This document shows positions 1-42,736 of a stretch of 42,736 bases of DNA, one piece after another. The position numbers and the translations under genes were made by a program. The DNA comes from Bacillota bacterium (GTDB taxonomy: Bacteria > Bacillota > DTU025 > MWDF01). Numbering within the stretch: the stretch's first letter is position 1; each line of letters begins with the position of its first letter. The stretch is from positions 37,552 to 80,287 of the forward strand of contig JAKQNF010000036.1 in assembly GCA_029565935.1 (NCBI GenBank), in the 5' to 3' direction. The notes under the pieces are model-generated. The model worked only from the letters and a program-made list of their open reading frames with translations, made no database searches and was not told where the DNA came from.

Positions 1-800
1 ACGTCCTGCCCAACCTCGTGTTCGGACTGGACACCGGCTTCTACGGCGACGCTATGTGGCTCGACATGACCCACACCAACGAAGTGTACGGCAAGTACAG
101 CTTCGGCAAGGACACCGGAGTGGCCAACGGCTCTTTGAAGATCTACGGCGGCAGGGAATCCGACATAATCAAGGGCGGCGCATGGAACGTGCCCGTACCT
201 GAAGAGGACGCCTTCTGCTATGCGGGCGCCAACCTCGACCTCAAGCTGTATATCTTCAACGCAGGCTTCCATTACTACACCGAGACATACGATGTCGGCG
301 GAATGTACGCTGGCATAATCAACAAGTACACGGCGTACGTCAACACCGAGCTTGACCTGATCACCGACGTGCTCAAGGCCAAGGCCGGATGGGAAGGCGT
401 CTTCGGTGACTTCACCGCGAAGAACTACCAGAAGGCGTACGGAGAACTCAGCCTCAACACCACGTTCTTCATGAAGTGGAACCTGGCTGCGAACCTCGGC
501 GTGTACTTCAAGAGCACGACGATGTTCAAGGCGTACGCGGACGCGAAGCTGACCTACAACATCACGGATAAGGCCAGCCTGTACGCAAAGGCGAACTTCG
601 AGTACAGGAACAGCGTCGACGTTGCTGATCCCGACGGTATCGTGATGGGCGCAGGCATCGGATACAACCAGAAGATATTCAATGCCACCAGCCTGGTCGC
701 GACCTTCGACACCAAGTACGTCAAGTACACGTACAATCCGGGCGGATATGCCGACAACCTAGTCAATACCCTCGGCATAAAGCTCAGCACCACGTTCTAG
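1..800 (+). CDS. Outer-membrane beta-barrel protein, C-terminal part (5' end outside window)
   Basis: The reading frame is open from base 3 and the gene enters from the left, so the GTG at 18 is probably an internal Val. About 265 residues are visible. They alternate polar and hydrophobic/aromatic residues in short stretches joined by Gly/Asp/Asn turns, as in transmembrane beta strands. The protein ends in LGIKLSTTF; a C-terminal Phe is the usual outer-membrane insertion signal. I infer a porin-like barrel. In diderm Firmicutes and Synergistota such barrels often carry an N-terminal SLH domain, but that part is not in the window. The substrate cannot be told. A strong terminator follows 16 bases after the stop. 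Confidence 0.75.
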   Translation, partial: VLPNLVFGLDTGFYGDAMWLDMTHTNEVYGKYSFGKDTGVANGSLKIYGGRESDIIKGGAWNVPVPEEDAFCYAGANLDLKLYIFNAGFHYYTETYDVGGMYAGIINKYTAYVNTELDLITDVLKAKAGWEGVFGDFTAKNYQKAYGELSLNTTFFMKWNLAANLGVYFKSTTMFKAYADAKLTYNITDKASLYAKANFEYRNSVDVADPDGIVMGAGIGYNQKIFNATSLVATFDTKYVKYTYNPGGYADNLVNTLGIKLSTTF

Positions 801-815
801 GCAAGACGAGGCAGA

Positions 816-850
816 CCCCGGGGGAGGATATCCCCCGGGGTTTTCTATTT
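816..850 (+). terminator. Rho-independent terminator after the beta-barrel gene
   Basis: A perfect 9-bp GC stem, 816-824 with 832-840, closes a 7-base loop and is followed directly by a T-rich run (841-851). It ends the upstream outer-membrane protein transcript and separates it from the nuclease gene. Confidence 0.92.
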
Positions 851-877
851 TCTGCGCAATAAACGTTATAATATAAT
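849..877 (+). promoter_or_regulatory. Possible sigma-70 promoter for the YqgF-like gene
   Basis: Two overlapping TATAAT hexamers lie at 867-872 and 872-877, about 25 bases upstream of the start codon. The -35 region is poor: TTTCTG at 849-854 is 17 bases from the second hexamer. It follows the terminator directly, so a new transcript starting here is reasonable. Only the -10 element is convincing. Confidence 0.45.
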
Positions 878-899
878 AGTATCTCCGGAGGATGTGAGC

Positions 900-1319
900 A
901 TGAGATTCGTTATCGGAGTAGACCCAGGCTCCAGCAAGGTGGGGCTTGCGCTCCTGGACGGGGAAGGCAGGCTCATAAAAAGGCGGATAGTCGCCCGTTC
1001 GGAAGCCGCAAGCGAGATCGCATGCCTGGCAGCGAATAAGCATGCTACGATCGCTCTGGGCAACGGCACGACAGCGAAGCAGCTCGTATCGGAGATCAGA
1101 GCCGCGCTCAAAGACGGCGGTTCGGTGGATATCGTGATGGTGGACGAGATGAACTCCACATTGGAGGGAAGGACCAACTACCTGACGGATAACAGACCGA
1201 AAGGCCTGGCGGCGCTCATACCGATGGGGCTGAGGAGCCCAAAAAGGCACTGGGACGACTACGTCGCAGAGGTCATAGCGAGAAGATACCTCGGTTGTGA
1301 CGAGCTGGGCGAAGAATGA
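900..1319 (+). CDS. YqgF/RuvC-like nuclease family protein (RNase H fold)
   Basis: The 139-residue protein begins MRFVIGVDPGSSKVGLAL, the first beta hairpin of the YqgF/RuvX branch of RuvC-like nucleases with its catalytic Asp. Further on are a VDE motif (the second acidic residue) and a C-terminal DDYVAEVIARRYL segment, where the family keeps its last Asp. The IALGNGT segment also resembles the YqgF domain of Tex. Family members process 16S rRNA ends or act as putative Holliday-junction resolvases; which applies here cannot be told. ATG at 900 is preferred over GTG at 894 because the GGAGG at 887-891 is 8 bases from the ATG and only 2 from the GTG. Confidence 0.8.
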   Translation: MRFVIGVDPGSSKVGLALLDGEGRLIKRRIVARSEAASEIACLAANKHATIALGNGTTAKQLVSEIRAALKDGGSVDIVMVDEMNSTLEGRTNYLTDNRPKGLAALIPMGLRSPKRHWDDYVAEVIARRYLGCDELGEE

Positions 1320-1369
1320 AGGAAGCTTAAGGATCTCGCAGAATATTAAAATTTGAAGGAAGGACGGGC

Positions 1370-2701
1370 TTGGGCGTGAGGATCATTCCGGGCATAAGGC
1401 TTAAAAGAGCGTTGTTGGGCGCCTTGCTGGTGCTCATCATAGCCATGCCCGCAGCGGCGCTTACACCGGAGCCTGAGATATTGAAGACCGACGACTGGAG
1501 ATACAGGGCGCTTTCGGAGCTTGCCGCGAACGGCACGCTTGACATCAAAGATTCACCCTACTACCTGACCAAGATACCAATCAACGTGGATTTCGCCGTC
1601 GCGTCGGTCGAAAGGGCCCTAATAAAGCTCGGGATCAAGGAGCTGGACCTTTCCAACGCGGCTTCCATAGATATCGGCATCATGTCGACGAACAAGAAGC
1701 TGACCGCAAGGGAAGCGTGGCTTTTGAACGATCTTATAAAGGAGTTCTCCGTGAAGCTCGACCAGAGGGGAGTAATAGGCAAGAAGGTCGTCTCGGCCGC
1801 CCAGCAGGGAACGAGCAGCGACTATTCGTTCTTGATACCGGCCACGGCCTCTACTGAGAGCGATACGGGATCCTCAGTCCTTTCGCTGAACGACGTCCTC
1901 AAGAAGATAAACATGCCTTCGGCGATATCCCAAGCTTCCCTGACCATGACCCAGCAGAGCCAGATAACCAGCCCCATAACGGCGTCCATAGGATCCCTCC
2001 AGCTAGAGACGATAAACCCCGAGACGTCGAAGGTGGTCAGCCTGTTCGAGGTGCTTAACGTAAGCGCCTCCGTATTCGCAGACGACCAGAAGCAGGAGAA
2101 TAAATCCAGCGCCGGCATAGGCCTTACGCTCGGCAACCAAGGCGGAGGGCTTACGCTTGACTACAAGATGACTGGTAGCAAGGACGAGGATTCCAACATG
2201 AAGGACCTCATAGCCACCACAGGCGTCGGGGTCAAGTACCAGATCAGCAGCATAGTGCCGCTGAAAAGCGTGGATGACAGCCTTACGATAAAAGCCGGCT
2301 ACAACATCGAGAGCAGTGATCTGAAGACCGCCGCGATGAACGGCATCGAGCTGCAAGCGTCCGCCTCCCTAGGGATATACTACAAGCTGCTTCTGGGCGA
2401 TTCTGCGTTCGTGCAGGCGGGATACCAGGTGGAACAGGTGAGGAACATAATCGCCTCCGGTGCCGTGTCGACGAAATCGTGGCTTTATGACGACAGCTCG
2501 CCACTGAGCTGGATATTCAAGGGCTCTCTCAGGCTTAACAGCGACATAGGCGTAAAGCAGCTGGCGGGGATAGACCTTGGGTACAAGTTCTACAAGGATG
2601 CGTCCATAATGGTAGGATACCGCCTGATAGACTTCTCGGATTTCGACAAGATCGACCTCAAGGAGAACCTGACGGCCCTTGGGATCAGCATCAAGTTCTG
2701 A
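1370..2701 (+). CDS. Outer-membrane beta-barrel protein with SLH-like N-terminus
   Basis: The 443-residue protein starts at TTG 1370, 6 bases after AGGAAGG. A Sec signal peptide is clear: a basic start, the hydrophobic stretch ALLGALLVLIIAMPAA, then Ala-Leu. Residues about 40-110 include WRYRALSELAANGTLDI and a later helical Ala/Glu/Arg stretch. They recall a degenerate SLH repeat or the N-terminus of Wzi-type proteins. The remainder is Gly/Ser-rich with alternating hydrophobic residues and ends in ALGISIKF, with the C-terminal Phe of outer-membrane barrels. I infer an OmpM-like or porin-like protein tying the outer membrane to the wall. The SLH assignment is weak, the barrel assignment fairly good. 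Confidence 0.7.
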   Translation: MGVRIIPGIRLKRALLGALLVLIIAMPAAALTPEPEILKTDDWRYRALSELAANGTLDIKDSPYYLTKIPINVDFAVASVERALIKLGIKELDLSNAASIDIGIMSTNKKLTAREAWLLNDLIKEFSVKLDQRGVIGKKVVSAAQQGTSSDYSFLIPATASTESDTGSSVLSLNDVLKKINMPSAISQASLTMTQQSQITSPITASIGSLQLETINPETSKVVSLFEVLNVSASVFADDQKQENKSSAGIGLTLGNQGGGLTLDYKMTGSKDEDSNMKDLIATTGVGVKYQISSIVPLKSVDDSLTIKAGYNIESSDLKTAAMNGIELQASASLGIYYKLLLGDSAFVQAGYQVEQVRNIIASGAVSTKSWLYDDSSPLSWIFKGSLRLNSDIGVKQLAGIDLGYKFYKDASIMVGYRLIDFSDFDKIDLKENLTALGISIKF

Positions 2702-2721
2702 TTGTTACGGAGCGTGAAGAG

Positions 2722-3660
2722 ATGAAATTCAAAAGCACCCTTTCGACAACCGCCTTTACGGCGATGCTGTTGGCATTGGTCCTATCCGCTGCGGCCCTTT
2801 CGGCGCCGCCTCCCATGTCATCCACGGAAATGCTGACTACGCTGGAGAAGACACTCTACGGCAGCCCAGTGGAAGGGGCCATAATCCCTCGCGTGGCGGC
2901 CTTGGAGACGGTGATACTGGGCAAAGCAGGCGAAGGCACCCTGACCGAGAGGGTCAACAGGCTGTGGGAGCAGCTCGGAGGTGGAAGAGAAGGCGTACTC
3001 AGCCTTGATTATAAGATCAAGCTCGCGCAGTGGATCGTGAACGGCAAAGTCCGGCAGGGTTCCCTCCTGGAGAGGCTGTCGGCCCTTGAAGACGTCCTAT
3101 TCGGATTCGTAAGCAAGGAATCCCTTCCGGTCAGGATAGAGAGGATGATAGAGACGACCACGGGGAAAGGCGGCGTCGATGCGACGTATGCGAAGCTCGC
3201 GGCTGGCACTCCCGTGAAGATAATAATTAAAACGGCCCTGAAGTCCAGCTCGACGAGGCCCGGCGACAAGGTGGTCATGGAGGTCGCAGAGGACGTGTTC
3301 ATAGGCGACAGGCTCGCCATACCTTCCGGGATGCAGTGGACGTCTGAGGCTGCCGATCCTACCAAGTCGAACAAGTACGACCTAAAGAACCTGCTGGAGT
3401 TGGTACTAGAGCCGGTCCTTGCCATAGACGGCACACCGGTGAGACTGTACGCCGATGATGGCGCCGTTTCAGCCACCCAGATTCTGACAGGACTTCTTAT
3501 TTGCCAAGGGGAGCGGCCGGAAAGGTTGGGCTTCTTCGCCCTAGGCACCGCGGTGGACAGGCTGTTGCCCGGCAACAAGAACCTAGATATCATTAATGGG
3601 ACGAAGATCGTCCTTTCGGTTAGGGAGGATGTCTCCGTAGTATCGGCGAAGGTCAGATAA
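2722..3660 (+). CDS. Secreted protein with four LE-x-G-x-RL repeats and a C-terminal beta domain
   Basis: I do not recognise a named family for this 312-residue protein. A signal peptide is visible, with a hydrophobic run at residues 12-27 and an Ala-Pro-Pro end. Residues 41-145 contain four related units starting near 41, 61, 102 and 122, each like LE-x2-hydrophobic-x-G-x4-(E/Q)G-x-L-x2-R(V/L)-x2-L(E). Similar repeats occur, as I recall, in cyanobacterial secreted proteins. Residues about 160-310 form a beta-rich domain with PGDKVVMEVAEDVFIGDRL and AIPSGM, the type of periplasmic sheet seen around 'roughly extracytoplasmic stress' proteins. The gene lies 20 bases after the SLH-like barrel gene and probably shares its transcript, which suggests an envelope role. 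Confidence 0.7.
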   Translation: MKFKSTLSTTAFTAMLLALVLSAAALSAPPPMSSTEMLTTLEKTLYGSPVEGAIIPRVAALETVILGKAGEGTLTERVNRLWEQLGGGREGVLSLDYKIKLAQWIVNGKVRQGSLLERLSALEDVLFGFVSKESLPVRIERMIETTTGKGGVDATYAKLAAGTPVKIIIKTALKSSSTRPGDKVVMEVAEDVFIGDRLAIPSGMQWTSEAADPTKSNKYDLKNLLELVLEPVLAIDGTPVRLYADDGAVSATQILTGLLICQGERPERLGFFALGTAVDRLLPGNKNLDIINGTKIVLSVREDVSVVSAKVR

Positions 3661-3714
3661 GAGGGCCCTATATCGGGATGGAACATAAGGGCGTACTCGG
3701 CACAGGAGGGGCAT

Positions 3715-4956
3715 ATGTCGGAATACAAGCTGTTCACCAGCGAATCGGTGACAGAGGGGCATCCGGACAAGGTATGTGACAGGATATCGGATGCCATACT
3801 GGATGAGATATTGATCAAGTACGAAGGCAGCAAGGACAGGCTAAGGGCAAGGTCCGCGGTCGAGACCCTCGCCACCACAGGCATGGTCCTCGTGGCGGGC
3901 GAGATAACCTGCGACGTCTACGTGGAGATCCCCGAGATCGTCAGGAATTCGGTGAAAGAGATAGGCTATAACAGCCCCAAGCAGGGATTCGACGGCAACA
4001 CGTGTGCTGTGCTGACGGCGATTCACGAACAGTCGGAGAACATAGCCAGCGCCGTGAACCGCCAGAACCTTGCGGCCGGCGACCAGGGCATAATGTTCGG
4101 ATATGCGACCGACGAGACGCCGGAGCTGATGCCCATGCCAATCATGGTTTCCCACAGGCTCGCCGAAAGGCTAGCCAAGGTGAGGAAATCCGGGGAGCTG
4201 GTATGGGTCAAGCCGGACGGCAAGACCCAGGTTACCGTCGAATACGACGAGAAGGGAAGGCCCGTCGGACTGGATACCATAGTGGTGTCCACCATGCATG
4301 ACGTCGGGACCGACCAGGAGACGATAAAGCGCGATGTCTTCGAGAAGGTAATAAAGCCGGTGGCCGCGGATTACGGCTTCTACTGTGCGACTTCGCCGGA
4401 CATGAGGTGCGAGATCGGCAAGAGCTTCGGCGTCCATTTCGAAGGCTCAAGGAGCACCACGAACATATACATCAACCCCAGCGGCATGTTCCACTTCGGC
4501 GGCCCTAACGCCGACACGGGCCTCACCGGCAGGAAGATCATAGTCGACACGTACGGCGGCATGGCCCCGCACGGCGGAGGCTGCTTCTCCGGAAAGGACG
4601 CCACCAAGGTGGACAGGTCGGGCAACTACACCGCAAGGTACGTGGCCAAGAACATCGTCGCCGCAGGCCTTGCGAAGAGGTGCGAAGTGGAGCTGGCATA
4701 CGCGATCGGGGTCGACCATCCGGTCGCGGTCAACGTAAATACGTTCGGCACGGGCAGGATCGGCGACGAGCGGATAATGAAGCTCGTCAAGGAATCGTTC
4801 GACCTTACGCCAACTGGCATGATAGAGAAATTCGGGCTGTTCGACGTAAGCCGCGACGGCTTCAACTACAAGAGGCTTTCGAGCTACGGCCATTTCGGCC
4901 GCAAGGCGGAGCATGCGCCGTGGGAAGCCACGGACACCGCGGAAAGGTTGAGATAG
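3715..4956 (+). CDS. metK: S-adenosylmethionine synthase
   Basis: Makes S-adenosylmethionine from methionine and ATP in the cytoplasm. The 413-residue protein is slightly longer than the usual 380-400. It has the expected motifs: GHPDK near residue 17, the ATP loop [10 protein letters not shown] near residue 123, [20 protein letters not shown] near 285, and a late [11 protein letters not shown] strand. ATG 3715 follows AGGAGGG by 4 bases. Only 54 bases separate it from the upstream gene, so a SAM riboswitch does not fit there. A strong terminator follows. Confidence 0.97.
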
Positions 4957-4967
4957 GGACGATCAGA

Positions 4968-5007
4968 GGCGGCCCGGCCTCTATGAGGGCGCCGGGCCGC
5001 CTTTCTG
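4968..5007 (+). terminator. Rho-independent terminator after metK
   Basis: A perfect 11-bp GC stem (4968-4978 with 4991-5001) encloses a 12-base loop and is followed by TTTCTGTT. It ends the metK transcript only 17 bases before the recD2 start codon. Confidence 0.9.
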
Positions 5008-5023
5008 TTCCCGCGATGATGCC

Positions 5024-7195
5024 ATGGAGAGGATAGAGGCCACAATCCAGAGGGTCACCTTCAGGAACGAGGAGAACCTGTTCACGGTAGTAAGGCTCAA
5101 GGTGGACGGGACGAAGGGCGAGGTGACCGCCACGGGCAAGTTCCCCACCGCCAAGGCGGGGCAGCTGGTCGTCGTCATGGGCGAGTGGACCGTACATCCG
5201 ACCTACGGCAGGCAGCTTGCGGTCGCCGAGGTGGAGTACACGGAGCCCAAGACCAAGAAGGGCATAGAGAAGTACCTGGCCTCGGGGATAATCCCTGGCA
5301 TAGGCCCGTCGAAGGCAAGGGCCATAGTGGAGCACTTCGGTACTAAGGCGCTGGAGATACTCGACGAGGACCCTTCGAAGCTCCTTGAGATAAAGGGCTT
5401 CGGAGAGAAGATGGTGCAGAAGATAGCCAAGGGCCTTTCCGAGCACAAGGCGGTAGAGAGGATAATGGTGTTCCTAAGAGGGCACGGCGCCACCCAGTCA
5501 GACGCTATCAAGATCTACAAGGCCTACGGCGACAGGGCGATAGAGACCATAAAGGAGAACCCCTACAAGCTTGCGGCGGAAATCAGGGGCATAGGCTTCA
5601 AGAAGTCTGACGCGATAGCTTCGGAGCTGGGCTTCAGGAACAACCACCCGTATAGGGTGATGTCAGGGGTATCACATTTCCTCATGGCCGATTCCGACGA
5701 GGGCCATTGCTACTCCGACCTGGACGAATTCTCCCCCCGTGTTGCCGGACTGCTGGGCGTGGACGAGAACGACGTGAGGAAGGCCGCGGTCTCGATGGAC
5801 GGCGGCGAGGTGGCGCTTGAGGACGGGCACAGGCTCTTCTGGGCCCCGCTGTGGTACGGCGAGCGCGGTGTCGCGAAGCTCATGTCCAAGCTCACGGACA
5901 CCGGATTGTGGAAGATGGAGGGCCCGGGCGAGGACGAGATGGAAGCGCTCGATGCCGAATGCGGCCTCGAGCTCGCAGACGCCCAGAAGGCCGCCGTCAG
6001 GGCCGCCATGTCCAACGGCATAAGCATATTGACGGGAGGCCCCGGCACCGGCAAGACGACCACGATAAAGGCGATAATCGCCCTGTATGAGAGAAGAGGC
6101 TCCAAGGTGCTGCTCGCGGCGCCGACCGGCAGGGCCGCCAAGCGCATGAGCGAGGCAACAGGAAAGCCGGCGATGACGATCCATAGGTTATTGGAGTTCC
6201 AGCCCAGAGAGGACGGCTGGAGGTTCGCCAGGGACGAGAACAATACGATAAAGTGCGACGCTCTCATCATCGACGAGATGTCCATGGTCGATATCATGCT
6301 GATGTACAGCCTGCTCAAGGCCATTAAGCCCGGCACGGTGCTGGTGCTTGTGGGCGACGTCGACCAGCTCCCTTCGGTCGGCCCCGGCAACGTCCTGAGG
6401 GACCTGATAGATTCCAAGACCATAACCACCACCGAGCTCACTGAGATATTCAGGCAGGAAGGCCAAAGCGGCATCGTGACCAACGCCCACAGGATCAACG
6501 AGGGGGAATTCCCCGACCTATGGGGCAAGGAGGACTTCAGGTTCGTCCAGAAGGAAGAACCGACGGAAGTCGCATCGGCAATCATCGACCTGGCATGCCG
6601 CATCATTCCCTACAAGCTCGGCCTGGACCCGGTATCGCAGGTCCAGGTGCTGTCGCCAATGAGGAAGGGCACCGCCGGCGTGGAGAACCTTAACTTGATG
6701 CTGAGGGAGAAGCTCAATCCGCCGAGGAAGGAAAGGCCGGAGCTCAAGTACGGCTTCACAAGCTTCAGGCGGGGCGATAAGGTGATGCAGACCAGCAACA
6801 ACTACGAGAAGCTCGTCTGGAACGGCGACATGGGCATAGTGACGTACGTAGACGCGGAAGAAGGCGAGCTGGTGGTGAGCTTCCCCGACCCCGAGGGCGA
6901 CAGGTCCGTGAAATATGCACAGCAGGAACTGGACCAGCTGGAGCTAGCGTTCTGCATCTCGATACACAAGAGCCAGGGAAGCGAGTACCAGGCGGTGGTC
7001 ATGCCCATCACGACGTCGCACTACATGATGCTGAGGAGGAACCTCGTCTATACCGGCATAACCAGGGCGAGGTCCTATGTGGCGATAGTCGGCACGAAGA
7101 AGGCGATGGCCATAGCCATAAGGAACGCAAGCGTCGCCGAAAGGCGGACCAGGCTTGCCCAAAGACTTCGCGAAGGCGACCTTGAAGAAGTATAA
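5024..7195 (+). CDS. recD2: ATP-dependent 5'-3' DNA helicase RecD2
   Basis: A superfamily 1B helicase acting in recombination and repair in organisms or pathways without RecBC. The 723-residue protein fits the family length. The N-terminal OB-like region begins MERIEATIQRVTFRNEENLF, as usual for RecD2. A helix-hairpin-helix stretch GIIPGIGPSKARAIVEHFG lies near residue 90. Walker A GGPGTGKTTT is near residue 340 and Walker B IDEMSMVD near 418. The C-terminal domain holds ISIHKSQGSEY and YTGITRAR (motif VI). No Shine-Dalgarno sequence is visible upstream of ATG 5024, yet family homology supports this start. The next gene may be partly separated by a hairpin. Confidence 0.95.
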   Translation: MERIEATIQRVTFRNEENLFTVVRLKVDGTKGEVTATGKFPTAKAGQLVVVMGEWTVHPTYGRQLAVAEVEYTEPKTKKGIEKYLASGIIPGIGPSKARAIVEHFGTKALEILDEDPSKLLEIKGFGEKMVQKIAKGLSEHKAVERIMVFLRGHGATQSDAIKIYKAYGDRAIETIKENPYKLAAEIRGIGFKKSDAIASELGFRNNHPYRVMSGVSHFLMADSDEGHCYSDLDEFSPRVAGLLGVDENDVRKAAVSMDGGEVALEDGHRLFWAPLWYGERGVAKLMSKLTDTGLWKMEGPGEDEMEALDAECGLELADAQKAAVRAAMSNGISILTGGPGTGKTTTIKAIIALYERRGSKVLLAAPTGRAAKRMSEATGKPAMTIHRLLEFQPREDGWRFARDENNTIKCDALIIDEMSMVDIMLMYSLLKAIKPGTVLVLVGDVDQLPSVGPGNVLRDLIDSKTITTTELTEIFRQEGQSGIVTNAHRINEGEFPDLWGKEDFRFVQKEEPTEVASAIIDLACRIIPYKLGLDPVSQVQVLSPMRKGTAGVENLNLMLREKLNPPRKERPELKYGFTSFRRGDKVMQTSNNYEKLVWNGDMGIVTYVDAEEGELVVSFPDPEGDRSVKYAQQELDQLELAFCISIHKSQGSEYQAVVMPITTSHYMMLRRNLVYTGITRARSYVAIVGTKKAMAIAIRNASVAERRTRLAQRLREGDLEEV

Positions 7196-7231
7196 AAGGG
7201 CTAGTTAGCAGGCAATCAGGTACTTTATGTT

Positions 7232-7262
7232 GAACACGGCATCAGAGGTGATGGCCGTGTTC
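7232..7262 (+). promoter_or_regulatory. Hairpin carrying the comFA ribosome-binding site and start codon
   Basis: A perfect 9-bp inverted repeat, 7232-7240 with 7254-7262, is followed by a T-rich run (TTCTTTAT). The AGAGG at 7244-7248 lies in the loop, and the likely comFA GTG start at 7257 lies in the right arm. It could act as a recD2 terminator, as a translational control element for comFA, or both. The geometry is seen directly; the function is inferred. Confidence 0.55.
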
Positions 7263-9044
7263 TTCTTTATCTATCACATAGAAAAAGGCCCGTACGGCGG
7301 TACTGGCGTCGGTATGAGCCCATGCCCCGAATACGACCTGCTTATGGCCCTTGAGGATGGGCTGGCTACCATGCACGTAATATCGCCGCCCATGAAGCTG
7401 GCGCAGGCCTTCAGGGCACTCAAGGACGTTAAAGAGCAAGCCGACAAGGACTTGAAAAGGTCCTTTGGCAGGGTGGCGAGGAGCGTGGCGATCTACGGGG
7501 CGGGGGCGAAGATGCCATCGTCCCCCGTTAGGGTGCACGCGGTTTCGCAGCCTCCCAAAGAGGAGGTGGAGAAAGTCGCAAGGCTGCTGGAGACGAGGAT
7601 CAAGGGAAGGATACTAAGGTTCGCGGAGCTGCGCGCGCTTCTGGAGCCGAGCGGCCCGTCCATGGTCGCGATGGCGGCGCAGCGCCTTATCTTAAGATCC
7701 GGCATGCTGGTGATGCCGGGGATAGCGTACAGGGGCTACGGCGGTCGAGTATGTTCCAGGTGCGGGGCCACCGCCGGCTTCGTGATGACGGACTGCTCAT
7801 CATGCGGCTCTTCCTGCTGCCTCATATGCGGAGAATGCGCGGCCATGGGAAGCGTGAGCGAGTGCGAACCGCTGTACGCCATGCCGGCGGCTCCGGGGAA
7901 GAAGGAGGCCGATCGGCGCCATGAGCCGGTACTGAGGTATGAGCTGACGTCGGCTCAGAAGAGGGCGTCTGGCAAGATCAGGGATTGGTACCTTGAAGGA
8001 AAAGGGGACGAGGCGCTCGTATGGGCGGTCTGCGGGGCGGGCAAGACGGAGGTCAGCTTCGCGGCCATGGCAGAGGCCCTCAACAGGGGCGAGAAGGTGC
8101 TGTACGCCGCGCCCAGAAGAGACGTCGTGGCCGAGATAGGCGAGAGGATCCAAAGCGCCTTCCCCCAGGCCTCCTGCTCCTCCTATTATTCCGGCAGCAC
8201 CGCAAGGAGCAACAGGCTCACTAACATCACAGTCGCGACGACGCACCAGGCGTTGAGGTTCTACCGCTGCTTCGACCTTACCGTCCTCGACGAGGTCGAC
8301 GCATTCCCATACCAAGGTTCGAGGATGCTAGAGCACGCAGTAAGGAGGGCGAGGTACGAGACAGGCAAGACGATCTTCATGTCGGCGACGCCTTCCAAGC
8401 AGCTCATGGACGATTCAAAAAAGGGGCTGATACTCACGGCGAGGATATCTGCCAGGCACCACGGACACCCGTTGCCGGTGCCGGAGGTGGCGGCCATCGG
8501 CCCGCTTTCGAGCGGGATGATATCCAATGATAAGGTGGTACCGCCGTCAGGGCTTATGGACGCGGTAAAGGAGAGCCTGGTGGAGGGGCATAAGCATTTC
8601 GTCTTCGTCCCTAGGAAAGCAGCCGCGGAAGCAGTCTCGAAGACCATCTTAGGTGCGCTGGAAAAAGAGGCCGAGCACAATCCCGTCGTCGGCTGGTCCC
8701 ATTCTTCCGACCCCGACCGCGAGAGGAAGAGGAGGGCCTTTACCGCAGGAGGGATGGATGTGCTGGTCTGCACTTCTATAATGGAAAGGGGCGTCACGGT
8801 GCCGGGATGTGACGTGACAGTGCTCGGGGCGGACAAGGATTCGGTGTTCGACTATAGGTCGCTGGTGCAGATGGCAGGAAGGGCGGGGCGCCAGAAGGCG
8901 CGGCCGACCGGAAGGGTCACCTTCGTGTGCGAAAAACCAAACGCAGACATAAAGCAGGCCATAGAGATAATCACCGAGATGAACGACGATGCGCTGAAAA
9001 ACGGGTTTTTGGTAAAGGAGGGCCTCGAAGATGGAGATTGCTGA
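7257..9044 (+). CDS. comFA: ComFA-like DNA helicase / DNA translocase
   Basis: ComFA is the cytoplasmic ATPase that helps pull single-stranded DNA into the cell during transformation. A cysteine cluster near residues 165-195 (CSRCG, CSSCG, CCLICGEC) matches the ComFA zinc finger. Walker A is AVCGAGKTE near residue 257, the DEAD-type motif is DEVDAFPY, then FMSATPS, and motif VI is QMAGRAGRQ near the end. At 595 residues it is longer than B. subtilis ComFA (about 460), with an extra N-terminal part of roughly 100 residues. GTG 7257 is chosen because AGAGG ends 8 bases before it; ATG 7227 and ATG 7251 are in-frame alternatives with poorer spacing. The reading frame overlaps the next gene by 14 bases. 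Confidence 0.88.
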   Translation: MFFFIYHIEKGPYGGTGVGMSPCPEYDLLMALEDGLATMHVISPPMKLAQAFRALKDVKEQADKDLKRSFGRVARSVAIYGAGAKMPSSPVRVHAVSQPPKEEVEKVARLLETRIKGRILRFAELRALLEPSGPSMVAMAAQRLILRSGMLVMPGIAYRGYGGRVCSRCGATAGFVMTDCSSCGSSCCLICGECAAMGSVSECEPLYAMPAAPGKKEADRRHEPVLRYELTSAQKRASGKIRDWYLEGKGDEALVWAVCGAGKTEVSFAAMAEALNRGEKVLYAAPRRDVVAEIGERIQSAFPQASCSSYYSGSTARSNRLTNITVATTHQALRFYRCFDLTVLDEVDAFPYQGSRMLEHAVRRARYETGKTIFMSATPSKQLMDDSKKGLILTARISARHHGHPLPVPEVAAIGPLSSGMISNDKVVPPSGLMDAVKESLVEGHKHFVFVPRKAAAEAVSKTILGALEKEAEHNPVVGWSHSSDPDRERKRRAFTAGGMDVLVCTSIMERGVTVPGCDVTVLGADKDSVFDYRSLVQMAGRAGRQKARPTGRVTFVCEKPNADIKQAIEIITEMNDDALKNGFLVKEGLEDGDC

Positions 9045-9684
9045 GAAGGTCGGCAGGGCCGCTCGGAAGCTCATATATTCTGCGTTCCCTGAACCTCATC
9101 GGTGTCTGGCCTGCAAGGATGCCCTCACCAGGGAGGCTTTGGGCATCAAGCTCTGCCACGCATGCTCTTCAAAGCTGGCCACGGCGATCGTATTCATGAG
9201 GGAACCTGGCGGAAGCGGGGGCGGTCTCAGACGATCAGCCGTCAGTCTCAGCTCCGAGGCAGGATGCCTTGCAGACATACTCATAGCAGGAGGTAAAGAC
9301 GGCCATGCGGCACTTTCCAAGGCAGTAGCCCATGCAGTCCCCATCATTGAGTACATGGGAGTGGATTCTGTATACACGATGCAGGCAAGGCCTAAGGTGG
9401 GTAAGGATATGCCGATGAATGCGCTTGGAAGGTCCATGGCGGCCGCTTTCGTCTGCAGGTACATGGGAGCCATACCGTCCGCAGGCGGATCATGGCAGGA
9501 CGCCAGCATCTCCAGGTATTCGGGGAAGGGCCTCGGCAGGGGGCAAGCCTCATCGTATCCGCTCATGCTCTTGCCGTATGGGCAGGACCTCGATCCTGCG
9601 GTCGACCTGCTCGCCGTGCGCGGCGCGGTGAAGATCATGACGGTGCAAATAGGGAGGTATCATGTTGAGCAGGATAGGGTATAA
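9031..9684 (+). CDS. ComFC-like protein lacking the PRPP-binding motif
   Basis: This 217-residue protein overlaps comFA by 14 bases, the position of comFC in many Firmicutes. It keeps the N-terminal cysteine pairs (CLACKD and LCHACSSK) of ComFC. The order of hydrophobic segments also fits a type I phosphoribosyltransferase, down to a final RGAVKIMTVQIGR that lines up with the last strand. The expected PRPP loop, hydrophobic-DD-x-x-TTG, is absent: its place is held by LLPYGQDLDPAVDLLAV. The usual PVP and RGFNQ-type segments are also hard to find. I infer a diverged, probably catalytically inactive ComFC relative. The start fits an AAAGGAGG about 8 bases upstream. Confidence 0.65.
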   Translation: MEIAEKVGRAARKLIYSAFPEPHRCLACKDALTREALGIKLCHACSSKLATAIVFMREPGGSGGGLRRSAVSLSSEAGCLADILIAGGKDGHAALSKAVAHAVPIIEYMGVDSVYTMQARPKVGKDMPMNALGRSMAAAFVCRYMGAIPSAGGSWQDASISRYSGKGLGRGQASSYPLMLLPYGQDLDPAVDLLAVRGAVKIMTVQIGRYHVEQDRV

Positions 9685-9715
9685 TTATCTAATCGTAACT
9701 TAGCATGGAGGAGAG

Positions 9716-10939
9716 ATTACCATAGCATTACTAGTCGCCCTGTCCCTTGCCGTAGTCCTTATCCTCATAAGGCTCAAGCTCCCCAACGGCCTCGCTATGT
9801 CCGCGGGAGCCCTGGTGGTGACCATAGCTTCCGGCATGGACCTTGCGGGCATAGCAAGGACCGCCTGGGACACGCTGAGATCGCTGCAGACGATCAGCAT
9901 CCTGGGCACAATGCTCCTTGTGATGGCCCTAGAGAGCCTGATGACGAGGTACGGGCTCATAGACCGCCTGATAGCCTCCCTCGGGAAGCTGATCCCCGAC
10001 AGAAGAGCACACATGATGATACTGCCTGCTTTCATGGGGCTTCTTCCCTCCGCGGGAGGGGCTTTGCTCTCATGCCCGATGGTCGACAAGGCGTCGGACG
10101 GTTCTGGGATGAGCCCCGAGCAGAAGGCATTTACCAATTTCTGGTTCAGGCACATAATGGAGTTCATAGCTCCGGTCTATACCGCGCTGATAATCCTGAC
10201 CCAACTTACGGAACTGCCGATGGCATCCGTGCTTCGTCCCCTGCTGCCCATGGCGGCGATCGCGACATTGGCGGGCCTTCCGGTTTCCTTTGCCAGGGCG
10301 AGGAAGGCAAAGCCCGCAGCGAGGGCCAAGGCAGCTGATGAAAAGGCCGCTGGCTTTAGGGGCGCCCTGAAGGATCTGGCCTTGTCATTCGCTCCGATCG
10401 TCGTGGTGCTGGTCCTCGTGATAGCATTCGGGCTTTCCCCGATGGTCGCGCTGTTGCCGGTAATCCTGGCGTTGGTAGTCATCTTCAGGCCGACCGCCAA
10501 GGACTTTAAGGAGATGGCGGTTAAAGTCCTCAACCCGGGGATAATCACGATGGTGCTCGGCATCATGTTCTACAAGGAAGCTCTTTCCGCTTCCGGCGGC
10601 ATAAGCGCGCTGGCGGATGCTTTCACAAGGCTCGGGCTTCCGATGCGGGCAATGATCGTAGCCTTGCCGTTTAGCGTCGGGCTGCTCACGGGCATGTCCT
10701 CCGTGACGATGGCGCTGGCGCTTCCGATACTAATATCGATGTACGGCCTCGGGGCCATGACGCCGCACGTGGCCGCCCTTGCCTATGTCGGCTGCAACAT
10801 GGGCATGAACCTTACCCCCACCCACCTGTGCTTGGTGCTTACGGTCGGCTATTTCAAGGTGGACCTCATCAAGGTCATAGGCATGATCTTCATCCCCGCG
10901 ATGGTGACGCTCGCCGCGGCCCTGCTCATACTCGCCTGA
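9716..10939 (+). CDS. DUF401 family integral membrane protein (probable permease)
   Basis: About ten hydrophobic segments are visible, with a polar loop near the middle. GLLPSAGGALLSCPMVD and NFWFRHIMEFIAP match what I recall of the DUF401 family, predicted permeases of unknown substrate related to anion/gluconate-type carriers. The first ATG in frame, 9797, would cut off the first membrane segment (LLVALSLAVVLILIRLKLP), which is encoded upstream in the same open frame. No ATG, GTG or TTG exists between the in-frame stop at 9701 and 9797. The best Shine-Dalgarno (GGAGG 9707-9711) points to ATT at 9716 or ATA at 9722. I give ATT 9716, a rare but known start codon. A base error near 9705-9720 is the alternative. 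Confidence 0.75.
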   Translation: MTIALLVALSLAVVLILIRLKLPNGLAMSAGALVVTIASGMDLAGIARTAWDTLRSLQTISILGTMLLVMALESLMTRYGLIDRLIASLGKLIPDRRAHMMILPAFMGLLPSAGGALLSCPMVDKASDGSGMSPEQKAFTNFWFRHIMEFIAPVYTALIILTQLTELPMASVLRPLLPMAAIATLAGLPVSFARARKAKPAARAKAADEKAAGFRGALKDLALSFAPIVVVLVLVIAFGLSPMVALLPVILALVVIFRPTAKDFKEMAVKVLNPGIITMVLGIMFYKEALSASGGISALADAFTRLGLPMRAMIVALPFSVGLLTGMSSVTMALALPILISMYGLGAMTPHVAALAYVGCNMGMNLTPTHLCLVLTVGYFKVDLIKVIGMIFIPAMVTLAAALLILA

Positions 10940-11185
10940 TTGGAGGAACCTGGGCACATGGAGGGCCGTTCTAGTAAGTGAGGGCGCTAATGCCCAAGAC
11001 GGAGCGCATCCCAGGCAGTACACGCTAGAACGGTCAGGCGTCAAGTACATGTCGCAACGGATGCCTAGAAAGCGGATAATGAATATAAGGGGGCGTCAGG
11101 ACCGAAGCAAGAAGGAATCCAAAGCACCGGAGTTGAAACGGTAAGTACGGCAACGACCGGCATAATACTGAAAGGAGCTGGTCAA
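10940..11185 (+). other. Gene-free leader region upstream of hpf with a long hairpin
   Basis: This is the largest gap in the window, 246 bases. It contains an 11-bp inverted repeat, 10964-10974 with 11025-11035, allowing one G-U pair. Inside it a smaller GGGC/GCCC hairpin spans 10982-10995. A Shine-Dalgarno-like GGAGGA sits at 10942-10947, followed by only very short frames. A 31-codon basic frame at 11049-11144 is possible but has a weak ribosome site. I infer a structured leader or small RNA. It matches no riboswitch family I could recall, including SAM, cobalamin, c-di-GMP, c-di-AMP and THF types. Confidence 0.4.
11111..11138 (+). promoter_or_regulatory. Possible sigma-H-type promoter for hpf
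   Basis: The sequence GAAGGAATC at 11111-11119, a 12-base spacer and GTTGAAA at 11132-11138 come close to the Bacillus sigma-H consensus (RNAGGAWWW, 11-12 bases, RNNGAAT), with one mismatch in each half. In B. subtilis hpf is transcribed by sigma-H and sigma-B. A start here would leave about 40 bases before hpf. A chance match is quite possible. Confidence 0.25.
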
Positions 11186-11719
11186 ATGGACATCATTTTC
11201 AAGAGTAGGAATTTCGAGATCACAGACGCGCTCAAAGCCTATACCGAGAAGAAGCTCGCAAGACTGGTGAAGTACTTCGAGCCCGAGAAGATGGAAGCCC
11301 AGGCGATGATGAGCATGCAAAGGGGCATCCACACGCTGGAAGTGACGCTCAACGTCCGTGGCCTGCTGCTTAGGTGCGAGGAGAAGACCGGGGACATGTA
11401 CGCTTCCATAGACGGGGCGGCCGACAAGCTCGAAAGGCAGATCCACAAGTTCAAGACCAGGATCAACAGGAAGATCCGGGAGACCCACGGCCAGGTTGTC
11501 GCGCCAATCGCGCCCGGCCCCGGCGAGGAGCCGGAACCGGTCATAGTCAAGACGAAGAGGTTCGAGTTCAAGCCGATGACCTCCGAGGAGGCGGTCATGC
11601 AGATGGACCTTCTCGGGCACGATTTCTTCGTGTTCACCAACACGGACAACAAAGGACATGTATGCGTAGTGTATCGCCGCAAGGACGGCAACTACGGACT
11701 TATAGAGCCCGAACAATGA
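11186..11719 (+). CDS. hpf: Ribosome hibernation promoting factor, long form
   Basis: Binds the 30S decoding region in stationary phase and, in the long form, dimerises 70S ribosomes into inactive 100S particles. The 177 residues contain the N-terminal HPF/YfiA domain (MDIIFKSRNFEITDALKAYT up to about residue 100), a Pro/Glu-rich linker, and the C-terminal dimerisation domain (FEFKPMTSEEAVMQMDLLGH, then FFVFTN and VVYRRKDGNYGLIEP). ATG 11186 follows AAAGGAG. It is monocistronic by appearance: a long leader lies before it and a strong terminator after it. Confidence 0.95.
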   Translation: MDIIFKSRNFEITDALKAYTEKKLARLVKYFEPEKMEAQAMMSMQRGIHTLEVTLNVRGLLLRCEEKTGDMYASIDGAADKLERQIHKFKTRINRKIRETHGQVVAPIAPGPGEEPEPVIVKTKRFEFKPMTSEEAVMQMDLLGHDFFVFTNTDNKGHVCVVYRRKDGNYGLIEPEQ

Positions 11720-11737
11720 ATGGGGAAACCTAACATG

Positions 11738-11771
11738 GATGGGCTTCCGTAAGGGAGCCCATCCGCTTTTT
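11738..11771 (+). terminator. Rho-independent terminator after hpf
   Basis: An 11-bp stem with one T-G pair (11738-11748 with 11753-11763) closes a GTAA tetraloop and is followed by a run of five T residues. It isolates hpf from the next gene. Confidence 0.9.
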
Positions 11772-11787
11772 GTTATGACGGGAAGAG

Positions 11788-12900
11788 GTGCGATCAAGAG
11801 TGCTCAGTATGGTCGTATTCGAGGGCGGGCGCCCGAACGGGAAAGTGGATACCTGGCTATCCGGCATCAGGGGTAGGATGGCAGCTGAACTGGCCCTTAA
11901 AGGCCTGGGCTGCGGCGCTTTCGCCGAGGTGCTGCTCGTGGGCGACAGGGACATAGAGACGGATCCCAGGATCCGCAAAGTGGATTCCTCGCATTACAGG
12001 CCCTTCCATTTCGGCAGGGCCCTTACGAGGGTTCTGAAGGAGCAGGAGATCGACGGCTTCTGCTATTTCTCAGGCGGCTCGGCGTCTCTTTATTCAGAGG
12101 CCGACCTTATGAGGTTCGCAAGGACCGTGGAAAGAGAAGAAGGCGCCATCGTCGCGAACAACGCTTACTCGGCGGACTTCTTCGGCTGCTCGACCAGCTC
12201 GGCCTTCCTGTCGGAGGACCTTCCCGACCAGGACAACTGCATGCCGATATACCTGGCCGATAGAGGAAGGGCGAAGCTCGCCCCTCTTCCGTATTCGCCC
12301 GAGGCCAGCTTCGACGTCGACACGCCGACCGATGCCATAATACTGGCCATGAGCGGCAGGTGCGCGGGCACGATAGAGGATGCCGTGATGGAAGGCCCCC
12401 CCGGCATGCCGGAAGGCAGGTTCAGAAGGTGCGTCCAGAGGATCAGGGGCATCAAGGAGCTCATGCACAAGGAGTTCACGGACATCACGCTCATGGGAAG
12501 GGTCGGCCCCGCCTCGGTGATGGAGCTCAACAGGCTGACCAGGTGCAGGTACAGGCTGTTCTCGGAGGAGAGGGGAATGCGGTCCTTCGGAAGGGACGCA
12601 GAGGGCACGGCGCGCACTTTCATGGCCGGCATGATGAGGATGATGGGAGTAAAAGGCGCGCTGGAGTTCATGATGTCCCAGACCGAAGGCTTTTTATTCG
12701 ACGACAGGGTGCTGTTCGCCGCCATGGGCGCAAAGCCGAGAGCCGAGGAAAGGTACTTGTGCGACCTGATGGCATGGGAGCTGCTGCCCGAAGGGTTGTT
12801 GAAGGATCTGGCGAAGGCGGCCCTGGAAGTCGACGGGGTCTGCCTAGGCGGCCATAGCCTTGTGAACTCCGGGGCCGTCGTACTCGCAGGACAAGCCTGA
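11788..12900 (+). CDS. Unrecognised protein with a nucleotidyltransferase-like (GT-A) N-terminal half
   Basis: I do not recognise a named family for this 370-residue protein. The N-terminal half resembles MobA/CofC-type nucleotidyltransferases. A hydrophobic strand with a Gly-Gly loop (MVVFEGGRPNGK) opens it. GFCYFSGGSASLYSEADL sits where these enzymes have a G-D-x-P metal-site loop, and FDVDTPTDA resembles their closing DIDTP-x-D motif. The usual second acidic residue looks replaced (GGSA), so activity is uncertain. The C-terminal 150 residues, rich in Met, Arg and Leu, match nothing I know. Starts at GTG 11788, GTG 11800 and ATG 11809 are all possible. It lies between hpf and secA with no gene for a matching pathway nearby. 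Confidence 0.65.
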   Translation: MRSRVLSMVVFEGGRPNGKVDTWLSGIRGRMAAELALKGLGCGAFAEVLLVGDRDIETDPRIRKVDSSHYRPFHFGRALTRVLKEQEIDGFCYFSGGSASLYSEADLMRFARTVEREEGAIVANNAYSADFFGCSTSSAFLSEDLPDQDNCMPIYLADRGRAKLAPLPYSPEASFDVDTPTDAIILAMSGRCAGTIEDAVMEGPPGMPEGRFRRCVQRIRGIKELMHKEFTDITLMGRVGPASVMELNRLTRCRYRLFSEERGMRSFGRDAEGTARTFMAGMMRMMGVKGALEFMMSQTEGFLFDDRVLFAAMGAKPRAEERYLCDLMAWELLPEGLLKDLAKAALEVDGVCLGGHSLVNSGAVVLAGQA

Positions 12901-12905
12901 TGCTG

Positions 12906-12914
12906 TGGTAAAAT
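12906..12914 (+). promoter_or_regulatory. Possible extended -10 promoter for secA
   Basis: TGG followed by TAAAAT (12906-12914) is an extended -10 element 32 bases upstream of the secA start, in an A/T-rich gap of 46 bases. No -35 hexamer is evident. Weak evidence only. Confidence 0.3.
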
Positions 12915-12946
12915 AATATAGTTAAACGTTATTAGGAGTGTTGTGA

Positions 12947-15463
12947 TTGTTCGGATTCCTAAAGAAAGCGTTCGACCCCACGAAGAAGGAGCTGGCCGCA
13001 CTGGCTGAGACGGCCGCCAAGGTGCTGCAGAAAGAACAGCAGATGAAGGGCCTCACAGACGAGGAACTGGCGGCCCTGACGCCTTCTTTCAGGCAGAGGA
13101 TCGAGAACGGTGAGGGCATAGACCAGCTGCTCCCGGAGGCGTTCGCCGCGGTGCGCGAGGTCTCGGTGAGGACCCTTGGCCTAAGGCACTACGACGTGCA
13201 GGTCATGGGCGCCGCTGCCCTTCACAGCGGGCGCATAGCGGAGATGAAGACGGGCGAGGGCAAGACGCTCGCCGCGACCATGCCCGTATACCTCAACGCC
13301 CTTACAGGAAAGGGCGTCCACGTCGTGACCGTAAACGACTACCTTGCGAAGAGGGACTCTGAGTGGATGGGCCCCATATACAAGGCGCTGGGCTTGACTG
13401 TAGGCGTGATCATACACGACCAGACCCCGGCCGAGCGGCGCGAGCAGTACATGTGCGACGTGACCTACGGCACGAACAACGAGTTCGGCTTCGACTACCT
13501 GAGGGACAACATGGTCACCTCGATGGAGAACAGGGTCCAGCGCAAGCACCACTACGCGATAGTGGACGAGGTGGACTCCATACTCATAGACGAGGCAAGG
13601 ACCCCCCTCATCATATCCGGCCAGGCCGAGGACTCCGGCCCCACGTACGCGACGTTCGCCAGGATAGCGCAGTCCCTAGAGCCGGAGGTCGACTACACCG
13701 TCGACGAGAAGGCGAGGACCGTCGCGATCAACGAGCCGGGCATAGACAAGATCGAGAAGAGGATAAACGTAGAGAACCTCTACGACGAGGTCAACATAGA
13801 GCTCATGCACCACGCCCAGGCGGCGCTCAAGGCCAAGGCGCTGTTCAAGCGCGACCGGGACTACATCGTCAGCCCGGACGGCCAGGTGATAATCGTGGAC
13901 GAGTTCACGGGGCGCCTGATGCACGGGCGCCGCTACTCGGACGGCATACACCAGGCGATAGAGGCTAAGGAGGGCGTCAAGGTGCAGGAAGAGCACCGCA
14001 CCATGGCGACCATCACCTTCCAGAACTACTTCAGGATGTACGAGAAGCTCTCCGGCATGACAGGTACGGCCAAGACCGAGGAGGACGAGTTCAGGAGCAT
14101 CTACGGCCTCGACGTCATAGAGATACCCACGGCGAAACCCATGATAAGGCTGGACAACCCGGACGCGGTGTTCAAGAGCCAGAGGGCGAAGTACGATAAC
14201 ATCGTCGCCGACATAGAAGACTGCTACAAGAGGGGCCAGCCGGTCCTCGTCGGCACCGTGAGCATAGACAAGAACGAGGCCCTCTCCGAGATGCTAAAGC
14301 GCAAGGGCATAAAGCACCAGGTGCTGAACGCCAAGTTCCACGAGAAGGAAGCTGAGATAATAAAGCTGGCCGGACAGAAAGGCGCCGTCACCATAGCCAC
14401 CAACATGGCCGGCCGCGGCACCGACATAGTCCTGGGCGATGGGGTGCCCGCCCTTGGCGGCCTGCACGTCATAGGCACCGAAAGGCATGAGAGCAGGCGC
14501 ATAGACAACCAGCTGAGGGGCCGTTCCGGTCGCCAGGGCGACCCTGGCTCGTCCAGGTTCTACGTCGCCATGGACGACGACTTGATGAGGCTGTTCGGCG
14601 GGGAGAACATAGGCAAGATCCTTGGCATCATCGGCTGGAACGAGGGCGAGGCGATCGAGCACCCGCAGCTGTCCAGGCAGATCGAGGCGGCCCAGAAGAG
14701 GGTCGAATCAAGGCACTTCGACATGAGGAAGCACCTGCTGCAGTACGACGACGTCATGAACAAGCAGAGGGAGGCTATCTACTCCCAGAGGGACGTGATA
14801 CTGCGCGGCGAGAACATCAAGGAACGCTCGGTCGAGCTGTGCAAGAAGACCGCCGAGGGGCTCGCCAGGGCGTTCGCCGACGAGAAGGGCCATCCCGACG
14901 AATGGGACGTCGAAGGGCTGGCGGAGCAGCTCACCCAGCTGGTGGGCCGGCGCATCATAGCGGACGGGCTCAAGGCCTCGGACTGGAAAGGCCTGATCGA
15001 AGGGATAGACGCCGCGATAGCGGATTCATACGAGCAAAGGGAGCTCACCGTGGGCAGCGACCGCATGAGGGCGCTCGAAAGGGCGATAATGCTCTATCTC
15101 ATCGACAATAAATGGGTGGACCACCTATCGAACATAGAGCTGCTCAAGGAGGGCATCGGGCTCAGGGCCTACGGACAGCAGGACCCGCTCATCGAATATC
15201 GCAAGGAATCCTTCAACATGTTCAACGACATGCTCCAGTCCATAGGCGAGGACTTCATCAAGCTCGTCATGAGGGTGCGTTTCCGCGAGGAGGGCGAGGA
15301 GGCCAAGCCTCCCGTGAAGTCCGTGTTCAAGAACGTCGCCACCAACAGGTCCCAGGAGGGGCACAAGGAACCGGTAAAGGCGAAGGACAAGGTGGGAAGG
15401 AACGACCCGTGCCCTTGCGGCAGCGGGAAGAAATACAAGAAATGCTGCGGGATGGGCAAATAG
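12947..15463 (+). CDS. secA: Preprotein translocase ATPase SecA
   Basis: Motor ATPase that drives unfolded preproteins through SecYEG. The 838-residue length is typical. Walker A (MKTGEGKTLAAT) is near residue 100 and the DEAD-type box (IVDEVDSILIDEARTPLI) near residue 205. TNMAGRGTDI and the LRGRSGRQGDPGSSRFY motif follow in the second nucleotide-binding domain. The C-terminus carries the zinc-binding SEC-C motif CPCGSGKKYKKCC, which binds SecB or ribosomes. The start is TTG 12947, 8 bases after AGGAG. The next gene, prfB, begins 25 bases downstream and is probably co-transcribed, a common order in Firmicutes. Confidence 0.98.
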   Translation: MFGFLKKAFDPTKKELAALAETAAKVLQKEQQMKGLTDEELAALTPSFRQRIENGEGIDQLLPEAFAAVREVSVRTLGLRHYDVQVMGAAALHSGRIAEMKTGEGKTLAATMPVYLNALTGKGVHVVTVNDYLAKRDSEWMGPIYKALGLTVGVIIHDQTPAERREQYMCDVTYGTNNEFGFDYLRDNMVTSMENRVQRKHHYAIVDEVDSILIDEARTPLIISGQAEDSGPTYATFARIAQSLEPEVDYTVDEKARTVAINEPGIDKIEKRINVENLYDEVNIELMHHAQAALKAKALFKRDRDYIVSPDGQVIIVDEFTGRLMHGRRYSDGIHQAIEAKEGVKVQEEHRTMATITFQNYFRMYEKLSGMTGTAKTEEDEFRSIYGLDVIEIPTAKPMIRLDNPDAVFKSQRAKYDNIVADIEDCYKRGQPVLVGTVSIDKNEALSEMLKRKGIKHQVLNAKFHEKEAEIIKLAGQKGAVTIATNMAGRGTDIVLGDGVPALGGLHVIGTERHESRRIDNQLRGRSGRQGDPGSSRFYVAMDDDLMRLFGGENIGKILGIIGWNEGEAIEHPQLSRQIEAAQKRVESRHFDMRKHLLQYDDVMNKQREAIYSQRDVILRGENIKERSVELCKKTAEGLARAFADEKGHPDEWDVEGLAEQLTQLVGRRIIADGLKASDWKGLIEGIDAAIADSYEQRELTVGSDRMRALERAIMLYLIDNKWVDHLSNIELLKEGIGLRAYGQQDPLIEYRKESFNMFNDMLQSIGEDFIKLVMRVRFREEGEEAKPPVKSVFKNVATNRSQEGHKEPVKAKDKVGRNDPCPCGSGKKYKKCCGMGK

Positions 15464-15488
15464 CCCGTAAGGAGAGGTAGAAGAAAAC

Positions 15489-16598
15489 ATGAGGGCGGAG
15501 CTCGCGACACCGATAGAGGAACTGGATTCTCACATAGAGCGCATGCGCTCCTACATGCTCATCGACGACAAGCTCAAGAAGCTGGAAGAGCTGCACGAGC
15601 AGGCCTCGGCGCCCGATTTGTGGGACGACCGGGAGAAGGCGCAGAAGCTGATGCAGAAGATAGCGTCGATGGAAGCGCCCATCGAGAAGTACAACTCGTT
15701 CAGGTCCAGGATCGAGGACATCGAGACTCTCGCCGAGATGGCCGACGAGGAGGACGATGAGGATACTTGCGGGGAGTGCCTGCACATGATTGCGGCGCTG
15801 AAGAAGGACCTGGAACACGCCGAGATGGCCACCATGCTGTCCGGCGAGTACGACTCTGGGGACGCGATAGTCTCTATACACCCCGGCGCTGGGGGCACCG
15901 AGAGCAATGACTGGGCTCAGATGCTCTTCAGGATGTACACCCGCTGGGCCGAGACGAGCGACTTCGGCGTTGAGGTGGCGGACTACCAGCCCGGCGACGA
16001 AGCGGGGCTTAAAAGCGCTACTTTCTTCGTGAAAGGCGAGAACGCGTACGGCTACCTCAGGTCCGAGAAGGGAGTCCACAGGCTCGTGAGGATATCCCCG
16101 TTCGACGCTTCGGCCAGGAGGCACACATCGTTCGTATCGGTGGACGTGCTGCCTGAGATCAAGGACGCGCAAGTGGAGATAAACCCCGAGGACCTGAAGA
16201 TCGACACCTACAGGAGCGGCGGGGCCGGAGGCCAGCACGTAAACAAGACCGAGAGCGCCATAAGGATAACCCATATCCCCTCGGGCATCATAGTCTCGTG
16301 CCAGAACGAGAGGTCCCAGTACAACAACAAGGAAGTCGCGATGAGGATACTCAAGGCGAGGCTGGTGCAGAAGCAGCGCGAGGAGCAGGAGCGCAAGATA
16401 GCCGAGATGCGCGGAGAGCACATGGAGATTGCATGGGGCAGCCAGATCAGGTCCTATGTGTTCCAGCCGTACACCATGGTGAAGGACCACAGGACCGGTT
16501 GGGAGACGGGCGACATCAACTCGGTGATGGACGGGGAGCTGGACGAGCTCATCGACGCTTATCTGAGGATGAAAGTGGCGGACTCGCAGAAGTCCTAG
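15489..16598 (+). CDS. prfB: Peptide chain release factor 2
   Basis: Recognises UAA and UGA stop codons and triggers peptide release. The 369 residues contain the anticodon-mimic SPF motif (SPFDASARRHTSF) and the catalytic GGQ loop (SGGAGGQHVNKTESAIR). The gene reads in one frame from ATG 15489. The place where many bacteria have the autoregulatory +1 frameshift (an in-frame TGA near codon 25) reads as sense codons here, around MRSYMLIDDK. It follows secA and is followed 20 bases later by a DUF5693 gene. Confidence 0.97.
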   Translation: MRAELATPIEELDSHIERMRSYMLIDDKLKKLEELHEQASAPDLWDDREKAQKLMQKIASMEAPIEKYNSFRSRIEDIETLAEMADEEDDEDTCGECLHMIAALKKDLEHAEMATMLSGEYDSGDAIVSIHPGAGGTESNDWAQMLFRMYTRWAETSDFGVEVADYQPGDEAGLKSATFFVKGENAYGYLRSEKGVHRLVRISPFDASARRHTSFVSVDVLPEIKDAQVEINPEDLKIDTYRSGGAGGQHVNKTESAIRITHIPSGIIVSCQNERSQYNNKEVAMRILKARLVQKQREEQERKIAEMRGEHMEIAWGSQIRSYVFQPYTMVKDHRTGWETGDINSVMDGELDELIDAYLRMKVADSQKS

Positions 16599-16618
16599 CC
16601 CGCCGGAGGTGCAGAGGG

Positions 16619-18544
16619 ATGTCTATCAAGTACCGGAGATACGCGACGCTCGCGGCCATAACCATGGTCGCGGTGGCCGCGCTGCTTTCCGCATACGCAG
16701 CAGGCGACAGGAACAAGCGTGAGATGTCGTACCGCACGGTGGAGATATGCCTGGACTATGACGATTTCTCCGGCCTTGCGGTGCAATGGCCCGAAGGGGT
16801 GGAGAGCTACTGGCACGCCCTCAAGACGGACGGCGCGACGTCCGTGGCGGTGTCGGAGCTCAGCATCGGCTGGCTGGAAGACGCAGGCTACCTCGCGGTG
16901 GCGCAGCTCCCCCCGGACGGGCCGAACGCAAAGCACCTCATGAAGCCGCTGAATGCCGAAGCTGCCAAGATACTTGCCAAAAGGCTCGCCGAGAGGCTCT
17001 TCGGGATGGTGAAGCCCGTAGCCGACGGCTATGAGATCACGGGAGTTTCGTACGAGACCTTGAGGTCGATCAACATAGGGCCAAACGATTTCGCAATAAA
17101 GCAGGTCAAGCTGGCCGGCCTCGACGTGGCCCTAAGGCTTTCGAGCTTTTCTGGCTTCGACGGCGGCTGGGTAGACGCCATATCGGACGTGATCGACGAC
17201 GACATGCCGATCATATTCACGGAGAAGCAGGTTGGCGGCTTCCCCAACAGGCTGGAGGACGCAGCGCAGGCGCTCGAGGCCGAAGGGGCCGTGGTGGGGC
17301 AGGTGGAATTCGCAGGCCAGCTCGGTATGGACACGCTTGCAGACCTTATGGTGCCCAAAGTCGTCAGGGTGCACAGCATAACGCCTGAGGAACTGGCCAA
17401 GGGCATGCCCTTTGAGGTGGCGGTAGAGAGGTTCGCAAGGGCCGTCAGGGAAAGGTCGATGCGGCTTCTTTATGTGAGGCCGTACAAGTTCTCCGGAGGG
17501 GATACCGATCCTGCGGGCTACAACCTCGATTACGTCGGCGAAATAGCCCAGGCTGTTCGCGATTCAGGCTTCTCGTTAGGTAGACCCTTAGCACCTACGA
17601 CCGGATTCCCCTGGGACCTCAGGTTCATCCTGGGCGTTGTCGCGCTGGGAAGCTCGGCGGCGGCATTCCTCGTCATCGCGCAGCTTCTTGGATACAGGAC
17701 GGCCGCCTGGCTTACAGGCCTTATGGCCGTGGGCCTTCTTGCCGTCGCGATCGCGCTTCCGTATGCGCTCGGCCGGAAGATGATACCCTTCGCGGCATCC
17801 GTGGCGATGCCCTGCCTAGGAGTGTCGGCGTGGCTAGGCATCATGAGGTCAGGCAGGATCGGCGGCCTTGGAAGGTCGATCGTAAGCTGGGCTGCGGCTT
17901 CGGCCATAAGCGTCACAGGAGGTCTCATGCTCGCGGCCCCTGTCGCCGATACGGCGCACATGCTAGGAGTGGGCGTGTTCACGGGCATCAAGCTGGCCCA
18001 GGTACTTCCATTGGGCTTCGCCTTGCTGGCGTTCTGGGCGATCGCGCCGGGGCGCAAAGGCAAGTCCGACCTGAAGGGGCTGGCGGATGAGGCGGCAAGG
18101 CTGGGCATGGAGCCCATAAGATGGTGGCAGGCCGTGGTCGTGGGCCTGATAGGGGCCGTGGGGCTCTACATGGTCATAAGGTCGGGCAACTCCAGCCCGG
18201 CGCTCGTGTCGGACTTCGAGGCCGGCATAAGGAAGACCCTGGAGGAGATCTTGGTGTTCAGACCAAGGAGCAAGGAAGTCTTCATAGGCCATCCGGCGAT
18301 GCTGATGGCAGGCGCGCTCATGGCCCTTGATGGCGCAAGGCCCTTCGCCATGGCGGCGTTCGTGCTGGGCATGGTCGCCCAGGTGTCCATGGTGAATACG
18401 TTCATGCACCTTCACACCCCGGTGGCGGCGACCCTGATAAGGACCGGGCTCGGACTTGCGATAGGCTTCGCACTGGGCCTCATCGCCGTCTGGGCGCTAA
18501 GGCTCGCAATAGCTTTCTTCCTTAGGCGGAGGCAGGCGCGATGA
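16619..18544 (+). CDS. DUF5693 family membrane protein
   Basis: This 641-residue protein has one N-terminal membrane helix (about residues 8-27), an extracytoplasmic domain of roughly 300 residues opening with VEICLDYDDFSGLA, and about eight membrane segments from residue 334 to the end. That layout fits the DUF5693 family, whose genes commonly sit next to csaB in Firmicutes and Synergistota. Its function is unknown; the context suggests export, assembly or modification of a wall polymer. ATG 16619 follows GGAGG by 9 bases. The open frame extends further upstream inside prfB, but there is no reason to use that start. The stop overlaps the csaB start as ATGA. Confidence 0.82.
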   Translation: MSIKYRRYATLAAITMVAVAALLSAYAAGDRNKREMSYRTVEICLDYDDFSGLAVQWPEGVESYWHALKTDGATSVAVSELSIGWLEDAGYLAVAQLPPDGPNAKHLMKPLNAEAAKILAKRLAERLFGMVKPVADGYEITGVSYETLRSINIGPNDFAIKQVKLAGLDVALRLSSFSGFDGGWVDAISDVIDDDMPIIFTEKQVGGFPNRLEDAAQALEAEGAVVGQVEFAGQLGMDTLADLMVPKVVRVHSITPEELAKGMPFEVAVERFARAVRERSMRLLYVRPYKFSGGDTDPAGYNLDYVGEIAQAVRDSGFSLGRPLAPTTGFPWDLRFILGVVALGSSAAAFLVIAQLLGYRTAAWLTGLMAVGLLAVAIALPYALGRKMIPFAASVAMPCLGVSAWLGIMRSGRIGGLGRSIVSWAAASAISVTGGLMLAAPVADTAHMLGVGVFTGIKLAQVLPLGFALLAFWAIAPGRKGKSDLKGLADEAARLGMEPIRWWQAVVVGLIGAVGLYMVIRSGNSSPALVSDFEAGIRKTLEEILVFRPRSKEVFIGHPAMLMAGALMALDGARPFAMAAFVLGMVAQVSMVNTFMHLHTPVAATLIRTGLGLAIGFALGLIAVWALRLAIAFFLRRRQAR

Positions 18545-19659
18545 GGGTTAGCAAGATAGTGATGAACGGCTACTACGGGATGGGCAATTCAGGCGACGAG
18601 GCAGTTTTGGCCTGCGCTCTGGACGGCATCAGGAAGGCAAGGCCGGACGCCGTGATAACGGTCCTGTCGGGCGATCCAAAGCACACCTCGAGCACATACG
18701 GTGTGCGTTCGGCAGGAAGGAAGAGCATCGACGCCATATCGGCGATAAATTCCTGCGATCTTTACGTATCTGGCGGCGGGAGCCTGCTGCAGGACGCTAC
18801 TTCGGCGGCTTCCGCGGTGTACTATTCGGCCCTCATGTTCGCGGCGAAGCTTTTTGGGAAGCGCTACGCCATATACGCGAACGGGGTCGGGCCACTAAAA
18901 AGGGGCTGGGTGAGGTGGCTCGTAAGGAGCGCCGTGCAGGGAGCTTCCAGCGTGAGCGTGAGGGATTCCGGCTCCATGAGGCTTCTTGAGCGCATAGGCG
19001 TGATTAGGGACGACATAATGCTCACGGCTGACCCGGTGTTTAGCATCGTGCCCGCAGATGTGCCGGACGTGATGCACGCAATCGAGGACGCGGCCGGAGC
19101 GGAAGCCGCCCAGGAGCTGAAGAAGGCGTGGGGCAGGCTCGCCATCGTTTCGCTAAGGCAATGGCCCGGCCTGGACGACGGCGCTAGCGCTCTCGGGGGG
19201 ATGCTCGACATACTCAGGAGAAGAGGCTACGTGCCGATAGGCCTGGCTTTCCAGCCAGAGTCGGACACCGTGCCCCTGAAGCTCGCCGCCAAGGCGTCGA
19301 CGCAGGGCATGCTAGTGATTCCCTGTAATTTCCATCCGAGCATAACAGCGGGAATCTTCAGGATGGCCGAGGTAACCGTGGGGATGAGGCTGCACAGCCT
19401 GATCATGTCGGCGGCCGCTTCGGTGCCTGCGCTCGGCATAAGCTACGACCCGAAGGTGGACGCGCTATTCGACATGCTCCCGCTGGGCGTCTCGGTGAAG
19501 GTGGAAGAGCTGATGGACAGGGGCGAGGGGGAGCTTGCGGCGCTGCTTGACGGGCTGGAAGGGCACAGTGCAAGGCTTAAGGCGACGCTTCCGGCAGTGG
19601 CGGCAAGGATAACAGGCGCAATCCAGCACATGATCACGAAGGCGGAGGAAGGCAGATGA
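18541..19659 (+). CDS. csaB: Polysaccharide pyruvyl transferase CsaB
   Basis: Transfers pyruvate from phosphoenolpyruvate to a secondary cell-wall polymer. The ketal-pyruvate group is the ligand bound by SLH domains of S-layer or outer-membrane anchor proteins. The 372-residue protein has the family features: N-terminal GYYGMGNSGDEAVL, the glycine-rich VSGGGSLLQDATS near residue 80, and GMRLHSLIMSAAA with the following SYDPKV near residue 285. It overlaps the genes on both sides by 4 bases. It agrees with an SLH-like barrel protein encoded at 1370-2701. Confidence 0.93.
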   Translation: MRVSKIVMNGYYGMGNSGDEAVLACALDGIRKARPDAVITVLSGDPKHTSSTYGVRSAGRKSIDAISAINSCDLYVSGGGSLLQDATSAASAVYYSALMFAAKLFGKRYAIYANGVGPLKRGWVRWLVRSAVQGASSVSVRDSGSMRLLERIGVIRDDIMLTADPVFSIVPADVPDVMHAIEDAAGAEAAQELKKAWGRLAIVSLRQWPGLDDGASALGGMLDILRRRGYVPIGLAFQPESDTVPLKLAAKASTQGMLVIPCNFHPSITAGIFRMAEVTVGMRLHSLIMSAAASVPALGISYDPKVDALFDMLPLGVSVKVEELMDRGEGELAALLDGLEGHSARLKATLPAVAARITGAIQHMITKAEEGR

Positions 19660-20405
19660 GCATGCCGAAAGCGCAACTGTTCGGGCTTGGCGTCGATTTG
19701 GTGGACATGCAAGAGGCCGCCGGCATCGCGATGGGGCTGGTCCAAGGTAGTGGCGGCTACGTCGTGACGCTGAATCCTGAGATGTGCATGAGGGCGCTCG
19801 AGGATACCGAATTCGCCGATACGATAAAAGGCGCGGCCCTGGTCGTGCCCGACGGTATCGGGACGGTATGGGCCCTTAGGAGGCTCGGTCATAAAGATGT
19901 CCCTAAAGTGCCCGGCATCGAGCTGGCCGAAACCGTAGCTTCAAGGTGCGCCAAGGACGGCACGGCCGTCTACCTGCTGGGAGCGAAGCCGGGCGTTGCC
20001 GAAAGGGCTGCCGCCTACCTCGTTTTGAAGCACAAGGGGCTCAAGATAATCGGGGTCAAGGACGGCTATTACGGCAAGGAAGACGAAGGCAAGGTGGCCC
20101 GGGACGTGGCGGACTCCGGCGCCGGCGTGGTGTTCGTCGCCATGGGAGCAGGCAGGCAGGAATCCTTCATGCAGCTCGCCTGCTCTTTGAAGGCCGGCAT
20201 CGCCATGATCGGCATAGGCGGGAGCTTCGACGTGTTCGCCGGGGACATAAAGAGGGCCCCGGACATGGTGAGGAAGCTCGGCCTGGAATGGTTGTACAGG
20301 GGGCTTACACAGCCCTCTAGGCTTAGAAGGCTGGCCAAGCTGCCCGCGTTCGCGCTCACGGTGCTGACGCGACCTAGCCTGGCCAGGAACGGAAGGACCG
20401 GATGA
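19656..20405 (+). CDS. tagA: WecG/TagA/CpsF family glycosyltransferase
   Basis: Enzymes of this family add N-acetylmannosamine (or a related sugar) to GlcNAc-diphospho-undecaprenol, the second step in making wall teichoic acid linkage units or similar wall polymers. The 249 residues show VTLNPEM, the catalytic-loop VVPDGIGTVWALR, YLLGAKPGV, VAMGAGRQESFM, the glycine-rich GIGGSFDVFAGDIKRAP, and the closing GLEWLYRGLTQPSRLRR. Being coupled to csaB, it probably builds the polymer that CsaB pyruvylates. The exact sugar is not determinable. Confidence 0.92.
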   Translation: MSMPKAQLFGLGVDLVDMQEAAGIAMGLVQGSGGYVVTLNPEMCMRALEDTEFADTIKGAALVVPDGIGTVWALRRLGHKDVPKVPGIELAETVASRCAKDGTAVYLLGAKPGVAERAAAYLVLKHKGLKIIGVKDGYYGKEDEGKVARDVADSGAGVVFVAMGAGRQESFMQLACSLKAGIAMIGIGGSFDVFAGDIKRAPDMVRKLGLEWLYRGLTQPSRLRRLAKLPAFALTVLTRPSLARNGRTG

Positions 20406-20425
20406 CATCGGAGGTGGATGCGTAG

Positions 20426-21262
20426 ATGTCCCTGACAAAAGATGAGAAGGCAACGATAGTAGAAAAGGCGAGGATCATCAGGAAAGACGTGCTGAGGATG
20501 GTCGCGTCGGCGGAATCGGGGCACCCGGGAGGGTCGCTCTCCTGCGCCGACATAATGGCCGTGCTCTATTTCCATGAGATGAGGCTGGACCCTAAAGATC
20601 CTAAGGACCCCGACAGGGACCGCTTCGTGATGTCTAAGGGGCACGCCTCCCCCGTGCTGTACGCCTCTTTGGCGGAAAGGGGCTTCTTCCCGGTGGAGGA
20701 GCTGATGAGCTTCAGGAAGATAGATTCAAGGCTGCAGGGGCACCCTTCGTTGAAGGCGCTTCCGTTCGTCGAGATGTCCACGGGCTCGCTCGGGCAGGGC
20801 ATATCGGCGGCCAACGGCATGGCGATCGCGGCCAAGATGGACAAAAGGCCCGTAAGGGTCTACGTTATGATAGGCGACGGGGAGATGGAGGAGGGCGAGC
20901 TGTGGGAAGCGGCGATGACCGCGGTCCACAGGAAGCTGGACAACCTGGTCGCCATACTCGACTACAACGGCCTGCAGATCGACGGCAGCATAGAAGAAGT
21001 CAAGTCCCTGACCGGCATACCGGGAAGGTTCAGGGCCTTCGGCTGGCATGTGATTGAGATTAACGGCCATGACCCGGACGCGATAGCCGCGGCGTTCGAC
21101 GAGGCGAGGACGATCAAGGGCAGGCCCTGCATGGTCATAGCTAAGACCATCAAGGGCAAGGGGGTCTCCTTCATGGAAGGCGAGGCCGGCTGGCACGGCA
21201 AGGCCCCGAAGCCAGAACAGCTGGAGCAGGCTCTTAAGGAGCTGGACGGAGGGGAGGCGTAG
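20426..21262 (+). CDS. Transketolase, N-terminal subunit
   Basis: The thiamine-diphosphate-binding half of a two-gene transketolase, which moves two-carbon units between sugar phosphates in the non-oxidative pentose phosphate pathway. The 278 residues contain ESGHPGGSLSCADI, FVMSKGHASPVLYA, and the thiamine-diphosphate motif IGDGEMEEGELWEAA followed by the NG pair of ILDYNGLQIDG. Split transketolases are common in Firmicutes, Synergistota and archaea. The partner subunit starts 3 bases after the stop. Confidence 0.95.
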   Translation: MSLTKDEKATIVEKARIIRKDVLRMVASAESGHPGGSLSCADIMAVLYFHEMRLDPKDPKDPDRDRFVMSKGHASPVLYASLAERGFFPVEELMSFRKIDSRLQGHPSLKALPFVEMSTGSLGQGISAANGMAIAAKMDKRPVRVYVMIGDGEMEEGELWEAAMTAVHRKLDNLVAILDYNGLQIDGSIEEVKSLTGIPGRFRAFGWHVIEINGHDPDAIAAAFDEARTIKGRPCMVIAKTIKGKGVSFMEGEAGWHGKAPKPEQLEQALKELDGGEA

Positions 21263-21265
21263 AAG

Positions 21266-22231
21266 ATGGCTGATATGGTAGCGACGCGGGTGGCCTACGG
21301 CAAGGCGCTGGAGGAGCTGGGCGGAAGGTACGGCGACATCGTCGTCATGGACGCCGACCTTTCCAAGTCGACCATGACGGTGGGCTTCGCCTCCAAGTAC
21401 CCGGACAGGTTCGTCCAGATGGGAATAGCGGAGCAGGACATGATGGCGACCGCCGCGGGCATAGCCACGATGGGCAAGAAGGTGTTCGCGTCCACTTTCG
21501 CGGTGTTCGCGGCGGGTAGGGCCTACGACCAGGTGAGGAACTCGATCGCCTACGGCTGCCTCAACGTAAAGGTGTGCGCCACCCATGCGGGCCTTTCGGT
21601 CGGTGAGGACGGCGCATCCCACCAGATGCTCGAGGACATCGCGCTGATGAGGGTGCTTCCCAACATGAGCGTGCTGTGCCCGGCCGACGCCACTTCGGCC
21701 GGATGGGCGGTAGAGGCCGCGTACGGCCACGACGGGCCGGTCTATGTGAGGCTTGGCAGGGCGCCGGTGCCGGTCTACCACCCCGAGGGGACCGCCTTTA
21801 GCATAGGCGGCTCCGTGCCGATGGCCAAGGGCGGGGATGTTACGATAATCGCGTGCGGGATGATGCTGGGCCCCGCCCTTGAGGCGGTCGGCCTCCTGGC
21901 GGACCAGGGCATATCGGCAGGGCTTCTGGATATGTACTCGATCAAGCCGCTGGATGAAGGCGCGGTACTTAAGGCCGCCGGATCGACCGGGGCGGTGGTG
22001 ACCGCCGAGGAGCACAGCGTGATCGGAGGCCTCGGAGGCGCGGTATGCGAGCTGCTCTCAGGGAGGCTGCCGGTCCCGGTGGTGCGTGTGGGCGTGGACG
22101 ACGTGTTCGGAGAATCGGGCAAACCCGCGCAGCTGATGGTGAAATACGGCCTCACCGCCGCTGACATAGCCGGCGCGGCGCTGCGCGCGATCGGCATGAA
22201 GAGGGACGCAATCAGGCCACAGGAGGTATAG
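21266..22231 (+). CDS. Transketolase, C-terminal subunit
   Basis: Carries the pyrimidine-binding and C-terminal domains of the split transketolase. The catalytic Glu lies in MGIAEQDMMATAAGIA near residue 55. Further family features are GLSVGEDGASHQMLEDIALM and a C-terminal domain with VVTAEEHSVIGGLGGAV. The 321-residue length is normal. The 3-base gap from the N-terminal subunit suggests coupled translation for equal amounts. Confidence 0.95.
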   Translation: MADMVATRVAYGKALEELGGRYGDIVVMDADLSKSTMTVGFASKYPDRFVQMGIAEQDMMATAAGIATMGKKVFASTFAVFAAGRAYDQVRNSIAYGCLNVKVCATHAGLSVGEDGASHQMLEDIALMRVLPNMSVLCPADATSAGWAVEAAYGHDGPVYVRLGRAPVPVYHPEGTAFSIGGSVPMAKGGDVTIIACGMMLGPALEAVGLLADQGISAGLLDMYSIKPLDEGAVLKAAGSTGAVVTAEEHSVIGGLGGAVCELLSGRLPVPVVRVGVDDVFGESGKPAQLMVKYGLTAADIAGAALRAIGMKRDAIRPQEV

Positions 22232-22235
22232 CGAG

Positions 22236-22931
22236 TTGATCCAACTAAGGGGCGTAGGCAAGATATTCAGCAACAACGTGGTCGCCCTGAGCGGGGTGGA
22301 CCTCGACATAAAAAGAGGCGACTTCGTGTTCCTCGTAGGCCCCTCGGGCGCGGGCAAGTCCACGCTCCTTTCGCTTCTGTACAGGGGCGTGAAGCCGACC
22401 AGGGGGGACGTCGTCGTCAACGGCGTCAACGTGAAGTCGTTGAAACACGGCGACGTGTGCGGCTTCAGGAGGAAGCTGGGCGTCATATTCCAGGACTTCA
22501 AGCTCCTGCCCGACAGGAACGTGTACAACAACGTATCGTTCGCGCTCGAGGTCATCGAGGCGCCTCCTAAGGACGTGGCCAAAAGGGTAGGCAAGGCATT
22601 GGACCTCGTGGGCCTCACCATGAAGGCGAAGGCCAGGCCCAACCAGCTGTCCGGCGGCGAGCAGCAGAGGGTGGCCATCGCAAGGGCGATAGTCAACGAC
22701 CCCATACTGGTTTTGGCGGACGAGCCGACCGGGAACCTCGACCCTGAGACCTCGCGCGACATAATGGAGCTTCTTAGCGACATCAACGAGCTCGGCTCCA
22801 CGGTGGTGTGCGCCACGCACAACAAGTCGATAGTGGACGAGATGCGCCGCAGGGTCATAGAGATGGAGCACGGCAAGATAATCCGCGACGAGAGAAGGGG
22901 TGTGTACAGCTTTGAAGGCCCGTTCTGTTAA
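22236..22931 (+). CDS. ftsE: Cell division ATP-binding protein FtsE
   Basis: ABC-type ATPase that with FtsX links the Z-ring to peptidoglycan hydrolase activation. The 231 residues have Walker A VGPSGAGKSTLL, the Q-loop VIFQDFKLLPDRNVYNNV typical of FtsE, the signature LSGGEQQRVAIARA, Walker B ILVLADEPTGNLD and the switch His in CATHNKSIV. The start is TTG 22236, 9 bases after AGGAGG. Its 3' end overlaps ftsX. Confidence 0.95.
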   Translation: MIQLRGVGKIFSNNVVALSGVDLDIKRGDFVFLVGPSGAGKSTLLSLLYRGVKPTRGDVVVNGVNVKSLKHGDVCGFRRKLGVIFQDFKLLPDRNVYNNVSFALEVIEAPPKDVAKRVGKALDLVGLTMKAKARPNQLSGGEQQRVAIARAIVNDPILVLADEPTGNLDPETSRDIMELLSDINELGSTVVCATHNKSIVDEMRRRVIEMEHGKIIRDERRGVYSFEGPFC

Positions 22932-23784
22932 GCTGATAGCCGGCCAGACGGCGAGGGGCCTCTTCAGGAACTTCGCACTCATGGCGCTCGTCGTGGTGGC
23001 CGCCTGCATGTTCGTCCTCGGCTCCACGCTCGCCGTGGCGCTCAACGTCACGAACATAGGCCTGCAGCTTCAAAGGCAGGTGGAGATAAAGGCCTTCCTG
23101 ATGGACGGGCTTAAGGACTACGCCGCGGTCGGGTCCAGGATAAAGGCCGTCCCGGGCGTCGCCGACGCAATCTATATCTCCAAGGAAGAGGCCCTTAAGC
23201 GTATGGCCGAGGACTATCCCGACTACAGGGAGGTCATAAAGACCCTTCCCGACAACCCCCTCCCAGCGTCTTTCGACGTTAAGCTGTCCGATCCGAAGTC
23301 CGTGAAGGAGATCGCCGGCGCCGTGGGCGGGATAGAGGGCGTGGAGGGAGTGAACTACGGGCAGAGCTACGTGGAAGGACTTTCCAGCGTGCTGCAGGTG
23401 CTGTGGTCGTTCACCGCCTTAGTGCTGGTCGCGATGGTGTTCGGCAGCTCGATAATCGTGAACAACACCATAGGAATCACCGTCACAGCAAGGCGCAACG
23501 AGATAGAGATAATGAAGCTGGTCGGAGCCTCCGACGGTTTCATAAGGGCGCCCTTCGTGCTGGAGGGCATGATAATCGGGTTCGTCGGCAGCCTTCTCGC
23601 GGGCATAGGGATAATCGCCGGGTACGAGTACGCGGCGCGCTGGGTCAAGGACATGGCGCCCTTCGTGCCGCTGGTCGACGCGGCTTGGGCCAAGGCGGGG
23701 CTGCTGGCCGTCGTGCTGGCCTTGGGCGCGGTGCTCGGAGCAGGTGCCGGCAGGAACGCGACGAATAGGTACCTGAAGGACTGA
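22912..23784 (+). CDS. ftsX: Cell division protein FtsX
   Basis: Membrane partner of FtsE. Its extracytoplasmic loop normally activates a coiled-coil murein hydrolase or activator. One membrane segment is N-terminal (LMALVVVAACMFVLGSTLAV), then an external domain of about 110 residues with YISKEEALKRMAEDYPDY, then three segments at the C-terminus. TTG 22912 (spacing about 11 from AAGGGG) and GTG 22900 are both possible starts; both overlap ftsE. The next gene starts within the stop codon and encodes the likely hydrolase target. Confidence 0.92.
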   Translation: MKARSVKLIAGQTARGLFRNFALMALVVVAACMFVLGSTLAVALNVTNIGLQLQRQVEIKAFLMDGLKDYAAVGSRIKAVPGVADAIYISKEEALKRMAEDYPDYREVIKTLPDNPLPASFDVKLSDPKSVKEIAGAVGGIEGVEGVNYGQSYVEGLSSVLQVLWSFTALVLVAMVFGSSIIVNNTIGITVTARRNEIEIMKLVGASDGFIRAPFVLEGMIIGFVGSLLAGIGIIAGYEYAARWVKDMAPFVPLVDAAWAKAGLLAVVLALGAVLGAGAGRNATNRYLKD

Positions 23785-24989
23785 TGGCCGGGATGTACAA
23801 GAGCAAGGGCAGGTTGATTGCGGTTCTGCTGGCGGCATCGCTGATGCTGGGGCTTTCGTGCGCCCCGAAGGCAGCGTCTGCGGCGCAGACGGATACGGAG
23901 AAGACGCTCGAGCAGCTGCTCAAGGAGATCGACCAAACCAAGGTCACGGTCAACAAGTACAAGGCCGAGGAGAAGAACGCACTCAAGGCGCTCCAGCAGG
24001 TGGAGAACGACCTGGAGGACACGAGGTACAGGATAAGCAAGGCCGAGAAGGACCTCAAGTACCTCCATACCAGGCTTACGGCGGTGGAGAAGGAGCTGGA
24101 CGCCGCCGACACGGCCCTTGAGGAATCCAAGAAGGACTACAAAAGGACCGTAACGAACCTGAAGCAGAAGCTGGTGGCCATCTACAAGGCGGGGAATCCG
24201 AAGTACATGGAGATGCTGTTCTCCTCGACTAGCTTTGCGGAGTTCGTCGGCAAGGCGGACTATCTTAGGGCGATGGTCGAATACGACAGGAGCACTATTG
24301 ACGTTCTTAAAGAAGAGCAGGAGGCGATCGCCGACAAGTCCGAGACCGCAGAGAGGAAGAAGAACGAGCTGGAGGCAACCAAGGCCGGGATATCGAAGCT
24401 CATGGCGCAGCTTTCGGCCGACGAGGAATCGCTTACCGCGAAGTACGACGCCAGGGAGAAGTACCTCGCCCAGATCCAGAAGGAGAAGGTCAAGTGGGAG
24501 AAGGAGCTGGCCGAGGAGGAGAAGCAGTCCAGGGAGCTGGAGGCCGTGATCAGAAGCAAGCAGTCGGGAAGGTCGTCGGCGGAATCCAGCAAGTTTTTGG
24601 GCAGGATGGTATGGCCCGTGAACGGCAGGGTCAGCTCCGAGTTCGGCTGGCGGATCCACCCGATATTCAAGGACCGCAGGTTCCATTCCGGCATGGACAT
24701 AGCGGTGCCCACGGGCACCCAGGTGAAGGCGGCTGCGGCCGGCAAGGTCCTCGACGCGAGGTACATAAGCGGATACGGCTACACGGTGATACTAGACCAC
24801 GGCAACGGGATCACCACCCTGTACGGCCACAACTCGAAGCTGGACGTAAAGGCGGGCAAGGCGATCAAGCAGGGCGATACGATATCTAGGGCAGGGTCCA
24901 CGGGCTTTTCGACCGGTCCGCACGTGCATTTCGAGGTGCGCGAGGACGGGGTCGCGAAAGAGCCGAGGGACTATCTGGTTAGGAAGTGA
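23784..24989 (+). CDS. EnvC-like coiled-coil M23 (LytM) peptidoglycan endopeptidase
   Basis: Secreted cell-wall protein. A signal peptide ends near SCAPKAASAAQ (residues 26-36). About 230 residues of charged coiled coil follow (35-265), then a LytM domain with HSGMD, the loop YGHNSKL and HVHFEVRED. All three zinc-site residues (His and Asp of HxxxD, His of HxH) are present, so unlike E. coli EnvC this should be an active endopeptidase rather than only an activator. The start overlaps the ftsX stop by one base, so FtsEX is the likely regulator. The Cys near residue 26 could also be a lipobox (LMLGLSC). Confidence 0.93.
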   Translation: MAGMYKSKGRLIAVLLAASLMLGLSCAPKAASAAQTDTEKTLEQLLKEIDQTKVTVNKYKAEEKNALKALQQVENDLEDTRYRISKAEKDLKYLHTRLTAVEKELDAADTALEESKKDYKRTVTNLKQKLVAIYKAGNPKYMEMLFSSTSFAEFVGKADYLRAMVEYDRSTIDVLKEEQEAIADKSETAERKKNELEATKAGISKLMAQLSADEESLTAKYDAREKYLAQIQKEKVKWEKELAEEEKQSRELEAVIRSKQSGRSSAESSKFLGRMVWPVNGRVSSEFGWRIHPIFKDRRFHSGMDIAVPTGTQVKAAAAGKVLDARYISGYGYTVILDHGNGITTLYGHNSKLDVKAGKAIKQGDTISRAGSTGFSTGPHVHFEVREDGVAKEPRDYLVRK

Positions 24990-24994
24990 GCATT

Positions 24995-26284
24995 ATGGGT
25001 TTTTCAAGAAGGACTGACGGGAAGAGGACGGGCCTTAGGATACTGAGCGTCCTGGTGATGCTGCTGGTGCTCGCCAGCACGGTCTACGTCATCGCCGCGG
25101 CGCCGTCCGCAGAGCAGCGGACGGCGAAGTACAAGGACGTGGTCGAGGCCTTCGAGACGCTGTTCTTAGTGAGGCAGAACTACTACAAGGCGGTATCGAC
25201 GTCGGAGCTTATAAAGGCCTACCTTGCCGAGGGCAACGTGCAGGCGATGCTAGACAAGCTGCCCGACCCGTACGACACTTTCCTGCCGGCTGACAGGTAC
25301 TCCAAGTTCAAGGAGGACACCGAGGGAACCTTCGAGGGGATAGGCATCCTCTTCGGCCTGAGGGACAACAAGATAACCATCATCAGCCCGATGGAGGGCA
25401 CTCCCGCCTACAGGGCCGGGCTGCTACCTGGCGACATAATCACCGCGGTGGACGGCGTCAGCGTAGAGGGCAGGACGACCGACGAGGTCTCCGGCATGAT
25501 AAAGGGGAAGAAGGGCACCACGGTGGTGCTGAGCATAGAAAGGGGCCTAGACGCCAAGAAGATGGAGTTCCCGATCGTAAGGGATACGATAGTGGACCAG
25601 CCGGTAAGGTCGTACATGCTGGACGATCGGGCGAAGATAGCCTACATAGAGCTTAGGAGCTTCACTTCCAGGCGCGCGGCGGCTCAGATGGAAGAGGCCA
25701 TAAGGACGCTAAAGAGCAAGGGCGCCAAGGGCATCATCCTGGACCTCAGGTACAACGGCGGCGGGCTGGTCGACATGGCGGTGGACATCGGCGGCCTGTT
25801 CGTGGGCAGGCAGGTGATCCTGTACACCCAGGGCAGGGACGGAGTCAAATACCCCGTCAACAGCACGGTATCGAAGCTGGTCGACGTGCCGGTGATCTGC
25901 CTCGTGAACGAATACTCCGCCAGCGCGGCCGAGATACTGGCGGGCGCCTTGCAGGACCTCAAGGGCGCGACCATACTGGGCTCGCCGACGTTCGGCAAGG
26001 GGCTCGTGCAGACCTACTACCCTATCAGCAACGGGGCCGCGGTAGGGATCACGACCCAGGTCTACCTGACGCCCGCGGGCAAGGCGATAACCCACGAGAC
26101 GCCGATACAGCCCGACATAGTCCTGGTCGTGACCGACGAGGAGCTGGCGGCGCTTAAGGCGGAGGCCGGGTCCAAGAAGATCGAGGAGATGACGGCAGAG
26201 GAGCTGATGAGGGTGGATCCCGCCACCGATCCGCAGCTTAAAGCCGCCATGGAGAAATTAGTGGAGATGACCGGGCAGAAATAG
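24995..26284 (+). CDS. ctpA: Carboxy-terminal processing protease CtpA (S41 family)
   Basis: Periplasmic or extracytoplasmic serine protease; in several bacteria CtpA degrades cell-wall hydrolases or their activators. The protein has an N-terminal membrane anchor, a PDZ domain (GIGILFGLRDNKITIISPM with GTPAYRAGLLPGDIITAVDG), a catalytic Ser in NEYSASAAEI and a Lys in FGKGLVQTYY. Length is about 429 residues. ATG 24995 is preferred over GTG 24986 because AGGAAG lies 8 bases before it. Its place directly after the M23 peptidase gene follows the envC-ctpA-yibQ order known from Proteobacteria. Confidence 0.94.
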   Translation: MGFSRRTDGKRTGLRILSVLVMLLVLASTVYVIAAAPSAEQRTAKYKDVVEAFETLFLVRQNYYKAVSTSELIKAYLAEGNVQAMLDKLPDPYDTFLPADRYSKFKEDTEGTFEGIGILFGLRDNKITIISPMEGTPAYRAGLLPGDIITAVDGVSVEGRTTDEVSGMIKGKKGTTVVLSIERGLDAKKMEFPIVRDTIVDQPVRSYMLDDRAKIAYIELRSFTSRRAAAQMEEAIRTLKSKGAKGIILDLRYNGGGLVDMAVDIGGLFVGRQVILYTQGRDGVKYPVNSTVSKLVDVPVICLVNEYSASAAEILAGALQDLKGATILGSPTFGKGLVQTYYPISNGAAVGITTQVYLTPAGKAITHETPIQPDIVLVVTDEELAALKAEAGSKKIEEMTAEELMRVDPATDPQLKAAMEKLVEMTGQK

Positions 26285-26301
26285 CCCGGGGATAGGTTGA
26301 G

Positions 26302-27276
26302 ATGGCATCAAGCAGATCAAGATGGGCGGCTCTTTTCGCGGCCGCGTTGGTAATAGCGCTCGTCGCGGCCTCAGGCTGCGCCAAGAAGAAACAGGAGACG
26401 GGCGCGCCGGTAGAAGACGCCCCGGCGGCCAAGGCGCCCGTAGCAACTAAGCAGGCCGTGCCGGCGCCCGCGGCGAAGACCGGGCCCTCGTCCGGCGAGG
26501 CCGGCGGTGCGGCAGGCAAGGCCACGGACGAGATCACAAGCGGCACCGCCGATGAGGTGCCCTCGATAGGGGAAGGCCCGTCCGCCGACGCAAGGAAGGC
26601 GCCTTCGTATGAGGGAAAGCTCGCGATAGTGGTGGATGATTTCGGCTACAGGAACGCGGCCACGGAGAAGATCCTTGCGCTTAACGAGCCGATAACGTGC
26701 GCCGTCCTGCCCGACGGTAAGACGACAAGCCAGGACGGCGAGGATGCCGACAGGGCCGGAAAGCTGGTCATACTGCACATGCCCATGGAGGCTATCGACC
26801 AGTCAAAGTCGAACGGCGACGGTTTCATCAAGTCCGGCATGGAAGCGGGAGAGGTGAGGGCGAGGCTCCACGAGGCCCTGAGGAACGTCCCCATGGCCCA
26901 GGGAGTGAGCAACCACATGGGCTCCAGGGTATCCACCGACGAGGCCGTCCTTAGTGCGGTCCTGGAGGAGGTGGACGGACTGGGACTGTTCTATCTCGAT
27001 TCGAGGACCACTTCCGCGACCGTCGGACCGGAGCTCGCTCGCAAGGTGGGCGCCAGGGCCTACATGAACTCGCTGTTCTTAGATTCCGTGGACGACGTCT
27101 CCTACATAGAGGGCAAGCTCTGGGAGGCCGCCCAGAAGGCAAAGGATAACGGCCAGGCCGTGGCGATATGCCATGTGAGGGAGACCACCGCGGAGGCGCT
27201 CGTAAAAGTGCTGCCGCAGATGGCAGAAAATGGTATCGAGCTGGTGTTCGTTAACGAGCTCGACCCTATCAGATAG
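26302..27276 (+). CDS. YibQ-type divergent polysaccharide deacetylase, probable lipoprotein
   Basis: This 324-residue protein has a signal peptide ending in AASGC, a plausible lipobox with Cys near residue 27. A low-complexity Ala/Pro/Lys/Glu linker of about 75 residues follows, then a domain starting KLAIVVDDFGYRN. The VDDFG motif, LHMPMEA, SNHMGSRVSTD and YLDSRTT are those of the DUF610/YibQ family (NodB-like fold, divergent). Its enzymatic role is not established; co-occurrence with EnvC and CtpA points to peptidoglycan remodelling. The linker would let it reach away from the membrane. Confidence 0.9.
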   Translation: MASSRSRWAALFAAALVIALVAASGCAKKKQETGAPVEDAPAAKAPVATKQAVPAPAAKTGPSSGEAGGAAGKATDEITSGTADEVPSIGEGPSADARKAPSYEGKLAIVVDDFGYRNAATEKILALNEPITCAVLPDGKTTSQDGEDADRAGKLVILHMPMEAIDQSKSNGDGFIKSGMEAGEVRARLHEALRNVPMAQGVSNHMGSRVSTDEAVLSAVLEEVDGLGLFYLDSRTTSATVGPELARKVGARAYMNSLFLDSVDDVSYIEGKLWEAAQKAKDNGQAVAICHVRETTAEALVKVLPQMAENGIELVFVNELDPIR

Positions 27277-27303
27277 GGTAGGGGACAGTATTTCCACTAG
27301 ATG

Positions 27304-27337
27304 GGCCGGCGCCTTGACTGTTGGTCGGGGGCCGGCC
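27304..27337 (+). terminator. GC hairpin after the YibQ gene (weak terminator candidate)
   Basis: A 7-bp arm (GGCCGGC at 27304-27310 with GCCGGCC at 27331-27337) encloses 20 bases that hold a smaller GAC/GTC hairpin. Only TTAATAG follows, so there is no real T run. It marks the boundary between the wall-gene run and the repair operon. Confidence 0.45.
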
Positions 27338-27347
27338 TTAATAGTCA

Positions 27348-27376
27348 TTGTAAGGGATGAGGATTAGGTATATGAT
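27348..27376 (+). promoter_or_regulatory. Sigma-70 promoter of the uvrBAC-ogt operon
   Basis: TTGTAA at 27348-27353 and TATGAT at 27371-27376 are separated by exactly 17 bases. The predicted transcript start, near 27383, lies about 23 bases before the uvrB ATG at 27406. No LexA- or DinR-type box was evident next to it. Confidence 0.7.
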
Positions 27377-27405
27377 TAGAACAGATGTTCTACAAGGGGT
27401 GTTCC

Positions 27406-29389
27406 ATGGATTTCAAGCTGAGGTCCGAATACACGATGAAGGGCGACCAGGAGCAGGCGGTTGACAAGATCTGCCACGGCATAGCCCTGGGCGACAGGGC
27501 CCAGGTGCTTTTAGGCGTGACAGGGAGCGGCAAGACCTTCACGATGGCGAACATCATCGAGAGGATAAACAGGCCCACGCTGGTCATAGCCCACAACAAG
27601 ACGCTCGCGGCGCAGCTGTGCGGGGAGTTCAGGGATTTCTTCCCCGAGAACGCCGTGCGCTACTTCGTCAGCTTCTACGACTACTACCAGCCCGAGGCGT
27701 ACGTGCCCAGCAAGGACGTGTACATCGAGAAGGAATCGGACATAAACGAGGAGATAGACCGCATGAGGCACGAGGCGACTGCATCGCTCGTCGAGCGGCG
27801 CGACGTGATCATCGTGGCTTCCGTATCCTGCATCTACGGCCTGGGCATGCCGGAGGAGTACATGAAGCAGACCATAGTCATAAGGCAGGGCATGACGCTC
27901 GACCGCGACTGGTTCCTCAGAAAGCTCTCCAGCATACAGTACACAAGGAACGACCTGACGCTCTCCCGCGGCACCTTCAGGGCCAGGGGCGACGTCGTCG
28001 ACGTTGTGGACGCGGGCGGCGAGCGGGCCATAAGGATAGAGTTCTTCGGCGACACGGTGGACAGGATCATGGAGGTCGACATGCTCACGGGCGAGGTGCT
28101 TGCCTTCAAGGAGCAGACCGCGGTCTACCCCAACTCTCACTACGTCACCAACGAGGAGAACCTCAGGCGGGCGATAGGCGACATAGGCCAGGAGCTCGCA
28201 GAAAGGCTCGCCGAGCTCAACAAGGAAGGGAAGTTGCTGGAGGCGCAGAGGCTCGCCCAGAGGACGAGGTTCGACCTTGAGATGATGGCCGAAGTCGGCT
28301 ACTGCAGCGGCATAGAGAACTACAGCAGGCACCTTTCCAACAGGACGGCGGGGGAGCCGCCCGAGACCCTCCTCGACTACTTCCCCAGGGACTTCATGAC
28401 CTTCATAGACGAATCCCACGCTACAGTGCCGCAGATAAGGGGCATGGAGCACGGCGACAAGGCCAGGAAGAAGAACCTGGTGGACTACGGCTTCAGGCTG
28501 CCTTCGGCATACGACAACAGGCCTCTTAGGTTCGAAGAGTTCAACAAGGCCATCAACCAGGTGGTATACGTCTCGGCCACCCCGGCCGACTACGAGAAGT
28601 CCGTGTCCACGAGGGTGGTGGAGCAGATAATCAGGCCGACGGGCCTCCTGGACCCGGAGGTGTTCGTAAGGCCCATAAGGGGCCAGGTGGACGATCTGCT
28701 GTCCGAGATAAGAAGGTGTGTCGCGGCGAACCAGAGGGTGCTGGTCACGACGCTCACCAAGAAGATGGCGGAAGACCTCACGGAATACTTCGCGGAGCTG
28801 GACGTCAAGGTACGCTATATGCACTACGACGTCGAGACTTTAGACAGGATCGAGCTTCTCAGGGGCCTGAGGCTCGGGGACTATGACGTGCTCGTGGGCA
28901 TAAACCTCCTCAGGGAAGGCCTGGACCTGCCCGAGGTGGGGCTCGTCGCCATACTCGACGCCGACAAGGAAGGCTTCCTTAGGTCGACCACCAGCCTCAT
29001 ACAGACGATAGGCAGGGCGGCGAGGAACGTGGGCGGCAGGGTCGTGATGTACGCCGACAGGATGACCGATTCGATGTCCAGGGCGATAGAGGAGACCAAC
29101 AGGCGCCGCGCCATACAAGGTGCGCACAACGAGATGTACGGCATAGTGCCCAGGTCCGTAACCAAGTCGGTCAGGGACATGGTGGGCATGGAAGAGCGCA
29201 AGGAACAAGAGGCGGCCTCGGCCAAGACTCTGGACGCCAGGGCGAAGTCGTACGAGGACCCCGAGGAGATAGCGCACGAGATAAAGGAGCTTACGGAACA
29301 GATGCGAAAGGCGGCCCAGGTCCTGGAGTTCGAGCAGGCGGCGGGCATGAGGGACCGCATCAAGGAGCTCAGAAGGAGGCTCGAGGAGC

Positions 29390-29400
<11 letters not shown>
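27406..29400 (+). CDS. uvrB: Excinuclease ABC subunit B
   Basis: Damage-verifying helicase-like subunit of nucleotide excision repair. The 664 residues include Walker [14 protein letters not shown] near residue 38, the damage-gripping beta-hairpin region [11 protein letters not shown] near residue 90, [13 protein letters not shown], and a C-terminal UVR motif (residues about 625-660) that binds UvrC. ATG 27406 is preferred over ATG 27385: AAGGGG lies 6 bases upstream, and 27385 would be almost at the predicted transcript start. It overlaps uvrA by 11 bases. Confidence 0.98.
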
Positions 29401-32222
<2,822 letters not shown>

Positions 32223-32230
<8 letters not shown>

Positions 32231-34082
32231 CATGGAGATGTCCGCCGAGGCACTGAAGAAGAAGCTGGACGGGCTGCCCCAGAAGCCCGGCGTGTACATC
32301 ATGAAGGACAAGGCCGAGAGGATAATATACGTCGGCAAGGCCGTCAAGCTGAGGAACCGCGTTCGGTCCTATTTCAAGACCGCAAGGCACCAGCACCCCA
32401 AGACGGAGGTGCTGGTGTCTAAGATATACGACTTCGACTACATAGTCACGTCCACCGAAGTAGAGGCGCTCCTGCTGGAGAACAACCTCATCAAGGAACA
32501 CAAGCCCAAGTACAACATACTGCTCAAGGACGACAAGACCTACCCTTACATCAAGGTGAGCGTGGACGAGCCGTTCCCGAGGTTTTCCGTCACCCGCAAG
32601 AGAGAGCAGGACAAGGCCCGCTACTACGGGCCGTTCGCCCAGGCTTCCGCCATGCACGAGGTCATGCGCCTTATCAAGCACATGTTCCCACTAAGGCAAT
32701 GCGAGGGCGAGATCAGGCCCGGCACCGTAAGGAGGCCGTGCCTCAACTACCAGCTCGGAAGGTGCCTCGCCCCGTGCGCGGGCTATGTCTCTGAGGAGGA
32801 CTACAAGGCTATAGTCGACCAGGCAATGCTGCTGCTGGAAGGAAGGGTCGACCGCCTGGTCAAGGAGCTTGGCGCCCAGATGAAGAAGGCGTCCGAGGAC
32901 ATGCTGTTTGAGAAGGCCGCCATATTGAGGGACAGGATAAAATCAGTCGAGCTGGTCGGCGCGCTGCAGAAGATAGTCATGGCGCCTGGCGACGACGCCG
33001 ACGCTTTGGGGATAGCCAGGAACCTCGCGGATACTTGCGTCGCCGTCATAACCGTAAGGGACGGCAGGGTGATAGGCAAGGCCCACTTCTTCCTCGAGGG
33101 CGCAGGCGAGGCGACCGACGGCGAGGCACTGTCGGCGTTCATGAAGCAGTACTACATGTCTTCGACCATGGTACCGCCGGCGATTTCGCTTCCCGTCGAG
33201 CCGGATGACGCCAAGGAGCTGGAGGAGTGGCTTTCGACGAGCAGGGGGGGCAGGGTGAGGGTGAGCGCCCCCAAGAGGGGGATAAAGCGCGATATAGTCG
33301 GCATGGCGGCCGAGAACGCCGGGGAGATGCTGAGGCTCAGGCTCGCCGAGGAGGAAAGATCGCGCGCAAGGACCGAGGGCGCCGTACAGGCGCTCGCCGA
33401 CGCCATATCGCTCCCGGCGCCTCCCTACCGCATCGAATGCTTCGACATATCCAATATACAAGGCACCGACACGGTCGCCTCGATGGTGGTGTTCGAGGGC
33501 GGCGTCCCGGCCAAGAAGGAATACAGGAGGTTCAGGATCAGGACGGTAGAGGGAGCGGACGATTTCGCCTCCATGGCCGAGGCGGTCGGAAGGCGCTTCA
33601 GGAAGGCCGCCGAGTCCGACCCCAAGTTTTCCAAGATGCCAGGGCTGCTGCTGATAGACGGCGGCAAGGGCCAGCTGAACGCCGCCGTGGAGGCCATGCG
33701 CGCCCATGGCTACGACCTTCCTGCGGCGGGCCTTGCCAAGCAGGAGGAGGAGCTGTTCCTCCCAAGCAGGTCGGATTCCGTAAGGCTCCCCAAGGACAGC
33801 TTCGCGCTGCACCTGCTGCAGAGGGTGAGGGACGAGGCGCATAGGTTCGCGATCACCTACCACAAGAGCATAAGGGGCAAGAAAGGCATCAAGTCCGAGC
33901 TCACGGGGCTTCCGGGCATCGGCAGGGCCCGGCTCGCGGCGCTTATGAAGGAGTTCGGCTCGCTAGACGAGCTGGCGAAGGTCGATGTCGACGCCATAAG
34001 GAAGGTGAAGGGCATGGACACAAGGTCCGCCCGCGCGGTTTGGTCGTACTTGAACGAAAGCAAAGGAGGGGACGGCGTATGA
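32223..34082 (+). CDS. uvrC: Excinuclease ABC subunit C
   Basis: Makes both incisions in nucleotide excision repair. The 619 residues show the GIY-YIG nuclease ([19 protein letters not shown]), a cysteine-containing stretch ([19 protein letters not shown]), a UVR motif near residues 215-245, the RNase H-like nuclease with [20 protein letters not shown], and a C-terminal helix-hairpin-helix pair ([20 protein letters not shown]). It overlaps uvrA by 8 bases and ogt by 4. Confidence 0.98.
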
Positions 34083-34681
34083 GGACCCATACCGTAAGGC
34101 GCCCCGTGGCGAATTTCGGGACCTTGGTCGTGGAAAGTTCTGATAGAGGGCTCAGGATGGTGACCTTGGAGGGCTTCGACCATTCGTCCGACGCAAGGCT
34201 TAAGCCCGGCGCCACCATCAAAGGCAGGCACATTTCCATAAAGGAGATATCCGCCGGCGAGCTGGTCGGATTGGCGAAGAAGGGCGGAGTGAACGAAGAG
34301 CCTGCGGCAGCAGGCGCTGCCGGTACCGCCCTCGAGGCGGCGGACGCCCTGGCGATGGCGCTTTCCGGGTACGGCTCGGCATGGGACAGGGTGAGGGGCC
34401 TGCCGATAGACGAGGAAGTGCTTGGCGGAGGTTTCACCTGTAAGGTGCTCAAGCTGCTGAGATATGTCCCGGAGGGGCGCTATGTCACGTACGGCGAGCT
34501 GGCGAAGGCGGCAGGAAGCCCAAGGGCCGCGAGGGCTGTAGGATCCGCCATGGCGAGCAACCCTCTCCTTATCGTAGTGCCCTGCCACAGGGTCTACGGG
34601 GCGGGCGGAAGGTTCACCGGTTTCGGCGGGGGGCTGGATATGAAGGCGGCTCTAGCTGGGCGGGAACAAATAATTCAATAA
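34079..34681 (+). CDS. ogt: Methylated-DNA--protein-cysteine methyltransferase
   Basis: Removes alkyl groups from O6-alkylguanine by transfer to its own Cys. The C-terminal domain has the active-site motif VVPCHRVYGAGGRFTGFGGG near residue 165 and the DNA-binding helix YVTYGELAKAAGSPRAARAVG before it. The N-terminal part (about 1-110) is poorly conserved, as usual for Ogt. The 200-residue length from ATG 34079 is right for the family. ATGA overlap with the uvrC stop shows it belongs to the repair operon. Confidence 0.93.
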   Translation: MRTHTVRRPVANFGTLVVESSDRGLRMVTLEGFDHSSDARLKPGATIKGRHISIKEISAGELVGLAKKGGVNEEPAAAGAAGTALEAADALAMALSGYGSAWDRVRGLPIDEEVLGGGFTCKVLKLLRYVPEGRYVTYGELAKAAGSPRAARAVGSAMASNPLLIVVPCHRVYGAGGRFTGFGGGLDMKAALAGREQIIQ

Positions 34682-34683
34682 AG

Positions 34684-34736
34684 ATATTAATTTTATTAAT
34701 ATAGATATTGACATCATTAACACACGTGTTTATAAT
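34684..34736 (+). promoter_or_regulatory. Consensus sigma-70 promoter with operator-like palindromes
   Basis: TTGACA at 34708-34713 and TATAAT at 34731-34736 are perfect consensus hexamers with a 17-base spacer, in an A/T-rich island unlike the rest of the window. Two palindromes overlap it: a 7-bp inverted repeat, ATATTAA (34684-34690) with TTAATAT (34696-34702), just upstream of the -35, and the 8-base palindrome ACACGTGT (34722-34729) in the spacer. An unchecked promoter this strong would be costly, so repression is likely. The DUF2089 protein encoded downstream is the obvious candidate regulator (inference). Confidence 0.85.
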
Positions 34737-34771
34737 CCGAATTGAAGATGCGGATTCTAACGGGGGTGGGT

Positions 34772-34975
34772 ATGATGTTTATGTGGGATCTTAGAGACGT
34801 TTCGTTGATGCGCAAGAACGCCTCGTGCGAGAGCAAGAAATGCATGAGGGATGCCTTCCACATGGAAGTGTGGGACGCCCGCGAAGAGGAACTGAGAAGA
34901 GGTGCCGATAGGAAGCTGATCTCATTGATCAGGACTTCGGTAGCGGACGAGGCGGTCATCGAGATGGTCCTGTGA
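34772..34975 (+). CDS. Small unrecognised protein, first gene of the stress-type cassette
   Basis: I do not recognise this protein of 64-67 residues. Starts at ATG 34772, 34775 and 34781 are close together after a G-rich GGGGGTGG ribosome site. An upstream TTG at 34742 lies almost at the predicted transcript start and is unlikely. The protein is highly charged, has two Cys (SCESKKCM) that could bind metal or form a disulfide, no signal peptide and no membrane segment. The C-terminal half (EEELRRGADRKLISLIRTS) looks helical. It is the first gene after the strongest promoter in the window and lies 13 bases before the DUF2089 gene, so it is probably made in quantity. Confidence 0.6.
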   Translation: MMFMWDLRDVSLMRKNASCESKKCMRDAFHMEVWDAREEELRRGADRKLISLIRTSVADEAVIEMVL

Positions 34976-34988
34976 GGAAGGTGATCGC

Positions 34989-35378
34989 ATGGCAGCGAGA
35001 GAGGCAATCGGAAAGTGCCCGATCTGCGGAGGTCAGCTGGAGATCACGAGGTTGTCGTGTACTTCATGCAACACTAACATAGAGGGGCACTTCACCGTAT
35101 GCAAATTCTGCCAGCTCCCCCCCGAGCTGAAGGTATTCGCAGAGGTGTTCATAAAGAACAGGGGCAACATAAAGGACGTTGAGAAGGAGCTGGGCATATC
35201 CTATCCCGCGGTGAGGTCCAGGCTCGACCAGACCATAGTGGCCCTGGGCTACAGCGTCGACCAGGAGCCGTCCTCCGGGAAGGCGGCCGACGCGGCGAAG
35301 AAGAAGGAAGTGCTCGAATCCCTCAGGAGGGGCGAGATATCGGCCGAGGAGGCCATAAAGAAGCTGAAATTGAGATAA
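34989..35378 (+). CDS. DUF2089 family zinc-finger/HTH protein
   Basis: A probable DNA-binding regulator of 129 residues. Residues 9-43 carry cysteine pairs (KCPICGG, SCTSC) and a third pair, VCKFC. Residues about 50-88 are the conserved DUF2089 helix-turn-helix: ELKVFAEVFIKNRGN, then KDVEKELGISYPAVRSRLD and ALGY. The C-terminus, EVLESLRRGEISAEEAIKKL, is a short SHOCT-like helix pair similar to the start of the next protein. DUF2089 genes are often next to SHOCT/DUF4097 genes. It may control the promoter at 34708-34736 (inference). Confidence 0.88.
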   Translation: MAAREAIGKCPICGGQLEITRLSCTSCNTNIEGHFTVCKFCQLPPELKVFAEVFIKNRGNIKDVEKELGISYPAVRSRLDQTIVALGYSVDQEPSSGKAADAAKKKEVLESLRRGEISAEEAIKKLKLR

Positions 35379-35394
35379 TTCGGGAGGAATCTGA

Positions 35395-36582
35395 ATGTCT
35401 GAGGAGAGGAAGCTTATCCTTAACCTCCTGGTGGAGGGCAAGATAACATCCGATGAGGCGGACGAGCTGCTGGAGGCCCTCGAGCAGGACGCCTCCGAGA
35501 AGCAGCAAGAACCTGAAACCGGCACCGAACAGGCCCCCGAAGAACCCAGGGAGAGTCCTGGCGAGGAGATGCCGGGAGTAAGCAGCAGGGCGAAGAGGCA
35601 GAGGAAGGGCGTAAGCATAGGCCCCGGTCTCGAAGACAGGATCACCGACATGGCAGGAGAGATAGAGGAGCTGGTCTCCGACATACCTGAGCGCATGCAG
35701 AAGGCGCTGGAGGGAATCTCCATAACCAAGGACGGCAAGAAATCCAACCTAGCCGAGCTGCTCAATTCGTTGGGCCTTTCGGAGATCGGCGGGGCGAGCG
35801 CCACTCCTAAGTTCAGGATGGGCACGTCTGAAGTGAAGGACCGCCTCCCGGTGAGCGTGGCCCTCACCAACGGGACCGCGAGGTTCGCGGTGAACGAGGA
35901 GAACACGGACATCCGCGTAATATCCAAAGTGGTCGTGAAGAACGCCGCGTGCGAGGACGTACAAAAAGTGGCGTCGGAGCACATCGAGGTCTTCTTCGAC
36001 CCGCAGAAGGGCCTTAAGGTGAGATCCATAGACAACAAGGATTCTTACGTATCCGGCGTCGAGGTGCTCCTGCCGAAGAACCTCTCCTACGACATCCAGG
36101 CCAGGTCGGTCAACGGCTCCGTCAGGTGCGGCGGGATATCAGCCAAGACCACGGCGTTCAGCACGGTCAACGGCAGCGTGGTGCTGGATGGGTGCAAGTT
36201 CGACAGCATGGACTCCCAGACCATCAACGGCGGCATAAGGATGACGGGAGAGTTCCGCGACGCTTCCGCCAGCACGGTGAACGGCAGCATCAGGGGCACG
36301 CTGGTGCTCCTGGGGGGCAACATGAAGCTTTCGAGCAACAACGGCACGATCAAGGTGGCCATAGACAAAGTAAGGTCGGTACCGATGCAAATCCAGGCCT
36401 CCAGCAGGCACGGTTCCGTGCGGATGGAGGACATCGAAGGCTTCGACACGATAACGGAGCCGTCCTCACAGTCCATGCACAAGACCGGCCTGTGGAGGAG
36501 CAGGTCCTACCATGGCGCTAAGGAGCGGACCGAGCTGGAGATGGAGACCAGGAACGGATCCGTGATCATAACCGAGGACTGA
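35395..36582 (+). CDS. SHOCT-like plus DUF4097 (Toastrack-type) protein
   Basis: The 395-residue protein starts with a SHOCT-like helix pair (SEERKLILNLLVEGKITSDE, residues 2-21) as in B. subtilis YvlB. An acidic linker follows (residues about 38-75), and then a C-terminal repeated beta region (residues about 225-395). There the turns read NGSVRCGG, NGSVVLDG, NGGIRMTG, NGSIRGTL and NGTIKVAI at about 20-residue intervals. This is the DUF4097/DUF2807 beta-solenoid, called Toastrack in work on phage-shock systems. No signal peptide or membrane helix is seen. Co-occurrence with PspC genes supports an envelope-stress role; the precise function is unknown. Confidence 0.85.
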   Translation: MSEERKLILNLLVEGKITSDEADELLEALEQDASEKQQEPETGTEQAPEEPRESPGEEMPGVSSRAKRQRKGVSIGPGLEDRITDMAGEIEELVSDIPERMQKALEGISITKDGKKSNLAELLNSLGLSEIGGASATPKFRMGTSEVKDRLPVSVALTNGTARFAVNEENTDIRVISKVVVKNAACEDVQKVASEHIEVFFDPQKGLKVRSIDNKDSYVSGVEVLLPKNLSYDIQARSVNGSVRCGGISAKTTAFSTVNGSVVLDGCKFDSMDSQTINGGIRMTGEFRDASASTVNGSIRGTLVLLGGNMKLSSNNGTIKVAIDKVRSVPMQIQASSRHGSVRMEDIEGFDTITEPSSQSMHKTGLWRSRSYHGAKERTELEMETRNGSVIITED

Positions 36583-36622
36583 TTTCAAAGACCGCGAAGG
36601 GACACGGCTCTTTGGATAGGAC

Positions 36623-36660
36623 GGGGATCGGGACTGGATAGCCCGGTCCCCTCTGATTTG
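36623..36660 (+). terminator. Terminator-like hairpin after the DUF4097 gene
   Basis: A 10-bp GC stem (36623-36632 with 36642-36651, one G-U pair) with a 9-base loop is followed by TCTGATTT. The T run is weak, so it may attenuate rather than stop transcription. Confidence 0.6.
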
Positions 36661-36693
36661 GGCGTACTGGCTCGGTATTATGGAAGACGGAGC

Positions 36694-36719
36694 ACAATTT
36701 AAGGTAGAATATAAATTGT
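36694..36719 (+). promoter_or_regulatory. Inverted repeat over a possible -10 region, candidate operator
   Basis: ACAATTT (36694-36700) and AAATTGT (36713-36719) form a 7-bp inverted repeat with a 12-base spacer. The spacer holds TAGAAT (36705-36710), a plausible -10 hexamer, but the -35 is poor. It lies 32 bases before the pyruvate-kinase-domain gene and looks like a dimeric repressor site. Confidence 0.4.
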
Positions 36720-36750
36720 TTCGGTATGCACTTCACAGGAGGTGGGCCAT

Positions 36751-37320
36751 ATGGCGGTCTACGAGGCCAGGCAGGAGTCTACCATAAGGACTGCACAGCT
36801 CGCCGTGGAAGAGGCGACAAGGTCCAGCATAAGGCACATCGTGATAGCGTCCAACACGGGAGCAAGCGCGGCGGTGCTCCTTGATGCCGTCAGGGAGAGG
36901 TATCCGAAAGGCGGCGGGCCGGCCATAGTGTGCGTGACGCACCAGGTCGGATTCGCAGGCGACGGCGTGGACGAGATGCCGCTTGAGACCAGGAAGGCAC
37001 TTGCCGGCGAGGGTGTCTCGATCATAACCTCCACCCACCTTTTCGGAGGCGTGGAGAGGTCCATGATGAGCACGTGGAAAGGCCAGTACCCGCTGGGCAT
37101 GGTCGCCAACGCGCTCAAGATATTCGGCCAGGGGGCCAAGGTCGCAGTGGAAATAGCGGTCATGGCCCTGGATTCCGGGCTCGTTCCGTTCGGCTCCGAC
37201 GTTATATCCATAGGAGGCACCGGAAGAGGATCGGACACGGCCCTGGTGCTCAGGCCGGCCCATTCGATCAGGTTCTTCGAGACCCGGGTGAAGAAGGTCG
37301 TTACGATGCAGGGAGATTGA
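36751..37320 (+). CDS. Stand-alone pyruvate kinase C-terminal-domain protein
   Basis: The 189-residue protein matches the C-terminal (alpha/beta) domain of pyruvate kinase but has no catalytic barrel. Features are an N-terminal helix with TIRTAQLAVEEA, the loop IVIASNTGASAAVLLDAV (the phosphate-effector loop of pyruvate kinase) and a GGTGRGSDTALVL segment. Such isolated domains are known in bacteria and archaea and their role is unestablished; binding a phosphorylated effector is a reasonable guess. ATG 36751 follows AGGAGG by 7 bases; GTG 36742 overlaps that site and is unlikely. Neighbours are envelope-stress genes and mgsA. Confidence 0.82.
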   Translation: MAVYEARQESTIRTAQLAVEEATRSSIRHIVIASNTGASAAVLLDAVRERYPKGGGPAIVCVTHQVGFAGDGVDEMPLETRKALAGEGVSIITSTHLFGGVERSMMSTWKGQYPLGMVANALKIFGQGAKVAVEIAVMALDSGLVPFGSDVISIGGTGRGSDTALVLRPAHSIRFFETRVKKVVTMQGD

Positions 37321-37415
37321 CCCGCCTTGAGGAGGCCGGGGCCCGAAGAATTTGGGCCATGCGGCTTCAAGCGTCAAGGGAAGATCATTAATGTCGCATT
37401 GGAGGTAGTTGAAAG

Positions 37416-37601
37416 ATGGCGGTCAAGAGGCTTACCAGGGACATGAGGAACAAGATGATCGGAGGGGTCTGCTCCGGCCTTGCGAACTACCTTGACATCG
37501 ACCCCACGATAGTGAGGATCGTCTGGGCCCTGCTCATACTCGGGGCTGGTTTCGGTCTGCTCGCCTACATCATCTGCTGGATAGTCATCCCGCAGAACTA
37601 G
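37416..37601 (+). CDS. pspC: PspC-domain membrane protein, copy 1
   Basis: A 61-residue protein almost wholly made of a PspC domain: KRLTRDMRNKMIGGVCSGLANYL... with DPTIVRIVWALL, then one membrane helix (residues about 35-58) ending IPQN. PspC proteins sense or respond to envelope stress, and short forms act in Firmicutes-type cassettes with DUF4097. ATG 37416 has a GGAGG 13 bases upstream. Confidence 0.92.
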   Translation: MAVKRLTRDMRNKMIGGVCSGLANYLDIDPTIVRIVWALLILGAGFGLLAYIICWIVIPQN

Positions 37602-37629
37602 GCATAGAAAGCATAAGGGAGGGTCGAAG

Positions 37630-37821
37630 ATGAAGAAGCTTACCAGGAACATGGACAACAAGATGCTAGCCGGCGTCTGTTCGGGCCTTGCGGATTACTT
37701 GGGACTGGACCCCACGGTGGTCAGGGTGCTGTTCGCGCTCCTCACGGTGTTCACGGCGGGCATCGGAGGTCTCATCGGCTACCTTGCCTGCTGGCTGATA
37801 ATACCGCCGAGCAGGATCTAG
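37630..37821 (+). CDS. pspC: PspC-domain membrane protein, copy 2
   Basis: A 63-residue paralogue of the preceding protein, beginning [20 protein letters not shown], with [15 protein letters not shown] and one membrane helix ending [10 protein letters not shown]. The two copies share the core KxxTRxMxNKMxxGVCSGLA pattern but differ in the membrane helix, as after an old tandem duplication. The gap between them is 28 bases with its own GGGAGGG ribosome site. Confidence 0.92.
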
Positions 37822-37831
37822 CTCGCCCGCC

Positions 37832-37852
37832 GCTAAAGCTTGCGCCTTTAGC
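37832..37852 (+). promoter_or_regulatory. Hairpin upstream of mgsA
   Basis: GCTAAAG (37832-37838) pairs with CTTTAGC (37846-37852) across a 7-base loop. The outer GCC/GGC context can add pairs. There is no T run. It ends 9 bases before the mgsA ribosome site and might affect mRNA end formation or translation. Confidence 0.4.
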
Positions 37853-37871
37853 TGCGGCATTGGAGGATAAA

Positions 37872-38261
37872 TTGCGTATAGCATTGATAGCTCACGACGC
37901 CAAGAAGACCGACATGGCGGCTTTCTGCCAGTCGCACATGGGGCTGCTTTCGATGTGCGAGCTCGTAGCCACGGGCACGACTGGCAAGATCATCACCCAG
38001 GCTACGGGCCTTAGGATAGAAAGGAAGCTGTCTGGCCCCTTCGGAGGGGACCTGCAGATCGGGGCCATGGTAGCGAGCGGGGAAGTGGACGCGGTCATAT
38101 TCCTGAGGGACCCGCTCACCGCCCAGCCGCACGAACCAGACATAACCGCGCTGCTTAGGATATGCGATGTGCACAACGTCCCGGTGGCCACCAACCAGGC
38201 CACCGCGGACTTCGTGCTTTCTACGCTATCAAGGCGCATCAGGGAGGCGGAAGGTGCCTGA
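37872..38261 (+). CDS. mgsA: Methylglyoxal synthase
   Basis: Converts dihydroxyacetone phosphate to methylglyoxal and phosphate, a bypass that relieves sugar-phosphate build-up. The 129 residues have [19 protein letters not shown] at the start, the phosphate loop [30 protein letters not shown], and the catalytic-Asp segment [17 protein letters not shown] 37872 is preferred over TTG 37860: GGAGG (37862-37866) is 5 bases before it and the family begins exactly there. It follows the cassette with the pyruvate-kinase domain, so both may relate to glycolytic phosphate control (inference). Confidence 0.95.
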
Positions 38262-38313
38262 GAAGCACCCGGAAGCGGCGCCAGTACCCAATAATTACCA
38301 GGAGGAACATCCA

Positions 38314-39654
38314 TTGGGCAAATATTTCGGCACCGACGGGATCAGGGGCATCGCGGGCGAGGACCTCACCGCGGAACTGGCCATGGCCGCGGCGGCAGCG
38401 GCGGCCAGGACCCTTGGAGCTTCCGGCGGACACGTCATCGTCGGCGAGGACACAAGGGCCTCGTCGGACATGCTGACCTCGGCGATAGCTGCGGGTCTTG
38501 CGGCCCAGGGCACGGACTCATGGATGGCCGGCGTCATACCCACCCCCGCCATAGCGACGCTCGTCGCGAAGAACGGCGCGGCCTGCGGGATAGTCGTCTC
38601 GGCCTCGCACAACCCATACGAGTACAACGGTATAAAGCTCTTCGGCCCCGACGGCTATAAGCTGCCCGATGAGACCGAGGATGAGATAGAGAAGGAACTT
38701 GAAGCGATACTGGCCGGACGTTCGAAGGTGAGCTCCGGCAGGGGCAATATCGGTAAGGTCGTGGACTACTCCGAGGGACAGGCGGTCTACGAGGATTTCC
38801 TCGTTTCCGCGTGCGGGAAAGACCTCAAGGGGCTCAAGGTCGTCCTCGACTGCGCGAACGGGGCGGCGTTCTCGATAGCGCCCCGGGCCTTCAGGAGGCT
38901 GGGGGCCGAGGTGCTGGTGCTCAACGACGGGCCGGACGGGCACAACATAAACGTGCGCTGCGGCGCGACCGACCCTTCGGGCATGGCCAAGGTGGCGGGC
39001 ATGCTAGGCTACGACGCCGGCTTCGCTTTCGACGGCGACGCCGACCGTTGCATAATGTCCGACGAAAAAGGCCAGGTGCTAGACGGCGACTACGAGATGC
39101 TGATGCTGGCTAAGGCCATGAAGGATGAGGGCCTTCTTGGAGGGGACGCCATAGTGGCCACACCCTACAGCAACATGGGCCTGGGCGAGGCACTTAAGGA
39201 CATGGGCTTAAAGCTCCTTACGGCAGGAAATGGCGACAGGTACGTGCTCGAGCTGATGAAGAAGCAGAAGCTCAACCTCGGCGGCGAGCAGTCGGGCCAC
39301 ATAGTCATGCTCGACGTCGCGACGACGGGCGATGGCATACTCACGGCGATAAGGCTAGCGTCGCTGATCCGATCGGGCGGCGAGCCCGCGTCGAAGATCG
39401 CAGGCAGGATGAGGAAGTACCCCCAGGGGCAGAAGGCCCTCAAGGTCGCGAGGAAGGAAGACCTCGAGAAGGCGGGTACGGTCTGGGAGGAAGTAAGGAA
39501 GATAGAGAAGGAGCTGGCCGGCAAGGGGCGCGTCTTCGTGAGGGCGTCCGGCACCGAGCCCGTCGTCAGGATAATGGTCGAAGCCGCGGAGCAGTACATG
39601 GTGGACGGGATGCTCGAAAGGCTCACGGCCGTGGTGGAAGAGGCCCTATCATGA
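38314..39654 (+). CDS. glmM: Phosphoglucosamine mutase
   Basis: Interconverts glucosamine-6-phosphate and glucosamine-1-phosphate on the way to UDP-GlcNAc. The 446-residue protein starts at TTG 38314, 8 bases after AGGAGG, with KYFGTDGIRGIAG. The phosphoserine loop is VSASHNPYEYNG near residue 100, the metal loop FDGDADRC near 237, and the phosphate-binding loop RASGTEPVVRIMVEA near the C-terminus. The open frame extends upstream to 38167 inside mgsA, but no homology supports that. glmS follows 18 bases later. Confidence 0.97.
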   Translation: MGKYFGTDGIRGIAGEDLTAELAMAAAAAAARTLGASGGHVIVGEDTRASSDMLTSAIAAGLAAQGTDSWMAGVIPTPAIATLVAKNGAACGIVVSASHNPYEYNGIKLFGPDGYKLPDETEDEIEKELEAILAGRSKVSSGRGNIGKVVDYSEGQAVYEDFLVSACGKDLKGLKVVLDCANGAAFSIAPRAFRRLGAEVLVLNDGPDGHNINVRCGATDPSGMAKVAGMLGYDAGFAFDGDADRCIMSDEKGQVLDGDYEMLMLAKAMKDEGLLGGDAIVATPYSNMGLGEALKDMGLKLLTAGNGDRYVLELMKKQKLNLGGEQSGHIVMLDVATTGDGILTAIRLASLIRSGGEPASKIAGRMRKYPQGQKALKVARKEDLEKAGTVWEEVRKIEKELAGKGRVFVRASGTEPVVRIMVEAAEQYMVDGMLERLTAVVEEALS

Positions 39655-39672
39655 TCATCTGGAGGTTTTGAA

Positions 39673-41505
39673 ATGTGCGGCATAGTCGGCTACGTCGGAG
39701 ACAAGGAAGCTGCCCCCATAATACTAGACGGCCTTAGGAGGCTCGAATACAGGGGTTACGATTCCGCTGGCATCGCGATATGCGACGGCAGGCATATCAC
39801 CCTAAGGAAGAGCATGGGAAGGCTGGTGAAGCTCGAGGAGGCGATCAGGCACGAGATGCCCAAGGGCAGCTGCGGCATGGGCCACACCAGGTGGGCCACA
39901 CACGGCAAGCCCTCGGACTTGAACGCGCATCCCCACTCCGACTGCACCGGCGAGATCGTGATGGTGCACAACGGAATATTCGAGAACTACAGCGAAGTAA
40001 GGGACATGCTCGTGGCCGAGGGCCACGTGATGTCCTCTGAGACCGACACCGAAGTGCTGGCCCATCTCATAGAATCGAACTACACAAACGATCTGGCCTC
40101 CGCAGTGAGAGAATCGCTAAAGCAGGTGCGCGGCTCGTACGCCATAGTCGTCATGAGCGAAAGAGAGCCCGGCAAGCTCGTGGCCGCAAGGAAGGATTCC
40201 CCTCTCATCGCCGGGTTCGGCGAGGGCGAGAACTTCCTCGCCTCCGACATACCGGCCCTTCTGCCCCATACAAGGCAGATGTGCGTGGTGAACGACGGCG
40301 AGGTCGTGGAGCTGGACAAGAAGAACATCAAGTTCACGAAGCTGGACGGCACTCCCGTAGAGAAGAAGCCCATGACCGTGAACTGGAACATAGAGGCCGC
40401 CGAGAAGGGCGGCTACAGGCATTTCATGCTCAAGGAGATCCATGAGCAGCCCAGGGCGATAAGGGAGACCCTATCAGGAAGGATAGCCCCGGACGGAAGG
40501 TATGTGAACGTGCAGGAGCTCGCCATATCGGACGACTACAACAGGCAGCTCAAGCGCGTGCAGCTGATAGCTTGCGGCACGGCGTCCTATGCCTGCCAGG
40601 TGGGAAGGTACTACATCGAGAAGTTCGCGGGGCTTCCGGCTACCGTCGAGGTCGGGTCGGAGTTCAGGTACAGCGATCCCATCATGGGGCCCGAGACTCT
40701 GGTCATAGCCGTTAGCCAGTCTGGTGAGACCGCCGACACGCTGGCTGCGATGCGCGAGGCGAAATCGCGCGGCTGCAAGGTCATAGCGGTCACCAACGTC
40801 GTGGGAAGCTCAGTCTCAAGGGAGGCCGACATGGTGATGTACACCTTCGCCGGCCCTGAGATCGCGGTCGCCTCCACAAAGGCCTATCTCACCCAGATAG
40901 AGGCCCTGTGCCTGCTCGGCCTGGATCTCGGCCAGCGCAGGGGCTACATAGACCGCGAAAAGGTGATGCTGGTGGCAGGCGAGCTCAAGGAGCTGTCCGC
41001 CAAGCTCGAGACGATATTCAAGAGGAACGAGTCCTGGATCGAGGACTTCGCGAACGCGAATCACGCCATGCCGCAGGCCTTTTTCATAGGCCGGGGCCTG
41101 GACTTCGCCACTTCCTTGGAAGGCGCGCTCAAGCTCAAGGAGATATCATACGTCCACGCCGAGGCCTACGCCGCGGGAGAGCTGAAGCACGGAACCCTCG
41201 CCCTCGTGACGGAGGGCACGCTGGTCGTGGCGCTGGTGACGCAGCCTTCCTTGAGGGAGAAGATGCTGTCCAACATCCAGGAGGTGAAGGCGCGCGGCGC
41301 TTTCGTGCTCGCCATAGCCCCCGAAGGCGACGCGGAGCTGGCGAAGCACGTGGACGATGTGATCTACGTGCCCAGGAGCGTACCTGAGCTGATGCCCATA
41401 CTGGCCGTGGTGCCGCTGCAGCTGTTCGCCTACTACATGGCGGTCGCTCGCGGCAACGACGTCGACAAGCCCAGGAACCTCGCCAAGAGCGTGACGGTGG
41501 AGTGA
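39673..41505 (+). CDS. glmS: Glutamine--fructose-6-phosphate aminotransferase (isomerizing)
   Basis: Makes glucosamine-6-phosphate from fructose-6-phosphate and glutamine, the first step of amino-sugar synthesis. The 610 residues begin MCGIVGYVGD, with the N-terminal Cys nucleophile. The glutaminase domain contains GHTRWATHGKPSDLNAHPH. Two SIS domains follow, with SQSGETADTLAAM near residue 350, and the protein ends with the typical KSVTVE. Only 18 bases precede it, so there is no glmS ribozyme. ATG 39673 follows a GGAGG 8 bases upstream. Confidence 0.98.
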   Translation: MCGIVGYVGDKEAAPIILDGLRRLEYRGYDSAGIAICDGRHITLRKSMGRLVKLEEAIRHEMPKGSCGMGHTRWATHGKPSDLNAHPHSDCTGEIVMVHNGIFENYSEVRDMLVAEGHVMSSETDTEVLAHLIESNYTNDLASAVRESLKQVRGSYAIVVMSEREPGKLVAARKDSPLIAGFGEGENFLASDIPALLPHTRQMCVVNDGEVVELDKKNIKFTKLDGTPVEKKPMTVNWNIEAAEKGGYRHFMLKEIHEQPRAIRETLSGRIAPDGRYVNVQELAISDDYNRQLKRVQLIACGTASYACQVGRYYIEKFAGLPATVEVGSEFRYSDPIMGPETLVIAVSQSGETADTLAAMREAKSRGCKVIAVTNVVGSSVSREADMVMYTFAGPEIAVASTKAYLTQIEALCLLGLDLGQRRGYIDREKVMLVAGELKELSAKLETIFKRNESWIEDFANANHAMPQAFFIGRGLDFATSLEGALKLKEISYVHAEAYAAGELKHGTLALVTEGTLVVALVTQPSLREKMLSNIQEVKARGAFVLAIAPEGDAELAKHVDDVIYVPRSVPELMPILAVVPLQLFAYYMAVARGNDVDKPRNLAKSVTVE

Positions 41506-41508
41506 CGG

Positions 41509-41904
41509 ATGGGCCCGTTCATCGGGATCGGGGTGGACATAGCGGACATAGGGCGCTTCGCCGCCCACGCCGCGGCGCTGCCCAAAGGCCCCGCAACGAA
41601 ATACCTTACGCCCTTCGAGGCCGAAGAGGCACTCGCTAGGACGTCCGATAGGGCGGAGTACCTGGCGTCGCGCTTCGCGGCCAAGGAGGCGGTCATGAAG
41701 AGCCTGGGCTGCGGCATGGACGATGTCTCCTTCAAGGAGGTCGAGATACGCCCAGATCCAAAGGGACGGCCGACGGCGGTCCTTTCGGGAAGGGCCCTGG
41801 CGAAGCTCACCGACCTTGGCGCCTCAAGGGTGCTCGTCTCGATATCGCACGGAAAGGAGCAGGCGGTCGCCATGGCCGCCGTTGTGTCCGAGGATGCCTC
41901 ATAG
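41509..41904 (+). CDS. acpS: Holo-[acyl-carrier-protein] synthase
   Basis: Transfers the 4'-phosphopantetheine arm of coenzyme A to acyl carrier protein. The 131-residue protein has GIGVDIADIGRF at the start and the metal/CoA motif SRFAAKEAVMKSLG near residue 62, with VLVSISHGKEQAVAMAAV at the end. It starts 3 bases after glmS and overlaps the following gene by 11 bases, a pairing with an NAD(P)HX-repair gene that is common in bacteria. Confidence 0.96.
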   Translation: MGPFIGIGVDIADIGRFAAHAAALPKGPATKYLTPFEAEEALARTSDRAEYLASRFAAKEAVMKSLGCGMDDVSFKEVEIRPDPKGRPTAVLSGRALAKLTDLGASRVLVSISHGKEQAVAMAAVVSEDAS

Positions 41905-42736
41905 GATAGCCGACAGGATAGGGGCGGGCAAGATAGACCGCTCGGCGCTTCAGCTGTGCTCCCTGACAGGGCTCCAGCTCATGGAAGGGGCGGGGGCCGC
42001 TTCCGCGTGCCTGGCTGACGAGCTGGCGGGCCCGGGGGCCGTCACGATCTTCTGCGGCAACGGCAAGAACGGCGGCGACGGGCTCGTCGCAGCGAGGCAC
42101 CTCATGTGCTCCGGCAGGAAGGTCACGGTCGTGCTGCTGGGAAGGCCCGAGGGCAAGGAGCCGGCCTCCGATACGAAGGTCAACCTCATGGCGCTTTTAA
42201 AATCGGTCGAATCCGGCGCGCTCACCGTATTGGAGGTGAACGATCCCGCCGGCATGGCCCAGGCGCTTTTCGCCGCCACCGGCTCTTCGCTCGTTATCGA
42301 CGCGGTGCTGGGCACGGGCGCGAAGGGCGCCCCGGAAGGGCTCGCAAGCGACGCCATAACGGCCATCAACTCGTCCGGGGTGAAAGTACTGTCGCTGGAC
42401 ATGCCATCGGGCTGCCCCGCTGACGGCGGGCCGCTGCCCGGCATAGCCGTAAGGGCGTATGCGACGATAACGTTCGCGGCCCTTAAGGCCGGGCTCTTCT
42501 CGGAACCAGGCGCTAGCCTGGCCGGACGGATATTCCTCGCCCCGATAGGAATACCCGACATAGCGGCCTTACACCTTACTGGCGAGCTGCTGGACCTGGA
42601 GCTCGCGGGCGGCCTTCTGCCCGAAAGGCAGAGCTGGGCCCACAAGGGGGATTTAGGGAAGGTGGGGCTCATCGCAGGAAGCGTAAACATGCCCGGCGCC
42701 GCGGTGCTCGCGGCGAAGGGCGCGCTCAAGGGCGGG
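41894..42736 (+). CDS. nnr: Bifunctional NAD(P)H-hydrate epimerase/dehydratase, N-terminal 281 residues
   Basis: Repairs hydrated NAD(P)H. The frame is open from ATG 41894 to the window end, 281 codons. The N-terminal epimerase (YjeF_N) domain shows LTGLQLMEGAGAA, CGNGKNGGDGLVAARHLM and IDAVLGTG with DMPSGCPADGG. The ADP-dependent dehydratase domain starts near residue 235 with HKGDLGKVGLIAGSVNMPGA and is cut by the window edge. ATG 41894 overlaps the acpS stop region. The upstream ribosome site is weak and set inside acpS. Confidence 0.92.
   Translation, partial: MPHRIADRIGAGKIDRSALQLCSLTGLQLMEGAGAASACLADELAGPGAVTIFCGNGKNGGDGLVAARHLMCSGRKVTVVLLGRPEGKEPASDTKVNLMALLKSVESGALTVLEVNDPAGMAQALFAATGSSLVIDAVLGTGAKGAPEGLASDAITAINSSGVKVLSLDMPSGCPADGGPLPGIAVRAYATITFAALKAGLFSEPGASLAGRIFLAPIGIPDIAALHLTGELLDLELAGGLLPERQSWAHKGDLGKVGLIAGSVNMPGAAVLAAKGALKGG

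Follow-up and report, generated by a model that had tools for sequence, protein, structure and literature searches.

The window, by which we mean the whole 42,736-nucleotide stretch of DNA analysed here, belongs to a genome (G000) from an uncultured Bacillota genus, 1.80 Mb in size and 98% complete. On its forward strand it carries an open frame for a ComFC-like protein of 217 amino acids without a PRPP site (9031-9684), with orthologues in both congeners (G001 and G002). The gene overlaps the 3' end of comFA (7227-9044, forward strand) by 14 nt, and a Shine-Dalgarno-like AAAGGAGG (9014-9021, forward strand), recognised from the sequence, is found 9 nt upstream of its ATG. comFA encodes a helicase-like ATPase in which GAGKTE, DEVD, QMAGRAGR and the Cys motif are all in place; in G001 and G002 its start is the codon matching window position 7248, and the best named relatives of the window comFA are from Bacillota MAGs and isolates. 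The upstream neighbour in all three species of the genus is recD2 (5024-7195, forward strand, TIGR01448 match), and the gene order recD2, comFA, ComFC-like gene, DUF401 is common to the window genome and both congeners. A metK-like gene at 3715-4956 lies just 5' of recD2-comFA; metK also adjoins the dead ComFC of another genome, G035.

Motifs kept and lost

An earlier note on this DNA had assigned the gene to the comFC position overlapping comFA and had described its PRPP loop as replaced by unrelated residues. The overlap was confirmed, and the comFA-ComFC order is that of the sister families. Alignment with intact ComFCs found no DDxx[TS][TS]G loop in the protein; PLMLLPYGQDLDPA (9559-9600, forward strand) stands at its site, located by a collinear profile match from TTGAT on. 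The loss extends further than had been claimed, as the VPVPLHxxR and RGFNQ motifs of the PPi-loop region are also absent from the alignments, which place their site approximately, in an uncertain register, at residues 112-131 (9364-9423, forward strand). The approximate site of the flexible loop (Q..L.R) reads WQDASISR (9493-9516, forward strand). Across the three species of the genus, two clusters, WQxxSxxR and AHAxPxxEYxxxDSxY, are invariant together with four cysteines. The latter (C25, C28, C42 and C45; 9103-9165, forward strand) make up a zinc ribbon that matches the ComFC profile.

The statement that both CxxC pairs are kept is correct for this first zinc ribbon; the protein has a single ribbon only, and the second of the double ribbon found in the sister families is gone. 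With four CxxC pairs (DZR_2) in the intact ComFCs of those families, we conclude that one ribbon was lost too. A double ribbon is not strictly defining for ComFC, since a single ribbon occurs in nature as well (H. pylori, PMC9005727; several of our sampled loci). Searches of Pfam and NCBIfam, including PF00156 and TIGR00201, returned no phosphoribosyltransferase match for the protein, and its best family matches were generic zinc ribbons (L37ae, DZR_2).

Orthology to ComFC

The N-terminal half, with its FPEPxxCxxC...CxxC start, matched the profile of intact ComFCs (hhalign, E 5.4e-5). For the C-terminal half the best local match was collinear and extended from the PRPP loop (TTGAT versus PYGQD), through the next helix, to the last strand. 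Little in this half is recognisable (an equally high score was reached by 2 of 120 column shuffles), and its global profile alignment was not usable. The AlphaFold2 models were of low confidence (pLDDT 59 when 36 homologues were supplied, 35 alone), and a PDB fold search with them found no fold match. Searched against PDB sequences, the genus profile retrieved generic ribosomal zinc ribbons only. Orthology is supported by the N-terminal profile match, the collinear C-terminal match and the gene order. Judged from these sequence comparisons, the gene is a ComFC orthologue and a predicted pseudoenzyme, having lost the PRPP/nucleotide-binding site and one of two ribbons. We regard it as a variant within a known family and not as a new kind of system; the link to DprA described below is an addition.

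ComFC in related genomes

Comparison with related genomes, which the earlier note had proposed, found no intact loop in the congeners: in both, the gene lies behind comFA, open and without the PRPP motif (55% and 31% identity in G001 and G002, respectively). In the sister families of the order, where the loop is intact, the gene behind comFA encodes an ordinary ComFC (260-300 amino acids) that has a double zinc ribbon, DDVxTSGAT and RG(F/Y)NQ; the copy in one sister-family genome (G003) is broken by unread bases. Among 80 named comFA loci, 71 had a ComFC in the flank examined and 9 did not. Two of the 71 were cut by a contig end, and the remaining 69 were full length, all with the canonical loop. 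All loci collected gave 120 other distinct ComFCs of full length, and 118 of them had a canonical PRPP loop, a count that includes two proteins missed by a stricter pattern (L170 and L181, both reading DDIYTTG).

The two exceptions came from G035 and G043. In the G035 protein (L080:4382-5098) the PRPP loop is destroyed (LIDAKWGEGAVM) and RGFNQ is lost, with the full double zinc ribbon present; its gene is located between metK and selA-selB, with no comFA within the 9 kb read. The G043 ComFC (L199:4213-5007) is partly degenerate, with DDILVTG and with RRCYDHVQ replacing RGFNQ.

The comFC of G070 (L205, about 3870-4573) is split across frames, the zinc and hood part in one and DDVYTTGAT in another, owing to either a frameshift or a sequencing error. 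DDVYTTG is intact and RGFNQ absent in the ComFCs of G312 (L211:1510-2223) and its relative G020 (L206:3600-4292); G020 has a DprA match and G312 has none. Three further ComFCs (L203:4286-5509, L204:3346-4374 and L201:4190-5563) contain long low-complexity insertions between the zinc ribbon, hood and PRTase core, with repeats of SASSLAPAAIPAS or NAPNIASNVAP in two of them. At L131, L136 and L185, from several Bacillota MAGs, comFA is followed by a gene that, by eye, looks to be of the PilZ/YcgR type, and no comFC is present there.

Selection on the ComFC-like gene

Relaxed selection, which the earlier note had named as counting against its reading, was not what we found. Between G000 and G001, whose synonymous distance above 1 makes all such values rough (pairs with G002 were saturated), dN/dS of the ComFC-like gene was 0.22-0.28 by three methods (NG86 bootstrap 0.16-0.37), indicating purifying selection that is weaker than on comFA (0.14-0.15); comEC gave 0.19-0.21 and recD2 less than 0.06. 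By part, the estimates were about 0.12-0.21 for the zinc half and 0.29-0.37 for the C-terminal half, so that constraint appears to be tighter on the zinc half than elsewhere in the gene. The gene is the fastest changing of its neighbourhood, at 55% identity between G000 and G001 versus 81% for comFA and 95% for recD2, and its third-position GC is lower than that of comFA. Simulated neutral copies stayed open in 3.4% of cases at 0.3 substitutions per site and in 0.05% at 1.3, indels not being counted. The ComFC-like gene looks to be still translated and constrained.

DprA and the remaining DNA-uptake genes

DNA that enters the cell is normally received by DprA. Two models, one of them run at E up to 10, detected no such protein in G000, G001 or G002; DprA was found in 93 of 101 relatives and, within the order, in 8 of the 9 genomes outside the genus (the exception is 87% complete). 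The eight without it were G000, G001, G002, G035, G043, G064, G010 and G085. All five genomes with a degenerate ComFC (G000, G001, G002, G035 and G043) thus had no DprA match; G064 has no ComFC, and in G010 (87% complete) and G085 (84% complete) ComFC is intact. ComFC was not intact in 6 of the 8 genomes without DprA versus 5 of the 93 with it (Fisher p 9e-6, uncorrected for kinship; 5e-4 with the genus counted once), the five DprA-positive cases (G011, G018, G056, G070 and G082) being called from weak or broken best matches. These absences rest on draft genomes, of which that of G035 is 7% contaminated.

We also took a wider sample, overlapping with the 101, of 399 genomes that were no less than 90% complete; 13 of them were without DprA, and ComFC was scored in these 13. 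Ten had no ComFC match beyond PRTase-core matches in other ORFs, two had a dead ComFC (G000 and G035) and one, G312, had an intact one, an open frame with DDVYTTG that is an exception to the association; 12 of the 13 therefore had no intact ComFC. Several of the 13 retain ComEC. The lack of DprA in G000, G001 and G002 suggests that the ComFC-like protein may no longer serve full transformation.

We found no second intact comFC in G000, another check named in the earlier note: PF00156 and TIGR00201 matches in other ORFs covered the PRTase core at most, with no zinc ribbon. A search of genome contigs with the ComFC-like protein alone gave no match. comFA is present in all three genus genomes. 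In G000 and G001, comEA and comEC lie side by side, and ComEC is an open frame with the metal motifs HGHLDH, HHG and GHP in place; neither gene was seen in G002, which is 77% complete.

Discussion

We favour the reading, with a probability of roughly 0.55, that the ComFC-like protein has no catalytic function and acts as a partner of ComFA within a pared-down system for DNA uptake that lacks DprA. The remaining zinc ribbon would hold the small protein on ComFA, where it would act at a ComEA-ComEC-ComFA importer that presumably still takes up DNA. In cells without DprA the imported DNA would no longer be passed to the usual transformation pathway, and the purpose of uptake may be the use of DNA and not recombination. 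The preference for a zinc-ribbon partner of ComFA derives from work on H. pylori ComFC, whose zinc cysteines are required for transformation and membrane association, whereas its PRPP-loop mutant T165A retains part of its activity (PMC9005727), and from the binding of ComFC to ComFA, for which a passage in PMC8262900 cites Diallo 2017. ComGA also co-precipitates with ComFA, ComFC, ComEC and DprA (PMC8262900). The proposal of the earlier note that ComFC works here by binding ComFA alone, without phosphoribosyl chemistry, is partly supported, as it fits the gene's linkage to comFA, the retention of a zinc ribbon and the published binding. In its favour, the gene is open behind comFA in three species, where neutral drift would almost always break the frame, and a degenerate ComFC occurs without DprA in two other families (G035 and G043). 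Against it stand a rate of change that is the highest of the neighbourhood, as expected from decay, the barely recognisable C-terminal half with its low pLDDT (59/35), the failure to see ComEC in G002 (77% complete) and the importance of the H. pylori PRPP site for translocation, with a drop of more than 40-fold (PMC9005727).

The main rival is slow decay, in which the genus lost natural transformation with DprA. The comFC gene would then be a remnant undergoing erosion, its frame open for the time being because of the overlap with comFA and a low residual constraint. We consider this possible but doubtful. Selection relaxed relative to comFA and a lower third-position GC are what erosion would produce, but a bootstrap dN/dS of 0.16-0.37 and a frame open in three species at dS > 1 are not readily explained by it. 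Likewise, the second zinc ribbon and all PRTase motifs are lost, yet the clusters AHAxPxxEYxxxDSxY and WQxxSxxR and the four cysteines are invariant. DprA is absent from the genus genomes, and ComFC is usually missing entirely in DprA-less genomes of other families (10 of 13); ComEC and ComFA, however, are still constrained.

It is improbable that the C-terminal half was repurposed in the genus, gaining a new ligand or partner and a role outside DNA uptake. The persistence of the comFA overlap in all three species and of the ComFC zinc ribbon argues against this, although the invariant motifs are genus-specific and no fold is recognisable. Very unlikely is the replacement of comFC behind comFA by an unrelated small zinc-ribbon protein: the generic best family matches (L37ae, DZR_2) and weak C-terminal homology would allow it, but the FPEPxxCxxC...CxxC start fits the ComFC profile (E 5.4e-5), the best C-terminal match is exactly collinear between PRPP loop and last strand, and the gene order is that of the sister families. 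We rejected a sequencing or assembly error because, draft assemblies notwithstanding, three independent ones agree on a changed gene that is always open behind comFA and evolves in a codon-like manner.

We know of no accepted answer as to why a DNA-uptake protein is phosphoribosyltransferase-like. As a tentative extension, losing the ComFC PRPP site may recurrently accompany the loss of DprA, with lineages keeping ComEA, ComEC, ComFA and a dead ComFC as an importer that no longer feeds recombination. The PRPP site would then serve to pass DNA on to the DprA pathway and not to transport it. Being under purifying selection and found only where DprA is undetected, a natural ComFC that lacks the site separates the two halves of ComFC through evolution and not through mutation. 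It directly predicts a link between the PRPP pocket and the DprA-dependent processing of DNA that has been taken up. This prediction is in tension with H. pylori, for which a ComFC structure with PRPP is available and in which the pocket was important for translocation but not needed for handling in the cytoplasm (PMC9005727).

With the ComF family (TIGR00201; DZR_2 PF18912 plus PRTase PF00156), the window protein shares its place behind comFA, the FPEP start, the N-terminal four-Cys ribbon, the order of segments and, where the PRPP loop would be, a weak match in the C-terminal half. It differs in lacking DDxxTTG, VPVPLH and RGFNQ, in going undetected by the ComF model and in having one ribbon versus two in its sister families. 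The H. pylori PRPP-loop mutant T165A likewise keeps the zinc finger and has lost nucleotide binding, a loss measured there and only predicted here; its transformation falls more than 40-fold, with ssDNA binding, membrane targeting and partial transformation retained (PMC9005727). T165A, however, is a laboratory point mutant of an otherwise intact site, whereas in the window protein all motifs have gone, naturally and in a DprA-less genome. The G035 protein, from another Bacillota family, resembles it in the destroyed PRPP loop, the loss of RGFNQ and a genome without a DprA match, and differs in its double ribbon, its clear overall similarity (101 bits) and its location behind metK, away from comFA.
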